From Halococcus sediminicola (lineage in GTDB: Archaea > Halobacteriota > Halobacteria > Halobacteriales > Halococcaceae): DNA of 64,000 nt. Of the stretch, positions 1-64,000 are shown in pieces (positions within the stretch are counted from its first letter, which is position 1; every line of letters begins with the position of its first letter). The notes under the pieces are model-generated. The model saw nothing but the letters and a program-made list of their open reading frames with translations, was not told the DNA's origin and made no database searches. A program made the position numbers and the translations under genes. The DNA lies in the NCBI RefSeq assembly GCF_000755245.1, contig NZ_BBMP01000007.1, positions 310,001 through 374,000 of the forward strand, written 5' to 3'.

Positions 1-837
1 GACAAGTTCCCCGGGGCCGATACGACGACCGCGATACAGACGCTGATGCCCGACGGGAAGTCACTACAGTCGGCGACGAGCCATTACTTGGGTGACGGGT
101 TCGCCGAGGCGTTCGACGTGACCTACGTCGATGCCGACGAAAACGAACACGTCGCCCACACGGCTTCGTGGGGCCTCTCTTGGCGGGCACTCGGCGGGAT
201 GGTCATGACGCACTCGGACGACCAGGGACTCGTCTTGCCCCCCGAACTCGCACCCGAGCAGGTCGTCGTCGTGCCCATCTGGCAGGAGGACACGCAAGAG
301 GCGGTGCTCGACTACGCCGCCGACCTCGCGGCGGAACTCGACGAGGCCGGTCTCCGCGTGGAGCTCGACGACCGCGACGGGCGCAACCCCGGCTTCAAGT
401 TCAACGAGTGGGAACTCAAAGGGATCCCGCTGCGCATCGAGGTCGGCCCGAACGAAGTTGAGGACGAGGAGGCGACACTCGTCCACCGTCCGGACGGCGA
501 ATCGACCGTCGAGAGTCGTGAGAACATCGCCGATACGGTCGAGGACCATCTCGACACCATCTACGCGAAACTGTACGCCGCCGCCGAGGAGGAGTTAGAG
601 GAGAACGTCCGCGAGGCCGAGAGCCGCAACGAACTGCTTGGCACGATCGGCCAGCACGGCGGCTACGTCAAGACTGCGTGGTGTGGCGACGAGGCTTGCG
701 AGACCGAGATCAAAGACGAGATCGCCGCCGAGATCGTGATGGTCCCGCTCAACGAGGACGAGGAGCCCCTCGACGACACGTGTGCGATCTGTGGCGACGA
801 CGCGACCGAGACGGCGTACTTCGCCAAGTCGTACTGA
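1..837 (+). CDS. proS: Prolyl-tRNA synthetase, C-terminal part (5' end outside window)
   Basis: The frame is open from base 1, so the gene begins upstream; 278 residues are visible. The product charges tRNA-Pro with proline in the cytoplasm. Visible landmarks are class II motif 3 (TASWGLSWRALGGMVMTHSD, then GLVLPP), the anticodon-binding domain that follows (VVVVPIWQED), and an archaeal/eukaryotic-type C-terminal zinc domain with two cysteines near CGDEAC and a CAIC pair, ending in a Tyr, as expected for the archaeal form. It stands alone; glutamate synthase starts 133 bp downstream behind its own promoter. Confidence 0.95.
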   Translation, partial: DKFPGADTTTAIQTLMPDGKSLQSATSHYLGDGFAEAFDVTYVDADENEHVAHTASWGLSWRALGGMVMTHSDDQGLVLPPELAPEQVVVVPIWQEDTQEAVLDYAADLAAELDEAGLRVELDDRDGRNPGFKFNEWELKGIPLRIEVGPNEVEDEEATLVHRPDGESTVESRENIADTVEDHLDTIYAKLYAAAEEELEENVREAESRNELLGTIGQHGGYVKTAWCGDEACETEIKDEIAAEIVMVPLNEDEEPLDDTCAICGDDATETAYFAKSY

Positions 838-904
838 GCAGTTCCACACCGATCTTCCTCTTTTTCGGCACTGGCGACCGCGGCACGTACTGACATCCTT
901 GAGT

Positions 905-949
905 GGTATTAATACGCACTTATCCCTACAGGGTTAGCCTCTTATCCCT
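905..949 (+). promoter_or_regulatory. gltB promoter region with palindrome and direct repeat
   Basis: Bases 906-915 form a perfect palindrome (GTATTAATAC). The 9-mer CTTATCCCT occurs at 919-927 and again at 941-949, exactly 22 bp apart. The second copy is centred about 27 bp upstream of the gltB ATG, where a haloarchaeal TATA box belongs if the transcript is leaderless. Bases 924-933 (CCCTACAGGG) also carry 4-bp inverted arms. A regulator bound here would compete with TBP; that is inference. Confidence 0.5.
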
Positions 950-970
950 GCCAGTGAGATTCGGTTTCAT

Positions 971-3900
971 ATGGATGCCACACGTTCCCACAGAGAGCGG
1001 TCGGCGGCCACGGGACTGGCCGATCCGTCCGAGCAGCGCGCGAACTGCGGCGTCGGGGTCGTCATGGATCTCGACGGGAAGGGCGATCACTCGGTCGTCG
1101 CCGACGGACTCGAACTCCTCTCGAACCTCGAACATCGCGGCACGACCGGCGCGGAGGAGAACACCGGCGACGGCGCGGGTGTCATGCTCCGCACACCCCG
1201 AGAGTTCTTCGCGGACGAACTCTCGGTCGAACTCCCCGAACGCTACGCCGTCGGGTCACTGTTCTTCCCGCAGGACGACGCCGCGCGCGAACGATTACAG
1301 GAACTCGTCGCTGATGCCCTCGCCGAGCACGACCTTTCAGTCGTCCACTGGCGCGCAGTACCGACGGACAACGACGAGTTGGGACAGACGGCGCTCGATT
1401 CCGAGCCTGCCGTCTATCAGGCATTCGTCACGCCCGACGAGGATTTGGCTACCGACGAGTTCGACACGCGACTGTACGTCGGCCGCCGAGCGGTCGAAAA
1501 GCGCGTCGCCAAGCGCGACCCGGCGGGAAGCGAGCGCTTTTATATCTGTTCGCTCGACCGGCAGACACTGGTGTACAAGGGCCTGCTGAAGGGCGATCAG
1601 CTCACCGGCTACTACCCGGACCTCACCGATTCCCGACTCCGCTCGACGTTCGTGATGGTCCACGCGCGCTTTTCGACCAACACGCTCGGCGCGTGGCATC
1701 TCGCTCATCCCTACCGGCACGTGATTCACAACGGCGAAATCAACACCATCCGGGGCAACATCAACTGGATGCGTGCCCGCGAGACGGACATCGATACTGA
1801 AAAGTTCGACGTCGATGCCATCAAGCCGGTCATCGCCGACGCCGAGCAGTCGGACACTGCGAGCGTGGACAACGCGCTCGAGCTTCTCATGCAGTCGGGC
1901 CGCGAGCTACCGCACGCCCTCAGACTCCTGATTCCCGAGGCGTTCCGCGGGAGCGAACACGAGATGAGCGACGAGCGCCGGGCCTTCTACGACTTCCACG
2001 CCTCGCTCTCCGAGCCGTGGGACGGGCCGGCGCTGGTAGCAGCCACCGACGGCAAACGGGTCGGCGCAGTACTGGACCGCAACGGCTTCCGGCCCTGCCG
2101 GTACGACGTGACGACCGACAACCGGCTCGTGATGGCCTCGGAGGCGGGCGCGCTCGATTTGGACCCGGCGAACATCGTCGAGCGCGGCCGGCTCGAACCC
2201 GGCCAGTTGTTCCTCGCCGACCCCGAAGCGGGTGGGGTAATCTCCGACGAGGAGGTGTTCGGAGAACTGACCGACGAGAAATACGCCGAATGGATCGAAC
2301 AGGAGCAAGTCCGACTCGACGACATCGTTGGCGACGCCCCCCGCGAACGCACCAAGCGCGCGAGCGATGGCGACCTTCGCAGCCGACAGGCACTCTACGG
2401 CTACACCCACGACGAACTCGACAACCTGCTCGAACCGATGGCCCGGAAAGGCAAGGACCCGGTCGGGTCGATGGGCGACGACACGGCCCTCTCAGTGCTC
2501 TCGCAGTTCAACCGCCCGCTGTTCAGTTACTTCAAACAACTGTTCGCGCAGGTGACGAACCCGCCACTCGACTACATCCGCGAGGAGTTGGTGACGTCGC
2601 TCGAAACCCGCCTCGGAAACCAGCGGAACCTGCTCGCCGAATCGCCGGCCCACGCCCGCCAGCTCGTCTGCGAATCGCCGATACTCTCGAACGACGAGAC
2701 AGCCGCCATCGGGAGGATGGGCGATACGGACGCGAACGGGATGGAGAGTCAAGTCCTCGATATCACCTACGATGTCGACGGCGACCTCGAATCGGCGGTC
2801 GAGCGCGTGCGCCGCGAGGCGACCACGGCCGCCGACGAGAACGATATCTTCGTGCTCTCGGACCGGGCGGCGAGCGACGATCGAATCCCGATTCCGTCGC
2901 TGCTGGCGACGGGGGCGGTCCACCACCACCTCGTGCGCAACGGCCGTCGCAATCGCGTCGGTCTCGTCGTCGAATCGGCCGACCCTCGTACTGTGCATCA
3001 CGTCGCGGCGCTCATCGGCTACGGCGCGGGCGCGGTCAACCCCTATCTCGCCTACCGGACCATCGCGGACCTCACGCGGGGCGGCGACGGCGCGGACCGC
3101 GAGGCGGCCGTCGGGGCCTACCGCGAGGCGCTCGAAGACGGGCTTCTGAAGACGATGTCGAAGATGGGCATCTCCACGGTCCAGAGCTATCGGGGTGCAC
3201 AAATCTTCGAGGCGGTGGGATTGGATTCGGATTTCGTCGCCAAGTATTTCGAAGGGACGACAGCCCGCACCGGGGGCATCGGCATCGAGGACATCGAGGC
3301 CGACCTTGACGACCGCCACGCGCTCGCCTTCGGGGAGAACCCAGCCATCGAGCGACAGGGCGAGTACGAACACCGCTCCGATGGAATTTTTCACGAGTGG
3401 AACCCCCAAACTGTGGGAACGCTCCAGCAGGCCGTCCGGCAGGGCGACTACGAGCAGTACGAGGAGTTCGCCGCGATGATGAACGAGCAGAACGAGCAGT
3501 TACAGACGCTTCGCGGCCTACTGGAGTTCGACAGTTCTCGGGAGTCGATTCCGCTCGACGAGGTCGAACCGGTCCAGGAGATCGTCGAGCGGTTCTCGAC
3601 GGCGGCGATGAGTCTGGGCAGTCTCTCGCCGGAGGCCCACGAGAACAACTCGATTGCGATGAACAGGCTCGGCGCGAAGTCGAACACCGGCGAGGGCGGC
3701 GAGCCGCCGGAGCGCTTCGACACTGAAAAGGAGTGTAACGTCAAGCAGGTGGCGTCGGGTCGCTTCGGCGTCACCTCGGAGTATCTCACGTCTGCCGACG
3801 AGATCCAGATCAAGATGGCTCAAGGGAGCAAACCGGGCGAGGGCGGCCATCTGCCCGGCAAGAAAGTCAACGAGATGATCGCCCACGTGCGCTACGCTAC

Positions 3901-5524
3901 CCCAGGAGTCGGTCTCATCTCGCCGCCGCCGCTGCACGACATCTACTCCATTGAGGACCTCAAGCAACTCATCCACGACCTCAAGGCGGCGAATCCCGAG
4001 GCGGACATCAACGTCAAACTCGTCTCTGAGGCGGGCATCGGGACGATTGCGGCGGGCGTAGCGAAGGCAAACGCCGACGTGGTGCATATCTCGGGCCACT
4101 CGGGAGGTACGGGCGCGAGTCCCCGGACGTCCATCAAAAACGCCGGGTTGCCGTGGGAACTCGGGCTGGCCGAGACCAATCAACTGCTTCGTGAGACTCG
4201 ATTGCGCTCGCGCATCCGGGTGACTTGCGATGGCGGGCTGAAGACCGGCCGCGACGTCGCGGTTGCGGCGCTCTTGGGGGCCGAAGAATACGTCTTCGGA
4301 ACCGCCCCCCTGGTCACCTCCGGCTGTGTGATGGCCCGCCAGTGCCACGAAAACACATGTCCGGTGGGCGTCGCGACCCAGCGCGAGGAACTCCGGGAGC
4401 GCTTCCCCGGCGAGCCGGAACACGTGGTAAACTACATGACGTTCATCGCACAGGAACTGCGCGAACTCATGGCCGAGTTGGGCTTTTCGACCGTCGAAGA
4501 GATGGTCGGCCGGCCCGAGTTCCTCACACAGCGCGAGGACGTCGCCCACGAGAAAGCGAGGAAACTCGACCTCTCCGCGATGCTTGCCGAACCGCGCAGC
4601 GACGGCGTACCGGGCACCGAACGAACGAAGGTCAGAGAACAGACCCACGAGATCGACGACCAGTTGGACCACGCGCTGCTCGCCGACGCGCAAGCGGCCA
4701 TCGAGGACGAAAGTCCAGTGTCGCTCAGCAGGGAGGTCTCGAACGCCGACCGGGCGGTCGGCGCGTTGCTTTCCCACCACGTCTCCCGCGAGCACGGCGG
4801 CGCGGGACTCGACGAGGACACTATTACCATCGACTTCGACGGCACGGCGGGCCAGAGCTTCGGGGCTTTCCTCGCCGCTGGCGTGACGATGACGCTGACC
4901 GGGAGCGCCAACGACTACGTGGGCAAGGGCCTCTCGGGCGGGAAACTCGTCGTGAACACCCCACCCGAAGCACCCTACGAACCCGAGGAGAACAGTTTGA
5001 TTGGGAACGTCGCCCTCTACGGCGCGACCGAGGGCGAGGTCTATATCAACGGCAAGGCCGGCGAGCGCTTCGCGGTGCGAAATTCGGGTGTCAAGGGCGT
5101 CGTCGAGTCCGTCGGCGACCACGGCTGTGAGTACATGACTGGCGGAGCCATCGCGGTGCTCGGCGACACGGGGAAGAACTTCGCGGCCGGCATGAGCGGC
5201 GGTGTCGCGTACGTGCTTGACAGGGAGGGTACATTCGAGTCGCGGGTCAACCACGACATGGTGGAGACGACGACGGAGTTCGACGAGCGCGACGAGCGGA
5301 TGCTCCGGCGGCTGGTCGAAAACCACGTCGCTTACACCGATTCCGATCGCGGGCAGTACGTCTTCGACAACTGGGACGAGGAGTTGGAGAGCTTCGTGAA
5401 GGTGATGCCCGAAGCCTACGCGGACGTCATCGACGAGCGTGAGGGCGCGGACGTGCGGACCCGGCCGCCCGCCGCGGCGCTGGGGACAGACGAACCGCCG
5501 GCCGCCGAGGGCGGCGCGGACTGA
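971..5524 (+). CDS. gltB: Glutamate synthase, large (GltB-type) subunit
   Basis: Makes two glutamates from glutamine and 2-oxoglutarate; with glutamine synthetase it assimilates ammonium. The 1517 residues carry the full large-subunit order: class II glutamine amidotransferase with likely nucleophile Cys26 (ANCGVG), central domain, FMN-binding synthase domain, a 3Fe-4S motif C-x5-C-x4-C (GCVMARQCHENTCPVG), and the C-terminal Gly-rich beta-helix domain. A 25-residue N-terminal extension would have to be removed to expose Cys26, as is usual in the family. No small NADPH-oxidising subunit (gltD) lies nearby, so ferredoxin may be the donor (inference). The start at 971 fits the TATA-like box at 941. 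Confidence 0.95.
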   Translation: MDATRSHRERSAATGLADPSEQRANCGVGVVMDLDGKGDHSVVADGLELLSNLEHRGTTGAEENTGDGAGVMLRTPREFFADELSVELPERYAVGSLFFPQDDAARERLQELVADALAEHDLSVVHWRAVPTDNDELGQTALDSEPAVYQAFVTPDEDLATDEFDTRLYVGRRAVEKRVAKRDPAGSERFYICSLDRQTLVYKGLLKGDQLTGYYPDLTDSRLRSTFVMVHARFSTNTLGAWHLAHPYRHVIHNGEINTIRGNINWMRARETDIDTEKFDVDAIKPVIADAEQSDTASVDNALELLMQSGRELPHALRLLIPEAFRGSEHEMSDERRAFYDFHASLSEPWDGPALVAATDGKRVGAVLDRNGFRPCRYDVTTDNRLVMASEAGALDLDPANIVERGRLEPGQLFLADPEAGGVISDEEVFGELTDEKYAEWIEQEQVRLDDIVGDAPRERTKRASDGDLRSRQALYGYTHDELDNLLEPMARKGKDPVGSMGDDTALSVLSQFNRPLFSYFKQLFAQVTNPPLDYIREELVTSLETRLGNQRNLLAESPAHARQLVCESPILSNDETAAIGRMGDTDANGMESQVLDITYDVDGDLESAVERVRREATTAADENDIFVLSDRAASDDRIPIPSLLATGAVHHHLVRNGRRNRVGLVVESADPRTVHHVAALIGYGAGAVNPYLAYRTIADLTRGGDGADREAAVGAYREALEDGLLKTMSKMGISTVQSYRGAQIFEAVGLDSDFVAKYFEGTTARTGGIGIEDIEADLDDRHALAFGENPAIERQGEYEHRSDGIFHEWNPQTVGTLQQAVRQGDYEQYEEFAAMMNEQNEQLQTLRGLLEFDSSRESIPLDEVEPVQEIVERFSTAAMSLGSLSPEAHENNSIAMNRLGAKSNTGEGGEPPERFDTEKECNVKQVASGRFGVTSEYLTSADEIQIKMAQGSKPGEGGHLPGKKVNEMIAHVRYATPGVGLISPPPLHDIYSIEDLKQLIHDLKAANPEADINVKLVSEAGIGTIAAGVAKANADVVHISGHSGGTGASPRTSIKNAGLPWELGLAETNQLLRETRLRSRIRVTCDGGLKTGRDVAVAALLGAEEYVFGTAPLVTSGCVMARQCHENTCPVGVATQREELRERFPGEPEHVVNYMTFIAQELRELMAELGFSTVEEMVGRPEFLTQREDVAHEKARKLDLSAMLAEPRSDGVPGTERTKVREQTHEIDDQLDHALLADAQAAIEDESPVSLSREVSNADRAVGALLSHHVSREHGGAGLDEDTITIDFDGTAGQSFGAFLAAGVTMTLTGSANDYVGKGLSGGKLVVNTPPEAPYEPEENSLIGNVALYGATEGEVYINGKAGERFAVRNSGVKGVVESVGDHGCEYMTGGAIAVLGDTGKNFAAGMSGGVAYVLDREGTFESRVNHDMVETTTEFDERDERMLRRLVENHVAYTDSDRGQYVFDNWDEELESFVKVMPEAYADVIDEREGADVRTRPPAAALGTDEPPAAEGGAD

Positions 5525-5621
5525 TACTGTTGGAGGGAAGTATTTCACAGCCGCTATCACAAAAATCGGCCGGGATCGAATCAGTCTGTGCAATGGCTCG
5601 TGGATTTCCCTCCGACAGTAT
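5524..5621. repeat. Long imperfect inverted repeat between convergent gltB and menE
   Basis: The 16-base arms 5524-5539 (ATACTGTTGGAGGGAA) and 5606-5621 (TTCCCTCCGACAGTAT) are complementary except for one position that would be a G-U wobble in RNA. Inner parts pair partially too (around TTCACAGCC and GGCTCGTGG), so the whole segment could fold into one long hairpin. It fills the gap between two convergent genes and uses the last base of the gltB stop codon. It may be a two-way transcription terminator or a MITE-like remnant; no target-site duplication is evident. Confidence 0.7.
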
Positions 5622-5635
5622 GACCACCCGACGGT

Positions 5636-7111
5636 TCACTCGCCGATTTCGAGCAGGCGCTCGCGGACCGCCTCGCGCTCGACGGTGCCCGAGGCGGTGC
5701 GGGGGAGTTCGTCGGCGAAGCCGATCGTTCGTGGAACCTTGAACCCGGCGAGGCGCTCGCGGCAGTGGATTCGGACCGTCTCGGTGTCTGAGACATCACC
5801 GACGACGAGCGCACCGACGCGCTCGCCCCACTCGGGGTCGGGAAGGCCGACCACGCTGGCCCCGTGGATGGCCGGATGCGAGCGAAGCGCGTCGGCGACT
5901 TCGGTTGGGGCGACCAGTTCGCCGCCAGTAGAAATCAGTTCGTCGCGCCGGCCCGTCACCCAGAGCCGTCCGCCCGCATCGCGGTGGCCGACGTCGCCGG
6001 TGTGAAAGCCGCGCTCGGAGAACGCCCGCGCGGTCGCGTCGGGGTCGCCGTAGTACCTCGAAAACACTGTCGGCCCCGAAACGACGATTTCGCCCGCCTC
6101 GCCGGTTGCAACGCTCTCTCCGTCGCCATCGAGGATCTGGAGATCGGTATCGAACAGCGGGCGGCCGACGGTGCCGGCGTGGGCGAACGCCTCTTCGGGG
6201 GTGGCGGTGGCGACCTGCGATGCCGTTTCGGTCATGCCGTAGGTGGGATGGACGGGCACGCCCCGCTCCTCACAGCGCTCGATGAGGCCCTCCGAGGCGG
6301 GCGCACCACCGAGGAGGACGAACCGGAGCGAGTCGGGGAGGGGGCCGGCGTCGAGCAACCGACGGAGCATCGTCGGCACGAGCGAGACGCCGGTGCAGTC
6401 GTAGCTGTCGAGCGCGTCGAGGGTTGCCCCGGCATCAAAACCGGCTTCGGGAACGACGACTGCCGTCCCGTAGAGCGCCGAGCGGACGATCGGAGCGAAC
6501 CCGCCCATGTGATAGGGTGCGAGCGGGTCGAGCCAGCGGTCGTCGGGTGCGACACCGAGACGGAACGCCGAGGCGACGGCGCTCGCGCGCAGGTTTTCGG
6601 TCATGAGCACGACGAGCTTCGGCTCGCCGGTCGTGCCCGACGTGGCGAGCATCAGCGCCGGTTCGTCGGCGTCACGCTCTGCTGGCGTGAACGCCGCTGG
6701 CGAGATTTTATCGAGGTCTCTGACGTCTACCCGTTCGGCAGCATCGACGGAGACGATGGGTATCTCCGCAGAGAGTTCGACGGCGGTTGCGGCGGTGTCG
6801 CTCCCGCAGACCAGCGCCGCGAGGTCCGCGCGCTCGATTTGCTCGGCGAGTGTTTCGGGCGTGAGTCGCGTGTTCAGCGGAACGAGCACGCAGCCGAGGC
6901 GTGCCGCCGCGTGGACGAGGACGACCGTCGCGGGCCGGGTTTCGAGCAGGCAGCCGAGATGCTCGCCCGCAACCCCCAGCGCCGCGAGCCGGCCAGCGGT
7001 CCGTTTGACACGCTCGTCGAGTTCCCGATAGCTCCACTCCCGTCCGTCGGTTGCGATGAGCGCGGTCGCATCGGGCGAGGCACGGACCCGCCGGGCGAGC
7101 ACGTCGATCAT
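5636..7111 (-). CDS. menE: O-succinylbenzoate--CoA ligase
   Basis: Activates o-succinylbenzoate to its CoA ester in menaquinone synthesis. The 491-residue protein is an ANL-superfamily adenylate-forming enzyme: the phosphate-binding loop reads LATSGTTGEPK, motif A5 reads YGMTETASQ, and the C-terminal lid has the conserved Asp-Arg stretch (GRRDELISTGGE). Its ATG overlaps the menC stop by 4 nt, which places it third in the menA-menC-menE operon and supports MenE over other acyl-CoA ligases. Confidence 0.9.
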   Translation of the reverse strand: MIDVLARRVRASPDATALIATDGREWSYRELDERVKRTAGRLAALGVAGEHLGCLLETRPATVVLVHAAARLGCVLVPLNTRLTPETLAEQIERADLAALVCGSDTAATAVELSAEIPIVSVDAAERVDVRDLDKISPAAFTPAERDADEPALMLATSGTTGEPKLVVLMTENLRASAVASAFRLGVAPDDRWLDPLAPYHMGGFAPIVRSALYGTAVVVPEAGFDAGATLDALDSYDCTGVSLVPTMLRRLLDAGPLPDSLRFVLLGGAPASEGLIERCEERGVPVHPTYGMTETASQVATATPEEAFAHAGTVGRPLFDTDLQILDGDGESVATGEAGEIVVSGPTVFSRYYGDPDATARAFSERGFHTGDVGHRDAGGRLWVTGRRDELISTGGELVAPTEVADALRSHPAIHGASVVGLPDPEWGERVGALVVGDVSDTETVRIHCRERLAGFKVPRTIGFADELPRTASGTVEREAVRERLLEIGE

Positions 7112-8118
7112 CCGTCCACCAGCGGCGCGTTGCCCGCTCGCTGTGGTACGCGCACGTGACCGTCCTCGATTGGGGCCGGGTCCGCGACGAGGTCTTCGGC
7201 GAGCCGGTCGGCGGTTGCGAGACCGGCCGGCAGCGGGTCGGGGAGGCTCGCGGTGACGTGAACCGCCCCCGTTCGAGCAAGTGCGCCGTCGATGGTCGTC
7301 GTGAGTACCGCCCCACAGCCGGCTTCGCGGGCGGCGAGCGCGGCTGCTCGCGCGCGGTCCGGCCCGCCGAGCGCCATCGGTTTCAAGACGAGCACGTCCG
7401 CGGCGTCGGTGTCGAGAACACGCTCGACGGAATGAGCCGCCAGCGACTCATCGAGCGCGATCGGCACCTCTCCTCGGAGATCGGCGTGGCCGGCGAGATC
7501 GTCTTTCGGGAGTGGTTGTTCGAGGTACGCGAGGTTCGCGGCGGCGAATCCGTCGAGCGCCGCCCGCGCTTCGTCATGGCTCCACGCCCCGTTCACGTCG
7601 GCGCGGAGTTCGACCTCGGGACCGACCGCCCCCCGCACGGCGGTGATGCGCTCGATGTCCTCCGCGACCGCCCGCGCCCCGACTTTGACTTTGAGGGTTG
7701 CGAACCCCGATTCGATCGCTTCGGCGGCTTCGTCGACGATTTTCTCGACTGAGTCGTCGCCGATGGTGGCGTTCACCGGCACGTGCTCTCGCTGCTCGCC
7801 GTCGAGATTGCGGTAGAGCGGGACGCCCGCCGCCCGCGAGCGCGCATCGCAGAGTGCGAGCGCGAGACCGTGGCGGGCGGCCGGCGTCTCGTGGAGCGAA
7901 TCGAGCGCTGCCTCCCAGTCATCGGCGTTCCGAGCGCGTTCGAGCGCTGTCCGACAGTCGTCGAGCGATTCCGTCCAGCCCGGCAGCGGCGTCGCCTCGC
8001 CTACGCCCCGCGCCCCCTCGCACTCGACGAAAACGAGAAATCCATCTCTCGTGTCGATAGTGCCACGAGCCGTCGAGAGCGGGCGTGAGAGGGCGAGCGA
8101 GAACGGTTCGATTCTCAT
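7108..8118 (-). CDS. menC: o-Succinylbenzoate synthase
   Basis: Dehydrates SHCHC to o-succinylbenzoate in menaquinone synthesis. It is an enolase-superfamily protein of 336 residues starting MRIEPFSLALSRPL. Expected residues are present: KVKVG (catalytic Lys pair), then Asp in RADVNGAW, Glu in YLEQP, Asp in ALDES as metal ligands, and Lys in LKPMALGG. The frame is open much further upstream, but ATG 8118 overlaps the menA stop by 4 nt and gives the family-normal N-terminus, so I chose it. Confidence 0.9.
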   Translation of the reverse strand: MRIEPFSLALSRPLSTARGTIDTRDGFLVFVECEGARGVGEATPLPGWTESLDDCRTALERARNADDWEAALDSLHETPAARHGLALALCDARSRAAGVPLYRNLDGEQREHVPVNATIGDDSVEKIVDEAAEAIESGFATLKVKVGARAVAEDIERITAVRGAVGPEVELRADVNGAWSHDEARAALDGFAAANLAYLEQPLPKDDLAGHADLRGEVPIALDESLAAHSVERVLDTDAADVLVLKPMALGGPDRARAAALAAREAGCGAVLTTTIDGALARTGAVHVTASLPDPLPAGLATADRLAEDLVADPAPIEDGHVRVPQRAGNAPLVDG

Positions 8119-9056
8119 AGCACTCCCGGAACCGCGAGACCGAGCGCGAACAAGAGGGAGTGGGCCGCGAGCAACTTCCCCACCCGTTCGAGTGCGGGAT
8201 TGAGCGCGTCGCCGTCGGTTCTGGTCAGCACGGTCGCGGCGATGGAGGCGGCGTACGGCATCGTGAGCAGCGGTGCGAGCACGAGCGGTCCGTAACCGGT
8301 GAGCCAGAAAATCACCGGAATCACGTAGGCCATCCCAGTCATGCAGAGGAATTCGACGCGACTCCAGCGGTAGCCGATGATGACCACGAGCGAGCGCTTG
8401 CCCGCCGCCATGTCGGTCTCGCGGTCGCGCAGGTTGTTGACGACGAGGATGTTGGTCGAGAGGCCCGCGGCGGGCAGACTCGCCACGACGGCCGCGAGCG
8501 GCAGCGTTCCCGGCGGGAGCCAGAGCGGGAAGGATCGAGTGAGGGCCGCTGCCTGCACGTAGTAGGTGCCGGTGACGGCGACCAACCCGAAGAAGACGAA
8601 CACGAAGAGGTCGCCCAAGCCGTACGAGCCGAACGGGTAGGGTCCCCCAGCATAGAGCACCCCGGCGGCGACGCTCGACAGTCCGACGACGACGATCGGT
8701 AGTCCGCCGACGAACACCAAGTAAGTGCCGAGGGCGATGGCGAGCGCGAACGTCCCGACCATCGCGCGCCGGACTTCTGAAGGTCCGATGAGACCCGACT
8801 GGGTAACTCTTGTAAAACCCTCGCGCTCGTCGGAGTCGACCCCCGACTGGGCGTCGTAGTAGTCGTTGGCGAAGTTCGTGCCCACCTGGATGAGCAGCGC
8901 GCCGACGAGCGCCGCAACTGCCGGAATCGGGGCGAACACGTCCCTGTAGACGGCGAGACCGGTGCCCACGAGAACGGGCGCGGCGGCCGCCGGCAGCGTC
9001 TGCGGGCGCGCGGCCATCAACCACGCTCGCCCCCGCGAAACTCCCTGTGTAGCCAT
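8115..9056 (-). CDS. menA: 1,4-Dihydroxy-2-naphthoate polyprenyltransferase
   Basis: Integral membrane UbiA-family prenyltransferase of 313 residues that joins the polyprenyl tail to the naphthoquinone head group. The two Asp-rich motifs are clear: NFANDYYDAQSGVD in the first half and NNLRDRETDMAAGKR in the second, between several hydrophobic spans. First gene of the menA-menC-menE operon. A TATA-like GTTAAC at 9083-9088 lies 27 bp before the ATG, so the transcript is probably leaderless. Confidence 0.93.
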   Translation of the reverse strand: MATQGVSRGRAWLMAARPQTLPAAAAPVLVGTGLAVYRDVFAPIPAVAALVGALLIQVGTNFANDYYDAQSGVDSDEREGFTRVTQSGLIGPSEVRRAMVGTFALAIALGTYLVFVGGLPIVVVGLSSVAAGVLYAGGPYPFGSYGLGDLFVFVFFGLVAVTGTYYVQAAALTRSFPLWLPPGTLPLAAVVASLPAAGLSTNILVVNNLRDRETDMAAGKRSLVVIIGYRWSRVEFLCMTGMAYVIPVIFWLTGYGPLVLAPLLTMPYAASIAATVLTRTDGDALNPALERVGKLLAAHSLLFALGLAVPGVL

Positions 9057-9453
9057 TTCCGTGAAATTGGGTATCCGGCAGCGTTAACGTTGGGATACGG
9101 ACTGGCGCGCCGTGAATCGAGCCATCGACGTTCTCCGTCGTGAAGCCCCGTCCTGCACGGGGGCGTGTTTCACACCGTGGCACATGTTTCGAGGTTCGAA
9201 ACACCGGGCAGGGAGTAAGTATAGAACCCTCCACTGTCTGTGTCGAAACGGAACCGCATGGTTCCGGTCGCACGGGAACCCGGTCCGCTGCCCTGGCATC
9301 ACCGCGTACCCTTCCCGTGCCTGTTCTCGGGACGTGACTTCGGAAGCTTTGATTGGCCTCGCAGTGTACCGTGTATAGATACACCGCTTTCCCGAGTGAC
9401 GATCGTACTGGCCGTCGGTCGCCGTCGACTTCGGGCGAACGGACATTCGAGTC
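9057..9453. other. 397-bp divergent intergenic region with a 7-3-7 palindrome
   Basis: No convincing gene: a short open frame on the plus strand (9112-9378) is rich in Cys, Arg and Trp and lacks the acidic composition of the neighbouring proteins. Near menA lies its TATA box. At 9186-9202 is a perfect inverted repeat GTTTCGA-GGT-TCGAAAC, followed by a TATA-like stretch (AAGTATAGAA, about 9217-9226). A second TATA-like stretch (TGTATAGATACA) lies at about 9370-9381 and could drive the downstream glycosyltransferase with a leader of some 50 nt. The region could hold an operator or a small RNA. Confidence 0.45.
9083..9088 (-). promoter_or_regulatory. TATA-like box of the menACE operon
   Basis: GTTAAC centred about 28 bp upstream of the menA ATG, the usual haloarchaeal spacing for a leaderless transcript. 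Confidence 0.5.
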
Positions 9454-10548
9454 ATGGAGTACGTCCAAGAGCGAATCACGACCCTACACGGGTTTGCCGA
9501 CGAGCCGCCGGCCGCACCGACCGATCGAACGGCGGTCGTCGTGCCGATGACCGGCCGCGAGTATCGTACGACGGCGGCCGCAAACGTGTTTTCGTCGCTC
9601 GCCACGCTCGACGTGGCGACGGTCGTCGTCGCTTTGCGTGCCTCGCGCGAGCGCGTCGGCGCGGTCGCCCGGTGGCTGTCGGAGTTCGACTGCGACATCG
9701 AACTGCTCTGGTGTGGCGGTTCACGGCTCGAAACGCTGCTCGCCGAGCGCGGTCTCGACGGCGAGGGCGGGAAAGGACGGGACGTCTGGCTCGCACTCGG
9801 TCTCGCGAGCGACCACGAGTTCGTCGTCGTCCACGACGCCGACGCGCTCTCGTACTCGGCCGCCGACGTGTCGCGGCTCTGTGCGCCGCTCACCAATGGT
9901 TTCGAGTTCGTGAAGGGCTATTACGCACGCATCGAGCAAAATCAGCTCTTCGGGCGGCTATTTCGACTCTTTTACGCGCCGCTCGTGGCAACCCTCCGCG
10001 AACGCCACGACGCACCGGTCCTGGAGTATCTCGGAGCCTTTCGCTACGCGCTCGCCGGCGAGGTCGCGCTTACCGGCGACCTCGCGCGCGACCTGCGCCT
10101 CGGCCGGAGCTGGGGGCTCGAAATCGACACTCTCGAAACCGCCTTCGAGGGCGCAGGCTTCGCAAACACGGCACAGGTCGACCTCGGCATCGACGTGCAC
10201 GACCACCGGACGGTGTCGGGGTCGGAAGGACTGGCGGCGATGAGCCGCGAGGTCGGGCGGGCGCTGCTCCGCGCCGTCGAGAAGCATAATGTGCAACCCG
10301 ACTACGACACCCTTCCGGAGCGCTACCGACAGACGGCGGCGCGGTTCATCCGCCAGTACGCCGCCGACGCAGCGCACAACGGGTTCGAATACGACCCGGC
10401 GGGCGAGCGCGAGCAGGTCGGCGAGTACGCGACGGCCATCACCGCACCCGCTCCCGACGACCGACTGCCGGCGTGGACGGACGCACCGCTCGCCCCCCAC
10501 GAGATCAGGGAGGTCGTACGAACGGATCTAGCGGCGATAAAGGACTAA
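9454..10548 (+). CDS. Glycosyltransferase, glucosyl-3-phosphoglycerate synthase-like
   Basis: A 364-residue soluble GT-A-fold glycosyltransferase. GKGRDVW (near residue 108) and DAD (residues 128-130, metal and nucleotide-sugar binding) follow the pattern of glucosyl-3-phosphoglycerate synthases (GpgS, GT81), as does the FVKGYYAR segment after the metal site. By family it would move a sugar from a nucleotide-sugar to 3-phosphoglycerate, giving a precursor of glucosyl- or mannosylglycerate, a compatible solute. No phosphatase gene lies next to it, so the substrate is not certain. Confidence 0.7.
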   Translation: MEYVQERITTLHGFADEPPAAPTDRTAVVVPMTGREYRTTAAANVFSSLATLDVATVVVALRASRERVGAVARWLSEFDCDIELLWCGGSRLETLLAERGLDGEGGKGRDVWLALGLASDHEFVVVHDADALSYSAADVSRLCAPLTNGFEFVKGYYARIEQNQLFGRLFRLFYAPLVATLRERHDAPVLEYLGAFRYALAGEVALTGDLARDLRLGRSWGLEIDTLETAFEGAGFANTAQVDLGIDVHDHRTVSGSEGLAAMSREVGRALLRAVEKHNVQPDYDTLPERYRQTAARFIRQYAADAAHNGFEYDPAGEREQVGEYATAITAPAPDDRLPAWTDAPLAPHEIREVVRTDLAAIKD

Positions 10549-10573
10549 CCCGGTGGCCCCCGAGAACCCGCCG

Positions 10574-11059
10574 ATGGAGTTGACCCACGACGAACTCGCC
10601 GGCGTCGTCGACCTCTTCGGCGCACTCACGCGAGACGAACTCACCGAGGCGGGCGACGAACTCGCCTTCAAGCGCGGTGCCGATTTCGATGGTGAGAACA
10701 TCGAGACGGCGCTTGCAGCGTATCGTCTCGTCGCGTTCGACCCCGATGGAGTCGTCGAGCAAAGTGGAGACGAACAGTTGGTTGCCGCCGGTCCGACGGC
10801 GTTCCCGACGCTTCCCGACGGTGCCGAGGACCTGCCGCATATCCTCGACGTCGAACCGCGCACGCCAGACCGTGCGGCGCTCGGTGGCGTAGTCGAGGGG
10901 CGATTTCGTGCCGATGCGGCGCGCGCCGTTCGGGATGACGACCGCGAACGCATCGAGCGGTTGCTCGACGTGAGCTACGACCTCGAAACGTGGGCCCCGG
11001 TCGAACTCGATGGCGTGCGCGACCGGCTGGACGCGGCCGCGGGCGGGAGTGGAGCATGA
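10574..11059 (+). CDS. Conserved haloarchaeal hypothetical protein
   Basis: A 161-residue, very acidic protein without membrane segments or Cys motifs. I chose ATG 10574 (MELTHDELAGVVDLFGALTRDEL); an in-frame GTG at 10553 would add seven residues. The helical N-terminal half resembles a family of small haloarchaeal proteins of unknown function. It starts 25 bp after the glycosyltransferase on the same strand, so co-transcription is likely. It is convergent with the next gene, one base apart. No function can be given. Confidence 0.75.
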   Translation: MELTHDELAGVVDLFGALTRDELTEAGDELAFKRGADFDGENIETALAAYRLVAFDPDGVVEQSGDEQLVAAGPTAFPTLPDGAEDLPHILDVEPRTPDRAALGGVVEGRFRADAARAVRDDDRERIERLLDVSYDLETWAPVELDGVRDRLDAAAGGSGA

Positions 11060-11060
11060 G

Positions 11061-12080
11061 TCAGGCGCGTGCGGTGACGTACAGCGCGGTCGGGCCACAG
11101 ACGGCCAGTGCAAAAACGTAGCTCGTCGCCCGATAGAGCAGCGCGAGCGCGGCCGCCGGGCCAGCCCCGACGGGCGTGAGCGCGACCACCAGCGCGACCA
11201 GCGCCGTCGAGACGCCACCGAGACCGCCCGGCGTCGGGACGAACCCGGCGAGCGAGCTTGCAGGCACGAGGAAGGCGACCAACAACGGGTCGACCGGCAG
11301 ACCGAGCGCGAGCGCGGCGAAATAGAGGGGTGCGGCGAAGAACACCCAGCCGAGATAGGAATAGACCAGCCCGACGAGCAAATCGCGTGGTTCGTCGGCG
11401 ATGCGCGCGAGCTGGTCGTAGAAACTGTCGATGCGCGCCTCGACTCGTGCCATCGCAATCCGGTCGGTGCGTTTCGTCACCGGGCGGGCGAGCGTCGTTA
11501 AGATATTTTCGACGAGGTCGCGCCGTCGCCACGCGCCGTAGACCAGCGCCGGCACGCCGATGGCGATGGCCGCGAGTCCGACGAGAATCGAACGCGCGCC
11601 CGGCGGGACCGTGCCGGTGATTGCGAGCGCTGCGAGTCCGACGCCGGCGAAGGTGAAAAACGGCAAAAGATTCAGCAGGTCGGCCGTCGAGACGCTCGCG
11701 AGGCTCTCCTCGTAGCTCGCGTGGGTGTCGGCCGAGAGGACGTAGGCGATGAACGGCTCACCGCCGGCCTGTCCGAACGGCGTCGTGTAGTTCGCGAACG
11801 TCGCCGCGAGGTAGGTCGGGACCAGTTCCCGATAGGGAATGGAAATCCCGCCGGCATCGAGAACGACCTGCCACGTCTTCGTCCACGCGAGCAGGTAGCC
11901 ACAGGTGCTGAGACAGGCGATGGCCACCCAGCGCAGGTCCGCGCGGGCGAGCGCGTCGAGGATGTCGCCCCAGCCGACGGCGCTGCCGAGGAAATACAGG
12001 AGGACGATTGCGATGGTGAAGCCGACGACCGCTTTCGCCATCGAGCGCCGGTCGAGCGCGTCCGCGGAGTCGGTCGCCAC
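11061..12080 (-). CDS. UPF0104 / LPG-synthase-type membrane protein (flippase-like)
   Basis: A 339-residue multi-span membrane protein of the family that includes the transmembrane part of lysylphosphatidylglycerol synthase and the C-terminal half of AglD. Typical features are the N-terminal span (AKAVVGFTIAIVLLYFLGSAVGWGDI), the FGQAGGEPF segment, and the PTPGGLGGVSTALVALVVAL loop-helix near the end. Family members are linked to moving lipid-linked molecules across the membrane. The transported molecule is unknown here. A second copy of the domain occurs in the protein at 15347-17149. Confidence 0.85.
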   Translation of the reverse strand: MATDSADALDRRSMAKAVVGFTIAIVLLYFLGSAVGWGDILDALARADLRWVAIACLSTCGYLLAWTKTWQVVLDAGGISIPYRELVPTYLAATFANYTTPFGQAGGEPFIAYVLSADTHASYEESLASVSTADLLNLLPFFTFAGVGLAALAITGTVPPGARSILVGLAAIAIGVPALVYGAWRRRDLVENILTTLARPVTKRTDRIAMARVEARIDSFYDQLARIADEPRDLLVGLVYSYLGWVFFAAPLYFAALALGLPVDPLLVAFLVPASSLAGFVPTPGGLGGVSTALVALVVALTPVGAGPAAALALLYRATSYVFALAVCGPTALYVTARA

Positions 12081-12198
12081 GTCAGGCCCTCACCTCTCGC
12101 CGACGGCACGGTCGATTCATCGTCGATGACACGACCGGGAGCCGGATAAACGGCCTGCAAGCGACCGCCGCCCTGCGGTGGACCCGCGAGAGCGGGCG

Positions 12199-12205
12199 AA
12201 TTAAG
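12199..12205 (+). promoter_or_regulatory. TATA-like box of the Nudix gene
   Basis: AATTAAG lies 27 bp upstream of ATG 12229, indicating a leaderless transcript. A CCCGC-GAGA-GCGGG hairpin (12183-12196) abuts its upstream side and could be an operator. Confidence 0.5.
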
Positions 12206-12228
12206 CCCCGCCGGCCCTACGGGAAGGT

Positions 12229-12843
12229 ATGCATCTCGCGCGGGTGGCCGAGCACGCGGCCACAGGAGTCACCGACGAGCAGCGCGACGCGGCCGTGCTC
12301 GTGCCGGTCATCACGCGCGAACACCCGGGGGACTACGACGGCGCACATCTCCTGTTCACCAAGCGCGCCGACCACCTCGGCGAACACCCCGGCCAGATGA
12401 GTTTTCCCGGCGGTGGGCGCGAGCCAGTGGACGAGGATCTGACCGCGACCGCGCTGCGCGAAGCCCACGAGGAGATCGGTCTCGACCCCGCAACTGCGGA
12501 GGTCGTCGGCCGACTCGACGACATTCGAACGATCACGCGCTACGCCGTTCGGCCGTTCGTGGCCCGCGTTCCCGACCACGAGTACGTCCCCGACGAGCGC
12601 GAGGTCGCCGAGGTCGTCGTCCTCCCCGTCGAAGCGCTCACGAACCCCGCGAACTACGACTCCGAGCGCCGCGACCACCCACACTACGGCGACATCAGAC
12701 TCCACTTCTTCCGTGTCGGCGACTACGTCGTCTGGGGCGCGACCGGGCGCATCCTCGTGCAGTTCCTGGAACTGACGACCGACTGGCGCGTGCCGGACGA
12801 CCCCGACCGCGTGGTCGATTCGGATGCCGACTTTCCGGTTTAA
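12229..12843 (+). CDS. Nudix hydrolase, CoA pyrophosphatase type
   Basis: A 204-residue protein that by family cleaves CoA or its derivatives into phosphopantetheine and 3',5'-ADP, using Mg2+. The Nudix box is intact (G-x5-E-x7-REAHEEIGL). Just before it lies the signature of CoA-type members: LLFTKRADHLGEHPGQMSFPGG. Its stop overlaps the stop of the convergent Hsp20 gene by 4 nt. Confidence 0.85.
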   Translation: MHLARVAEHAATGVTDEQRDAAVLVPVITREHPGDYDGAHLLFTKRADHLGEHPGQMSFPGGGREPVDEDLTATALREAHEEIGLDPATAEVVGRLDDIRTITRYAVRPFVARVPDHEYVPDEREVAEVVVLPVEALTNPANYDSERRDHPHYGDIRLHFFRVGDYVVWGATGRILVQFLELTTDWRVPDDPDRVVDSDADFPV

Positions 12844-13346
12844 GAAGACGTCCGACCGTCGGTCGCGCTCTCGTCGTCATCTGCACGAGAACTCTCCTCG
12901 ACACCGTTCTCGAACGTCTCGTCTTCGACCGCCTCGCCCTCGTCGGTCGAAATCCGAATCGGGCCGTCGTCGCTTCCCTCGACTTTCGGGAGTTCGACTT
13001 CGAGCGTGCCCTCGGAGGTGAGTCTCGCGGTCGCTTCGTCGGGATTGATCGTCGCCCCCGTGGGGAGTGTCGCGCGCCCGTCGAGGGAGAGACCGCGGCC
13101 GGGAAAGCGCATCTCGAAGCCCTCGCGGTGCTCGCGAGTGCGGTCGATGCGGACGTGGACCGAGTCCTCAGCATAGCGTACCTGTACGTCTTCGGCGCGT
13201 GCGTCGGGTGCGTCGAAGACGACGAGATAGGCGTCGTCGCTTTCGAGCAGGTCGGTCGGCAGCGGACGGCGCTCCTGTGTACGACCGGCGAATCGACCGA
13301 CGCCGTCGAGCACCGTGTTGCGCAGCGACTCGCCGACGCTGGTCAC
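12840..13346 (-). CDS. Hsp20 / alpha-crystallin family small heat-shock protein
   Basis: A 168-residue cytoplasmic holdase-type chaperone. The alpha-crystallin domain spans roughly residues 25-125: LPTDLLESDDAYLVVFDAPDA at its start, FEMRFPGRGLSLDG in the middle and the C-terminal strand EGTLEVELPK. I chose GTG 13346, which overlaps the stop of the upstream zinc-protein gene by 4 nt (GTGA); the frame is open upstream to an ATG at 13391, but that would run deep into the neighbouring gene. An acidic tail follows the domain. Confidence 0.85.
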   Translation of the reverse strand: MTSVGESLRNTVLDGVGRFAGRTQERRPLPTDLLESDDAYLVVFDAPDARAEDVQVRYAEDSVHVRIDRTREHREGFEMRFPGRGLSLDGRATLPTGATINPDEATARLTSEGTLEVELPKVEGSDDGPIRISTDEGEAVEDETFENGVEESSRADDDESATDGRTSS

Positions 13347-13501
13347 AGTTCGACCTCCCGAAGCGACTCCGTTTCGGTGCAGTACGGACACTGGAAGTCG
13401 GCGACGCCCACGTCGTCGGGCATATCGTAGGTGTAGTGCATCTCGAACATGTCGAGTTCGCAGCCGTCGTTCTCACAGACCACTTCGAGGGTTGCGGGCA
13501 T
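13343..13501 (-). CDS. Small two-cysteine-pair (probable zinc) protein
   Basis: A 52-residue protein starting MPATLEVVCENDGC and ending CPYCTETESLREVEL. C9 and C14 with C38 and C41 can bind one zinc. Such short acidic zinc proteins are common in haloarchaea and mostly uncharacterised. It lies directly upstream of the Hsp20 gene with a 4-nt overlap, so the two are probably one transcript. A TATA-like TTGATAGG (about 13523-13530) sits 27 bp before the ATG. Confidence 0.75.
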   Translation of the reverse strand: MPATLEVVCENDGCELDMFEMHYTYDMPDDVGVADFQCPYCTETESLREVEL

Positions 13502-13582
13502 ACCGCCCGTAGTCCCGCGCGACCTATCAACCCCACGGGTCGTGAGAGTGGGAGTTTTACGCCGCGGCGCTCTTGTGACCCC

Positions 13583-15283
13583 ATGACCGACCCAGCCACG
13601 CTCGACGTCACCCTCGTCGATGGGTACGTCGACGAACCCGCCCACTTCGGCGTGCCGCCGTACATCTCCACGTATCCCCGGTTCACCGCCGGCGCGCTCG
13701 TCGATGCGGGCGTCCCCGAAGAGAACGTTACCTACCACACGATCGACGAACTGCGCGACGAGCGGAACAAGTGGCGCGACGTGGCCCAGGCCGACCTCAT
13801 GATCTACCTGGGTGGGATGACCGTGCCCGGAAAGTATGTAGGTGGGACGCCCGCCGAACCCGACGAGGTGCGCGAACTCGCGTGGGTCGCCGAGGGGACG
13901 AGTCTGATGGGCGGCCCAGTGAAATTCGGCGTCGGCGAGGAGAACGCCGGCGGGCAGGCAACCGAGCGCAAGGACCTCGACTTCGAGTTCGTCGCCAAGG
14001 GCGACGTCGAGGCCGCCGCCCACGACCTCGTTTCGAATGGGTTGGAGGGGTTCGGCAATCGAATGCGCGACGTCGAGGAGGTCACCCGCTGGGCACGAGA
14101 CGGCGCGTTCGTCGTCGAACAACACCCGAATCACCCCGACTACCTCATCTGCGAACTCGAAACCTCGCGTGGCTGTGCCTACCGGTGTTCCTTCTGCACC
14201 GAACCCCTGTATGGGAATCCCGATTTCCGCCGGCCCGAATCGGTGGTTTCGGAGGTCGATGCGCTCGCCGACCGCGGCGTGAAACACTTCCGGCTCGGCC
14301 GACAGGCCGACCTGCTCGCCTACGGCGGCGACGGCGAAGCGCCCAACCCCGACGCGCTCCGTGACCTCTACGGCGGTATTCGGGATGTCGCGCCGGACCT
14401 CGAAACGCTCCACCTCGACAACATCAACCCGATCACCATCGTGCGCTGGCCCGAAAAATCGCGGGAGGGATTGCGGATCATCGCCGAGCACAACACGCCC
14501 GGCGACACGGCTGCCTTCGGGCTCGAAAGCGCCGACCCCGTCGTCCAGGAACAGAACGATCTCAACGTGACGGCCGACGAGTGTTTCCGCGCCGTCGAGA
14601 TCGTCAACGAGGAGGCCGGGTGGCGACCCGAGGACGGTGGGAACGCCAACCGACTGCCGAAACTCCTCCCGGGGATCAACCTCTTGCACGGGCTGCACGG
14701 CGAGCGCGAGAAGACGTTCGAACTCAACAAAGAGTTCCTTCACCGGGTCTACGACGCCGACCTCATGCTCCGCCGGGTGAACATCCGGCAGGTGATGGCC
14801 TTCGACGGTACCGAAATGAGTTCCACCGGAGCGCAGATCGCCGACGATCACAAGAAACTGTTCAAGGAGTACAAAACCGAGGTCCGCGAGGAGATCGACA
14901 ACCCGATGCTCCAGCGCGTCGCGCCCGCCGGCACGCTCCTGCCGGACGTCCACCTCGAATACCACCAGGACGGCAAGACCTTCGGCCGACAGCTCGGCAC
15001 CTACCCCCTCCTGGTGGCGGTTCCGGGCGAGCGCGATCTCGGGAGTGTCACCGATATCGCCGTGACCGACCACGGCTATCGCTCGGTATCGGGCGTGCCG
15101 GCACCGCTTGACCTCAACGCCGCCTCGATGGACGAACTCGCGGCACTTCCGGGTCTCGGCGACCAGCGCGCGGGCACGCTCGTCGTGAACCGACCGTACG
15201 AATCGCCTGCCGAGGCCAGCGACGCGCTCGGCGTCGAGCTCCCCGGTTTCGCCACTGCTCGCGCGCCGGAAGGAGCCGACTGA
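13583..15283 (+). CDS. Radical SAM protein with C-terminal helix-hairpin-helix
   Basis: A 566-residue enzyme of unknown substrate. A Rossmann-like, B12-binding-type N-terminal region (residues about 1-170) precedes the radical SAM core, whose CAYRCSFC motif (C198, C202, C205) holds the 4Fe-4S cluster. The core continues with HFRLGRQADL and IKEHNTPGD-like stretches. The C-terminus has a helix-hairpin-helix of the ComEA kind (LNAASMDELAALPGLGDQRA), which suggests contact with nucleic acid. Conserved in archaea as far as I can recall; no experimental function known to me. A TATA-like GTTTTAC (13554-13560) supports ATG 13583. Confidence 0.85.
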   Translation: MTDPATLDVTLVDGYVDEPAHFGVPPYISTYPRFTAGALVDAGVPEENVTYHTIDELRDERNKWRDVAQADLMIYLGGMTVPGKYVGGTPAEPDEVRELAWVAEGTSLMGGPVKFGVGEENAGGQATERKDLDFEFVAKGDVEAAAHDLVSNGLEGFGNRMRDVEEVTRWARDGAFVVEQHPNHPDYLICELETSRGCAYRCSFCTEPLYGNPDFRRPESVVSEVDALADRGVKHFRLGRQADLLAYGGDGEAPNPDALRDLYGGIRDVAPDLETLHLDNINPITIVRWPEKSREGLRIIAEHNTPGDTAAFGLESADPVVQEQNDLNVTADECFRAVEIVNEEAGWRPEDGGNANRLPKLLPGINLLHGLHGEREKTFELNKEFLHRVYDADLMLRRVNIRQVMAFDGTEMSSTGAQIADDHKKLFKEYKTEVREEIDNPMLQRVAPAGTLLPDVHLEYHQDGKTFGRQLGTYPLLVAVPGERDLGSVTDIAVTDHGYRSVSGVPAPLDLNAASMDELAALPGLGDQRAGTLVVNRPYESPAEASDALGVELPGFATARAPEGAD

Positions 15284-15346
15284 GCCGGAGAACCGAGCCG
15301 TACAGAACCCGGAAGGGATTTGTCGATGGCTGGCGCATTCGGAGCA

Positions 15347-17149
15347 ATGAGTTCGGTCGCCGTGAGCGTCGTCCTTCCGGCCTACGACGAGGAGCGCACG
15401 CTCGCTGCGACCGTCGAGACCACGCTCGAGGCACTCGCATCGTTCCTCCCCGACGACTCGTTCGAAGTGCTCGTCGCCGAGGACGGCTGCACCGACGACA
15501 CACCCGAAATCGCCGCCCGGCTCGCCCGCGACGACGAGCGCGTGCGCCACGTCCACAGCGACGAACGACTCGGTCGCGGTGGCGCGCTCACCCGTGCCTT
15601 TCGAGCAGCGCGCGGCGACACGCTCGCGTACTTCGACACCGATCTCGCGACGGACATGAGCCATCTCGAAGAACTCGTCACGAGTGTGCACTCGGGCGAG
15701 TACGACGTCGCCACCGGCTCGCGCCTGCTCGCGGCGAGCGATGCCGACCGGCCAGCGAACCGCGACGTGCCGAGCCGCGTCTACAACGGGCTCGTCCGGC
15801 TGTTCCTGCGCTCGTCGGTCCACGACCACCAGTGTGGGTTCAAGGCCTTCGACCGCGCGGTGCTCGACGATCTCCTCAGTGACGTCGAGGACGACCACTG
15901 GTTCTGGGATACCGAACTCCTCGTGCGCGCCCAGCGCGCCGGCTACCGCGTCCGGGAGTTCCCCGTCGACTGGACGCCGATGGGCGATACGAAAGTCGAC
16001 TTCGTCCGCGACGTGCTCGGCATGGGCAGCGGCATCCTCCGGACGTGGTGGCGACTCGGCGTCGCGCCGCGCATTACCCGGCGCGTGACGCTCGTCGCCG
16101 GCACGCTGCTCACGCTGTTGGCCGTCGCGCTGATGCCACAGTACATCGACGTCTCGCGGATGCTCGCCGAGATCGAGACTGCGAACCCCGCGCTCGTCGT
16201 CGCCGCGGCGCTCGTCTACGTGCTCTCGTGGCCGCTCCGTGGCGGGCGCTATCGCGACATCCTCGAAGAGTTGGGCTACACCGAAGGGCTCGGCTTCCTC
16301 ACCGGTGCGGTGTTCATCTCCCAAACTGGCAATCTCGTCTTCCCGGCACGGGCGGGCGATGCCGTCAGGGCCTACGTCGTCAAGACGCGCCGGCGCGTGC
16401 CCTACCCCACAGGATTTGCCTCGCTGGCCGTCGAGCGCGTCTTCGATCTGCTGACGATTACGCTGCTCGCCGGCGTCGTCCTCATCGGGCTTGCAGCCAC
16501 CGGCATCACCAGTCTCTCGGGACTCGGCGCGACCGTCGCCGGTGGGAATCAAAGCGGGCGCGTCGCCCTCCTCGTGGCCAGCGGCGTCGGGATGGCCGCC
16601 ATCGCCCTCGTCGGTGCCATCGTCGCCAGCGCGCGCTCGGATCGCAATCTCGTCCGTCGCGGGATGGAGAAGGTGAGTTCGGACGCCTACGCCGACCGCG
16701 TGGCGGGCGTCATCGAGCGCTTCGTCGGCGATGTGCAAGCCGTGGCGGGCGACCGCAGCGCATTTGCCCGCATCGGCGCGAGTAGCGTGGGAATCTGGAC
16801 GCTCGACGTCATCACCGCTCTGCTGGTCTTCGCTGCCTTCGACGTCGCGCTTCCGCTCACGACGCTCGTCGCCGTCGGCTTCTTCGCCGTCAGCGTCGGC
16901 AACCTCGCCAAAGTGCTCCCGCTCTCGCCGGGCGGCATCGGTCTCTACGAGGGCGCGTTCAGCCTGCTCGTCGTCGGGCTGACGCCGGTCGCCACGCCCG
17001 TCGCGCTCGGCGCGGCCATCGTCGACCACGCGGTGAAGAACGTCGTCACCGTCGTCGGTGGGCTTATCTCGATGCTCGTGCTCAACGTCTCGCTCACCAC
17101 TGCCGTCGAGGAGAGTCAGGACGTCGAGGCGACACCGACCGACGACTAA
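15347..17149 (+). CDS. AglD-like protein: family 2 glycosyltransferase fused to UPF0104 membrane domain
   Basis: A roughly 600-residue protein. Residues 1-240 form a DPM1-like GT2 domain (SVVLPAYDEERTL at the start, AYFDTDLATDM as metal-binding DxD, DHQCGFKAF). The rest has about eight membrane spans of the UPF0104/LPG-synthase type (FGQ-like NLVFPARAGDAVRAYVV, PLSPGGIGLYEGAF). Haloferax AglD has this architecture and makes the dolichol-phosphate-linked final hexose for S-layer N-glycosylation; the same role is likely. ATG 15347 gives the normal GT2 N-terminus; ATG 15326 and TTG 15320 are possible. Confidence 0.85.
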   Translation: MSSVAVSVVLPAYDEERTLAATVETTLEALASFLPDDSFEVLVAEDGCTDDTPEIAARLARDDERVRHVHSDERLGRGGALTRAFRAARGDTLAYFDTDLATDMSHLEELVTSVHSGEYDVATGSRLLAASDADRPANRDVPSRVYNGLVRLFLRSSVHDHQCGFKAFDRAVLDDLLSDVEDDHWFWDTELLVRAQRAGYRVREFPVDWTPMGDTKVDFVRDVLGMGSGILRTWWRLGVAPRITRRVTLVAGTLLTLLAVALMPQYIDVSRMLAEIETANPALVVAAALVYVLSWPLRGGRYRDILEELGYTEGLGFLTGAVFISQTGNLVFPARAGDAVRAYVVKTRRRVPYPTGFASLAVERVFDLLTITLLAGVVLIGLAATGITSLSGLGATVAGGNQSGRVALLVASGVGMAAIALVGAIVASARSDRNLVRRGMEKVSSDAYADRVAGVIERFVGDVQAVAGDRSAFARIGASSVGIWTLDVITALLVFAAFDVALPLTTLVAVGFFAVSVGNLAKVLPLSPGGIGLYEGAFSLLVVGLTPVATPVALGAAIVDHAVKNVVTVVGGLISMLVLNVSLTTAVEESQDVEATPTDD

Positions 17150-17153
17150 AACC

Positions 17154-17176
17154 CTGCTCGCAAACCGCGCGAGCAG
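17154..17176 (+). terminator. Hairpin just after the AglD-like gene
   Basis: Perfect 8-bp arms CTGCTCGC (17154-17161) and GCGAGCAG (17169-17176) with a 7-nt loop start five bases after the stop codon. The following 200 bp is non-coding and includes another dyad (CAGGAC-CGCACC-GTCCTG, about 17292-17309). No strong T-run follows, so termination is inferred from position. Confidence 0.45.
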
Positions 17177-17391
17177 TGAACCACGCTCGCTGCGCTCGCG
17201 CGGACACCTTCCTCGAACCGCGGACCGCACAGCACTGCCGAAGCCCTCGCTCCCGTCGGTCGCTCGTACTACGCGCCTTGCCCTTCATCCGCCAGGACCG
17301 CACCGTCCTGCATCCGCACCGCAACCGCCGGTACGGCGGCCACTACACTATCCGACCGACTTTTCACGGCTCCACCCCTCTCGTCGCTCGA

Positions 17392-18069
17392 ATGTCCGTT
17401 CTCGGCGCGGTGACGACGGTGCTCGCGGGAATGGTCTTCGGGTTAGCCATCGCCGCGCCGCCGGGACCGATGAACGCGGTCATCGCAGAAGAGAGCGTTC
17501 TCAGAGGCTGGCTCTCCGGCGTGTGGGCCGGTCTCGGCGCGATGGCCGCCGACGCCTGCTTCTTCGTGCTCGCGCTGGTCGGCGCGGTCGCGGTCGTCGA
17601 GCGCGTGCCGGCCATCCGTGGCGCGGCCTTCGCGGCCGGCGGCCTGCTGATGCTGTATTTCGCCTACGGCGCGGCCCGCGGCGCGAACGACGACCACGAA
17701 GCGGCCACCGGCGAGCGCCGCGGGTTCGCCAAGGCGTTCGCCCTCGCCATCACGAACCCCTATCAGGTGGTGTTCTGGCTCACCATCGGCGTCGGCATGC
17801 TCGAACCCGGACGGATCGACGTGCTCGCACCGCTCTCGGCGGACCTTGCGAACGTGTTGGTCGTCGCAACCGGAAGCCCGGCGCTCGTCGTCGGCTTCTT
17901 CGCCGGCATCGCGGCGTGGGTCGTCGGCTTCCCGACGACGCTGGTCGCCGCCGAGCGCCGTCTCACGGGCGTCGGGCCGACCGTGGCCTATGCGAGTGCG
18001 CTCGTGCTCGCGGGCTTCGGGCTGGTCTTTCTCGGCGAGGCGCTCTCGATGGCCGGCTCAGTCCTCTGA
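17392..18069 (+). CDS. LysE/RhtB family exporter
   Basis: A 225-residue inner-membrane protein with about six spans. The start (TVLAGMVFGLAIAAPPGPMNAVIAEESVLRGW) has the family's PPGP-N motif; the middle has AFALAITNPYQVVFWLTIGVG. Relatives export amino acids or small metabolites; the substrate here is unknown. The frame is open upstream to 17176, but the region before ATG 17392 is Arg/Cys-rich and non-coding, and a TATA-like CTTTTCAC (17360-17367) is 27 bp upstream of this ATG. It overlaps the convergent HD-domain gene by 12 bp. Confidence 0.85.
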   Translation: MSVLGAVTTVLAGMVFGLAIAAPPGPMNAVIAEESVLRGWLSGVWAGLGAMAADACFFVLALVGAVAVVERVPAIRGAAFAAGGLLMLYFAYGAARGANDDHEAATGERRGFAKAFALAITNPYQVVFWLTIGVGMLEPGRIDVLAPLSADLANVLVVATGSPALVVGFFAGIAAWVVGFPTTLVAAERRLTGVGPTVAYASALVLAGFGLVFLGEALSMAGSVL

Positions 18070-18753
18070 GGCGTCCACGTCCACGCCGGCGACCTCGTCG
18101 TCGAGCCACTCGCGCAGCCACTTCACGCGCTTGAGGCGCTGGTGGATGAGGCTCTCGGCGCGGTCGCTCTCGATGCGGTCGGCGGCGTCGCGGCCGCGTT
18201 CGAGCACCCGGCCGATCATCTCGGCGGCGTCCATGTGCGTGCGCGATTCGTAGCCCATCCGTAAGAGCAGGAGTACCGCGCCGTTCGCGCCGATCTTGTC
18301 GAGCAGGTCGGCCTCGATGAGACAGCGCGTCTCCAGGGGGAGTTCGTCGAGCGGTCCCTGGTAGGAGTGTTCGCTCACGCTCGTACAGACCTCCTCGATG
18401 AACGAGGCGGGAAACTCGCCATGGGAGTCGAGGTACTCGCGGGCGACGCGCGCGCCCGCCTCGGCGTGGAGATCCTGTTCGGCCTCCAGTTTCGAGACGT
18501 CGTGAAAGAGCGCGGCGACGCGCACGACATCGACGTTCGCGCCCTCGCTCTCGGCGATGTCGACGGCGAGTTCGACCACGTTCAGGATGTGGTTGAACCG
18601 ATAGCCCGCCGAGTGCCACGGATACCACCGCATGCGCCCGCCCTCACCCTCGTTTTCGATGCTGGCTTCGAGATAGCCCGAGACGAACCGCTTCATGGCG
18701 TCGAACTCGGCGGCCGAGATCGGCGATTCCCTCACTTCGACGCCCAATCGCAC
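18058..18753 (-). CDS. HD-domain phosphohydrolase
   Basis: About 231 residues. The HD metal site is visible: the first His in FNHILNVVELA, HD in ALFHDVSKLEAEQDLHAEAG, and later Asp in IEADLLDKIG. By family it hydrolyses a phosphate ester or nucleotide; the substrate is unknown. The start is uncertain: GTG 18753 (VRLGVEVRES), GTG 18735 or ATG 18696 (MKRFVSGYLEASIENEG) are in frame. A longer frame reaches 18918 but would overlap the promoter of the divergent GNAT gene. Confidence 0.8.
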   Translation of the reverse strand: MRLGVEVRESPISAAEFDAMKRFVSGYLEASIENEGEGGRMRWYPWHSAGYRFNHILNVVELAVDIAESEGANVDVVRVAALFHDVSKLEAEQDLHAEAGARVAREYLDSHGEFPASFIEEVCTSVSEHSYQGPLDELPLETRCLIEADLLDKIGANGAVLLLLRMGYESRTHMDAAEMIGRVLERGRDAADRIESDRAESLIHQRLKRVKWLREWLDDEVAGVDVDASED

Positions 18754-18866
18754 TCCCCCCCGACGTTTCGTGTTCCGTTCATGTTGTGCGACTAGACGTA
18801 TGTTCGACTCTTTAGCGTTACGACACTGCGGCCAAACTACTAGCGAGGCTTGCCATCGACACCGGG

Positions 18867-18874
18867 GTTTATGA
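18867..18874 (+). promoter_or_regulatory. TATA-like box of the GNAT gene
   Basis: GTTTATGA, centred about 27 bp upstream of ATG 18897, consistent with a leaderless transcript. Confidence 0.5.
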
Positions 18875-18896
18875 TGACGACTGTCGAACGAGGGGT

Positions 18897-19652
18897 ATGG
18901 AACTGCGCGAAGCAACACCCGACGACGGGGCGGCGATTCGGGACATCGCCCGCCGATCGATGGAACAGTCGTACTCGCTCAGCCCGCGAACCATCGACGG
19001 TGCGATAACCCAATGGTACGGTGAGGACGCCTTCGCCGAGAAACTCGACGAGTCGGACACGCTCCTGATCGTCGCCGAAGACGAGGGTGACGTGCGCGGG
19101 TTCACCGAAGGCGACCTCGTCAACGAGGGTGGCAACGGCGACCTGCTCTGGCTGCACGTCGACCCCGACTACCGTGGGCAGGGTATCGCGACGGAGCTGT
19201 TCGAGCACACCCGCGAGGAACTCTTCGAGATGGGGGCCGCCCAGTTGCGCGCGAAGGTGCTCGAGGACAACACCGAGGGCAACGAGTTCTACGCGATCTT
19301 CGACTTCGAGCAGGTCGGCACCGACACCGTCGAGATCGACGACAGCGACTACACCGAGAACATCTATCTCCACGCCGACGACGTCGACGTCCAGCCGACG
19401 CTCGAAACCTCGGACCCCGTGCGCGAACTCGATGACGGATTATACGTCAACGAAGGGCAGGTCGAGCGCGGCTCGAAGGGACCGTTCTTCACCGCCTACA
19501 CCGACCCCGACTTCGACGAGGAGCACAAGTACGGCTACTACTGTGCGAACTGTGAGACCCTCGACAACGCGATGGACACGATGGGGAGGGTAAAGTGCAA
19601 CTCGTGTGGCAACCTCCGGAAGGCGACGCGCTGGGACGCCACCTACGGGTAA
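18897..19652 (+). CDS. GNAT acetyltransferase fused to a zinc-ribbon domain
   Basis: A 251-residue protein in two parts. Residues 1-150 are a GNAT N-acetyltransferase: motif A reads LLWLHVDPDYRGQGIATELFEH with the acetyl-CoA loop RGQGIA. The rest (from about residue 170, PVRELDDGLYVNEG) is a haloarchaeal domain of unknown function (DUF5816-like), with paired cysteines CANC and CNSCG that can bind zinc, ending RKATRWDATYG. The substrate is unknown; the zinc domain may recognise a protein or nucleic acid (inference). Confidence 0.85.
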   Translation: MELREATPDDGAAIRDIARRSMEQSYSLSPRTIDGAITQWYGEDAFAEKLDESDTLLIVAEDEGDVRGFTEGDLVNEGGNGDLLWLHVDPDYRGQGIATELFEHTREELFEMGAAQLRAKVLEDNTEGNEFYAIFDFEQVGTDTVEIDDSDYTENIYLHADDVDVQPTLETSDPVRELDDGLYVNEGQVERGSKGPFFTAYTDPDFDEEHKYGYYCANCETLDNAMDTMGRVKCNSCGNLRKATRWDATYG

Positions 19653-19662
19653 TCCGGAGGGC

Positions 19663-20187
19663 TCAGACGGTATCGGGTCTCGTGTGCACGGTCAAATCCA
19701 CCTGTCGAGCCTCGCCCTCGATGTCGGCGACGATGCGCTCGACGATCTGTTCAGCCTCCCGCTCGATGATCGGTTTGACCTTCTCGACGACCCACGACAG
19801 CGAGACCAATCGGGGAAGGTCGAACTGGCCCGAATCGACCGAATCGGTGTCGAACTCGACGCGAAAGCGGACCCGTGAGGCGTCCTCACGGCCCGCCGGC
19901 GGGTCGATGTCCTCGACGGCCCAGTAGCCGTGAGCAGTGATGTCCTTGATGATCTTCCAGTCGATCCGGTTGGGTGGCTCGACGTCCGTGACCCGCGAGC
20001 GCGCCGTGTAGGTGAGTTTCCACCACGCGAAGTGGAGGTCGTAGGTCGTGCCGGGCGTGCCGTCGCCGTGGCGGTCGACGCTCTCGAGATGCTCGGAGTA
20101 ATCCGCATAGCGCGGGAAGTCGATCAGGAAGTCGTAGACCGCCGCGGGCGGGAGGTAGACCTCGGTGCTGACTTCGATGCTGTCCAC
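19663..20187 (-). CDS. SRPBCC (START/polyketide-cyclase) family protein
   Basis: A 174-residue soluble protein of the helix-grip fold. It begins IEVSTEVYLPPAAVYDFLIDFPRYADYSEHLESV, the standard start of the family, and ends with a long amphipathic C-terminal helix (IIEREAEQIVERIVADIEGEA). Members bind hydrophobic ligands such as lipids or quinones; no ligand can be assigned. GTG 20187 was chosen because it gives the family's N-terminus; the open frame continues upstream through the divergent promoter region without resemblance to the family. Confidence 0.8.
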   Translation of the reverse strand: MDSIEVSTEVYLPPAAVYDFLIDFPRYADYSEHLESVDRHGDGTPGTTYDLHFAWWKLTYTARSRVTDVEPPNRIDWKIIKDITAHGYWAVEDIDPPAGREDASRVRFRVEFDTDSVDSGQFDLPRLVSLSWVVEKVKPIIEREAEQIVERIVADIEGEARQVDLTVHTRPDTV

Positions 20188-20302
20188 GACTGGCAGTCGT
20201 GGGCGGGCGGCGTAAGCGTTGGCATACCGCTCGGATGCGGGCGGGCTTGCCGGGCCAATACCGTGAAATAAATGACCCCCCGCTCGGACGACGCAAACGT
20301 CA

Positions 20303-21628
20303 ATGACGCCACGTGGTCCGCGAACGGTCGGAGCGAAGGAACTGTTGCTCGTCGGGGTGATCGTCGCGCTGGTCGCCGTTTCGGCCGGGGCGGCGAGCGC
20401 ACAGCGTGCCGGCAACGTCTCGACGGTCGATTCGTGTACGACCATCGATACGCCGGGGCGGTACGCGCTGACCGAGAACGTCGCGGGCGACATCGAGAAC
20501 CCCGACGCGGCCTGTATCGAGATCACCGCGGGTAACGTCACTCTCGACGGGCAGGGGCACGCGGTCGCGGGGACCGGCGCGGGCCACGGCGTCGAAGTCG
20601 ACGGGAGCGGGGGACCGGTATCGAACGTCACGGTGGAGAACCTCCGGGCGCACAACTGGTCGATAGCCGTCTTCGCGCTCGGGACGGACGAGAGCACGAT
20701 TCGCCGGACGATCACCGCAAACAGCACCGAAGGACTCGCCCTCGGCGCGTCGAGCAACGCCACGCTCGTGAACAACACCGCCACCGACAACGCCATCGCG
20801 GTCGCGCTCGGCGGGCAGAGTCAGAACAATACCCTTCGGAGGATGACGGCCATCGAGAACAAGTGGGGTATCCACTTCGAGCGCGAGAGCGCCAACAACA
20901 CGGTCGTCGATAGCGTCGCGCGGAACAACAGCCGCTGGGACTACTACTCCGAGCGCAACGACGCCGGAAACACCGTCGAGAACCTCGCGCTCTCGACGGC
21001 GAGGCTGTCGTTCACCGAGCAAAACGTCGCGCTGCGGTCGGTGACCTCGCCACCACCCCTCCCGCGTGGCGCGGGCAATCTCGACAGCTACATCGAGGCG
21101 ACCGACACCCACGGGGGCCAGTCCGCGCTCTCGCTGACGATGCAGTACGGGAGCGCACGGAACGCGGTCGGACTCTGGCGACACGACGGCCAACACTGGT
21201 CGCCCGTCGGGCGCACCCGAACCGATAGCTCGACGAACAGCGTTTCGGCGAACCTCACCCGGTTCGGCACCATCGGAGCTCTCGCCGACGCCGGAGGCGG
21301 CGCCGGCGGGCCGGTGACGGTCTCGGTCGACGAGGGACCGGCCGTCGAGCGCAACCTGACGACGCCGACGGCAACGCCGACCGCAACCCCGACGCCCGCA
21401 CCGACGGCGACGGCCGTGACCGACTCGTCGGAGGCAGCGCCGACGGCGGACGCCAACGCGACGACCGACGTCGCGCGCGGGGCGAACGAGGCAAGTGAAG
21501 CGACGCCGCTGCTCGGCATCGGGATCCTCAGAACGCTCCTCGTGGTCCTCGGTGTGATCGGGTTGGCCGTCCTCGGCATCGTGGCGCTGCGTGAGCGTGC
21601 GGACCGAGGGCCGGGATTTAACCGATGA
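20303..21628 (+). CDS. Cell-surface beta-helix protein with Thr/Pro-rich stalk and membrane anchor
   Basis: A 441-residue surface protein. A Sec-type signal peptide ends near ASAQ (residues about 15-35). Residues about 40-230 are NosD/PbH1-like parallel beta-helix repeats (NVTLDGQGHAVAGTGAGHGV, then short repeats with N-T-V/N-A-T), rich in N-x-S/T sites that could be glycosylated. A Thr/Pro-rich linker (TATPTATPTPAPTATAV) leads to a C-terminal span (LLVVLGVIGLAVLGIVAL) and a basic tail. Function is unknown; sugar binding is only a family guess. TATA-like GAAATAAATG at about 20261-20270. Confidence 0.8.
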   Translation: MTPRGPRTVGAKELLLVGVIVALVAVSAGAASAQRAGNVSTVDSCTTIDTPGRYALTENVAGDIENPDAACIEITAGNVTLDGQGHAVAGTGAGHGVEVDGSGGPVSNVTVENLRAHNWSIAVFALGTDESTIRRTITANSTEGLALGASSNATLVNNTATDNAIAVALGGQSQNNTLRRMTAIENKWGIHFERESANNTVVDSVARNNSRWDYYSERNDAGNTVENLALSTARLSFTEQNVALRSVTSPPPLPRGAGNLDSYIEATDTHGGQSALSLTMQYGSARNAVGLWRHDGQHWSPVGRTRTDSSTNSVSANLTRFGTIGALADAGGGAGGPVTVSVDEGPAVERNLTTPTATPTATPTPAPTATAVTDSSEAAPTADANATTDVARGANEASEATPLLGIGILRTLLVVLGVIGLAVLGIVALRERADRGPGFNR

Positions 21629-21647
21629 GCCGGCCAACGAGGGCATA

Positions 21648-22802
21648 ATGCTCGACGGGGTGAACGTCGCACTCGGCGTCACGGGGTCGATTGCGGCGGT
21701 GAAAACCATCGAACTCGCCCACGAACTCCGGCGGCGCGGGGCCAGCGTTCGCGGCGTGATGACCGCGAGCGCACAGGGTATCGTCCACCCGTGGGCACTC
21801 GAATTCGCCACCGAGAACTCGGTCGTGACCGAACTCACAGGGAAAGTCGAACACGTCGCGCTCTGCGGGCGTGAGGGTTGGGCCGACGTGCTGCTCGTCG
21901 CGCCCGCGACCGCGAACACCGTCGGGAAGATTGCCAGTGCCATCGACGACACACCCGTGACGACGACCGCGACGACCGCCCTCGGGGCCGATATTCCGAT
22001 GGTCGTCGCGCCGGCGATGCACGAACCGATGTACGACCATCCCGGCGTGCTCGATGCCATCGAGCGCGTCGAATCGTGGGGCGTCGAGTTCGTGCCACCC
22101 CGCATCGAGGAGGGGAAGGCCAAACTCGCCAGCCTCGATGCCATTGCGCTCGCCACCGCACGGGCCACAAGTGAAAACGACCTCGCCGACGAGCGAATCG
22201 TCGTGACGAGCGGGGCCACCAGCGAGGCCATCGACCCGGTGCGCGTGCTCACCAACCGCTCATCGGGAAAGACTGGGCGGGCGGTCGCGCGGGCGTGCTA
22301 CGCGCGCGGTGCGGACGTGACGCTCGTCCACGACGCTGGTGACGTGCCCTACGCCGACGTCGAGTGCGTCGAGAGCGCCGCCGAGATGCTCGCCGCCGTC
22401 GAAAGGGTGGTCGAGACGGCCGATGCACTCGTCTCGGCGGCGGCCATCGGCGATTACACCGTCGAGGGGAGCGACGAGAAGATCCGCTCGGGACAGGACC
22501 TCTCGCTCGACCTCGAACCCACGGTCAAGATCCTCGACGCGGTGCGCGAGAGCCACCCCGACCTCCCGATCGTCGGGTTCAAGACCGAGACGAGCGGCGA
22601 GGACGAGGCGATGGTCGCGGCCGCCCGCGAGACGCTTTCGCGTGCGGGGTTGGCCTTTGTGGTGGCCAACGACGCGAGCGTGATGGGCGAAAGCGAGACG
22701 CGCGTGCTCGTGGTTCGGGAAGGCGATGTCGAGAGCTACGCAGGCGACAAGGCGGGCCTCGGCGCGCGCGTCGCCGAAGAGTTGGCGCTCGAACTGGCGT
22801 AG
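21648..22802 (+). CDS. coaBC: Bifunctional phosphopantothenoylcysteine decarboxylase / phosphopantothenate--cysteine ligase
   Basis: Catalyses two steps of coenzyme A synthesis. The 384-residue protein has the N-terminal FMN-dependent decarboxylase (GVTGSIAAVKTIELAHELRRRG; catalytic His in HPWALEFAT; the PAMHEPMY loop, where archaea carry His in place of the bacterial Asn) and the C-terminal CTP-dependent synthetase (TSGATSEAIDPVRVLTNRSSGK). ATG 21648 was chosen over an in-frame GTG/ATG overlapping the previous gene; TATA-like ATTTAACC lies about 28 bp upstream. The 3' end overlaps the convergent Agl23 gene by 67 bp. Confidence 0.92.
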   Translation: MLDGVNVALGVTGSIAAVKTIELAHELRRRGASVRGVMTASAQGIVHPWALEFATENSVVTELTGKVEHVALCGREGWADVLLVAPATANTVGKIASAIDDTPVTTTATTALGADIPMVVAPAMHEPMYDHPGVLDAIERVESWGVEFVPPRIEEGKAKLASLDAIALATARATSENDLADERIVVTSGATSEAIDPVRVLTNRSSGKTGRAVARACYARGADVTLVHDAGDVPYADVECVESAAEMLAAVERVVETADALVSAAAIGDYTVEGSDEKIRSGQDLSLDLEPTVKILDAVRESHPDLPIVGFKTETSGEDEAMVAAARETLSRAGLAFVVANDASVMGESETRVLVVREGDVESYAGDKAGLGARVAEELALELA

Positions 22803-24553
22803 CCTTCGTCGACGTACACCACCACACTGCTGATGGTACAGCCGCTATCGAAGAGAAATCGTTGGACCTCGTGGCGCTCGTACCCGTCCATGTACCGGTC
22901 GATGTCCGAGGCGTTGTCGTACTCCTCCGAGCAGGCATCCGACGGGCCGAAGGCGATGACGACCGGCGGGCGTTCGCCGTTTTGGACTGTGCGCCGCACG
23001 GCTGCCGGTTCGACGGTGCTGTTCGTGTCGGCCCCGTCGGCTTCGAGATACCACGCAAAGGGCAGGCGCTCGAACCAGCCCTCGCCGGCGGTTGGGGTCA
23101 GGTGGGAGTCGGGACTCGATGCATGGAGTTCGTCGCCATCGAAATCGGGGTCGTCGCCGTAGTACAGCACGTCCGTGCCGTCGTTGGCGCGCACGATTCG
23201 ACGGATTTCGCCGAGCAGCGGCTTCATCTCGCTTGACGACTGGGCGTACTGGACGAGTTCGTTGTCCGCGCTCTGTGGGTTCTCGAAGGAGGTGTCGTAG
23301 GCGCTCACGCCGACCTGTCCGGCGGCGAGGACCAGAACGAGCACCGCGGCGACGCCGACGAGCACATTGCGATCGAAGGTTTGGCCGCTTTCGGTCCGAT
23401 AGCTCCGGAGATGCGCCAGTCCGACGCGAGCGATCAGCGCTAACCCTACTGCCGCCGGCACCGCGAGCGGGACGATGATGTGGATGACCTCCCACGGGAA
23501 CGGGTTGTCGACGATGATCGGGTAGCCGAGCGCGCTCGCCGCCCCCCAGAAGAAGGTGAACGCCACGACGTCGCGCGGCTGTTTGCCGGTGTAGCGGTCG
23601 GCGAGGAAGCCCACGACCGCGAGGCCGAGCAGGACGGGTGCACCCGCACCGAGCACCGACCAGAGCGCCTCGGCGGTGTCGAGATAGGCGTCGCCACTCC
23701 CGCTGCCCCACTGGGCGACGAACTCGTGCCACGAGCCGACCACCGCCTCCTCGACCAACGCCGGGAGCTTGGTCGGGTCGGCGAGCGTCGCGCCCAGCGT
23801 CGGTTCCGGCTCGGCGGCCCGACCGCGCGGCGCGTAGAAGAACACGAAGATCGTGAAGAACTCGACGACCGCGAGCACGACGTGGAACCACCAGCGCCGC
23901 AACCCCGTGCGAGCGCGCCCGACGGCGTTTCGGAGGGGCTGTGCCGGGCTGTGAGTCCCCATCAGCAGCCGACGGTCGGCTAGCAGGACGAGCGCCCCGA
24001 GCCAGATGACGGGATAGACGAGCGCGTTCTCCTTGGTGGTGAACGCGAGCACGAAGAAGGCGACGCCGAGATAGAGGTGCAGGGGTCGCCCGCGGTCGTA
24101 GGCACGAACGAGAAAGCCGAACGCGACGAGCATGAACCCCGCGAGCAGCAGGTCGTTCCGGTAAAAGCGCGAATAGTAGAGCAGGACGGGGTTGGCAGCG
24201 AGAACGAGCGCGAGCGCGACGGTCTCCGAGTCTCGCAGTCGGTCGGCAAAGAGCAACGCCGCGAGCGGGAGCAATCCCCCGACGACGGCGACGACGAGGC
24301 GCATCGAGAAGTCAGAGGCCCCGAGCAGCGCGAACACGTGACTGTCCACGATGGTGAGGAAGGGACCGTGGACGATCGGGCGATACCAGTAGACACCCGA
24401 CTCCATGTAGCGATAGGCCCAGTAGGCGACGCGCGCCTCGTCCTGATGAGCGACGCGCGCGCCGAGGGCGACCAATCGCACGCCGAGGGCGAGCACGGCG
24501 ATGGCGACCACGGCGACTCGGAGACGAGTACGGCGATTCGTCCAGTCCATCAC
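22736..24553 (-). CDS. Agl23-type membrane glycosyltransferase (TIGR03663-like)
   Basis: A 605-residue membrane protein of the GT39-like superfamily. The N-terminus has the first span followed by HQDEARVAYWAYRYMESGVYWYRPIVHGPF, where the acidic pair after the first span is the expected catalytic site of lipid-phosphate-sugar glycosyltransferases; about ten spans follow and an outer soluble C-terminal part. Haloarchaeal homologues are called flippase activity-associated protein Agl23. It starts at GTG 24553 (4-nt overlap with mnhG) or ATG 24550 (1-nt overlap), so it is co-transcribed with the Mrp operon. Confidence 0.8.
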   Translation of the reverse strand: MMDWTNRRTRLRVAVVAIAVLALGVRLVALGARVAHQDEARVAYWAYRYMESGVYWYRPIVHGPFLTIVDSHVFALLGASDFSMRLVVAVVGGLLPLAALLFADRLRDSETVALALVLAANPVLLYYSRFYRNDLLLAGFMLVAFGFLVRAYDRGRPLHLYLGVAFFVLAFTTKENALVYPVIWLGALVLLADRRLLMGTHSPAQPLRNAVGRARTGLRRWWFHVVLAVVEFFTIFVFFYAPRGRAAEPEPTLGATLADPTKLPALVEEAVVGSWHEFVAQWGSGSGDAYLDTAEALWSVLGAGAPVLLGLAVVGFLADRYTGKQPRDVVAFTFFWGAASALGYPIIVDNPFPWEVIHIIVPLAVPAAVGLALIARVGLAHLRSYRTESGQTFDRNVLVGVAAVLVLVLAAGQVGVSAYDTSFENPQSADNELVQYAQSSSEMKPLLGEIRRIVRANDGTDVLYYGDDPDFDGDELHASSPDSHLTPTAGEGWFERLPFAWYLEADGADTNSTVEPAAVRRTVQNGERPPVVIAFGPSDACSEEYDNASDIDRYMDGYERHEVQRFLFDSGCTISSVVVYVDEGYASSSANSSATRAPRPALSPA

Positions 24554-24915
24554 TCGTCGCTCTCGTCGGGTGATTCGGGGCGCGACTCGCCCGTGTCCGG
24601 CCAGACGGCGTCGCCGGCGAACTCGATGCCCATGCGTTCTGCGGCCTGCGAGATGACGTGTGCGCCCGTTGGCGCAGTAATAAAGAGGAAGACGATGCCC
24701 ACGAGCGACGTGAGCGCCGCCCCGCCGGGTGCGGGGGCGAAGTATATCGCGCCGGCGAGAAACAGCGAGGCCGCCCCGAGGGTGGTTGCCTTGCTCGTCG
24801 CGTGCATCCGGTTGTACACGTCGGGTAAACGGATGAGTCCGATCGTGCCGACCAGCAGGAAGAACGTCCCGATGGCGATGAACAGCGCGACGAGCGCGGC
24901 GTGGATCGTGTTCAT
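24550..24915 (-). CDS. mnhG: Mrp-type cation/H+ antiporter subunit G
   Basis: A 121-residue subunit with three spans (ALVALFIAIGTFFLLVGTIGLIRLPDVYNRMHATSKATTLG is diagnostic: the RLPDVYNRMHA motif). A hydrophilic acidic tail follows. Part of the membrane complex that exports Na+ in exchange for H+. Its ATG overlaps the mnhF stop by 4 nt. Confidence 0.92.
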   Translation of the reverse strand: MNTIHAALVALFIAIGTFFLLVGTIGLIRLPDVYNRMHATSKATTLGAASLFLAGAIYFAPAPGGAALTSLVGIVFLFITAPTGAHVISQAAERMGIEFAGDAVWPDTGESRPESPDESDE

Positions 24916-25208
24916 TCGATGATGTCCCCCTCGGAGACGTAGCGTGCGACGGCGATCGTGCTGATGAAGCCGATGATGGCGAGCACGAGGCTCACGTCGA
25001 TGAAGAAGCCGTCGTCGGTCTGGAGGGCGAACAGGACCGCGATGGCGACGACGTTCGTCGAGATGGTGTCGAGCGCCACCACCCGGTCGGGCGTCGTCGG
25101 GCCGTAGATGACGCGATAGCCGGCGAGCAGGGTGACGCCGCTGGCGACGATCAACCCGACGCGGATGGCGAGCAGGAGGAACTCGGGGAGTTCAGTCGCC
25201 ACCGACAT
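24912..25208 (-). CDS. mnhF: Mrp-type cation/H+ antiporter subunit F
   Basis: A 98-residue subunit with three spans; GPTTPDRVVALDTISTNVVA is the conserved motif of the family, with Asp in the second span. ATG 25208 was chosen; the GTG just before it (25211) is in frame. The start lies 17-20 bp inside the end of mnhE. Confidence 0.9.
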   Translation of the reverse strand: MSVATELPEFLLLAIRVGLIVASGVTLLAGYRVIYGPTTPDRVVALDTISTNVVAIAVLFALQTDDGFFIDVSLVLAIIGFISTIAVARYVSEGDIIE

Positions 25209-25749
25209 CACCCCGCGGCGTCGGCGGTTGGTCGTCGGGACTCGCCTCCTCGTCGAAGATGACGAGCGCGTAGTCCTCCCACGTGCGGATCGGTTCGACG
25301 AGCGATTCCCGATCCCGACCGGTGATGCCGTGGACGTAGAGCGTGTTCGTCTCTTCGTTGTAATCCATCGTCAGCGTGCCTGGCGTGAGCGTGATGGAGT
25401 TGGCAATGGTGGTGATGGCAGCATCCGTCTCGACGCGCAGCGGTATCGCCACCACGTCGGGGTCGATGGGCAGCGACGGCGAGAGCACGCGATAGACCAC
25501 GTCGAGGTTCGCCACGAGGAGTTCCCTGACGAAGACGAGCAGGTAGGCCACCGTCGAGGGAACCACTCGTAGGGTGCCCGCGAACGCGAACTCGCTGGCG
25601 TAGAAGCGCCGGAAGACGTAGGCGAGCGGCACGCCGACGGCGAGTCCGATGAGGAACTCCTCGGCGAGGCGCTCGGGCGTGAGTACGACGCCGCGGACGA
25701 ACAGCCATAACACCGCGAGCACTACCCCGACGACCGGCCAGCGTCTCAT
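25192..25749 (-). CDS. mnhE: Mrp-type cation/H+ antiporter subunit E
   Basis: A 185-residue subunit: hydrophobic N-terminal spans (VGVVLAVLWLFVRGVVLTPERLAEEFLIGLAVG) and a soluble C-terminal domain with TLTPGTLTMDYNEETNTLYVHGI, the hallmark of MnhE. ATG 25749 overlaps the mnhD stop by 4 nt; the longer open frame upstream lies antisense-free within mnhD and is not used. Confidence 0.92.
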   Translation of the reverse strand: MRRWPVVGVVLAVLWLFVRGVVLTPERLAEEFLIGLAVGVPLAYVFRRFYASEFAFAGTLRVVPSTVAYLLVFVRELLVANLDVVYRVLSPSLPIDPDVVAIPLRVETDAAITTIANSITLTPGTLTMDYNEETNTLYVHGITGRDRESLVEPIRTWEDYALVIFDEEASPDDQPPTPRGDVGGD

Positions 25750-27329
25750 CGACTTGCCCCCAGAACCGCATCGACGTAGGCCTGTCTGTCGAGCGTGACC
25801 TCGGCGGCGGCCTCGGCCGCGCGCAATACGGGGTCGAAGCCGATTCCGACGACGACCAAGAGAGCCGCGAGCGCGACGACGACCGCCACGAGCGTCGGCG
25901 AATAGGTCGCCGTCCGCACGCCCTCGGATTCGGAGCCCCAGAAGCCGCGGTTCCACGCCCGCGAGAAGTACGCGATGGTCAGGATCGCGCCCACAAGCGA
26001 GAGACCGACCGCGAGCGCGCCGCCCCGGCCTCCCATCGCGCCGGCGTGAGCCGTCGTCCGGAAGACGAGTAGCTTGCCGAAAAAGCCCGACAGTGGCGGG
26101 ATGCCGATGAGCGAGAGCGCGCCGAGGAAGAAGGCAATCGAGAGTAGCGGCGTGCGCGCCGCGAGACCGCCGATGCGCTCGAAGCGAATCGAGCCGACGG
26201 CCTCTTTGATAGTTCCGCTTGCGAGAAACAGCATCGACTTCGTGAGACCGTGATTCAGCGCGTAGACGAGCGCGGCCGCGACCGCGAGCGCGCGCACCCC
26301 CGGCACCGTGGCCGCGACCGCCAAGGGAAGCACGACGAACCCGATCTGCCCGATGGAGGAGTAGGCGAGCACGCCGTCGAGGCCGTTGCGGCTCACCGCA
26401 CCCACACCCCCGAGCAGGATGCTGCCGGCGGCCATGACGAACATGACGGGACCGAAAAACGAGAGGAAGTCGTCGCCGACGAAGCCCGGCAGTCCGAGTC
26501 CGGCGGGCAGGGTCGCGGCGGCGAAGACGGTGAAGTAGAGCCGGATGATGGCGTAGATGCCCACTTTCTTGACGACGCCGGCGAGCATCGCCGTGACGGG
26601 CGCGGGCGCGGCGCGGTAGGCGGCCGGCACCCAGAACTGGAACGGGACGATCCCCGCCTTGAGCGCGAACACACAGAACAACAGGACCGTGAGTCCGAGC
26701 ACCGGCACCGGGTCGACGCCGTACTGGGCGGGATTGGCGAGTCGGCGAGCCATGTCAGCCATGTTCAGGGTACCGACCGTGGCGTAGAGCCCGCCGATGG
26801 CGAGCAGCATGAGTGCACTCCCCAAGAGATTGAGTACGGTGTAAGTCAGCGCCGCGCGGGTGTGCTCGGCCCCCGAATAGAACGCGACGAGCACGTAGCT
26901 CGACAGGAGCATCACCTCGAACCAGACGAAGAGGTTGAAGATATCGCCCGTGAGGAACGATCCGGTGATGCCGACGACCATCAGGTGATAGAGCGTGTGA
27001 TAGGAGACCTGCTGGGCGTACTCGCTCATGAAGCGCGTCGAGAACGCGACTGCCGCGAGCGAGACCACACTCGTGAGGCCGAGCATGAACAGCGAGAGCG
27101 CGTCGGCGACGAGCGTGATGCCGAAGGGGGCCGGCCACGCCGAGAGCTGGTAGACGAGGATCGACTCCGCGACCACCCTATCGGCGAGCAGCGCCACCGC
27201 GCCGATATAGGCGAGCGCACCCACGAGACTCACCGCCTGCTGTGCGCGCGGGAAGCGCCGGAGTGGGAGGGTGGCGATGGCGGTGAACAGAGCGACCAGC
27301 AGCGGCGCGATGACCACTTGAGAGGACAT
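25746..27329 (-). CDS. mnhD: Mrp-type cation/H+ antiporter subunit D
   Basis: A 527-residue proton-channel subunit homologous to complex I NuoM/N. About 14 spans; the key Glu lies in the NLFVWFEVMLLSSYVL segment, and the Lys/His-bearing central helices include AGIVPFQFWVPAAYRAAPAPVTAMLAGVVKKVG. Only one D-type subunit is present in this operon, unlike some haloarchaeal Mrp clusters with several. It starts next to the mnhC stop. Confidence 0.92.
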   Translation of the reverse strand: MSSQVVIAPLLVALFTAIATLPLRRFPRAQQAVSLVGALAYIGAVALLADRVVAESILVYQLSAWPAPFGITLVADALSLFMLGLTSVVSLAAVAFSTRFMSEYAQQVSYHTLYHLMVVGITGSFLTGDIFNLFVWFEVMLLSSYVLVAFYSGAEHTRAALTYTVLNLLGSALMLLAIGGLYATVGTLNMADMARRLANPAQYGVDPVPVLGLTVLLFCVFALKAGIVPFQFWVPAAYRAAPAPVTAMLAGVVKKVGIYAIIRLYFTVFAAATLPAGLGLPGFVGDDFLSFFGPVMFVMAAGSILLGGVGAVSRNGLDGVLAYSSIGQIGFVVLPLAVAATVPGVRALAVAAALVYALNHGLTKSMLFLASGTIKEAVGSIRFERIGGLAARTPLLSIAFFLGALSLIGIPPLSGFFGKLLVFRTTAHAGAMGGRGGALAVGLSLVGAILTIAYFSRAWNRGFWGSESEGVRTATYSPTLVAVVVALAALLVVVGIGFDPVLRAAEAAAEVTLDRQAYVDAVLGASR

Positions 27330-27683
27330 TCAGCTCTCGCCCCCCGTCTCGCCGAGTTCGCGCAGGTCGATGGTGCCGTGCTCCTCGTGGATGCGGTAGG
27401 TGAGCACGAGCGCGAACGCCGTGGTCCCGAAACTGATGACGATAGCAGTCAACACGAGCGCCTGCACCAGCGGGTCCGTGACCGTGGCGGGGTTGTCGGG
27501 TGGACCGTGGCCGAGAATCGGGACAGTACCCGATAGCCCGCCCATCGTGACGAGGTAGAGGTTCGCGGCCTGCGAGATGATGGTCACGCCCCACACAACA
27601 CGAACGATGTCCCGGCGGAGCACGAGGAAGGTCCCGAGCGCGAACAGGAGTCCGAGCACGCCCGCGAGAACGAACTGCGTCAT
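27330..27683 (-). CDS. mnhC: Mrp-type cation/H+ antiporter subunit C
   Basis: A 117-residue NuoK-like subunit with three spans: LAGVLGLLFALGTFLVLRRDIVRVVWGVTIISQAANLYLV, a short loop, then DPLVQALVLTAIVISFGTTAFALVLTYRI, which is the family signature. It overlaps mnhB by 4 nt. Confidence 0.92.
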   Translation of the reverse strand: MTQFVLAGVLGLLFALGTFLVLRRDIVRVVWGVTIISQAANLYLVTMGGLSGTVPILGHGPPDNPATVTDPLVQALVLTAIVISFGTTAFALVLTYRIHEEHGTIDLRELGETGGES

Positions 27684-28150
27684 TCGTCGCCCACCACCGC
27701 GAGGATCGTCAGCAGCGCGCCGACGACGACGAGATACACGCCGAGATCGAAGACGAACGCGCTGGCGAGTTCGAGTTCGCCGAACAGGGGAAGGTCATGG
27801 ACGAAGAGCACGGCCTGCGAGAGGAACGGCCGGTCGAACAGAGTGGCGACGACGCCGCCGCCCGCCGCGAGTGTGAGGCCGGCGGCGAAGACGAGCAGGT
27901 AGTCGGCGACGATAGCGGGACCGCTCGCGGTGTCGTCGCCGGTGCGGTCGAGGAGGTCCTCCTGGAGGAATTCGAGCCCGTAGACGATGTAGACGAGCGC
28001 GAACGCCGCCGCCGTGAGCACGCCCGCGATGAACCCGCCGCCGGGGAGGTTGTGGCCCTGCAAGAGCAACGCAATCGCCGTCAGCAGGATAAGCGGGAAG
28101 ACGACCCGGGTGACGGTACGGGTGATGACCGTCATGTCGCGCGTGCTCAC
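27680..28150 (-). CDS. mnhB: Mrp-type cation/H+ antiporter subunit B
   Basis: A 156-residue membrane subunit. The first half contains LLQGHNLPGGGFIAGVLTAAAFALVYIVYG, the invariant NLPGGGFIAG motif, followed by three more spans. It overlaps mnhA by 4 nt. Confidence 0.92.
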   Translation of the reverse strand: MSTRDMTVITRTVTRVVFPLILLTAIALLLQGHNLPGGGFIAGVLTAAAFALVYIVYGLEFLQEDLLDRTGDDTASGPAIVADYLLVFAAGLTLAAGGGVVATLFDRPFLSQAVLFVHDLPLFGELELASAFVFDLGVYLVVVGALLTILAVVGDE

Positions 28151-30618
28151 GAGGACTCACCCCGCCCACGCATGGCGATGAGCGTCACGATGCCGAGGGC
28201 GGCCATCGCCACCACCGAGATCTCGCCCATCGTATCGAACGCACGGAAATCGACCAGAATGACGTTGACGATGTTGCTCCCGCCGCCGTAGTCGGCGAGG
28301 ACCGAGCCGTGTTCTGCGGGCACCGGCGCGCGCTCGACGAAAAAGCGCGCGATAGCGTCGGGACTGCCGGTGGTCGCCACGAGTACGGTAATCATGACTG
28401 TAAGACCAACACCACTGGCGAGCACCGCGTCGCGGGCTGCCTTTTTCCGGTCGGCGTCGCCGTAGAAGGCCGGTAGCTTGTCGAGCACGAGCAGGAAGAT
28501 GACGAGCACGAGCGTCTCGACGACCAACTGCGTGAGCGCGAGGTCGGGCGCACTGGAGAGCACGTAGAAGAGCGCGACCATGAACCCGAGCACCGACAGC
28601 GTGAGCACGCCCGCGACGTGTGAGGGCGCTCGCGCAACCGCCGCAGCCCCGACGACCGCCACCACGAGGACGATAACGACCGGAATTGTCGCCGAGAGTC
28701 CGGAAAACGCCGGAATCGAGATGCCGGCGGCGAGATAGCCTGCGAGCGCGAGCAAGCTCGTCGCGCCGAGCATCCACGTGGCGTAGGTGCGAAAGAGACC
28801 GCTCTGGATCTCGGGCAGCGCCAGCCCACTCGCGCGTTCGAGACCGTACACCGCGCCGTCGTAGTACCAGTCCGCCGAGAGCGGCCCGCGAGTCAATGCC
28901 CTGACGCCGTCACGGAGGCGGTCGTAGAACGGCGAAAGGAGTATTCCAGAGAGGATGGTTATGGCGCTCATCGCGACATAGGGCGTCAGTTCGGTCGGGA
29001 GGTGGATGCTCATCGTGTGGGCCTCGCCGGCGACCGAACTTGCGAAGGCCGACTGGACGATCGTGTCGACGGCGAGTTGCGGATCGATGCCGACGATCAT
29101 GGCGAGACCGGCGAGCACCACAGGAGGAACAAGCAGGGCGGGCGAGGGACGATGGACCTCGCCGAGCGCGGCGGGTTTCTCGCCCATGAACAGCCAGAGG
29201 AAACGGATGGAGTAGAGGAAGGTGAAGACGCTGCCGACGACCGCAACGACAGGAAAGAGCCACGCGAGTCCCCCGAGTTCGTGGGCCACTTCGTAGGCCG
29301 CCTCGAAGAGGAGTTCTTTCGAGTAGAAGCCATTAAATGGGGGGACGCCGGCCATCCCGAGCGCGGCGATAGCGGTGATTGTTCCTGTGATGGGGAGGTC
29401 GTGGCGAAGCCCGCCGAGTTCGTCGATGGCGCGCGTGCCAGCCTCGTGGGCGATGATGCCGGCGACGAGAAAGAGGGTCGCCTTGAAGAGTGCGTGATTC
29501 AGGATGTGGAAGACTCCGGTCTCGGCTCCCAGTTGATTGGCAAAGCCAAAGCCCGCCGTGATGAGACCGAGGTGAGAGGCCGTTGAGTAGGCCAACAGCT
29601 CCTTGATGTCGCTGGCTCCCACGGCGAGCAGCGCCGTAATCGTCATCGTGACGAGACCGAGCGTGGCGAAGAGCAGCATCCACTCGTCGCCGACGAGCAG
29701 CGGGCGAATCCGGCCGACGAGATAGACGCCCGCCTTGACCATCGTCGCCGAGTGGAGGAACGCCGAGACGGGGGTCGGGGCTTCCATCGCGTTCGGCAGC
29801 CAGATATGAAGAGGGACCTGTGCCGATTTGGCGGCCGCGCCGATGGCGACGAGGACGAGCACCGGAACGAACAGACCCGCTTCCTCCAGTGCGGCGCGCA
29901 TCGCGTCGGCGTTCGCGATCATCGAGTCGGGCGTGCCGACGAGGGTGAGCGTCGTGGCACCGAGTGCGTCGCCGGAGACGAACGCGAGCAGGACGAAGCC
30001 GACGAGCATGAACAGTCCCCCAGAGACGGTGATGAGCATCGACTTTCTGGCGGCGTAGAGCGAACTCTCGTTCTCGCGGTAGTGGCCGATGAGGCCGAAC
30101 GAGGTGATGGACGTGAGTTCCCAGAAGACGAAGAGGGCGATGAGGTCCGACGCGAGCGCGACGCCGAGCATCGATCCCATGAACGCGAGCATCGTTCCGT
30201 AGTAGCGCGCCTGTCCGGGTTCGCCGTGCATGTAGCCCGCCGAGTAGGTAAAGATCAGGACGCCGACGCCGCTCGCGAGCAGCGATATGAGCAGTGAGAG
30301 GCCGTCGAGATAGAGCGTGAGCGAGACGCCGAGGGTCGGGATCCACGGTATCGAGACCGTCCCCGTGGAGCCGTACTGACTCGCCACCAGTCCAAAGGAA
30401 GCGAGCGCGACGAGCGCCGCGAACCACGCCGTGCGCTCGCCGAGCGCGCGGTGGACGAGCGGTACCGCGAGCGCGCCCACAAACGGGAGCGCGAGCGCGG
30501 CGAACAGCGCCATCTCCATCGGCGCGGTGTTCGTCTGAACGAGCGTGGCGACCCCAGTATCGAGTTGCCCCGCTATCGGGGCCTCGGCGAGCGCTGTCGG
30601 GAGCGCCACGAAAGACAC
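28147..30618 (-). CDS. mnhA: Mrp-type cation/H+ antiporter subunit A
   Basis: The largest antiporter subunit, related to NuoL with a C-terminal NuoJ-like region. The NuoL part has the conserved Glu in LFVFWELTSITSFGLIG and the ALFKATLFLVAG motif; the C-terminal part includes APDLALTQLVVETLVLVIFLLVLDKLPAF and ends VVAMAALGIVTLIAMRG. I chose GTG 30618 (VSFVALPTALAE...; 823 residues) because a TATA-like GTTAAGG lies 27 bp upstream; the first ATG (30519, MEMALFAALALP) would give 790 residues. First gene of the mnhABCDEFG-agl23 operon. Confidence 0.9.
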   Translation of the reverse strand: MSFVALPTALAEAPIAGQLDTGVATLVQTNTAPMEMALFAALALPFVGALAVPLVHRALGERTAWFAALVALASFGLVASQYGSTGTVSIPWIPTLGVSLTLYLDGLSLLISLLASGVGVLIFTYSAGYMHGEPGQARYYGTMLAFMGSMLGVALASDLIALFVFWELTSITSFGLIGHYRENESSLYAARKSMLITVSGGLFMLVGFVLLAFVSGDALGATTLTLVGTPDSMIANADAMRAALEEAGLFVPVLVLVAIGAAAKSAQVPLHIWLPNAMEAPTPVSAFLHSATMVKAGVYLVGRIRPLLVGDEWMLLFATLGLVTMTITALLAVGASDIKELLAYSTASHLGLITAGFGFANQLGAETGVFHILNHALFKATLFLVAGIIAHEAGTRAIDELGGLRHDLPITGTITAIAALGMAGVPPFNGFYSKELLFEAAYEVAHELGGLAWLFPVVAVVGSVFTFLYSIRFLWLFMGEKPAALGEVHRPSPALLVPPVVLAGLAMIVGIDPQLAVDTIVQSAFASSVAGEAHTMSIHLPTELTPYVAMSAITILSGILLSPFYDRLRDGVRALTRGPLSADWYYDGAVYGLERASGLALPEIQSGLFRTYATWMLGATSLLALAGYLAAGISIPAFSGLSATIPVVIVLVVAVVGAAAVARAPSHVAGVLTLSVLGFMVALFYVLSSAPDLALTQLVVETLVLVIFLLVLDKLPAFYGDADRKKAARDAVLASGVGLTVMITVLVATTGSPDAIARFFVERAPVPAEHGSVLADYGGGSNIVNVILVDFRAFDTMGEISVVAMAALGIVTLIAMRGRGESS

Positions 30619-30640
30619 GTCCGGAGTCTGCAAGCGACGA

Positions 30641-30649
30641 CCCTTAACC
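30641..30649 (-). promoter_or_regulatory. TATA-like box of the Mrp operon
   Basis: On the minus strand GGTTAAGGG, centred 27 bp upstream of GTG 30618. It decides the mnhA start and implies a leaderless transcript for the whole antiporter operon. Confidence 0.55.
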
Positions 30650-30865
30650 GTTCTCAAATCCGCCGCCGGCGTGTCGGTTCCGAAACCTACGCACGCGGCG
30701 GCCGCGCCCGACACGAACCGCAGGCCGCTCGGCCAGCCCGGCACGTAGGTTTATGTACCATCCCGCAGCCAGACCGCCCCAACGCACCGGCCCGTCGAGG
30801 GTGAAATCGCGGGACGACCGGCGACTCGCTATCGGCGATGGCTGGTGTGCAGAACACAGGAAACC

Positions 30866-31255
30866 ATGAAGGAGAAAATCAAACAGTTCGTTGCGGACAA
30901 ACGGGGTGTCAGCCCTGTGATTGGCGTCGTGTTGATGGTTGCAGTGGTCGTGATTCTCGCCGCCGTCATCGGCGCGTTCGTATTAGGCCTCGGTGGCGAC
31001 CAGAGCCAAGCACCACAGGCGAGTTTCAGTGTCGATAACGGTGATATCATCTACGAGGGCGGTGACCCTCTCGATGGTGGCGATATCGAGGTCACTGGTG
31101 CCGGAAATGGCGGTGGCAGTGGCGGTGAGCTCTCGGCCGGCGATACTGTCGGTAGTGTCAGTGGTGATGGTACGGTACGAGTTGTCTACACTGGTGATGG
31201 TGGATCGACGACTATCTGGCAAACCCAAGTTAGCGGTGGCGGCGGTACCAACTAA
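30866..31255 (+). CDS. Archaeal type IV pilin-like protein
   Basis: A 129-residue secreted protein. A short basic leader (MKEKIKQFVADKRG) precedes the conserved VSPVIGVVLMVAVVVILAAVIGAFVLG helix; the PibD-type prepilin peptidase would cut after Gly14. The rest is Gly/Ser-rich and acidic (GNGGGSGGELSAGD, QVSGGGGTN). It would form or cap a surface pilus. No pilus ATPase or membrane gene lies nearby, so it is an orphan. SD-like ACAGGA precedes ATG 30866; a TATA-like GTTTATGT lies at about 30750. Confidence 0.85.
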   Translation: MKEKIKQFVADKRGVSPVIGVVLMVAVVVILAAVIGAFVLGLGGDQSQAPQASFSVDNGDIIYEGGDPLDGGDIEVTGAGNGGGSGGELSAGDTVGSVSGDGTVRVVYTGDGGSTTIWQTQVSGGGGTN

Positions 31256-31263
31256 CCCAGCTA

Positions 31264-31317
31264 TTCACCATCCGCTTCGGGTGAACTGAGCAGTGCGGCG
31301 CGGTTCTATTTTTATAC
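31264..31317 (+). terminator. Hairpin plus T-rich run after the pilin gene
   Basis: Arms TTCACC (31264-31269) and GGTGAA (31280-31285) form a 6-bp hairpin, followed 19 bases later by TTCTATTTTTATAC (31304-31317). A plausible intrinsic terminator. Confidence 0.5.
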
Positions 31318-31370
31318 TACAAATAGCCAAGGGTTCGATGATATGATACATCGAAACCAGAATTTTCCCA

Positions 31371-31553
31371 CTACTCGCCGTTGCTCTCGATGATCTCGAT
31401 CTCGACGGTCTCGTTCGGTTCCAGATCGCTGATGAGCAGTGAGATTTCGCCCTCGATGTTCGTCAGACTCGCGCCCGGTTCGGCCGCGCCGTTGCGGTGA
31501 CAGACGATTTCGAGTTGCCCGTTCTCGCCGGGAACGGCGGTCGTGCTGGCCAT
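31371..31553 (-). CDS. Small acidic hypothetical protein
   Basis: A 60-residue open frame starting at ATG 31553 (MASTTAVPGENGQLEIVCHRNGAAEPG) and ending EIEIIESNGE. The composition is strongly acidic, as for real haloarchaeal proteins, and alternate hydrophobic residues suggest a small beta-sandwich. An overlapping Arg-rich frame on the same strand is the shadow. No homologue is recognised, and no clear TATA box is seen. The stretch 31554-31784 on its upstream side holds nothing I can identify. Confidence 0.5.
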   Translation of the reverse strand: MASTTAVPGENGQLEIVCHRNGAAEPGASLTNIEGEISLLISDLEPNETVEIEIIESNGE

Positions 31554-31784
31554 GTGCGGATATGGTAGTCGCACACGGATGAGGACACTCCCGGCACACG
31601 CATGGTGTGGGCCGATGACGAATCGAGTGAGTTATCATGGGCGCTCTAGCGGTCTGTCCATCGTTTGGCCGACCACGCAGGCGCTTGGCTCGAATCGGTC
31701 CGTCGATGCTGGTCGCCTCCGCCCGGTAACACTCACGTCAGCACCTGATTGAATAGCACCCGCACCCTATCGACGGATGAGCCA

Positions 31785-32402
31785 ATGTCCAACGAACCCA
31801 CCGCAGACGTCACCGCCGAACCGCCGACCGCTCCCGTGCCGGTCGTCGGCACCGACCACATCACCCTCATCGGGAGCAATCCCGAGGACACCATCGCCTT
31901 CTACCGCGATGTTCTTGGAATGCCGCTGGTGCTCAGACAACCGAACCTCGACCAGCCGGAGGTCGAACATCTGTTTTTCGACACCGGCGACGGTCGGATT
32001 CTCACATTCTTCGTCACCGACGACCGTCCGTCGAACCCCCGTGGACAGCGAGCGGGCGTCGGGGCCGTCCACCACCTCGCCTTCCGGCTCGACCCGGAGC
32101 GATTCGAGGAGGCGAGAGAGGGACTGCGGGAAGCCAACCGGCGATTCAACGAGTTCGACCGCGGGCCCTTCCAGTCGCTTTACACCAGCGATCACAACGG
32201 TCTCACCATCGAACTCGCCACCGACAAATACCGGATTCCGGACGACCGTCGCGGCGAGGTCTATGCCGAAGCGCAGGCACAGCGCGTCGCCGACGGCGCG
32301 GAGTATGTGGGTGACGAACACCTCGAAGCTGCACTGGAGGAGTTGGGCATCGACGTGCACCGATACGACCTCCCCGATGCTCCCACTGGGGCCGGTGTGT
32401 AA
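31785..32402 (+). CDS. VOC (glyoxalase/ring-cleavage dioxygenase) family protein
   Basis: A 205-residue protein. The vicinal-oxygen-chelate module is clear: GTDHITLIGSNPEDTIAFYRDVLGMPLVL with the first metal His, then GVGAVHHLAFRL with the second, and Glu in GLTIELATDKY. The enzyme is metal dependent; the substrate cannot be told from sequence. ATG 31785 was chosen; an in-frame ATG 36 bp upstream is possible. A 25-residue Pro/Thr-rich N-terminal stretch precedes the fold. Confidence 0.8.
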   Translation: MSNEPTADVTAEPPTAPVPVVGTDHITLIGSNPEDTIAFYRDVLGMPLVLRQPNLDQPEVEHLFFDTGDGRILTFFVTDDRPSNPRGQRAGVGAVHHLAFRLDPERFEEAREGLREANRRFNEFDRGPFQSLYTSDHNGLTIELATDKYRIPDDRRGEVYAEAQAQRVADGAEYVGDEHLEAALEELGIDVHRYDLPDAPTGAGV

Positions 32403-32466
32403 CTGAGCGAACCCGACTGTGCGGGCGGACCGTCAGGCTTTACCCACGACTGGCTGTACCCGCAGC

Positions 32467-33033
32467 ATGAATCAGCTGGAGGCGTCGTTGCTCGATGCGC
32501 CCATCATCGAAAAGGAGGGCTATCACTACTTCGTCCACCCGATCAGCGACGGCGTGCCGATGCTCGAACCCGAACTCCTGCGCGAGATCGTCATTAAGAT
32601 CATCCGCAAGGCCGATGTCGACGTCGACAAGATCGTCACACCTGCCGCGATGGGCATCCATATCTCCACTGCGGTCTCGCTGATGACAGACATCCCGCTC
32701 GTGGTGGTCCGCAAGCGCCAGTACGGACTGGAGGGCGAGGTCGCGCTCTCGCAGGTCACGGGCTACTCGGAGAACGAGATGTACGTCAACGACGTCGATG
32801 CCGGCGACCGCGTCCTCCTGCTCGACGACGTGCTCTCGACAGGGGGCACCCTCCGAGGCATCACCGGCGCGCTCGAAGAGATCGGTGCGGAGATCGCCGA
32901 CATCGTCGCCGTCATCAAAAAGGTCGGCGGCGGCAACGAACTCGAAGAGACGAACTACGACGTGAAGACCCTCATCAACGTCGACGTCGAGGACGGCGAA
33001 GTCGTCATCGTCGATTCCGAGGGCGACGGCTGA
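32467..33033 (+). CDS. hpt: Hypoxanthine/adenine phosphoribosyltransferase
   Basis: Purine salvage: joins a purine base to PRPP. The 188-residue protein has the type I PRT fold with PRPP loop [16 protein letters not shown] and start [31 protein letters not shown], matching the archaeal Hpt family. Whether it prefers adenine or hypoxanthine/guanine cannot be read from the sequence. TATA-like CTTTACCC (about 32436-32443) lies 27 bp upstream of the ATG. Confidence 0.85.
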
Positions 33034-33172
33034 TATCGCCGGAGGACGAGATTCACGACCGCGGTCAAACGGTCGGGCGAGGATCGAGCCAACCACGGAA
33101 CGATTCCTGGGTTGCTGTCCGACAGCACGAGAACCCGCGGGGCTTTTGCGTGCGACGCCACTACCTCAACCG

Positions 33173-33862
33173 ATGCCAAGCGCACTGTTCGTCGTCAGCG
33201 AGGAAGGGTACTGGGGCGAGGAATGTACGACGCCGCTCACGATGCTTTCGGATGCGGACGTCGATATCACCGTGGCGACGCCGAGCGGCGACCCGCCGGA
33301 GATCGACGAGCGTTCCGTCGATCCCGACGAGGTGGGCGAGGAGACCGCCGCGGAGGTTCGAGAGATCCACGAATCCGACGAACGCCTGAACGACCCGATG
33401 CCGATCGCGACCGCCGACGCCGCCGACTACGACCTCGTGGCCTTCCCCGGCGGCCACGGCACCGAGTGGGACGTCAATCAGGACCACCACGCCCGCGCGT
33501 TGCTGGTCGACGCCGTCTCCGGCGACGAGGGCAAGGGCTACGTCGTCTGCCACGCGGCGGGCATCCTCGCCTTCGCCCGCGAGGAGGATGGCTCGCCGTT
33601 CGTCGACGGCCGCGATGTGACTGGGTTCCCGAACGAGTGGGAGGAAGGGATCGTCGACGACCACGACCGGATGCCCGACGGCCGAAAACTCCCCTACTGG
33701 GTCGAGGACGAGGTCAAAGCCGCCGGCGGTAACTGGGACGCCGAACTCGATGCCGATACGAGTGTGACTGTCGATGGCGACCTCATCACCGCCCGTGGTC
33801 CGGGCTCGTCGGCCGCCGGTGGCGAGCAGTTGCTCGAAGAACTGGATATCGAACAGTCCTAA
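33173..33862 (+). CDS. DJ-1/PfpI (type 1 glutamine amidotransferase-like) protein
   Basis: A 229-residue protein of the Hsp31/PfpI group. The nucleophile elbow reads GYVVCHAAGIL with Cys126, followed by the expected His; the Glu that activates the Cys lies in EEGYWGEE near residue 16. Relatives act as chaperones, proteases, glyoxalases or deglycases; the exact role is open. TATA-like CTTTTGCG (33143-33150) supports ATG 33173. Its stop overlaps the convergent DUF5694 gene by 4 nt. Confidence 0.8.
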   Translation: MPSALFVVSEEGYWGEECTTPLTMLSDADVDITVATPSGDPPEIDERSVDPDEVGEETAAEVREIHESDERLNDPMPIATADAADYDLVAFPGGHGTEWDVNQDHHARALLVDAVSGDEGKGYVVCHAAGILAFAREEDGSPFVDGRDVTGFPNEWEEGIVDDHDRMPDGRKLPYWVEDEVKAAGGNWDAELDADTSVTVDGDLITARGPGSSAAGGEQLLEELDIEQS

Positions 33863-34710
33863 AGCCTGGGCAGATACGACAGCGGACTCACCGGACACAG
33901 CATCGGCGTTTCGTTCAGGAGATGTTGGAACACCCGAATGTGGCCGGTACCGACAACCAACAAGATTCGCTCGTCGCCCGGTTCTATCGTCCGCCAGAGG
34001 TGGTGAACCATCCGAATGTTGCGGTCGTACCAGTACGTGAGGAGCGCCGGACTACCAAACCCATCTTTCGTTGTTCGTATTCCACGGTCGAACATCAGAC
34101 TGTGATTGAATCGGAGCTGTGATCTCTGATTTATCCACGTGAGGTATTCCGGAATCGGAGTCGACACGAGTCGGTTTTCGACCTCGTGTTTCCATTCGTC
34201 GGGGTCAGGTAGCGAAACCGACGTCTTCCGTGTCGAATCGATGTCACGGTCGGCGAACGGGTCGCTATCGGGTTCTTCGGGATGCTCGTCGACGGGATAT
34301 ACCTGCTCGTGATTCAGTCTGTCGGCCAGTCGAAAGCCGATTTGCACGACTTCGCTTCGGCACTCGCTATCGTCGTCGTTTCGCATCGGGTGTGGAGCCG
34401 GGAACGACTCCTCGCGGTTGTAGGCGTACTCACCCGTTCGATACTTCTCGTAGAGCGAGTTCACGGCCTCGACGTTGTCGTACGGGCGTTCGACCGCAAT
34501 TCGGTCCGGGTTCCACTCCGCGAGGCGCTCGGCGAGGTCTTCGAGTTGCGCTTGGCGCTCGTTCGCGAGCACGTCGTCGGCGTCGACGTTCACTTCATCG
34601 AGTTCCGGATTGTCCATGTGATACGTCCCGAGCAGCATGATCCGTACCTGCCCGGATTCACAATTCGGCCAACCCCTCGGCGGAGTTTCGGATCTTCTGG
34701 CGTCCGTCAT
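33859..34710 (-). CDS. DUF5694 family protein
   Basis: A 283-residue soluble protein. The start VRIMLLGTYHMDNPELDEVNVDADDVL and the block LERLAEWNPDRIAVE-like (residues about 55-75) mark the family, distantly like TraB/ChaN proteins; a conserved GTGHIRVFQHLL lies near the end. Function unknown. Base composition is visibly poorer in GC than the neighbours and codon choice differs, which hints at transfer. It lies immediately on the 3' side of the initiator tRNA. TATA-like CTTAGGTAC at about 34735-34743. Confidence 0.75.
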   Translation of the reverse strand: MTDARRSETPPRGWPNCESGQVRIMLLGTYHMDNPELDEVNVDADDVLANERQAQLEDLAERLAEWNPDRIAVERPYDNVEAVNSLYEKYRTGEYAYNREESFPAPHPMRNDDDSECRSEVVQIGFRLADRLNHEQVYPVDEHPEEPDSDPFADRDIDSTRKTSVSLPDPDEWKHEVENRLVSTPIPEYLTWINQRSQLRFNHSLMFDRGIRTTKDGFGSPALLTYWYDRNIRMVHHLWRTIEPGDERILLVVGTGHIRVFQHLLNETPMLCPVSPLSYLPRL

Positions 34711-34800
34711 CGATGAGTACAGCCTAAACTGGTGTGTACCTAAGTCTTGCTGCAGTATGTGACGGTGCGGTGCGGTTTGCGGGGGTGATGGATTTTCTAC

Positions 34801-34904
34801 CGTGTGCGAACGAAGTGAGCGGGCCGACGACTGACCGGAGGGAAAGAGGGGGGCTGTTGGTGCAGATTTTGCGAGGGAGCGAGCGACCGTAGCAAAAGGT
34901 GCAG
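34801..34904 (-). repeat. tRNA-trailing repeat, copy 1
   Basis: The sequence directly behind the 3' end of the initiator tRNA is similar over about 100 bp to that behind tRNA-Val (63247-63366). A 23-base block (34863-34885, starting CAGATTTTGCGAGGG) is identical in both. Arms TTTTGC (34867-34872) and GCAAAA (34892-34897) are inverted. On the tRNA strand a CCTTTTGC run comes shortly after the mature 3' end, so it may end transcription or guide tRNA trimming. Confidence 0.75.
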
Positions 34905-34979
34905 TAGCGGGAGGTAGATTTGAACTACCGGTCTGCGGGTTATGAGCCCGCCGGAATCTCCTGGCTATCCCATCCCGCT
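34905..34979 (-). tRNA. Initiator tRNA-Met (CAU)
   Basis: A complete 75-nt cloverleaf on the minus strand. The acceptor stem AGCGGGA pairs with TCCCGCT, discriminator A. The anticodon loop reads CTCATAA with anticodon CAT. The A1-U72 end pair and three G-C pairs next to the anticodon loop (GGG/CCC) mark the archaeal initiator. The T arm carries GGTTCAAATC-like TAGTTCAAATCTA. No intron. A TATA-like GTTAAT lies about 27 bp upstream (35004-35009). Confidence 0.92.
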
Positions 34980-35003
34980 ACCTGTTCGTATCGCCGTCAC
35001 CCC

Positions 35004-35009
35004 ATTAAC
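35004..35009 (-). promoter_or_regulatory. TATA-like box of the initiator tRNA
   Basis: GTTAAT on the minus strand, about 27 bp upstream of the mature tRNA 5' end. Confidence 0.5.
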
Positions 35010-35018
35010 GGTTGTGAT

Positions 35019-35507
35019 TCATCCGCCGTCGGCTTTCGTGTGAACACGCCACGTGAACAGGCTCTCGGCGACGTAGTTGACGACCAGTCCGACTGCGATG
35101 CCGATGACGTTGGCGGCGAGCAGCCAGAGTTCGATGCCAGCGACCGACAGCGAGACGTCGACCCAGCGAAGCAGCGCCGAGAACACCACCGTGCCGACGA
35201 GCACGCCGCCCGCGCGGACGAGATTCGAGGTGAGAAAGCGTCGGATGAGCCAACGGACTCCCGTCCGGCCCGCGTCGGCGAACGTCCAGCGCTCGTTGGC
35301 CGCGAACATCACGACGATGGAGGCCTCCGCCCCGACGAGTTTGGCGAGTTCGGGCGTGACGCCGACGCCCTCAACCAGTCCCAACAGGACGACGTTCTCA
35401 CAGATCGCGCCGAGCACGCCGATGGAGACGAACTGGCCGAAACGCACGGTCGAGGTTATCGCCGCGAAGCGAGCGTAGAGACCGTCGAGTAGCGTCCGCG
35501 TGCTCAT
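35019..35507 (-). CDS. GtrA family membrane protein
   Basis: A 162-residue protein with four spans of the GtrA/DPMS type (VRFGQFVSIGVLGAICENVVLLGL, then KLVGAEASIVVMFAANERWTFAD, and NVIGIAVGLVVNYVAESLFTWRV at the end). Members help move or place lipid-linked sugars. ATG 35507 overlaps the stop of the upstream glycosyltransferase by 4 nt, so the pair resembles the GtrA-GtrB module. Confidence 0.88.
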   Translation of the reverse strand: MSTRTLLDGLYARFAAITSTVRFGQFVSIGVLGAICENVVLLGLVEGVGVTPELAKLVGAEASIVVMFAANERWTFADAGRTGVRWLIRRFLTSNLVRAGGVLVGTVVFSALLRWVDVSLSVAGIELWLLAANVIGIAVGLVVNYVAESLFTWRVHTKADGG

Positions 35508-36271
35508 GGGTCGTCCACGTCGACGAGCGGGTGCTCCTCGCGCTGGGACGCGATCGCGCTGTGCAACCGATTTTCGTGGATGAGCGCCGCCCGGTGGCGT
35601 GCGGCGAGCAGCCCACGCGCGAGCGCGAGCGAGGTGCGCACGGGCGAGACCGTCGAATCCGGCTGGTCGTGCCACTCGATGGGCACTTCCGCGATGGGCT
35701 GGTCGAGCGCGCCCGCGATGGCGATCAGTTCGATGTCCCACGCGAATCCCGGTTCGTAAAGGTGTTCGCGCACGCCCTCCCATACCGCGCGCGAGATGGC
35801 CTTCGCGCCACACTGGTAGTCGAACAGCTGCGGGTCGAGCAGCCGACGGGCGAGCCACGCGAACGTGTCGCCGAGTCGTCGGCGTGCGAACGTTCGGTGA
35901 CGGGCGATGCGCGCATCGGGATGGCGACGCGAGCCGACCGCGAGGTCCGCCTCTCCATCCAGCACGGAGCGGACGACCGACGCGAGCGAGTCGGCGGGCG
36001 TGCTGCCGTCGGCGTCGGCGAATACTAATATATCCGTGTCGAGCGCTTCGAACCCCATCGTGATGGCGCGACCCTTCCCCCGGCGGTAGGGTGCCGTGGC
36101 GACGGTCGCCGGGAGCGAAGAGAGCTGCTCGACCACGCCGGGTCGAGGGGCGTCGAGTTCGATACGGATGGCCGTCGGGGCGAGGCGTTCGTCGATGGCG
36201 GCGACGTACTCGGTGAGGCGCTCGACATCGGGCCGGTAGGCCGGCACGACGACCCCGACGGCGCGCTGCAT
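35504..36271 (-). CDS. DPM1-like glycosyltransferase, family 2
   Basis: A 255-residue GT2 enzyme. It begins MQRAVGVVVPAYRPDVERL; DADG in FADADGSTPAD is the metal site; FDYQCGAKAISRAVW and FAWDIELI match polyprenyl-phosphate sugar synthases. It probably loads a hexose on dolichol phosphate for surface glycans, with GtrA as partner. A TATA-like TTTTATCC (about 36293-36300) lies 27 bp upstream of ATG 36271; the longer open frame above that would cross its own promoter. Confidence 0.85.
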   Translation of the reverse strand: MQRAVGVVVPAYRPDVERLTEYVAAIDERLAPTAIRIELDAPRPGVVEQLSSLPATVATAPYRRGKGRAITMGFEALDTDILVFADADGSTPADSLASVVRSVLDGEADLAVGSRRHPDARIARHRTFARRRLGDTFAWLARRLLDPQLFDYQCGAKAISRAVWEGVREHLYEPGFAWDIELIAIAGALDQPIAEVPIEWHDQPDSTVSPVRTSLALARGLLAARHRAALIHENRLHSAIASQREEHPLVDVDDP

Positions 36272-36362
36272 GGGGAATCCACCGACGGAGCGGATAAAAG
36301 GAGTTCGGAACCCCACTGGTGCGTCCCACAAGAGGCATATGCGCCGGTTCCCCGCATTCTCC

Positions 36363-38726
36363 ATGGAGTACGGTCTCGTCACCCTCTGGCTCGCGGTCTT
36401 TCTCGCCATCGGGCTTCTCGGCACGCCGCTCGCCGCCCGCCTCTTTCGCGGGTTTCCCGACCGCGGCGTTGCCCTCTCGCTGCCGCTGTCGTTCGCCGTC
36501 GTCGGCGTCGTCGCCTACTGGGTTGGCCACCTCTCGCTCACCGCCGGACTCCTCGCTGGATTCGTCGCTCTCGCCGCCCTCTCTACCCTCTCGCTTCGCC
36601 GTCTCGACAGGGATGGGTTCGACGGCCGGGCGATGGCCGTGCCGATTCTCGTCTTCGCGGTCGCCTTCCTGTTCATGATTGCCGTGCGTGCGCTCGACCC
36701 GGCAGTGCATCCGGGCGGCGGCGAGAAGTTCCTGGACTTCGGCCTGCTCAAATCGCTCCTCCGCTCCGCACAGCTCCCGCCGGAGGACGTCTGGTTTGCC
36801 GGCGAGCCAGTGAAGTATTACTACGGCGGCCACCTTCTCACAGCACTACTTGCGAAAATCACGTTCACGGAGGCGCGCTACGCCTACAACCTCGCGCTCG
36901 CGGGATTCTTCGGGATGCTCGTCACCGCGGCCTACGGTCTCGCCGGCGCGGTGGCCGACGCACGCGGGCACTCGGCGCGAACGGCCGGCATCGTCGGGGC
37001 TTTCTTCGTGGCTTTCGCCAGCAACCTCGAAACGCCCGGACGGGCCGTTCTGTGGGCGTTACCCGACGGAATCGCCCGCTCGGTCGCCGGCTCGCTCGGG
37101 GTGACCATCGAGGGACTCGCGGACTCGCTCGCGGCTTTTTCGTACTGGGGGGCGAGCCGGGTGATTCCCGGGACGGTCAACGAATTTCCGCTGTTCGCGT
37201 GGCTCAACGGCGATCTCCACGCTCACATGCTGAGTACCCCGTTCCTCCTGCTCGCGGCGGCGCTCTGGTTCGCCTATTACCGAACGCCAGCCGACGCGCT
37301 CGGGCGCCGCCGGTTGCTCGTCTTCGGGGCGTTCCCCCCACTCGTCGGCCTGCTCGCGGTCGTCAACACGTGGAGTTTTCCGACCGCCGTCGGCGTGGGC
37401 TGGCTCACGATGACCTTCGCCGACGGCGACCCCCCCGACCTCGTTCCGCGAGTCGGCGCGCGATTCTCGCCGACTCGCTCCGCACTCGGACGAGAACTCC
37501 GCCGGACGGCGAGCGCGCTGGCGGTCGCGGCGGGCGTTCTCGTTCTTGGAATCCTCTGGTCGCTACCGTTCTGGCTCGGGTCGGCCAGCGGGCGCGCCAT
37601 CGACGTCCTGCCCGAGCGCAGCGCGCTCGGACCGCTCGTGGTCGTCTACGGTGCGTTCCTTGCCGTGTTCGTGCCATATCTCCTCGCTCGCTCGCGTGCG
37701 CTCACGAAGCGCACACGGCAGGGCGCGCTCGCGGCGATGGGCGGGCTTTTCGTGCTCGCGTGGCTCGTCGACGCCGCCGCGCTCGCGCTGTTCGGCCCAC
37801 TCTTGCTCGTCGGCTGGCTGGTGCTCGCGGCGCGACGGAACGGCGACCGCTCCGATTCGACGACGGCGAGCGCCACCCGAGGAACGCGACCCGCCGAATC
37901 GGATGGCGGCACCGAACGCCGGCCCTCACTATCGTTGCCCGACGTGGGTTTCGAGACCGTACTGCTGGTCGCCGGTGTCGGTCTCGTGCTCCTCGTGGAG
38001 TTCGTGTATATTCAGGAAGACGCGGGCCCGGGCCGATTCAACACCGTCTTCAAGACCTACGCGCAGGTGTGGGTGCTCTTCGGAACGGCGGCGGGCGCGA
38101 TGGCCGCGTGGCTCGTCGGTGCGGGGAAATCGGCCGCCACGCTCTCGGGCAGCACTCGCACCGCGGGCCGCGTGCTGCTCGCCGTGCTCGTACTCTCGAC
38201 GTCGATCTACGGGGGACTCGCGCTCACCGACCAGCTGACGAGCGAGGCGAGCGTGGCCGCCACCGAGAACCCCACACTCGACGCGCGCGCGTTCGTTGCG
38301 ACCACCCACCCCGAGGAGGCTCCGGCCATCGCGTGGCTCGACGAGCGCGACGGCCAGCCATATATCGTCTCGACGCCGGGCTGTTACTGCAACGCAAATG
38401 ATGGATTGACGAGCTACAACTGGGTGAACGCGCCGTCGAGTCTCACGGGGCTGCCGACGGTCGTCGGCTGGGACCACGAGATCGGCTATCGCGGCGAGGG
38501 ACCGTACTTGGAGCGCGTCGCGGACGTCGAGACCATCTATCGGGGAACGTCCGAAGAGCGCGTGCAACTCCTCGATGAATACAATGTCCGCTACGTTTAC
38601 GTCGGTCCGAACGAGCGCGCGGCCTACGGCCCGACCGACTTCGACGACCTCCGCGGCGTCAGCATCGCCAAAGAGTGGGATGCGGTGACAATCTACCGGG
38701 TGGACCAGCGGCGACTGTCGGCCTGA
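36363..38726 (+). CDS. DUF2298 multi-span membrane protein
   Basis: A 787-residue protein with many spans, of a family long known only from archaea and bacteria and related to GT39-type glycosyltransferases. Marks include the PAVHPGGGEKFLDFGLLKSLLRS segment, YYYGGHLLTALLAK, NTVFKTYAQVWVLFGTAAG and an outer C-terminal domain with YIVSTPGCYCN. By position next to a DPM1-like enzyme and GtrA it probably handles lipid-linked sugars (inference). ATG 36363 was chosen because TATA-like GCATATGC lies about 25 bp upstream; ATG 36339 falls in that box. Confidence 0.8.
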   Translation: MEYGLVTLWLAVFLAIGLLGTPLAARLFRGFPDRGVALSLPLSFAVVGVVAYWVGHLSLTAGLLAGFVALAALSTLSLRRLDRDGFDGRAMAVPILVFAVAFLFMIAVRALDPAVHPGGGEKFLDFGLLKSLLRSAQLPPEDVWFAGEPVKYYYGGHLLTALLAKITFTEARYAYNLALAGFFGMLVTAAYGLAGAVADARGHSARTAGIVGAFFVAFASNLETPGRAVLWALPDGIARSVAGSLGVTIEGLADSLAAFSYWGASRVIPGTVNEFPLFAWLNGDLHAHMLSTPFLLLAAALWFAYYRTPADALGRRRLLVFGAFPPLVGLLAVVNTWSFPTAVGVGWLTMTFADGDPPDLVPRVGARFSPTRSALGRELRRTASALAVAAGVLVLGILWSLPFWLGSASGRAIDVLPERSALGPLVVVYGAFLAVFVPYLLARSRALTKRTRQGALAAMGGLFVLAWLVDAAALALFGPLLLVGWLVLAARRNGDRSDSTTASATRGTRPAESDGGTERRPSLSLPDVGFETVLLVAGVGLVLLVEFVYIQEDAGPGRFNTVFKTYAQVWVLFGTAAGAMAAWLVGAGKSAATLSGSTRTAGRVLLAVLVLSTSIYGGLALTDQLTSEASVAATENPTLDARAFVATTHPEEAPAIAWLDERDGQPYIVSTPGCYCNANDGLTSYNWVNAPSSLTGLPTVVGWDHEIGYRGEGPYLERVADVETIYRGTSEERVQLLDEYNVRYVYVGPNERAAYGPTDFDDLRGVSIAKEWDAVTIYRVDQRRLSA

Positions 38727-38765
38727 TTGGGCATCGGTTACGGCCGACCGAGAAACGCGCCCGTA

Positions 38766-39074
38766 TCAGCGTTCGCGCTCTTCGAGCGGGCCGTAGCGCT
38801 CCTCGACCAGTTGCTGATACTGGGCGAGAAACGTCTCCTGTGAGCACCGTCCGGTCTCGGCGTGGAGTTCGACCAGCAGCGCTTCGAGTTCGTCGCGTGG
38901 CTGGTGACAGAGGTCGCGGTGACAGCCCTTGCAGAGGTGTTCGAACTCCTTGCCCCGGCGTTCCCAGCGGTCGCCGTGCTTGTCGTATTCGCGCGCCGCA
39001 GAGCGTCGCACGTCCTCCCCGCAGGCGATACAGGTGATGCGCTTTGCCCCCCGGTTTCGCCGGGACCCCCACAT
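38766..39074 (-). CDS. Small CxxC protein of the HNH-like type
   Basis: A 102-residue protein. CIACGE near residue 15 and CKGCHRDLCHQ near residue 48 can bind zinc; the spacing is like that in HNH/zinc-ribbon proteins, but no complete HNH motif is present, so nuclease activity should not be assumed. The C-terminal half is an acidic helix (EALLVELHAETGRCSQETFLAQYQQLVEERYG). TATA-like GGTAAGTG (about 39097-39105) lies 27 bp upstream. Confidence 0.7.
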   Translation of the reverse strand: MWGSRRNRGAKRITCIACGEDVRRSAAREYDKHGDRWERRGKEFEHLCKGCHRDLCHQPRDELEALLVELHAETGRCSQETFLAQYQQLVEERYGPLEERER

Positions 39075-39156
39075 GCTCGTGGCTTACGCGGCCGAGCACT
39101 TACCTCTTCGCGTCACCCAACGCACGATTTATGCCCAATGGCCGAGAGGATAGTCT

Positions 39157-39636
39157 ATGCAGGTCAAATCCCGTCATCACCTCCGCAGCGACGCGGTGGC
39201 CGACATCGAGGAGACGCTCTCGGCGGCGCTCGGCATCGACCTCGCTGGCGACAGCTACGAGCGCGTCGAGTTCGCCGACAGCGAGCGCGACCTCGTACTG
39301 GTCGATGGCGACCCCACGGTCTGCTACTTCGACGACGAGCCGTTCGTCACCGTACGTGGCGCGAACGACTTCCCGCCTGAGAGCCACGTCGTCACCGTCG
39401 ATACGGGCGCGATATCGTTCGTTTCGGATGGGGCGGACGTGATGCGACCGGGCATCACCGAGGCCGACCCCGACATCCAATCTGGCGACCTCGTGACCAT
39501 CGCCGAGGAGAACCATCGAAAAGTGCTCGCCATCGGGCGCGCGCTGGCCGACGGAAGCGAGATGGTCGGCGAGTCGGGCAAGGTCGTCGAGTCGCTACAC
39601 CACGTCGGCGACGACCTCTACGAGTTCTCGATCTGA
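39157..39636 (+). CDS. PUA-domain RNA-binding protein
   Basis: A 159-residue protein. The C-terminal half is a PUA domain (FVSDGADVMRPGITEADPDIQSGDLVTIAEENHRKVLAIGRAL), preceded by the N-terminal domain seen in MCT-1/Tma20-like archaeal proteins. It likely binds structured RNA, possibly tRNA or the ribosome. TATA-like GATTTATGC (39126-39134) is 27 bp upstream of the ATG. Confidence 0.88.
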   Translation: MQVKSRHHLRSDAVADIEETLSAALGIDLAGDSYERVEFADSERDLVLVDGDPTVCYFDDEPFVTVRGANDFPPESHVVTVDTGAISFVSDGADVMRPGITEADPDIQSGDLVTIAEENHRKVLAIGRALADGSEMVGESGKVVESLHHVGDDLYEFSI

Positions 39637-39679
39637 GTTTCGTGTCCAACGACCCCGTCGCCGATTCGAGGCGTCGAGT

Positions 39680-40099
39680 ATGACTCGGGAGAGCGTCGTG
39701 TGCGAATCGCTGCTCGAAAACCACGAAGAACTGTTGACGGCAACGCTCGCGTGTGCCGATGGCGTCGCCGAATCGTGGGATGGTGACGCGACGACCGATC
39801 GAAAGCGTGTGGTCGAGCCGTTCGAGCGCGCACTCGGCGGGGCGGGCATCGTCGCCCGTCTTCCCGCTCTGCTCGTCGATGCCGTCGATGCGCTCGGCGA
39901 AGACCTTCCGGCGGAACCGGTCGCCGCACCGCCCTATCTCGTGGTGACGACCGTCGGGCCGGTGTTGCGCGCGACGCTTTCGAGCGCGCGACTCGTGGTC
40001 ACGATTCGGGCCTTCGCCATCGAGCGCGACCCGACGCGGTACGTCCGTGGAGCCGCCACCCCTGCCGCGGCGCTCGCCGTCGCGCTCAAAAGCCGCTGA
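39680..40099 (+). CDS. Conserved haloarchaeal hypothetical protein
   Basis: A 139-residue protein that starts MTRESVVCESLLENHEELL. It is mostly helical with one basic beta segment (LVVTIRAFAIERDPTRYVRG) near the end. No catalytic motif is recognised. It follows the PUA gene by 43 bp on the same strand and overlaps the convergent SDR gene by 14 bp. Function unknown. Confidence 0.7.
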   Translation: MTRESVVCESLLENHEELLTATLACADGVAESWDGDATTDRKRVVEPFERALGGAGIVARLPALLVDAVDALGEDLPAEPVAAPPYLVVTTVGPVLRATLSSARLVVTIRAFAIERDPTRYVRGAATPAAALAVALKSR

Positions 40100-40820
40100 A
40101 CTTGTCGCGCCGGTAGAGGTCGAGTTCGCTCACCGTCGAGTTCTCCTGTCGGGCGGCGAAGGCGACGGCTTCGGCGATCTCGACTGGCTCGGTGACCTCG
40201 CCCTCCGCGAAGCGCTCGTTGAAACTCTCGTCGTCGCCGAACTCCGTGCGCACTTCGGATGGATTGATCACCGAAACGGCGACGCCTTCCTCGCCCACGG
40301 CGGCCGCCACGCTGAGCGCGAACCCGCGCACCCACCACTTCGTCGCGGCGTAGACGGGGTTCGATGGACGGGGGTACTGGCCCGCGAAGCTCCCGATACA
40401 GACGAGGTTCCCCTCGGATTCTTCGAGAAGCGGCAACGCCGCCCGCGTCGCGAGGAAGGTCCCGTCGACGTTCACGTCCATCATCGCCCGATACTCCTCG
40501 GTCGAGAGTTTCGCGACGTCGCCGCCGCGGGCGAGACCCGCGTTGTTCACGAGCACGTCGAGTTCCCCGAACGCCTCGACGGTCTCCGTGAGGAGTTCCC
40601 CGACCACTCCCTCGTCTGTCACGTCGGTCGGCACGGCGAGCGTCTCGACCCCGTGATCGTGCTCTACCTCGTCGGCGATTTCTTCTAACCTGTCTTCCCG
40701 GCGTGCGGCGAGCGCGACGTTCGCGCCGTCGCGGGCGAGCGCGCGGACCGTTTCGCTGCCGATGCCCGAACTCGCGCCGGTGACGATCGCGCTCTTGCCG
40801 TCGAGTGGTTTGGCTGCCAT
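40086..40820 (-). CDS. Short-chain dehydrogenase/reductase
   Basis: A 244-residue classical SDR. Cofactor loop TGASSGIG, structural NNAG, active-site Ser in GSFAGQYP and YAATK as the Tyr-Lys pair. The segment LAARREDRLEE after the second strand has Arg residues, as in NADPH-preferring members (inference). Substrate unknown. Confidence 0.88.
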   Translation of the reverse strand: MAAKPLDGKSAIVTGASSGIGSETVRALARDGANVALAARREDRLEEIADEVEHDHGVETLAVPTDVTDEGVVGELLTETVEAFGELDVLVNNAGLARGGDVAKLSTEEYRAMMDVNVDGTFLATRAALPLLEESEGNLVCIGSFAGQYPRPSNPVYAATKWWVRGFALSVAAAVGEEGVAVSVINPSEVRTEFGDDESFNERFAEGEVTEPVEIAEAVAFAARQENSTVSELDLYRRDKFSGF

Positions 40821-40883
40821 ACCGGGCGGTGGAGGGCGACGATGTTCGCTCTTTCGGCGGCGTGCCCTCGTACTGCGGGTCGG

Positions 40884-40889
40884 TTTTAT
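40884..40889 (+). promoter_or_regulatory. TATA-like box of the second SDR gene
   Basis: TTTTAT centred 28 bp upstream of ATG 40915; a leaderless transcript is likely. Confidence 0.5.
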
Positions 40890-40914
40890 CTACTCGGCGC
40901 ATGAGAGATTCGCC

Positions 40915-41676
40915 ATGCAACTGGAGGGAAAAACGGTGTTCATCACGGGCGCAGGGGCAGGCATCGGCCGGGCGAGCGCCGAGCGGTGTGCCGCGGAGGA
41001 CGCACGGGTCGTCGTCACCGACGTCGATAGCGATGGTGGCGCGGAGACCGTCGAGCGAATCGAGGACGTGGGCGGCGAAGCTACTTTCTACGAACTCGAC
41101 GTGCGCGACGCAGACGCCTTCGATCGACTCGTCGAGACCACGGCGGAGGAATTCGGTCTCGACGTGCTCGTGAACAACGCGGGCATCGGCCATCCGCCGG
41201 CGGTCGTCGAGGAGACGGATCGTGATACGTTCGAGCGGGTGCTCGACATCAACCTCAGAGGGGTCTGGAACGGCTGTCACGCCGCCCTGCCGGTGTTGAA
41301 GGGGCAGGGGTCGGGCGCAATCGTCAACGTCGGCTCGCTCGCCAGCATCCTTGGACTGCCGAAACAGTCGGTCTATTCGCTCACGAAGGGCGCGGTGCTC
41401 AACTTCACCCGCGCGGTCGCCGCCGAAGCCGGCCCGCACGGCGTGCGCGCCAACGCCGTCTGTCCAGGGTTTATCGACACCGAACTCGGTCGGCAGTATT
41501 TCGAATCACAGGACGACCCCGAGACCGTCCGCGAGCGCATGACCGCCCAGTACCCGCTGCGCCGACTCGGCGATCCCGACGAGATCGCCGCCTGCATCGC
41601 CTTCCTCGCCAGCGACGACTCCTCGTACGTCACCGGCCACGGACTGGTCGCCGACGGCGGCTACTCGGCGTGGTGA
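40915..41676 (+). CDS. Short-chain dehydrogenase/reductase, NAD-type
   Basis: A 253-residue classical SDR: TGAGAGIG cofactor loop, Asp after the second strand (VVVTDVDSDGG; typical for NAD), NNAG, Ser in VGSLASILG, YSLTK pair and the C-terminal YVTGHGLVADGGYSAW. Family relatives oxidise sugars, fatty alcohols or hydroxyacyl compounds. It is divergent from the other SDR gene and only distantly similar to it. Confidence 0.88.
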   Translation: MQLEGKTVFITGAGAGIGRASAERCAAEDARVVVTDVDSDGGAETVERIEDVGGEATFYELDVRDADAFDRLVETTAEEFGLDVLVNNAGIGHPPAVVEETDRDTFERVLDINLRGVWNGCHAALPVLKGQGSGAIVNVGSLASILGLPKQSVYSLTKGAVLNFTRAVAAEAGPHGVRANAVCPGFIDTELGRQYFESQDDPETVRERMTAQYPLRRLGDPDEIAACIAFLASDDSSYVTGHGLVADGGYSAW

Positions 41677-41704
41677 CCACAGTCGGACGGGTCCCGAAAA
41701 CCGC

Positions 41705-41902
41705 TCACAGCCAGCGGCGGGCGGCCTCACGGGCAATCGTCCACGGAACGAACACGGCGAGTAACACCGACATCGCCATCCCTGGCGTGGGCGACCCTGT
41801 CGTGAGCCCCGCATAGAAGGCCACCGCGCCGGTTGCGAGCACACCGACGACCCCGCCCACGTAGTCCGGGTCGTGCCACGAACGCGGGAACTGCTCTGTC
41901 AT
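41705..41902 (-). CDS. Small two-span membrane protein
   Basis: A 65-residue protein starting MTEQFPRSWHDPDYVGG with two hydrophobic segments (VVGVLATGAVAFYAGL and GMAMSVLLAVFVPWTI) and a basic end (REAARRWL). No family is recognised. Bases 41903-41956 upstream are non-coding, and the gene runs in the same direction as the PfkB gene. Confidence 0.65.
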   Translation of the reverse strand: MTEQFPRSWHDPDYVGGVVGVLATGAVAFYAGLTTGSPTPGMAMSVLLAVFVPWTIAREAARRWL

Positions 41903-41956
41903 ACGACACGACACGTGTACCCGGAAAATAACGATTGCGACACCGTTCGGGGCGGA

Positions 41957-42889
41957 CTATCGGGTTTCGTCGTCCATCGCCGCCACGCAGTCGTCCACTT
42001 CTCCGGGCGTCACCACGGGCATCGGTTCGTGGATGGTGCGCGCGAGCGCCCCACAGGCGACTCCGGCGGCGAGCGCTTCGTCCACCCGCTCGCCGTCGAG
42101 TCGTCGGGCGAGAAAGCCGCCACAGAGCGCGTCGAACGCGCCGCGCTCGTCGATTACTTCTGTTTCCGGAGGACGGTGCTCGTGGACCGTTCGCTCGTGC
42201 CAGACGAGCGCACCGCCGCCCTCGCGGGCGAGCACCACGGTGTCGAGGTCGTGGGCGGCCGCGAGCGCGTGAGCGGTTTCGGGTGGCGAGCCACGTTCGC
42301 CGAGCGCCGCCGCACCCGCCTCGCTCGTCAGCAGCACATCGATCGCCGGCAGCAGCGACGCGGTTCGCTCGCACGCCGCCGACGATTCGACCGCTCGCGA
42401 ACGATCGAGGGCGAGCGCGGTCCGCCCGTCGAAGGCTCTGAACAGTTCTTCGACCGTTCCGGCGAGCGTTTCCGAGAGCGCGAGCGTCGCGGCGCTCGTA
42501 TAGAGCATCCCAGCCCCGCAAACGTCCCCCGTGGGCAGTTCGTCGGTCGTCAGCGAGGCGACCGCCGCCCCCGCTCGATCGTCGATACGAACGTCCGCCC
42601 GCGGTGGCTTCGCCCGCTCGGCGAAGGTCAGTCCCTGTCGGTCCCCGCCCCAGCACACCGCCGTCTCGACGCCGTGGCGTTCGAGTTCGCCGGCCACGCG
42701 CCGTCCGAGCGGGCTTTCGGGCAGTTTCGAGAGCCACGCGCTCTCGACACCGAGGCGACTCGCCGCGACCGCGGCGTTCGATTCGGGACCCGTGACCGCG
42801 ACGCCCAGTCGAGGGGCCGTTTCGAGGCGTGCGCTTCCGTCGGGTGTGAGTTCCAGAGCGGTTGCACCGATGGCGAGGAGATCGGTCAT
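41957..42889 (-). CDS. PfkB-family carbohydrate kinase-like protein
   Basis: A 310-residue ribokinase-like protein (start LLAIGATALELTPDG; LGVAVTGPESNAAVAASRLG). The second PfkB signature reads DERGAFDALCGGF: the catalytic Asp is kept but the usual GAGD anion hole is GAFD and the leading DT/S is DE. Such changes may reduce or change kinase activity. Substrate unknown. TATA-like TATATTATT (42911-42919) is 27 bp before the ATG, so it may be transcribed apart from mutL. Confidence 0.75.
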   Translation of the reverse strand: MTDLLAIGATALELTPDGSARLETAPRLGVAVTGPESNAAVAASRLGVESAWLSKLPESPLGRRVAGELERHGVETAVCWGGDRQGLTFAERAKPPRADVRIDDRAGAAVASLTTDELPTGDVCGAGMLYTSAATLALSETLAGTVEELFRAFDGRTALALDRSRAVESSAACERTASLLPAIDVLLTSEAGAAALGERGSPPETAHALAAAHDLDTVVLAREGGGALVWHERTVHEHRPPETEVIDERGAFDALCGGFLARRLDGERVDEALAAGVACGALARTIHEPMPVVTPGEVDDCVAAMDDETR

Positions 42890-42910
42890 GATTTCGCCAC
42901 TCGATCGGCG

Positions 42911-42919
42911 TATATTATT
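42911..42919 (-). promoter_or_regulatory. TATA-like box of the PfkB-family gene
   Basis: AATAATATA on the minus strand, 27 bp upstream of ATG 42889, inside the 42-bp gap behind mutL. Confidence 0.5.
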
Positions 42920-42931
42920 CGCCCGGTCGAG

Positions 42932-44977
42932 TCACGAATCGTGGCTCGCCCGGCGACCGGCGTGACCGGGGTAGTCGCGCTCGAAGCGCTCGTCGAGTGC
43001 GCGCCCGCTCAACTCGACGACGACCGGCCGGCCGTGGGGGCAGGCATACGGGTTCTCGCAGGCGTCGAGCGCGCCCAGGAGGTCAGTCACCGACCCCTCC
43101 GACAGCGACGTGTTGGCCGTGACCGAGGGGTAGCACGCGAGGTCCGCGAGCAGCGCGTCGCCGACCTGCGCCACCGTGTCGCCAGGGTCGCGCTCGCCGA
43201 CGAACGCCGACAGGGCGTCCCGCAGCAGTTCGGGGTCGGCCGCGCCCGAGAGCACCGCCGGCACCGCCCGCACCTCGATTTTCCCCTGTCCGCTCCGAGC
43301 GGCTCGGAAGCCGAGGTCCGCGAGCGCGTCGGTGAACTCCGCAAAGAGTGCGTCCTCGGCCGCTGTCAGTTCGACCTCCACCGGATCGGCGAGTTCCTGT
43401 ATCTCCGTGTCGCCGCCGACGCGCTCGCGCAGGCGTTCGTAGTTGACCCGCTCGTGGGCCGCGTGCTGGTCGACGAGCACGAGTCCGTCGGGCGATTCAC
43501 AGACGAGATACGTGTCGTGGAGCTGGCCCAGCACGCGCAGGCGCGGCAGCCGCTCGAAGGCCGGTTCGTCGACGACCGCCTCGCCGTCGAGGGTCGCCTG
43601 CGCGGGCGTTGCGGTGAACTTCCGCCCCTCCTCGACCGCCCCGTTCTCCACACCGGCCATCGACGGTTTCGACCGCTTCGACGGCTCGGACCGCTGCTCG
43701 TCACCCGTTTCGTCCGCCGAGGCTGGGCTCGTCGCCGAGGTTTCCCCGACGGGTTCGCTCGCCGGTTCGTGGCCGGTCGTTTGCGTCTCGTCGGTTTTCG
43801 TCTCCTCTGCTCGTACGCCATCTGTCCCCTCATCGGTCGCCGCTGCCGACCGGTCGACGGTATCGCTTTCGCCGGTCGAGTCGGCGGATTCCGGCTCGAT
43901 GACCGTCTGTTCGGGGGCCGACCGCCCGCGCGGCGCGCCCGAGCGAACGAGACCGGCGTCCAAGAGCGCGCTCTCGACGGCGGCTTTCACCTGCTCCCGA
44001 ATTTTGTCTTCCTCGGCGAAGCGCACCTCCTGTTTTCGGGGATGGACGTTCACGTCCACGGTGTCGGCCGGCAGCGAGAGAAAGACGACCGCGAAGGGAT
44101 AGCGGTCGGGCGCGAGTTGTCCTCCATAAGCCTCGACGATGGCGTCCCGAACGGTGCCCGCGCGGACGTACCGACCGTTGACGAACACCGAGCAGTGTGT
44201 CGGACTCGCCCGCGTCGTCTCGGGGTGGCTGACGACGCCCTCGACCGATTCGAGCGGTCCCTCCTCGCCTCCCCCATCGAGGGGAACCATCGCCTCGGCG
44301 ACCTCGCGGCCATACACTGACAAAATCGTGCTTTCGAGGTTTCCCTGCCCGGTCGTCGAGAACACCTCGCGGTCGTCGTGTGTGAGCGCGAGCGAGAGGT
44401 CCGGGTTCGAGAGGGCGTAGCCCGTCACCACCCGATTGACGTGTGAAAACTCCGTCGCGTCCTGTTTCAGGTACTTCCGGCGGGCGGGCACGTTGTAAAA
44501 GAGGTCGGTAACCTCGACGGTGGTGCCTTCGGGACAGCCGGCCGGTGCGACACTTTCGACCTCGCCGCCGATCATCACGAGTTCGGTGCCGCGACTCGCC
44601 CCGCGGGCTTTGGTGCGAACCGTGAGCCGCGAGACCGCGCCGATGGCCGCGAGCGCCTCGCCCCGGAACCCCAGACTCTCCACGCCCGCTTCGAGATCCG
44701 TGATGTCGCCGATCTTGCTCGTGGTGTGTTTCTCGACGGCCTTTTCGACACTCGATTCGCTCATCCCGACCCCGTCGTCGGTGACACGAATCCCCTCTTT
44801 GCCGCCGCGCTCGACGGCGATGCGCACCCGCGAGGCGTCGGCATCGAGGCTGTTCTCGACGAGTTCCTTTACCACTGACGCGGGCCGCTCGACCACCTCG
44901 CCGGCGGCGATGCGCTCGATGGTGGACTGATCGAGTCGCCGAATCTCGCCCGGACCACCCTCTTCGCTAGTTTCCAT
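42932..44977 (-). CDS. mutL: DNA mismatch repair protein MutL
   Basis: A 681-residue GHKL ATPase and nuclease. The ATPase part shows ELVENSLDADASRVRI, DDGVGM, and GFRGEALAAIGAV. A long acidic, low-complexity linker (residues about 360-470) leads to the C-terminal domain, which keeps the endonuclease motif DQHAAHERVNYE and the ACPHGRP motif, so it is of the nicking type rather than the E. coli type. Start overlaps the end of mutS by 11 bp. Confidence 0.95.
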   Translation of the reverse strand: METSEEGGPGEIRRLDQSTIERIAAGEVVERPASVVKELVENSLDADASRVRIAVERGGKEGIRVTDDGVGMSESSVEKAVEKHTTSKIGDITDLEAGVESLGFRGEALAAIGAVSRLTVRTKARGASRGTELVMIGGEVESVAPAGCPEGTTVEVTDLFYNVPARRKYLKQDATEFSHVNRVVTGYALSNPDLSLALTHDDREVFSTTGQGNLESTILSVYGREVAEAMVPLDGGGEEGPLESVEGVVSHPETTRASPTHCSVFVNGRYVRAGTVRDAIVEAYGGQLAPDRYPFAVVFLSLPADTVDVNVHPRKQEVRFAEEDKIREQVKAAVESALLDAGLVRSGAPRGRSAPEQTVIEPESADSTGESDTVDRSAAATDEGTDGVRAEETKTDETQTTGHEPASEPVGETSATSPASADETGDEQRSEPSKRSKPSMAGVENGAVEEGRKFTATPAQATLDGEAVVDEPAFERLPRLRVLGQLHDTYLVCESPDGLVLVDQHAAHERVNYERLRERVGGDTEIQELADPVEVELTAAEDALFAEFTDALADLGFRAARSGQGKIEVRAVPAVLSGAADPELLRDALSAFVGERDPGDTVAQVGDALLADLACYPSVTANTSLSEGSVTDLLGALDACENPYACPHGRPVVVELSGRALDERFERDYPGHAGRRASHDS

Positions 44978-47606
44978 CGTCGAGTTCCTCCTGCCAGCGT
45001 TCGACCTTCGCCATCAGTTCGACCGGCGAGAGTTCGTCGATGTTCGTCGCCCGCAGCCCCTCAACGACCGACTCAGCCGTGGGATCGATCCCGTCCGCCG
45101 CATCGTCACTCGATTCGTGTTCGCCGTCGGCTGTTCGCCCGCCATCGGCGCTGGCCGAGCCACGGAACGCTTCGGCCCCGAGGTCGAACACCGCTTGAAC
45201 GGTCTCGCCCGACGACCCACGCGCCTCGATGGCCTTCTCGGCTCGGAGTTTCGAGAGCACGTCGCGCGAGCGCTCGACGACGGGTTCTGGAACACCCGCG
45301 AGGTCGGCGACGTGTACGCCATACGAGCGGTCAGTTGCGCCCTCTTCGATGGTCCGGAGGAAAGTCACCTCGCCGTCCCGCTCGTCGACCGCGACGTGGA
45401 CGTTCGCCACCCGGTCGAGATGCTCGGCCAGCCCCGTGAGTTCGTGGTAGTGGGTGGCAAACAGCGTCTTCGCGCGCACCTCGTTGTGGAGATACTCGGT
45501 CGCGGCCCACGCGATGGAGATGCCGTCGTAGGTCGCCGTCCCGCGCCCCACCTCGTCGAGAATCACCAACGAGTCTTCGGTGGCCGAGTGCAGGATGTTC
45601 GCCAACTCGCTCATCTCGACCATGAACGTCGACCGCCCCTGTGCGAGTTCGTCGAGCGCCCCAACCCGAGTATAGATGCCGTCCACGGGCGAAATCCGTG
45701 CGCGCTCGGCGGGCACGAAGCTCCCGATTTGGGCCAAAAGGGTGATGAGCGCGTTCTGGCGCATATAGGTCGATTTCCCGCTCATGTTCGGACCGGTGAT
45801 GACGAGAAACCCCCGCTCGTCGGCAAGCGCGAGGTCGTTCGGGACGAACTCGACTTCCCGTTCGACCACCGGGTGCCGACCCGCTGCGATGTCGATACCC
45901 GACTCCACCAACTCTGGTCGGGTCCACCCGTTCTCGACGGCGTGCACCGCGAGACTCGCCAGACAGTCACATTCGGCGAGCGCCCGACCCACGTCCTGAA
46001 GCAACTCGGCACGCTCGGCGACGCGCTCTCTGAGATCGACGAACAGTTCGTGTTCGAGGTCGCTCCGGCGTTCCTCGAAGCGGAATATTTCGCGTTCGCG
46101 CTCGGCTAACTCCTCAGTGGTGTAGCGTTTCGCGTTCTTCAGCGACTTTATCTCGTCGTACTCGTCGGGCACTTCATCGGTCTCGGAGTTACCCACCTGA
46201 ATGTAGTAGCCATCGGTCTTGTTCCGGCCCGTGCTCAGGTGGGTAATATCCAGTCGGGACTGCTCGCGCGCGGCAAGCTCGTCCATCCAGTCGAGCGCCT
46301 CCTCGTGACCCTCGATGAGGTCGTCCAGTTCCTCGTGATAGCCCCGACGGATGATGTTACCCTCGCGGATGCTCGCGGGCGGGTCCTCGGCGAGCGCGGT
46401 GTCGAGTTCGTCGGCCAATCGATCCGCAGCGGTCCCGTCCGGCCGCTCGACGACGCCGGCGAGCGGCGAGTCGCCCAACTCCGAGGAGTCGACTGTCTCG
46501 GCGACTGCTTCGAGCACCGCGAGCGTATCGCGCACCCGGAGCAGGTCGCGCGCGTCGGCGCTGCCCGAGACTGCCTTGCTCGCCAGCCGCGCCACGTCGT
46601 AACCGTCGCCGAGCGTCTCGCGGAGGCGTTCGCGAGCGAGCGCCGCACCCGTGAGTGCCTCGACGCAGTCCGCCCGTCGTGCGAGTTCGTTTTCCTCTTG
46701 AATCGGCCGGCAGAGTCGTTCGCGGAGGGTCCGGCCGCCGGCACTCGTCACGGTGTGGTCGACGACGTCGAGAAGGGAGCGTCCGCCCCCGCCCATCGTC
46801 TCCGTGAGTTCGAGGTTGCGCTGGGTGGTCGCGTCGAGCGCGACGCTCCCGCCCGTGTCGTAGGGCTGGAGGCGCGTCATCGACGCTAACACACCGATTC
46901 CCGTCTCGTCGACATAGGAGAGCACCGCACCCGCCGCCCGAATCGCGCCCGTGGAGTCGTCGAGACCCACACTCGAAACCGTCGCTTCGCCGAACTGCTC
47001 GTTCACCGCGTGCCGTGCCCGCCCCGGCGCGAACGCCTCGGTCGCGTGCAGCGAGAGGGTCGCGTCGGTCGCGCGCAGGCGTTCGAGCAGGTCGTCGTCC
47101 GATCGCACGTCGGGGCCGGGCAGTATCTCGGCGGGGTCGAATCGGTAGAGTTCGGTGAGCAGTTCGTCACTATCGAGTTCGGTAGCGTGGAAGCGGCCCG
47201 TGGTGACGTCCGCGACCGCGAACCCGTATCCCTCGTCCACTTCGACGACGGCAGCGAGATATCGCGCGTCGGCGTTCGTGCGTTCGAGGAGCGTTCCCGG
47301 CGTGACGACGCGTTCGATGGCCCGCTCGTGGCCGCCATCGACCTCGTACTGGTCGGCGACGGCGACGCGATAGCCGCGCTCGACGAGTAGCTTCAGGTAG
47401 GCCGTGAGTTCGCTGAGGGGCACGCCGGCCATCGGATACGAGGAGCCATGCGAGGACTTCTTCGACACCTTGAGGTCGAGTTCCCGTCCCACGAACTCGG
47501 CGTCGTCGGCGAAGAACTCGTAGAAATCGCCACACTGCATCGCCAGCAGGTCGGCCTCCGTTTCCTCCTTGAGTGCGAGGAACTCCCCGACGATTCCCTC
47601 GGTCAT
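44967..47606 (-). CDS. mutS: DNA mismatch repair protein MutS
   Basis: An 879-residue mismatch-recognition ATPase. The mismatch-reading Phe-x-Glu motif is F28-Y-E30 (CGDFYEFF). The ATPase has Walker A GPNMSGKST (about residue 605) and Walker B VILDEVGRGTATYDG. A short acidic insert precedes the C-terminal helix-turn-helix (residues about 810-850). First gene of mutS-mutL. A TATA-like CTTTAG (about 47630-47635) lies 27 bp upstream of the ATG. Confidence 0.95.
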   Translation of the reverse strand: MTEGIVGEFLALKEETEADLLAMQCGDFYEFFADDAEFVGRELDLKVSKKSSHGSSYPMAGVPLSELTAYLKLLVERGYRVAVADQYEVDGGHERAIERVVTPGTLLERTNADARYLAAVVEVDEGYGFAVADVTTGRFHATELDSDELLTELYRFDPAEILPGPDVRSDDDLLERLRATDATLSLHATEAFAPGRARHAVNEQFGEATVSSVGLDDSTGAIRAAGAVLSYVDETGIGVLASMTRLQPYDTGGSVALDATTQRNLELTETMGGGGRSLLDVVDHTVTSAGGRTLRERLCRPIQEENELARRADCVEALTGAALARERLRETLGDGYDVARLASKAVSGSADARDLLRVRDTLAVLEAVAETVDSSELGDSPLAGVVERPDGTAADRLADELDTALAEDPPASIREGNIIRRGYHEELDDLIEGHEEALDWMDELAAREQSRLDITHLSTGRNKTDGYYIQVGNSETDEVPDEYDEIKSLKNAKRYTTEELAEREREIFRFEERRSDLEHELFVDLRERVAERAELLQDVGRALAECDCLASLAVHAVENGWTRPELVESGIDIAAGRHPVVEREVEFVPNDLALADERGFLVITGPNMSGKSTYMRQNALITLLAQIGSFVPAERARISPVDGIYTRVGALDELAQGRSTFMVEMSELANILHSATEDSLVILDEVGRGTATYDGISIAWAATEYLHNEVRAKTLFATHYHELTGLAEHLDRVANVHVAVDERDGEVTFLRTIEEGATDRSYGVHVADLAGVPEPVVERSRDVLSKLRAEKAIEARGSSGETVQAVFDLGAEAFRGSASADGGRTADGEHESSDDAADGIDPTAESVVEGLRATNIDELSPVELMAKVERWQEELDDGN

Positions 47607-47629
47607 GGCCTCGTTCGGGGCACATCGCG

Positions 47630-47635
47630 CTAAAG
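47630..47635 (-). promoter_or_regulatory. TATA-like box of mutS-mutL
   Basis: CTTTAG on the minus strand, 27 bp upstream of the mutS ATG. Confidence 0.45.
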
Positions 47636-47657
47636 CCTGTGGGTTCCGACCTCGTGA

Positions 47658-47795
47658 TCGGAAAACGCGAGGTCCGATGCCACCACACCGGGGACGGCGA
47701 ACGTGGTCGCCCGTGCGCTCGCCGGCATCGAGGCGTTGCTCGGGTCGCTACTGATGGCGCTCCTGTTGTTCGTGCTCACTCGCCGGGTTCGATAG
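47658..47795 (+). pseudogene. Remnant of an ion-channel-type membrane protein
   Basis: A plus-strand frame, open from 47658 to the TAG at 47793-47795, reads TTPGTANVVARALAGIEALLG then SLLMALLLFVLTRRVR. This resembles the segment after the selectivity filter and the last helix of potassium-channel-like proteins (..P..R..A..EALLGALLMALLVFVLGRRV). It has no start codon of its own except internal GTG 47703, and no upstream pore helix, so it looks like the surviving 3' end of a deleted gene. Judged by eye only. Confidence 0.45.
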
Positions 47796-47801
47796 AGATT
47801 C

Positions 47802-48446
47802 TCAGCCTTCGACGAGCCGTTGGAGGTGTTCGGGCGGGACGGCCCCGCGGGCGGCGTAGCCCTCGTAGGCGAACGTCGGCACGCCCGTGATGCCCACCTG
47901 TTTGGCCTCGGTGAAACGCTCTTCGAGGGCCGCCTCGCGCTCGTCGTCGTCGATGGCCGCTCGAACGTCGTCGGCGTCGATGCCCACCTCCGTGGCGATG
48001 TCGGCCAGCACGTCGGGGTCGCCGATGTCGCGTTCGTCCTGCCAGAGCGCGTCGAACACCCGCTCGTGAAAGCCCTCGAACTGCTCGGGGTGTTCGTCAC
48101 GAACGTAGAGGGCGGCCTGCTGGGCGTTCTTCGAATCTACGTCCGTGGCGATCGACAGCGACATCTCGACGTCGTACTCCTCCTGGAGGCGCTCGACGTT
48201 CTCCCTCGCCTGCGCGTAGTATTCTTCGTCCTTACCGTTGTCGACGGTCGAATCGATGTCGCCGTCGGGACCGCGCTGGCCGCCACGGAGGTCGAACGGT
48301 TGCCACTCGACGGCGAGCGGTTCGTCCCTGTTCTCCCGATACTGCTCCAGCGACGCCTCGCCGAGATAGCAAAAGGGACAGACGTAATCGGCGTACATCG
48401 TGAGCGATTCTTCGTTCGTCTCGCTCGCAGCGGTGTCGTGACTCAT
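47802..48446 (-). CDS. DsbA family oxidoreductase (FrnE-like)
   Basis: A 214-residue thioredoxin-fold protein without a signal peptide, so cytoplasmic. The redox motif is CPFC in TMYADYVCPFCYLGEASLEQY; the cis-Pro loop is GITGVPTF. The helical insert and overall length fit the FrnE/2-hydroxychromene-carboxylate-isomerase-like group. It probably handles thiol exchange; the partner is unknown. ATG 48446 was chosen; the open frame above it is not family-like. Confidence 0.85.
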   Translation of the reverse strand: MSHDTAASETNEESLTMYADYVCPFCYLGEASLEQYRENRDEPLAVEWQPFDLRGGQRGPDGDIDSTVDNGKDEEYYAQARENVERLQEEYDVEMSLSIATDVDSKNAQQAALYVRDEHPEQFEGFHERVFDALWQDERDIGDPDVLADIATEVGIDADDVRAAIDDDEREAALEERFTEAKQVGITGVPTFAYEGYAARGAVPPEHLQRLVEG

Positions 48447-48483
48447 CACTCGGGATAGGCGCTCGAATCGGAAGAAGGACCCG

Positions 48484-49074
48484 TTACTTCCCGCGACCGC
48501 GGTCGCCGTTGACGCTCGGGCGAGTGTGTTCGGCTCCCTTGCCCTTCGTGTCGAGTCCGCGCCCGCTCGTGCCGGCGCTCGTGAGACCGCGGAACGCCCG
48601 ACCACGGTGGGAGTCGTCACAGATCCAGTTCAGATCGTCGTCGTTCTCGATGGCCGGATGCTCGGGATCGACGAGGATCACTTCGAACCACTTTTGATTG
48701 CCGTCCTCCCCGACGGGATAGGAGTTCAGCACTCTGAGATTCGTGAACTTCCGGCTGGAGCGCTCCTCGGCGATGCGCTGGATGGATTTGCGTCGGGTGA
48801 CGCGGTTGACGCCCTGCCGTTTCGTCCGCCGGCCGGCCTTGTGGCGCACCTTGCGCGCGGTTCCCTTGCGGACCGCGACGCGGGCGAGGACGACGCCCTG
48901 TTTTGCCTTGTAGCCGAGCGAGCGCGCCCGGTCGAGGCGAGTCGGTCTCTCGATGCGCTCGATGGCCCCCTGTTCGCGCCACTCCTGAAGCCGCCGCCAT
49001 TGGAGCTCGGCGTGCATTTCGTTGTCCGCATCGTGCCACGCGTCGCCGACGTGTGCGTAGAAGCTTCGTGCCAT
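48484..49074 (-). CDS. rpl15e: 50S ribosomal protein L15e
   Basis: A 196-residue large-subunit protein found only in archaea and eukaryotes. It begins [33 protein letters not shown] and contains the basic [26 protein letters not shown] stretch that threads rRNA. It is one of the few basic proteins in the window. The start ATG 49074 is family-normal. Confidence 0.97.
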
Positions 49075-49319
49075 GGTTATCTGCGGGCGTTGGTGGTTCA
49101 GCCCTCGGGCGACGACCGCCGCACGGTCGCGCCACAGGCCACATACCGGCCCGCTGTGTGGCGTTCACACGAGCAGGTGCCCGCCGGTGCCCGGTCCCCA
49201 GCGAGTTGTCGTCCGTTTCGGCGGTTCGCTGTTAAGCGCTTCGAAACCGTTCGTCCGGTCGCCCGTTTCGATCGATTCGTTCCGTCTACAGTTCTCACTC
49301 TCGCCCTCTCGATGGCGGA

Positions 49320-50294
49320 CTAGAGCCAGCCCTCCCGGCGGAAGTAAACGACGAGCACGAGCGCGATCGCCGCCATCCCGGCGAGAACCGCCGGATAGGC
49401 GAACGGCCAGCCGAGTTCGGGCATGGCGACCGCCCCGCCTTTGAAGTTCATTCCGTAGATGCCGGCCACGAGCGAGAGCGGCAGCACGATCGAGGCCACC
49501 ACGGTAAGCACTCGCATCACCTCGTTGGTCGACGCCGAGAGGGCATTCAGATACAGTTCCCGCGAGCCGATGAGGAGGTCGCGGTAGGTCTCGGTCAGCG
49601 CCACGAGCTGGGTGAGATGGTCGTAGGCATCGCGGTAGTACTTCTCGGTCGTCTCGGCGACCCACTCCGCACCGCCGCCGGCGAGCGTGCCGACCGCCCG
49701 CTGAGTGGGCCAGAGCAGTCTCCGCACGGCCAGCAGGTCGCGGCGTACCTCGTTGATATCGTTCAGATCCTCGACCGACGGGGCGCTGAGTAACTCCTCC
49801 TCGATGCGTTCGATGCGAGACTCGATCTCGTCGAGGGTGGCGAAGTAGTCTTCGACCGTCCCGTCGACGATGCGATAGGCAACGAAATCCGGGCCGCGCC
49901 CGAGCGCCCGACCGTGATCGCGCGTCGCCGCCCAGACCCGCTCGACGGCCGGTATCGATGACGGCGTGAAACTGACGAGCCAGTCCGGCCCGACGAACAG
50001 TCCGACCGGTTCGTCGGATATCTCCTCGGCGAACGTGGTGGCGTCCCCGCGGAGTTCGACGGTTCGCATCAGCACGAACGTGTAGCCGTCGAACGACTCG
50101 GTCTTCGGGCGGACGCCGTTCAGCACGTCCTCGACGGAGAGTCGGTGGATGTCGAACACCGCCGCGACGCGCGTCAGTTCGGTCCCATCGCCGGTGACGT
50201 GTACCCACGCCGTCCCGGATGTGTCCCGTGCGGCCTCAAAGTCCTCGTGAAGCCGTACCCCCTCGGAACCCGCCGACAGCGCAGCGACGGTCAC
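49320..50294 (-). CDS. corA: CorA-type magnesium/metal transporter
   Basis: A 324-residue membrane channel for Mg2+ (or Co2+/Ni2+). Long soluble N-terminal funnel with helices (DEIESRIERIEEELLSAPSVEDLNDINEVRRDLLAVRRLLWPTQRAV), then two C-terminal spans; the YGMNFKGG loop holds the family's GMN filter, and the tail ends in basic residues. GTG 50294 overlaps the stop of the upstream small gene by 4 nt and gives the family's normal start; the longer open frame above is the neighbour's shadow. Confidence 0.92.
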   Translation of the reverse strand: MTVAALSAGSEGVRLHEDFEAARDTSGTAWVHVTGDGTELTRVAAVFDIHRLSVEDVLNGVRPKTESFDGYTFVLMRTVELRGDATTFAEEISDEPVGLFVGPDWLVSFTPSSIPAVERVWAATRDHGRALGRGPDFVAYRIVDGTVEDYFATLDEIESRIERIEEELLSAPSVEDLNDINEVRRDLLAVRRLLWPTQRAVGTLAGGGAEWVAETTEKYYRDAYDHLTQLVALTETYRDLLIGSRELYLNALSASTNEVMRVLTVVASIVLPLSLVAGIYGMNFKGGAVAMPELGWPFAYPAVLAGMAAIALVLVVYFRREGWL

Positions 50295-50458
50295 GATCGA
50301 TCCTCCGAATCGGACTCGCCGACCGTCAGCAGCGTGAGCCCCACCATCACGCCGGGAAGCGAGAGTTCCCGCCCCGGATACGGTGTCGCAACGCCAACCA
50401 CGTAGCCGGCCGTTCCGCCGACCGTGAGGAGGACACCGACGGTGAACGTGCGATTCAT
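50291..50458 (-). CDS. Small membrane protein upstream of corA
   Basis: A 55-residue protein, MNRTFTVGVLLTVGGTAGYVVGV then ELSLPGVMVGLTLLTVGESDSEDRS: two short hydrophobic stretches and an acidic tail. It overlaps corA by 4 nt, so it is co-transcribed and may be a helper of the transporter (inference). A T-rich TATA-like box (GGTTTTTT, 50481-50488) is 27 bp upstream of ATG 50458. Confidence 0.65.
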   Translation of the reverse strand: MNRTFTVGVLLTVGGTAGYVVGVATPYPGRELSLPGVMVGLTLLTVGESDSEDRS

Positions 50459-50570
50459 AGCCGGTCGAGACCCGCTCACGAAAAAACCGTTTCCCCAAAT
50501 TTCCGTAACCCGTCGACGGGCCATCGACCCCGCGGCCGGCCGATGGCGATACCGGGCGCGAGCGTGGGCC

Positions 50571-50580
50571 AGTATATAAC
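50571..50580 (+). promoter_or_regulatory. TATA box upstream of the DUF1328 gene
   Basis: AGTATATAAC, the best TATA box in the window. On the plus strand it predicts a transcript start near 50603, leaving a leader of about 100 nt before ATG 50706. Confidence 0.6.
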
Positions 50581-50602
50581 GCCGGCAAGTGCAAGCCCTA
50601 CC

Positions 50603-50705
50603 GTCAATACTGGTGTAGGCAGTGGCTGTAAACGATGTTTCGAACATCTCTCACAGCCGATAGCGTTCGGAAACGATCGATCGCCCTCGCGGGGGTAGCT
50701 CACCG
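50603..50705 (+). ncRNA. Possible structured leader or small RNA
   Basis: Between the predicted transcript start and ATG 50706 lies a nested dyad: outer arms GGCTGT (50624-50629) and ACAGCC (50653-50658), inner arms GATGTT (50634-50639) and AACATC (50643-50648), loop TCG, and a symmetric 4x4 internal loop (AAAC/TCTC). Most haloarchaeal genes here seem leaderless, so a 100-nt structured leader with an SD-like GGGGGT at about 50691 is unusual. It could be a regulatory leader or a separate RNA. Confidence 0.45.
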
Positions 50706-50900
50706 ATGAACGCCCTCGCCCTCGCCGGCACGGCGCTCCAGTTCTCGGGTGACTTCCTCTACCTGGCGGTGGTCTTCATCGTCCTCGCCATCGTCGCCTA
50801 CCTCGCCGGCGCGCAGGGCATCGCGGGTCTCTCCGCTGGAATCGCTCGCATTCTCATCATCGTCTTCGTTGTCCTCGCCATCGTCTCGCTCATCCTCTAA
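50706..50900 (+). CDS. DUF1328 small membrane protein
   Basis: A 64-residue protein with two spans (FLYLAVVFIVLAIVAYLAG and ILIIVFVVLAIVSLIL) joined by the family's GIAGLSAGIARIL. Members occur widely in bacteria and some archaea; function unknown. SD-like GGGGGT precedes the ATG by about 10 nt. Confidence 0.85.
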   Translation: MNALALAGTALQFSGDFLYLAVVFIVLAIVAYLAGAQGIAGLSAGIARILIIVFVVLAIVSLIL

Positions 50901-50908
50901 AGCGGGAT

Positions 50909-51490
50909 TCAGTCGTCGGCACCGACGTTTTGCGTACTTTCGAGACACGGCGGGTCGGGTTCGATGGTCGCGTACTCGACCGCCCGCCGGCCGAGCGTCG
51001 CCACGCGTTCGCGGGAACTCTCGTCGAGAAGTTCGCCGTGCTCGAACTTTTCACTGACCTGCGGAACGGCGGCCTGATGGGGAATGACCCACGCGTTGAG
51101 CGCCCGCGCCACGGAGCGAAGGTGATCGAGCGGCGTGATGGGAAAGGCCCCGCCGGAGACCGACAGCAGGCCCACAGTAGTGTGTTCGAACTCGTCGAAC
51201 CCGCAGTAATCGAGCGCGGTCTTCAGCACCGACGAGTACGACCCGTGATAAGTGGGTGTCCCGAGGAGAACGCTGTCGGCCGCCCGAACTCGCTCTTTGA
51301 GCACGGCCACGTCGCCAGTGTCGCGCGCGTCGGCGTCGAACACCGACAGGTCGAGGTCACGGAGGTCGATGCAGTCGGTGGTCGCGCCCATCGCCTCGCT
51401 TTCGGCCAGCGTGATTTCGAGCGCGAGGCGTGTATAGCTCTCGTCCCGGAGGCTGCCGGCGAGCGCCACGACGTGTGGACGGTCAGTCAT
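50909..51490 (-). CDS. NADPH-dependent FMN reductase family protein
   Basis: A 193-residue flavodoxin-like enzyme: AGSLRDESYTRLALEI binds the FMN phosphate; LLGTPTYHGSYSSVLKTALDY is the second family motif; LLSVSGGAF follows. It may reduce quinones, azo dyes or flavins with NAD(P)H. ATG 51490 is family-normal; the open frame extends far upstream through the antisense of other sequence. Confidence 0.87.
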   Translation of the reverse strand: MTDRPHVVALAGSLRDESYTRLALEITLAESEAMGATTDCIDLRDLDLSVFDADARDTGDVAVLKERVRAADSVLLGTPTYHGSYSSVLKTALDYCGFDEFEHTTVGLLSVSGGAFPITPLDHLRSVARALNAWVIPHQAAVPQVSEKFEHGELLDESSRERVATLGRRAVEYATIEPDPPCLESTQNVGADD

Positions 51491-51537
51491 GGCCACGATG
51501 AGAGAGTGAAGGATAAAGCACCGACGGTCGGCGCGCC

Positions 51538-52452
51538 TCAGCGCCGCAGCCGGGCCGACGTCTCGCCGTCGGTATCGAGCGCGACCAGCCCGTCGTCTTC
51601 GAGGTCGGCGAGCAATCCCCGGAGCCAGTCGCGGCCGTGCTCGCCCTCCGGCGTGTAATCGACACGCACTCTCGGACCGAGTTCCGAGAGCGCCAGTTCG
51701 TCGTACTCGCCGAGCACGCGGACGACGCGACCCCGGAACTGCCGGCGACTCCCCTCGAAGGGCGATTGGGTGGGTACGTCGGGCGCGCTGAAATCCCCCG
51801 TCGCGTAGGCCCCACACCAGCCGCGCCACGGGCAGGATTCTTCGTCGCAGGCGGGCGTTTTCGTACACGCCACACCGCCGAGTTCCATGATCGCGTTGTT
51901 CCAGACGCGCGATTCGTCGTCGGGCAGCAACTCCCCAGCGGCGTCCTCGAAGGCCGCATCGTCGTCGGGCATGTCGAACGCCCGGTAGAGCACGCGCTTC
52001 ACGTTGGTGTCGACCACCGCGTTGCCGTTGTCGAAGGCGAAACTCGCCACCGCGTTCGCGGTGTAGGGACCGACGCCCTGTAGTTCCTGTAAGTCGTCGG
52101 GGTTTTCGGGAAACTCGCCATCGAACTCCGCGACGACCTGCCCGGCCGCCTCGTGGAGATAGCGCGCCCGATTGTTGTAGCCCAGGCTGTGGTCGCTCCA
52201 GAATCCCACTACGGCGGAGCGGTCGGCGGCTGCGAGGCGCTCGACATCGGGCCACCGCTCGACGAAGTCCGCGAACGCAGCCACCACGCGGTCGAGTTGG
52301 GTCTGCTGGCTCATCACCTCCGAGACGAGGATCTCGTAGGGGTTGGTCGTCTCGCGCCACGGGAATTTTCGATGGTCCCCCTCGTACCACTCGACGAGCG
52401 CACGGCGCACGCTATCGAGGTCGTCCGGCAACGAGGACGCGGACTCGCTCAT
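51538..52452 (-). CDS. mutY: A/G-specific adenine glycosylase
   Basis: Removes adenine paired with 8-oxoguanine. A 304-residue HhH-GPD glycosylase: FPWRETTNPYEILVSEVMSQQTQL carries the catalytic Glu, LQGVGPYTANAVASFAF is the hairpin, VVDTNVKRVL has the catalytic Asp, and C-x6-C-x2-C-x5-C-type cysteines (ACTKTPACDEESCPWRGWC) hold the 4Fe-4S cluster. The C-terminal region is a short winged-helix-like domain in place of the bacterial Nudix-like 8-oxoG reader. ATG 52452 was chosen; an in-frame ATG 27 bp upstream is possible. Confidence 0.9.
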   Translation of the reverse strand: MSESASSLPDDLDSVRRALVEWYEGDHRKFPWRETTNPYEILVSEVMSQQTQLDRVVAAFADFVERWPDVERLAAADRSAVVGFWSDHSLGYNNRARYLHEAAGQVVAEFDGEFPENPDDLQELQGVGPYTANAVASFAFDNGNAVVDTNVKRVLYRAFDMPDDDAAFEDAAGELLPDDESRVWNNAIMELGGVACTKTPACDEESCPWRGWCGAYATGDFSAPDVPTQSPFEGSRRQFRGRVVRVLGEYDELALSELGPRVRVDYTPEGEHGRDWLRGLLADLEDDGLVALDTDGETSARLRR

Positions 52453-52543
52453 CGGTTCGCGTACGACGAGACGGGTCATACGCGTGGCGGTCCCGAACGC
52501 GCCGACCCGAAAGCGGTTTGCAGTCAGCGGGTCGAAACCGGCC

Positions 52544-52879
52544 ATGAGCCTCGACGACCTCTCCGACGACGTCGAATCACGCTACACCGACCTCGGCGAC
52601 GAGATAACCACGGGTCTCGACCGCGAGACGCGCAACGAACTCGCGCTCTTGACGGCTGCACTCGGTCCCGACGAGACCGACGAACTGCTCCGGCGGGCGG
52701 TCCACACCCTGTTTCAGACCACCGTCGAGACCGGCCGGCTCGATTTCCACCTCCGCAGCAGTTACGACGTGACCTACGACGAGTACCTCTCGGGGATGAC
52801 CTACGACGAGATGGCCGGCGGAATGGACATGCAGAGCCAGACCCAGAGCCAAGACGACGTCCATCGGTATCAGTACTGA
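52544..52879 (+). CDS. Conserved haloarchaeal hypothetical protein
   Basis: A 111-residue acidic helical protein (MSLDDLSDDVESRYTDLGDEIT, then DETDELLRRAVHTLFQTTVETGRLDFHLRSSYDVTYDEYLSGMTYDEM) with a Gln/Ser-rich end. No family function is recognised. It is divergent from mutY, which begins 92 bp away. Confidence 0.7.
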   Translation: MSLDDLSDDVESRYTDLGDEITTGLDRETRNELALLTAALGPDETDELLRRAVHTLFQTTVETGRLDFHLRSSYDVTYDEYLSGMTYDEMAGGMDMQSQTQSQDDVHRYQY

Positions 52880-52979
52880 TTTTCCCCGATTCGACAATCA
52901 TCACCATCGATTGGAAACGAACACCATCGAACGCCGCTAGCCGTCAACCCTATTGCCGTCGCGGCCGTATCTTGAATCG

Positions 52980-53183
52980 ATGACGCCCTCCGACATCCAT
53001 CCGCCGGACAGCGGCGCGCCGCGCAAGGCGGTGCTCTACTGTCCCGCGTGCGGCCACGACAGCCCCGTCGATGGCGACTGGCGTGTCGAACGCGACGAGA
53101 GCGACCCCGAACGGGTCGATTATCGCTGTCCCCACTGTGAGTTCGCCATCACGAACCGTCCCCGCAAACTCGTCTGTCCGTGA
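52980..53183 (+). CDS. Small zinc-ribbon protein
   Basis: A 67-residue protein with CPACG (residues about 21-25) and CPHCEF (about 50-55), a classic two-knuckle zinc ribbon, separated by an acidic strand region (RVERDESDPERVDYR). Common type in haloarchaea; function unknown. Confidence 0.75.
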   Translation: MTPSDIHPPDSGAPRKAVLYCPACGHDSPVDGDWRVERDESDPERVDYRCPHCEFAITNRPRKLVCP

Positions 53184-53217
53184 CGACTAATCACCTCTCG
53201 ACGACTGCCATCGCGCC

Positions 53218-54060
53218 TCAGCGCATACCCTCGTCGGTGATGACCGAATCGACGAGGCGCAGCGGCGTCGCGTCGTAGGCCGGGTTCTCGATCCAAAATC
53301 CCTCGGCGGGTTCGCGCATCACCTCGCTGCTCGCCCGGAACTCGTTTTCGAAGACGAACCCCTCGTCGATCACCTTCGCGCCGGAGCCGATCACGGTGAC
53401 GGGCGTGTCGGTCTCGGCGGCGGTCGCGGCGATCGGTAGGCTGCCGATGCGGTTGTAGAGGGTTTCGCCGACGATGCAGTCCATTCCCATCAGTACCCTG
53501 TCGCACTCGGGCAGGAAGTGGCCGCAGGCGCTGTCGACGACGAGGTGTGTCTCGACGGGGTCGATGGCCGCGAGCGTGCGCGCGCTCTTGCGCCCGAGAT
53601 AGCGTGGCCTGGCCTCGGTTACATATACTGTGAGTTCGGCTCCCTCGCGCCCGGCAAGTTCGATGGCCTCCAGCACCGTCGAGGAGTAGTCGTGCGTCAA
53701 CACCGTCATTCCGTCCTCAAGCGCCATCGCGCCGTACTCGGCGGCCCGGCGTTTGGCCATCTCGACGCGCTCGACGACCTCCCGGACCGCCTCCCGGGTG
53801 CGCGCTTTGGCCGCCTCGATATCCGGGAAGTCCTCGTCGAGTGCGTCGACGATCTCGCGCTGGGTGTTCTGCAGCGAGGCGTGTGAGGGGTTGGCCTGTC
53901 GCAGTGCCGTCGAGTTGCGCTCGACGTCCCTGAGATAGTCGTCGAGGCTCCGGAACTCGCGCTCGGTGAGCGACGCGAGTGCGTGGGCGGCTTTGACGGC
54001 GACCACCGAGGAGCTGTGGGTCTGCATCTCGCGTATCTCCTCGACCGTCTCGTCGATCAT
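53218..54060 (-). CDS. aIF-2B-like protein (eIF-2B alpha/R15P-isomerase family)
   Basis: A 280-residue member of the family that includes eIF-2B subunits, methylthioribose-1-phosphate isomerase and ribose-1,5-bisphosphate isomerase. The isomerases use a Cys in a THC motif; here that stretch reads LTHDYSSTVLE, with Asp124 instead, while the other active-site Asp remains (MGMD, residue 194). It therefore looks more like the eIF-2B branch than an active R15P isomerase. TATA-like CTTTTACC (about 54083-54090) is 27 bp upstream of the ATG. Divergent from mre11. Confidence 0.8.
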   Translation of the reverse strand: MIDETVEEIREMQTHSSSVVAVKAAHALASLTEREFRSLDDYLRDVERNSTALRQANPSHASLQNTQREIVDALDEDFPDIEAAKARTREAVREVVERVEMAKRRAAEYGAMALEDGMTVLTHDYSSTVLEAIELAGREGAELTVYVTEARPRYLGRKSARTLAAIDPVETHLVVDSACGHFLPECDRVLMGMDCIVGETLYNRIGSLPIAATAAETDTPVTVIGSGAKVIDEGFVFENEFRASSEVMREPAEGFWIENPAYDATPLRLVDSVITDEGMR

Positions 54061-54243
54061 ACGCCTACCCTCTCGCGTCTCGGTAAAAGTCGTTCCGGCC
54101 CGCCGTTTCGGTCGTTTCGAGCACGCCCGGAACCCGTCGCATCGGCGTGGCTCGTCACTTTCACCCTGCTTTGCCCAGATTTATGTCCCGTCGCGTGGCG
54201 AGTTCCTGTATCGTGTCGATCCGTTCGATTCCCCACTCGTCCC

Positions 54244-54259
54244 GTTCGACCGGTCGAAC
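54244..54259. promoter_or_regulatory. Perfect 16-bp palindrome upstream of mre11
   Basis: GTTCGACCGGTCGAAC reads the same on both strands and ends 20 bp before the mre11 GTG. It lies downstream of a TATA-like GATTTATGT (about 54177-54185), thus possibly in the leader, or it covers the position of a leaderless promoter. A candidate operator for damage control of the operon. Confidence 0.5.
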
Positions 54260-54279
54260 AGCGCGTGAGGGGTGGTGAC

Positions 54280-55758
54280 GTGCGGCTGGCACACGCCGCC
54301 GACATCCACCTCGGCCACAGACAGTACGACCTCTCACAGCGCGAATCCGACGTCAGGCTTGCTTTCGAGCATTTCCTGAAGAAGACCCGTGAACACGACG
54401 TGACGGCCATCCTGATTCCGGGCGACCTCTTCGATTCGCGCGACGTGAGTCCGAAGACCCTCAAGCGAGCCGAGTCGCTGCTCGCCGACGTCGAGGTGCC
54501 CGTACTCGTCTCGCCGGGCAACCACGACCAGAGCATGAGTACCCGGCGGGAGTTGACGTGGCTGCAGTATCTCAACGACAGCGGTCTCGTCACGCTGCTG
54601 TCGGGAACTCCGCGGGACGAACCAGCGTTCGTCCGGACCGATCTCGCCGAACCACGGCAGGGCGGCGGCGGGTTCGTCGATATCGAGTCGGACGGCGAGA
54701 CGGTGCGCTGTTTCGGCGTGCCGTATCGCGGCGCGTACATCGACACCGACCTCCCGAAGGTCGCCGACGGCATCCGAGCGGTCGAAGAGCGCGAAGGGCC
54801 GGCCGATACGACCGTGTTGCTCGCCCACTTCGGCGTCGACGACGCGGTGCCGGACCTCGGCGCGACCGTCAAGCGCGCGTGGCTGACGCCGATCGAGGAG
54901 CGGGTGGACTACCTCGCGCTCGGCCACATCCACAAACAGTACGAGACCGGAACCGTCGGCCGAAATCCGGGCAGTCTCGAAGCGCTCGACATCCAGGAAG
55001 GCCGGTGGGACGAGGCCCACGGCTACTATGTCTTCGACACCGAGGACGGGACCGCCGAGCACCGCCTCTCGCATCGCCGGCCGTACCACACCATGAGTTT
55101 CGACGTGTCGGACTATCGCACCTTCGAAGACCTCCGCGTCGAGTTCGCGGCGGCGCTCGACGACGAGCGCCCGTCGGTCGAACGCACCTGCGAGCGCGAG
55201 ATTCATTGCGACGGAAACGGCAACCGCCGCGCACCGGTCGTGAACGTGCGCTTCGTCGGTACGCTCCTGCTCGATCACGGGAGCTTCGACGTCGAGGCGC
55301 TGCGCGACCTCGCCGCCGACCGGCTCGATGCCATCCATGTGCAGCCGACGAACAACACCGAGCGCAAGGCCATCGCGGAGCTGCTCGGCGACGTCGAGCG
55401 TGACGAGGCCTTCGACGCCGACGGCACCGTCAATACCGACGTCCTTCAGGAACGGGTTTTCACCACCATCGCGGGCGAATCACGCTACAGCGCCGAGACC
55501 GAGGCCGTAGCGCGGACGCTCGACGAACTCGAAGGACTCGTGACCAACGAGGGCGAGGGCGTGAGCGAGGTCGCCGACTACCTCGGCGAGCGCCGGCGCG
55601 AGCTGTTCCCCGACGGTGCGGCCGAGTCCGGCGACGAGCCGGCGGGTGCGGATGTGGAGACCGGTGATGGCGCGGAGACTGGTGAGACGGCGAGCGACGA
55701 CGCTGCGAGCGAGGGACGGACGAGCCAGCAGACCCTCGACGCGCGGGGAAGCGAATGA
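54280..55758 (+). CDS. mre11: DNA double-strand break repair nuclease Mre11
   Basis: Mn2+-dependent nuclease that trims DNA ends together with Rad50. The 492 residues hold the phosphoesterase motifs in order: D8-I-H10, GDLFDS, SPGNHDQS, and LGHIHKQ. The C-terminal third is acidic and variable (about residues 420-492), longer than in thermophiles. GTG 54280 gives the invariant start RLAHAADIHLG; the frame stays open upstream to 53983, but that covers the divergent promoter. It overlaps rad50 by 4 nt. Confidence 0.95.
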   Translation: MRLAHAADIHLGHRQYDLSQRESDVRLAFEHFLKKTREHDVTAILIPGDLFDSRDVSPKTLKRAESLLADVEVPVLVSPGNHDQSMSTRRELTWLQYLNDSGLVTLLSGTPRDEPAFVRTDLAEPRQGGGGFVDIESDGETVRCFGVPYRGAYIDTDLPKVADGIRAVEEREGPADTTVLLAHFGVDDAVPDLGATVKRAWLTPIEERVDYLALGHIHKQYETGTVGRNPGSLEALDIQEGRWDEAHGYYVFDTEDGTAEHRLSHRRPYHTMSFDVSDYRTFEDLRVEFAAALDDERPSVERTCEREIHCDGNGNRRAPVVNVRFVGTLLLDHGSFDVEALRDLAADRLDAIHVQPTNNTERKAIAELLGDVERDEAFDADGTVNTDVLQERVFTTIAGESRYSAETEAVARTLDELEGLVTNEGEGVSEVADYLGERRRELFPDGAAESGDEPAGADVETGDGAETGETASDDAASEGRTSQQTLDARGSE

Positions 55759-58475
55759 GCATCGTCATCGAGCGGGTGACTCTCGATGGAATCAAGAGCT
55801 ACGGCGAGGAGACGACCATCGACCTCGGGGCGGGCGTGACGGCCATCCTCGGCGACAACGGGGCCGGCAAGAGCACGATCCAGGAGGCCGTCGGTTACGC
55901 GTTGTTCGACAGCCATCCGTTCAGCAATCAGGAACGGCTCGTGCGCGACGGGGAGTCGGCGGGCGAGATCACCGTGACGTTCACCAACCGCGCGACCGAC
56001 GAGGAGTACACGGTGCGTCGGTGGGCCGGCCGGTCGACGTACGAGGTCGAGAACGCCGACGGCGACCGTCTCTCGCTCGACGGGACGAGCGAGATCAAGG
56101 GCTGGCTCTGCGAGCAACTCGGCGTCGGCGACCCCGACGACCTCTCTCAGGTCTGGGAGCGAAGCGTCGGCGTCGCCCAGACCGACTTCCTCGCGGACTT
56201 CACGAAGACCGAGACCGAGCGCATCGACACGTTCGACCCACTGTTCGACATCGAGCGCTACCGCGAAGCCTACAAATCCCTCGGCGGACTCGACGAGGAG
56301 TTCGACGACGACATTCAGGACCACCGCGACGAGATCATCGGTCTCGCGACCAGACTGGAGGACCTTCCGGAGATCAAAGCGCGCGTCGAGGAGTACGAAG
56401 CGAGCATCGAGGAACTGGCCGACGAGATCGAGACGCTGGAAGCGGACATCGAGGAACTGGACGACGAGCGCGAACGCCTCGAAGGAGTCGAGGAGGACCT
56501 CGACGAGGCCGAACGGGAGTTGGCGACGCTCGACGACACGAAGATTCCGGCACAGGAGAAGAGCCTCGACTCCGCGAAGGAGCGCCGCGACGAGGCCAGG
56601 AAAGCCGGCGAGACGCTCGCATCGGTTCGTGAGGGCTACGAGCGCCACGAGGCGGCACAGGACCGTCTCGACGAGTTGCAGGAGCGCCGAAGCGAGCGCG
56701 AGGACCTCGACGACGAGCGCAACGAGGCCGGAAACGAGATCGACTTGCTCAAGCATCGGGTCGCGGAGGCCAAAGACGACCTCTGCGCGGCCGAGCGGGC
56801 ACGCGAGCGGGTGCGCGAACTCGAACCCGAAAAGGAGCGCCACGAGGAGCTCCGGGAGGCGGTGTCGCAGTTGGAGGACGACGCCGAGCGCCTCGACGAG
56901 ATCGAGGATGAACTGGCGGACGTCGACGACGACATCGAGGAGCGACGGGCCGAGGCCGCGGAACGCGAATCGTCCATCGAAGAAGCCGAAGCGCAGCGCG
57001 AGGAGGCCGAAACGCTCGCCGCGCGACAGGACGACCGCCAGGACCTGCTCGCCGAGCGCAAGTCCTTGGAAGCCGAACGCGAGGAACTGCGTGCACAGAA
57101 CGAGGAGTTGCGAGCCATCGACATCGACGATACCGAGGTCTCGTGTCCGACCTGCGACCAGCCCGTGACCGCAGACCACCGCGAGAGCGTCATCGAGCGC
57201 AATCGCGAGCGTATCGAGATGCTCACCGAGGAGCGACTGTCGACCATCGAGGCGGAGATCGAAACCATCGAAGAGCGCATCGAGGCGGCGCGAGAGGCGA
57301 AGGAGGCGACCGACCGGATTCCACAGCTCGAACGCGAACTGGATACCATCGAGGACGACGTCGCCGAACTGGAGGCCGAAAAGAAGGAGTTCGAAGCCGA
57401 GCGCGACGCCCTCGAAACGCGCGTCGAGGAACTGCCCGACAAGCGCGAGGCGATGGCCGACCGCGAGGGCGTGGCAGACGAGTACCACACCGCGAAGGCG
57501 GCCATCGAGAGCGCCGATGGAGCCGCCGAAACGCTCCACGATGCGCGCGATGACCTCGGCGAGCGACTCGTCGCCTATCGGGAATTCGGCGACGAACTCG
57601 CCGACTTCGACGGTCTCGACGACGATATCGAGGCGGCGAAGGAGACCATCGACGAAACCGAGGCCGCCCATCGAACCTACATCCAGAACGAACCCGTCGC
57701 CGAGAGCCTCGACGAGCGACAGGAAACCGTCGAGGAGGAGGGTGAGGCGCTGGCGCGGTTGCGCGCCGAGCGAAAATCGGTCCACGAACGCGTCGCGGAA
57801 CTCGACGAGAAATTCGATGCAGCACAACTCGACGACATCAAGGAGGAATTGAGTGAGCGGCGTGAGACCCGCGCCAAGCGCGAGCAGCAGCGCGAGGACA
57901 GGGAAGAGGACCTCGCGGAGGCACGCAAGCGCCTCGACGACCTCGAAGAAAAGCGCGAGCGGAAGGGTGAGTTGGAGGCGGAGATGAGCGAACTCGAACG
58001 CGATAGAGAATTTGCCCGGTGGGCGCGAACCAGCCTCCAGCAGGGAGCCGAGGACCTCCGCGACCTCACGACCAGCGAGATCGGCGACCGGGCGAACGCC
58101 ATCTATCAGGAACTGCGTGCCGCCCCGACCGAGACGCTGGTCTGGGACAAGACGTACAACCTCCGGGTTCGCGTGCGCGGGCAGAACAAGCCGTTCGATA
58201 CGCTCTCGGGCGGCGAGAAGATGGCCGCGGCACTGTCGGTTCGGCTCGCGGTTCTCGAACGCCTCGCCTCGGTCGGAATGGCGTTTCTCGACGAGCCGAC
58301 CGCGAACCTCGACCGGGGCAAGCGCGAGAACCTCGTGAGCCAACTGGAGCGCTTCGATCAGTTGAACCAGCTGCTCGTCGTCAGCCACGACCGGACCTTC
58401 GAGTCGATGACCGAGCGGGCGGTCGAACTCGAAAAAGACGAGGATCGGGAGCTGACGCGGGTGGTGAGTGACTGA
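55755..58475 (+). CDS. rad50: DNA double-strand break repair ATPase Rad50
   Basis: A 906-residue SMC-like ATPase: Walker A GDNGAGKST (about residues 33-41), long coiled coils, zinc hook CPTC (C464, C467), signature LSGGEK (about 817) and Walker B/D-loop MAFLDEPTANLD (about 841). The coils are extremely acidic and Glu/Arg-rich. The stop overlaps the nurA ATG by one base. Confidence 0.96.
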   Translation: MSIVIERVTLDGIKSYGEETTIDLGAGVTAILGDNGAGKSTIQEAVGYALFDSHPFSNQERLVRDGESAGEITVTFTNRATDEEYTVRRWAGRSTYEVENADGDRLSLDGTSEIKGWLCEQLGVGDPDDLSQVWERSVGVAQTDFLADFTKTETERIDTFDPLFDIERYREAYKSLGGLDEEFDDDIQDHRDEIIGLATRLEDLPEIKARVEEYEASIEELADEIETLEADIEELDDERERLEGVEEDLDEAERELATLDDTKIPAQEKSLDSAKERRDEARKAGETLASVREGYERHEAAQDRLDELQERRSEREDLDDERNEAGNEIDLLKHRVAEAKDDLCAAERARERVRELEPEKERHEELREAVSQLEDDAERLDEIEDELADVDDDIEERRAEAAERESSIEEAEAQREEAETLAARQDDRQDLLAERKSLEAEREELRAQNEELRAIDIDDTEVSCPTCDQPVTADHRESVIERNRERIEMLTEERLSTIEAEIETIEERIEAAREAKEATDRIPQLERELDTIEDDVAELEAEKKEFEAERDALETRVEELPDKREAMADREGVADEYHTAKAAIESADGAAETLHDARDDLGERLVAYREFGDELADFDGLDDDIEAAKETIDETEAAHRTYIQNEPVAESLDERQETVEEEGEALARLRAERKSVHERVAELDEKFDAAQLDDIKEELSERRETRAKREQQREDREEDLAEARKRLDDLEEKRERKGELEAEMSELERDREFARWARTSLQQGAEDLRDLTTSEIGDRANAIYQELRAAPTETLVWDKTYNLRVRVRGQNKPFDTLSGGEKMAAALSVRLAVLERLASVGMAFLDEPTANLDRGKRENLVSQLERFDQLNQLLVVSHDRTFESMTERAVELEKDEDRELTRVVSD

Positions 58476-59701
58476 TGCCGTTCTATCCCGGTGTGGTGGC
58501 GAACGATCTCCAGAACTACACTGAGGAGATCAAAGAATACACTGACGACGAACGGGTCGTGGCGAAATATCGTGATGCATTCGACGATGCGCTCGCGGAA
58601 TATGATGCGGACCGTCTCCGCGAGCGGTTCGACACGAACGCCTATCCCGGCGCGCTGCCGACCGCGGACTGGGACGAGCACGACCGACCGGTCGACCCGT
58701 TCGACATCTCTGCCTCGTGGGAGAACCACGAAGCGATCAATCGGTTCGCGAAAGATGTCCTGGAAGGTGTCACGACTATCGCCGCCGATGGTTCCGAACT
58801 CGGGCCGACGACGGAGTTCACTGTTCCGCTCGGTCTCGTACAGGTCGCGTGGACCGCAAACCATCACGATCCCGATGGTGATTACGACGGTGACGTGGAG
58901 CCCCGAATCCTCGGGCCCGAAGCAGTCACCGAATCATCCGGCGATGGCGACGGTGTCCGGTACCCCGATAAACAGGCCCCGAGCCACGAGCGTTACTACG
59001 ATGAAGGAGCGACGGTCGTCGGGTGTATCAAGAAGTTCGCCGATTACGAGCCGACACCGGTCATCGTCTACGACGGAGCGCTCGTCCCGTCGTTCGCGGA
59101 TACGTATGCGCCGGACGTGCGCGAGAACTACCACGAAACGATGGCGGAGATCCTCGCGGTGAGTGAACATCACGAGGTCCCCGTCGTCGGCTACGTCGCA
59201 GGAACGAAACGAAAGAACATCGCGAAGATGCTGCAGCAGACGTATCCCGAACTGCTCTCCGACGAGCCGACCGTTGCTGACGCACGCATTCTCGATGGGT
59301 TTACCGAGAACTGGGGCGACCGATCGCTGGTGTTCGTCAACAGGTGGGACAGTACGGTCGACGAACTCGAATACGTCTACGAGAACACCGAATACGGCTA
59401 CGAGGAGGAGGTGCTGTTCACGTACCTCGACGTGCCGGGCGGCAGCGCGATGGACTACCTCGAATTCCCCGAGTGGGTCCAGCGCGACGGCTGGACCGAG
59501 CACGTCCTCGACGTCGTTCGCGCTGAGACCGGCGTCGGGCGCGGCTATCCGGAGATCCTCCAGCAGGCCGACGCCAACGCCGTCTTGGACATGGGCGCGA
59601 AAGAGCGGTTCCTCTCGCTCGTCCAGGAATTCGCCGACCAAGAGGATCTGCCGATCGAATGGGACGCGAAGACGCTCAGTAAGGAGCGACGACGCCGATG
59701 A
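58475..59701 (+). CDS. nurA: NurA 5'-3' nuclease
   Basis: A 408-residue RNase H-like nuclease that works with the HerA motor in end resection. Visible conserved acidic sites are IAADGSELG and VIVYDGALVPSFADTY; VPVVGYVAGTKRKNIAKML and the late DGWTEHVLDVVRAETGVGRGYPEILQQADANAVL segment fit the family. The protein is acidic. It sits fourth-from-last in the mre11-rad50-nurA-orf-herA operon, with 4-nt overlap to the next gene. Confidence 0.88.
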   Translation: MPFYPGVVANDLQNYTEEIKEYTDDERVVAKYRDAFDDALAEYDADRLRERFDTNAYPGALPTADWDEHDRPVDPFDISASWENHEAINRFAKDVLEGVTTIAADGSELGPTTEFTVPLGLVQVAWTANHHDPDGDYDGDVEPRILGPEAVTESSGDGDGVRYPDKQAPSHERYYDEGATVVGCIKKFADYEPTPVIVYDGALVPSFADTYAPDVRENYHETMAEILAVSEHHEVPVVGYVAGTKRKNIAKMLQQTYPELLSDEPTVADARILDGFTENWGDRSLVFVNRWDSTVDELEYVYENTEYGYEEEVLFTYLDVPGGSAMDYLEFPEWVQRDGWTEHVLDVVRAETGVGRGYPEILQQADANAVLDMGAKERFLSLVQEFADQEDLPIEWDAKTLSKERRRR

Positions 59702-60387
59702 GCAGCGAATTCGGCCACAAAGATCAGACAGCTATGACAGTCGACGAACCGGTCATCGGTGACGATGACCTCACGATTGCCAGTATCGTCCAGTCGAACG
59801 GCCAGATGGACTACGTCGCAGAGGTGTACCGCGACCACGAGCGCGAGCGGGTCCCCGAAAAACAGGACTACGAGTTCGGCCAGCCTGTGTACGCCAAAAC
59901 GACGGTGCACGGCGAGGAGCGCGCGCTCGTCGGCGTCGTCTACGAGTCGCTGCTCGTCAATCCCGACCAAGGCCGCGACGGGCCGCGGCTCTCGACCCCG
60001 GATCAGGAACTGTTCGTGCCGGGTTACGTCGACGAGAAGCAGACGCTGCTCGGCATCGCGCTGCTCGGGTCCGCCGAACTGACGCCGGTCGAGGGTGGGC
60101 AGGGATTCGCGTCGGTGTCCCAGGAGCTGCCGCGGTGGACGCTCGATATCGACGATTCGGTGTCGAAGCTCTCCGACGCCGGCTTCCGACGATTTCACCG
60201 GCCCGACGGGCAGTTCGCGCTGCGATACTACGACCGGCTCGTCGCCACCGCCGAGCGGTTCGGTGCGGAGGTGACGCTCTCGCTGATCGAACGACTGCGC
60301 GCGGAGACCGAGCAGGAAGCGATGCTCGACGTCATCGAGCGGAAGGTCCGCTGGGAGACCAGTTCCGATAGAGGGGTGATTCGGTGA
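59698..60387 (+). CDS. HAS-barrel-like accessory protein between nurA and herA
   Basis: A 229-residue protein with no catalytic motif. Residues about 20-100 (LTIASIVQSNGQMDYVAEVY, then FGQPVYAKTTVHGEERALVGVVYESLL) look like the small beta-barrel (HAS-barrel) that HerA-type motors carry at their N-terminus; the C-terminal half is helical (LPRWTLDIDDSVSKL, RYYDRLVATAERFGAEVTLSLIERL). ATGA/GTGA overlaps on both sides tie it to nurA and herA. It may bridge motor and nuclease or replace part of the ring interface (inference). HerA here still has its own barrel. Confidence 0.75.
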   Translation: MSSEFGHKDQTAMTVDEPVIGDDDLTIASIVQSNGQMDYVAEVYRDHERERVPEKQDYEFGQPVYAKTTVHGEERALVGVVYESLLVNPDQGRDGPRLSTPDQELFVPGYVDEKQTLLGIALLGSAELTPVEGGQGFASVSQELPRWTLDIDDSVSKLSDAGFRRFHRPDGQFALRYYDRLVATAERFGAEVTLSLIERLRAETEQEAMLDVIERKVRWETSSDRGVIR

Positions 60388-62039
60388 GCGACGTGCCCGA
60401 ACCACCCACGAGTCGCGGGATGGACGCCGCCTCCGAGACCGTGGTCGGCACGGTGGCCGAACCCGGCGAGGGCGCCGACGAGTTCGTGTTCGTCGCGCCG
60501 AACACGGTCGAGGTTCGAACCGGCGAGTTCGTCGTCTACGAGACGACCGTCGAGGGTGAATCCCGCGACGTGCTCGCCCGCGTCACGAACGCCGAGCAGG
60601 AGCGCGGGCTACCCGGCGAGTTCCTCGCCGATCCGGGTGTGGAGCCGGAGACCGTCGCGGACGCGCTCGGCGTGCCGAACGGTAACGTCGAGATCGACCG
60701 CGTGACCGCGCGCGTCGTCGGTTACTTCGATGCGGAGATGGCGACCTTCGCCAACCCGCGCTCGCTGCCCGACCCCGGTTCGCGCGTCGCGCTCGCAAAC
60801 GACGAGTTTCTGGAGGCGGTGCTCCCGGCCGCGGACTGGGAAGATGAGAGCGCCACCGCCCACGTCGGCTGGCTGCTCAACCGCGAGACGAAGGCTGCGA
60901 ACGTCTTCATGCCCATCGATTCGTTCGCCGCGACACACCTCGCGGTGCTCGCCTCGACGGGGAGCGGGAAGTCCTACACCGCGAGCGTCGTCATCGAGGA
61001 GATGCTGCGCCCGCAGTCGCGGGCCGCGATGTGCGTCTTCGACCCGCACGGCGAGTACGACACCCTCGACGGGATGCGAAAGGACGGGCATGCCTCGGTG
61101 TTTCAGGACGGGGCGTACACGCCCGAGGTCAACGTCGTCACGCCCGACGAGATCACCGTTGCGATCCCCGACCTGAACTACGGCGACCTGCTGTCGTTCC
61201 TCGACAAGCCGAGCGACAAGATGAAGTATCTCCTCCAGCAGGCGTGGCGTGCGCTCCAGCGCGATAGCAACCAGATCAGCGTTCGTGACATCACCTCCAA
61301 ATGCTACGAGATCGACGGACAGGATAGCGACACGGCCGGAGCACTCGAATGGCGGCTCAATCGTGCGCTCGATCGCGATCTGTTCGCCAGCGCGGCGCGC
61401 AACGATCTCACCGATCTCGTCGCGCCGGGACAGGTGACGATCCTCCAGTTGAACCGCCTCTCGGAGGACGACCAGCAGATGCTTGCGGCCGCGCTGCTCC
61501 GGAAACTCTACGAGGCGCGCAAGGACGCGATGCGTGGCGACGGCGACGATCTCGACTTCCCGCTGTTCACGCTGCTGGAGGAGGGCCATCGCTTCGCGCC
61601 GGACGGCAGCGCCCGCTCGCTGCCGATTCTGCGGACCATCCTCTCGGAGGGTCGAAAATTCGGGTTCGGTGTGGGCATCATCTCACAGCGGCCCTCGAAG
61701 CTCGACGCCGACGTGCTCTCGCAGTGTGGCACGCAGATCATCATGCAGATCCAGAACCCGAACGACCAGCAGGCGATCCGCCAATCGGTCGAGAGCGCTG
61801 GCGAGGACGTGCTTGACGAACTTCCGGGGCTGACGCCCGGACAGGCCGTCATCGCCGGTGACGCGATGAACACACCAGTACTGACCCGGATTCGTGAGCG
61901 CCACACGCGCCACGGGGCCGAGAGTCTCGATGCAACCAGCGAGTGGCGCGATAGCTGGGAATCCTGGCACGCGGAGCGCAATCGTGGCGTGGTCGATCCG
62001 TACGAATCCGACGAGGAAGTGGACGAGACGCCGCTGTGA
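60384..62039 (+). CDS. herA: HerA hexameric DNA translocase
   Basis: A 551-residue FtsK/HerA-type ATPase. The N-terminal HAS-barrel (residues about 20-150) precedes Walker A STGSGKSYT (about 191-199), Walker B MCVFDPHGEYD, the late LLEEGHRFAP segment, and QRPSKLDADVLSQCGTQIIMQIQNPNDQQAIRQ, all typical of DUF87/HerA. It pumps DNA to NurA. GTG 60384 overlaps the previous stop by 4 nt. Last gene of the five-gene operon. Confidence 0.9.
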   Translation: MSDVPEPPTSRGMDAASETVVGTVAEPGEGADEFVFVAPNTVEVRTGEFVVYETTVEGESRDVLARVTNAEQERGLPGEFLADPGVEPETVADALGVPNGNVEIDRVTARVVGYFDAEMATFANPRSLPDPGSRVALANDEFLEAVLPAADWEDESATAHVGWLLNRETKAANVFMPIDSFAATHLAVLASTGSGKSYTASVVIEEMLRPQSRAAMCVFDPHGEYDTLDGMRKDGHASVFQDGAYTPEVNVVTPDEITVAIPDLNYGDLLSFLDKPSDKMKYLLQQAWRALQRDSNQISVRDITSKCYEIDGQDSDTAGALEWRLNRALDRDLFASAARNDLTDLVAPGQVTILQLNRLSEDDQQMLAAALLRKLYEARKDAMRGDGDDLDFPLFTLLEEGHRFAPDGSARSLPILRTILSEGRKFGFGVGIISQRPSKLDADVLSQCGTQIIMQIQNPNDQQAIRQSVESAGEDVLDELPGLTPGQAVIAGDAMNTPVLTRIRERHTRHGAESLDATSEWRDSWESWHAERNRGVVDPYESDEEVDETPL

Positions 62040-62061
62040 GTCGTGGCTTTCCAAACAATGA

Positions 62062-62068
62062 TTTAAAT
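62062..62068 (+). promoter_or_regulatory. TATA-like box of the HsdR_N-type gene
   Basis: TTTAAAT, about 31 bp upstream of ATG 62096; it separates this gene from the herA operon. Confidence 0.5.
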
Positions 62069-62095
62069 CGTATGCGGTAGTTTTCGGGAACAAGA

Positions 62096-63160
62096 ATGGA
62101 TGAGAGCGACGTAGCGGCGTACGTCGAACGGTCGGAGCCACTCATCGAATCATCGCCGCAGATGGATGAGCAGAACACGAAGGCGAAACTCATCAGACCA
62201 CTGATCGAACTGCTTGGCTGGGACGTGTATTCTTCGGAAGTCGAACTCGAATATTCGATGCAGATCGGCCGTGGGAACACGCGGGCGGACTACGCCCTCA
62301 TACTGGAAGGAGCACCGGTCGTATTCATCGAAGCCAAAGGATGTGATAGCGCGCTGACTGATTCCGACAGGAAACAGTTGGCGAGTTACATGCGACAGAC
62401 CGGTGTCGATTGGGGACTGCTGACGAACGGAACCACCTTCGAGATACTGAAACGGCGAACGGACAGCAATCGTCCGGAGGAAATCCTGTTGGGTTCGTTC
62501 ACGCTTACGGAACTCGCCGAGAATCGAGAGCTACTCGAACTTCTCTCGAAAGAACTCGTCGAATCGGGTGAAGCGAACAGTATCGCCGAACGCATGGAAA
62601 CGACGAGAAACGCCGTCCGAACACTTCGGAGCGAAAAGGAACGCATCGCTGAGCGAGTGACGCAAGTCGTCACGGATGAAATAGGCGACATTCCAGCACA
62701 GGAGATTCAGGCTGTATCGAAGGAATATATCGACGAGCTGGCTAATACGCTTGAAAGTGCGAGCGATGTGCAGGGAGAGCACAAGCACGACGGCGGAGAG
62801 CGACACGACGAGGCCGAAAGCGAATCGCAGTACATGATTACACTCGTCGATAACGAGACAGTTGTCGAAACGTTTAGTGAACCAAATCAAAGTGCGGTGA
62901 TGGCTGCTGCTGTCGATCATCTCATTTCTGAACGGGCGTTGCTGGACGAGATCGAGTCGCTTCCATACGTTCCAGGCGAAAAGAACGCACTTCTCAATAC
63001 TGAACCGCGTCATCCATCTGGACGTGAAATGAATACATACAGACCGGTTTCTGACGACTACTACGTCTTCACGAGTTTGAATCGCGAGGCGAAACAGCGC
63101 TATGTTGAGCAGTTTGCAGAGCGCTGTGGACTCACCGCTGAATTTGATGGACTCTGGTGA
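62096..63160 (+). CDS. HsdR N-terminal-type restriction endonuclease-like protein
   Basis: A 354-residue protein whose first 150 residues match the HsdR_N/type I restriction nuclease fold: KLIRPLIELLGWDVYSSEVELEYS then RADYALILEGAPVVFIEAKG, with the PD-(D/E)XK residues D65, E79 and K81. A helical, coiled-coil-like region follows (about 150-230) and a separate C-terminal domain (from about 255, ending FTSLNREAKQRYVEQFAERCGL). No helicase, methylase or specificity subunit is nearby. Base composition is clearly AT-richer than the herA operon. Probable acquired nuclease, role unknown. Confidence 0.8.
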   Translation: MDESDVAAYVERSEPLIESSPQMDEQNTKAKLIRPLIELLGWDVYSSEVELEYSMQIGRGNTRADYALILEGAPVVFIEAKGCDSALTDSDRKQLASYMRQTGVDWGLLTNGTTFEILKRRTDSNRPEEILLGSFTLTELAENRELLELLSKELVESGEANSIAERMETTRNAVRTLRSEKERIAERVTQVVTDEIGDIPAQEIQAVSKEYIDELANTLESASDVQGEHKHDGGERHDEAESESQYMITLVDNETVVETFSEPNQSAVMAAAVDHLISERALLDEIESLPYVPGEKNALLNTEPRHPSGREMNTYRPVSDDYYVFTSLNREAKQRYVEQFAERCGLTAEFDGLW

Positions 63161-63246
63161 AAGGCACCTATTTACGTTCACAGCTCGCAATAATCGGGGA
63201 ATTATGGTTCTATAAGGACATAATCTGCTGCGGTTGTGTCAGCGCT

Positions 63247-63366
63247 CCGACCGCGAGCGAACGCAGTAAGCGGGCGGACCGACGACCGACCAACGGGAGG
63301 GAGGAGGCTTTTGGTCCAGATTTTGCGAGGGAGCGAGCGCAGCGAGCAACCGCAGCAAAAGGTGGA
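63247..63366 (-). repeat. tRNA-trailing repeat, copy 2
   Basis: Second copy of the sequence found behind the initiator tRNA (34801-34904). The identical 23-base block is at 63317-63339; arms TTTTGC (63321-63326) and GCAAAA (63355-63360) are inverted. This copy has an extra GCAGCGAGC-type stretch between the arms. Bases 63161-63246, between the nuclease gene and the repeat, hold nothing I can identify. Confidence 0.75.
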
Positions 63367-63441
63367 TGGGTCGGGGCGGATTTGAACCGCCGACTTCCTC
63401 CGTGTGAAGGAGGTATCATAACCAGCCTAGATCACCGACCC
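63367..63441 (-). tRNA. tRNA-Val (CAC)
   Basis: A 75-nt cloverleaf on the minus strand. GGGTCGG pairs with CCGACCC, discriminator A. The anticodon stem CCTCC/GGAGG holds loop TTCACAC with anticodon CAC. The T arm reads GGCGGTTCAAATCCGCC. No intron. A TATA-like GTTTATC lies about 30 bp upstream (63468-63474). Confidence 0.92.
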
Positions 63442-63467
63442 CTCACAGGCGATTTCCGACCGCGAAA

Positions 63468-63474
63468 GATAAAC
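63468..63474 (-). promoter_or_regulatory. TATA-like box of tRNA-Val
   Basis: GTTTATC on the minus strand, about 30 bp upstream of the tRNA 5' end. Confidence 0.5.
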
Positions 63475-63481
63475 GTTGCCT

Positions 63482-64000
63482 TCAGTAGTCGGGCGCTTCC
63501 TCGCTCACTCCATCGCGCTGGTTCACCACACGTGCGAGGGTGAACAGGGCGTCCGAGAGCCGATTCAGGTAGGTCACGGTTTGCTCGTTGATCGCTTCCT
63601 CACCAGCGAGCGCGACCGCGCGGCGCTCGGCCCGCCGACAGACCGCTCTGGCGTGGTGGAGGCGCGCACCGCTGTCGCTGCCTCCCGGGAGGATGAACGA
63701 GCGCAGGGGTTCGAGTTCTTCATCGTACGAGTCTATCCACTCCTCCAACTGCTCGACGCGCTCGGCGGTCATTTGGGGGTCGTCCTCGTCGGGGTCGGGG
63801 TTGGCGAGGTCGGCCTGCACGATGTGGAGGTGGTTCTGTATCGCGCGCAGCTGCTCGTCCACGTCCTCGTGACCCGTCGGGCGGACCCGTCCTACGGTCG
63901 CGTTCACCTCGTCAACGGTGCCATAGGCCTCGATTCGGGGATTGGCCTTCGAGACGCGGTCCATCGTCCGGAGATCCGTCTCGCCGGCGTCGCCACGACC
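63482..64000 (-). CDS. Cob(I)alamin adenosyltransferase, PduO type (5' end outside window)
   Basis: Transfers adenosyl from ATP to cobalamin or its precursor. 172 residues are visible and the frame is open to the right edge, reading GRGDAGETDLRTMDRVSKANPRIEAYGTVDEVNA, which belongs to the ATP-binding N-terminus; so the internal ATG at 63964 is not the start. ARAVCRRAERRAVAL and YLNRLSDALFTLARVVN complete the family's motifs. Only a few N-terminal residues are missing. Confidence 0.92.
   Translation of the reverse strand, partial: GRGDAGETDLRTMDRVSKANPRIEAYGTVDEVNATVGRVRPTGHEDVDEQLRAIQNHLHIVQADLANPDPDEDDPQMTAERVEQLEEWIDSYDEELEPLRSFILPGGSDSGARLHHARAVCRRAERRAVALAGEEAINEQTVTYLNRLSDALFTLARVVNQRDGVSEEAPDY

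Follow-up and report, generated by a model that had tools for sequence, protein, structure and literature searches.

The archaeal end-resection machine has been described with four proteins; the 229-residue protein X, encoded between nurA and herA, is probably a component that has been missed in one version of it. This version is a five-gene operon with an unstudied subunit, and it was found here across Archaeoglobaceae-type, Methanocella-type, and haloarchaeal genomes. The operon, its genes, and its products are termed X-type below.

Five overlapping genes in the window

The genes mre11, rad50, nurA, X, and herA all lie on the + strand of the window (the whole 64-kb stretch of Halococcus sediminicola DNA that was analysed), and the ORFs of the window show successive overlaps of 4, 1, 4, and 4 nt between them. 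The genes and the barrel of HerA are as follows.

54280-55758, + strand: X-type mre11, 492 aa, GTG start with GAGG just before it
55755-58475, + strand: X-type rad50, 906 aa, 4-nt overlap with mre11
58475-59701, + strand: X-type nurA, 408 aa, 1-nt overlap with rad50
59698-60387, + strand: gene X, 229 aa, 4-nt overlap with nurA and with herA, HAS-type barrel followed by C-terminal helices
60384-62039, + strand: X-type herA, 551 aa, GTG start, 4-nt overlap with X
60435-60803, + strand: HAS barrel of HerA itself, about residues 18-140, weak PF09378 match (E 0.003)

The sequence-only reading had claimed five overlapping genes; all of the ORFs were present, and the arrangement is beyond chance since its order and overlaps recur elsewhere. 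Mre11 matched the Metallophos family (E 3e-14) and carries the motifs DIHLG, GDLFD, GNHD, and GHIH, and Rad50 matched AAA_23 (E 1e-21) and carries the Walker A motif, the CPTC hook, the LSGGE signature, and LDEP. NurA passed the cut-off of PF09376 with 83 bits against 21 bits (E 3e-23), and HerA passed that of the DUF87 central domain with 120 bits against 23.2 (E 2e-34). The catalytic and ATPase motifs were intact in all four enzymes, and the model of the window NurA (pLDDT 88) resembled P. furiosus NurA and other RNase H/PIWI-like folds. The window Mre11 is divergent, reaching 55 bits and thus failing the cut-off of 550 of the haloarchaeal Mre11 equivalog NF041030; the window HerA likewise failed the cut-off of 970 of the HerA equivalog NF040819, with 182.8 bits.

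No significant match to X was found in Pfam, NCBIfam, or PADLOC. In public plasmid records, X is annotated as a hypothetical protein and is flanked by NurA and a DUF87 or ATP-binding protein. The claim that the fourth protein had no described role agrees with the open-access literature, in which no description of X was found. Downstream of the operon, an HSDR_N-type nuclease gene (type I restriction R N-terminus; 62096-63160, + strand) begins about 56 nt after herA and did not show up as a constant neighbour among the relatives, and a tRNA gene lies at 63367-63441 on the - strand.

A second operon in the same genome

Another contig of the Halococcus sediminicola genome (C3, L039 5181-13203) holds a complete canonical haloarchaeal mre11-rad50-nurA-herA set without X, whose Mre11 scored 306.5 bits against NF041030 (cut-off 550). 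The HerA proteins of the two operons share about 25% identity over the aligned part, and BLASTP gave no pairing of the window NurA with the canonical one, the two being too divergent. The window operon is thus the rarer, divergent one of two end-resection operons in the same genome. Among named organisms, the closest matches were Halococcus thailandensis and H. morrhuae, at 86% identity. The X protein had also been proposed as a missing adaptor between HerA and NurA. The word "missing" does not hold, because many genomes, as well as the canonical operon here, keep nurA and herA without X; NurA-HerA in general therefore does not need X, and only the X-type does.

Halophiles, or H. volcanii, have been described as being without (apparent) nurA and herA, both in an H. 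volcanii review (PMC7776575) and in a 2026 structural paper on T. kodakarensis (PMC12977600). Matches to PF09376 (NurA) were found in 80 of the 81 sampled haloarchaeal genomes, and in H. volcanii, and this prevalence runs against the published statements. The herA and mre11 families have been inferred to be replaced during the methanogen-to-halophile transition (PMC7599335); such a replacement fits the pattern seen here, an old X-type operon and a distinct canonical set in most of the haloarchaea.

Distribution and linkage of X

Among 292 haloarchaeal genomes, X was found in 30 (about 10%), and an X-type NurA was present in exactly the same 30. A match in genome G140 in the first haloarchaeal scan was spurious and was discarded as not X. 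The order mre11-rad50-nurA-X-herA is found in every one of the 27 complete haloarchaeal loci; in these loci, X and herA nearly always overlap by 1-4 nt, and the gap between nurA and X ranges from -4 to 169 nt.

Outside the haloarchaea, X was searched for in the phylum Halobacteriota, and a profile search recovered it in 41 further genomes, several of which we take to be Geoglobus, Ferroglobus, Archaeoglobus veneficus, A. sulfaticallidus, and Methanocella. The X protein therefore does not belong to halophiles in particular, as had been supposed; in most of the few haloarchaea that have it, it sits in a second operon, and it occurs equally in Archaeoglobaceae-type and Methanocella-type genomes. 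The order mre11-rad50-nurA-X-herA was kept in the non-haloarchaeal loci wherever the operon is whole. Of these 41 genomes, 34 have X no more than 400 nt from nurA, and 27 have it adjoining herA; an X-type HerA is present in them, although in two incomplete genomes it is fragmentary or went undetected. Across the phylum sample, 54 of 54 X genomes have a NurA. The phyletic check suggested with the earlier reading was thus run, and its strict co-occurrence and gene-order linkage connect X with HerA and NurA.

Two Methanocella-type genomes (L107 10400-11604, L112 7992-9932) have 1.2-1.9 kb of extra DNA between nurA and X, which contains opposite-strand ORFs, while the X-herA junction stays tight. 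In the genus g117 (L113-L116), X is linked to neither nurA nor herA, and the genes around it might point to a different partner.

Independent loss of X with both partners kept was looked for within the X-type. Four X-type nurA loci were without a found X. Three of them end at contig edges and the fourth belongs to an incomplete g117 genome in which X would be unlinked, so that no loss is demonstrable. This weighs against the view that X is a relic or a neutral hitch-hiker in the operon, as does the retention of invariant residues in X across distant lineages. The many NurA-HerA systems that lack X are in line with such a view, which we nevertheless regard as very improbable.

In a tree of 62 HerA proteins, the 48 X-positive rows grouped together, apart from one very long-branched X-minus row of uncertain place; judged by this protein tree, X tracks one HerA clade. 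Mirror-tree distance correlations for X singled out neither partner (partial r 0.11 for NurA and -0.06 for HerA).

The linkage data also bear on the idea that X regulates or chaperones the assembly of the HerA ring; as a HAS mimic, it would cap or seed the hexamer and stay outside the working NurA complex. By coupled translation, X would be made just before HerA, and the junction of X with herA is indeed the tighter one, with an overlap of 1-4 nt nearly always against the looser spacing of nurA and X. Moreover, X resembles the N-terminal region of HerA minus the motor. However, among the genomes with a split operon, 10 have kept X together with nurA, against 1 that has kept it with herA alone, although all 10 are in one family and may thus reflect few events. 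Furthermore, HerA types without X form rings without such a factor. On balance, a role in ring assembly seems to us quite unlikely.

Predicted fold and conservation of X

The structure of X was modelled as a single chain with AlphaFold2 from an alignment of 30 relatives (pLDDT 82, pTM 0.77). In the model, six to seven strands form a barrel and helices come after it; the parts are as follows.

59767-60120, + strand: barrel, residues 24-141, with strands 26-33, 38-43, 63-70, 73-87, 115-131, and 134-141 in the AlphaFold2 model
59959-60036, + strand: residues 88-113, the top-conserved stretch in haloarchaea, of low pLDDT when modelled alone, matching the HerA HAS segment that carries alpha1
60193-60228, + strand: motif FHxxDGxxxxxY, residues 166-177, where conservation across the whole family is highest
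60229-60369, + strand: C-terminal helices, residues 178-224, where HerA has its ATPase domain

When the model was searched with Foldseek, 37 of the 37 best PDB matches were HerA-family chains (E from 4.7e-5, probability 1.00), and structures of bacterial HerA-nuclease defence complexes appeared in the search as well. The TM-scores were low (0.27-0.39 of X), because the barrel alone is common to both proteins. At the sequence level, a broad X profile matched a HerA N-terminal profile with P 5.6e-5 and a probability of only 66%. This link depended on distant relatives, since none was seen when only close relatives of X were used. In the same way, a PF09378 (HAS-barrel) search gave no match for the window X and its close relatives, and some distant X proteins matched below the cut-off of 25.2 bits (best 20.1 bits, E 7e-4). 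X thus has the HAS barrel fold in its predicted model and fails the Pfam sequence cut-off for that family. It is not a HerA, being 229 aa long, ending in short helices, and having no DUF87 match and no P-loop ATPase domain. Because of the Foldseek matches together with the modest sequence support, X is best read as a stand-alone HAS-type barrel, a motor-less relative of the HerA N-terminal region, and the earlier description of a stand-alone barrel like the one in HerA is borne out to this extent. A further candidate, the N-terminal domain of the primase large subunit (PriL) in the C-terminal half of X (2dla, E 0.019 with close relatives), was lost with the broad profile and was rejected.

Residues 88-113 (DPDQGRxGPRLxxxDQxxFxPGYVxE) top the protein in conservation among haloarchaea, with 3.45 bits against a mean of 2.93 bits, yet the pLDDT is near 50 over much of the stretch in the single-chain model. 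Such a combination of low pLDDT and high conservation is as expected of a loop that would be ordered by a partner. In the T. kodakarensis HerA-NurA complex, the HAS alpha1 helices and the loops before them carry the NurA contacts (Trp76, Leu77, Asp91, and Tyr95) (PMC12977600), and residues 88-113 of X align with this segment between the barrel strands, in an approximate register.

The barrel could instead handle DNA at the ring exit, through strand separation or binding of ends or single-stranded DNA, with no bridging of proteins. In HerA, DNA leaves through a pore formed by the HAS ring (PMC9960219), which is consistent with such a function. However, the family-wide top-conserved stretch FHxxDGxxxxxY is not basic, and the haloarchaeal top-conserved stretch is a polar loop, DPDQGRxGPRL, that is the counterpart of a protein-docking segment of HerA. 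We therefore think a DNA-handling subunit unlikely.

Proposed role of X

Residues 88-113 are conserved, of low pLDDT, and the counterpart of the docking segment of HerA, and X is therefore favoured as a subunit that docks or positions NurA on the HerA crown. The barrel fold alone is no proof of this role, because small beta barrels are common. Two further points count against a subunit role, namely that HerA already has a HAS barrel and that many NurA-HerA pairs are without X. Weighing these together, we consider it rather likely that X is a dedicated structural subunit of the X-type HerA-NurA machine, a motor-less barrel that would help dock NurA on the HerA crown. In the proposed mechanism, Mre11-Rad50 would open the break, the HerA hexamer would pump the duplex, and the NurA dimer would sit on the ring of HerA HAS barrels. 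X would pack on or between these barrels and present its conserved 88-113 segment to NurA, and it would so fix, orient, or gate the NurA nuclease over the exit pore, by which it may influence resection activity.

A broader reading, which we hold tentatively and with somewhat less than even confidence, is that the unrecognised fifth subunit marks an old branch of its own among archaeal end-resection machines, in which a motor-less HerA paralogue docks or gates NurA and gives a mixed barrel crown. If this is true, the crown would be comparable to the mixed catalytic and non-catalytic ring of ATP synthase. In practice, reconstitution of HerA-NurA from X-type lineages without X may fail or mislead, and X would provide a small entry point for testing the coupling between a nuclease and a hexameric DNA pump.

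Haloarchaeal neighbourhood

The haloarchaeal X-type copies are patchy, and some of them are on large plasmids. Genes for Argonaute, CARF-HEPN, IetA, McrBC, type II methyltransferases, and restriction-type proteins were seen in the flanks of haloarchaeal X loci, with no enrichment control, and these defence-type genes are a lead only. A gene for a protein of about 760 residues, which begins MDEL/ITANISFDKFADMPEFYGSG, recurs downstream of herA in L048, L055, L056, L059, L061, and L062; its L061 copy had no Pfam or PADLOC match. A viral origin of X was considered and rejected, as searches of phages and viral contigs gave no match to X and no viral fold resembled it with confidence.

These surroundings bring in another explanation, namely that the haloarchaeal X-type operon is an accessory anti-virus, anti-plasmid, or mobile-element system and not one for general repair, with X as one part of it. 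The operon is confined to about a tenth of the haloarchaea, 11 of the 13 sampled X-positive haloarchaea carry two NurA genes, some copies are on megaplasmids, and Argonaute, CARF-HEPN, methyltransferase, McrBC, and HSDR_N genes are among the neighbours. Pairs of HerA with a nuclease also serve in bacterial defence, a function that the T. kodakarensis authors bring up for HerA-NurA (PMC12977600). Nevertheless, in Archaeoglobaceae-type genomes usually no NurA was found besides the X-type one, and X had no match in the phage or viral collections. A defence use of the haloarchaeal operon is accordingly, in our estimate, on the unlikely side.

Comparison with known systems

The closest structural counterpart of X is the HAS-barrel domain of HerA (PF09378; T. 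kodakarensis 9x1l, S. solfataricus 4d2i, and D. radiodurans 7wrx), with which X shares the predicted fold and is colinear through the barrel and the following linker. In contrast to that domain, X stands alone, its C-terminal helices replace the P-loop ATPase, and its sequence stays below the Pfam cut-off. The canonical haloarchaeal mre11-rad50-nurA-herA operon has its four genes ordered as in the X-type, but X is absent.

The Mre11-Rad50-HerA-NurA operon of thermophiles brings together the same four enzyme families as the X-type operon. It differs in its order, herA-mre11-rad50-nurA, in its separate HerA clade, in a NurA with an extra helical insertion, and in having no X; A. fulgidus is presumably among the genomes with this order and without X. 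The insertion in the thermophile-type NurA (L128-L135) is of roughly 60 residues and is absent from the X-type NurA (L110-L127), which in Archaeoglobaceae is only about 285-340 aa long. The lack of this insertion was considered as the reason for X and was rejected; it fits the comparison of the thermophile-type with the X-type, but the canonical haloarchaeal NurA lacks both the insertion and X.

In the bacterial HerA defence complexes, the effector docks on HerA. The HerA-Sir2 and HerA-DUF4297 complexes likewise join HerA with a nuclease or another effector partner, but they are two-gene systems with other partners and have no stand-alone barrel.
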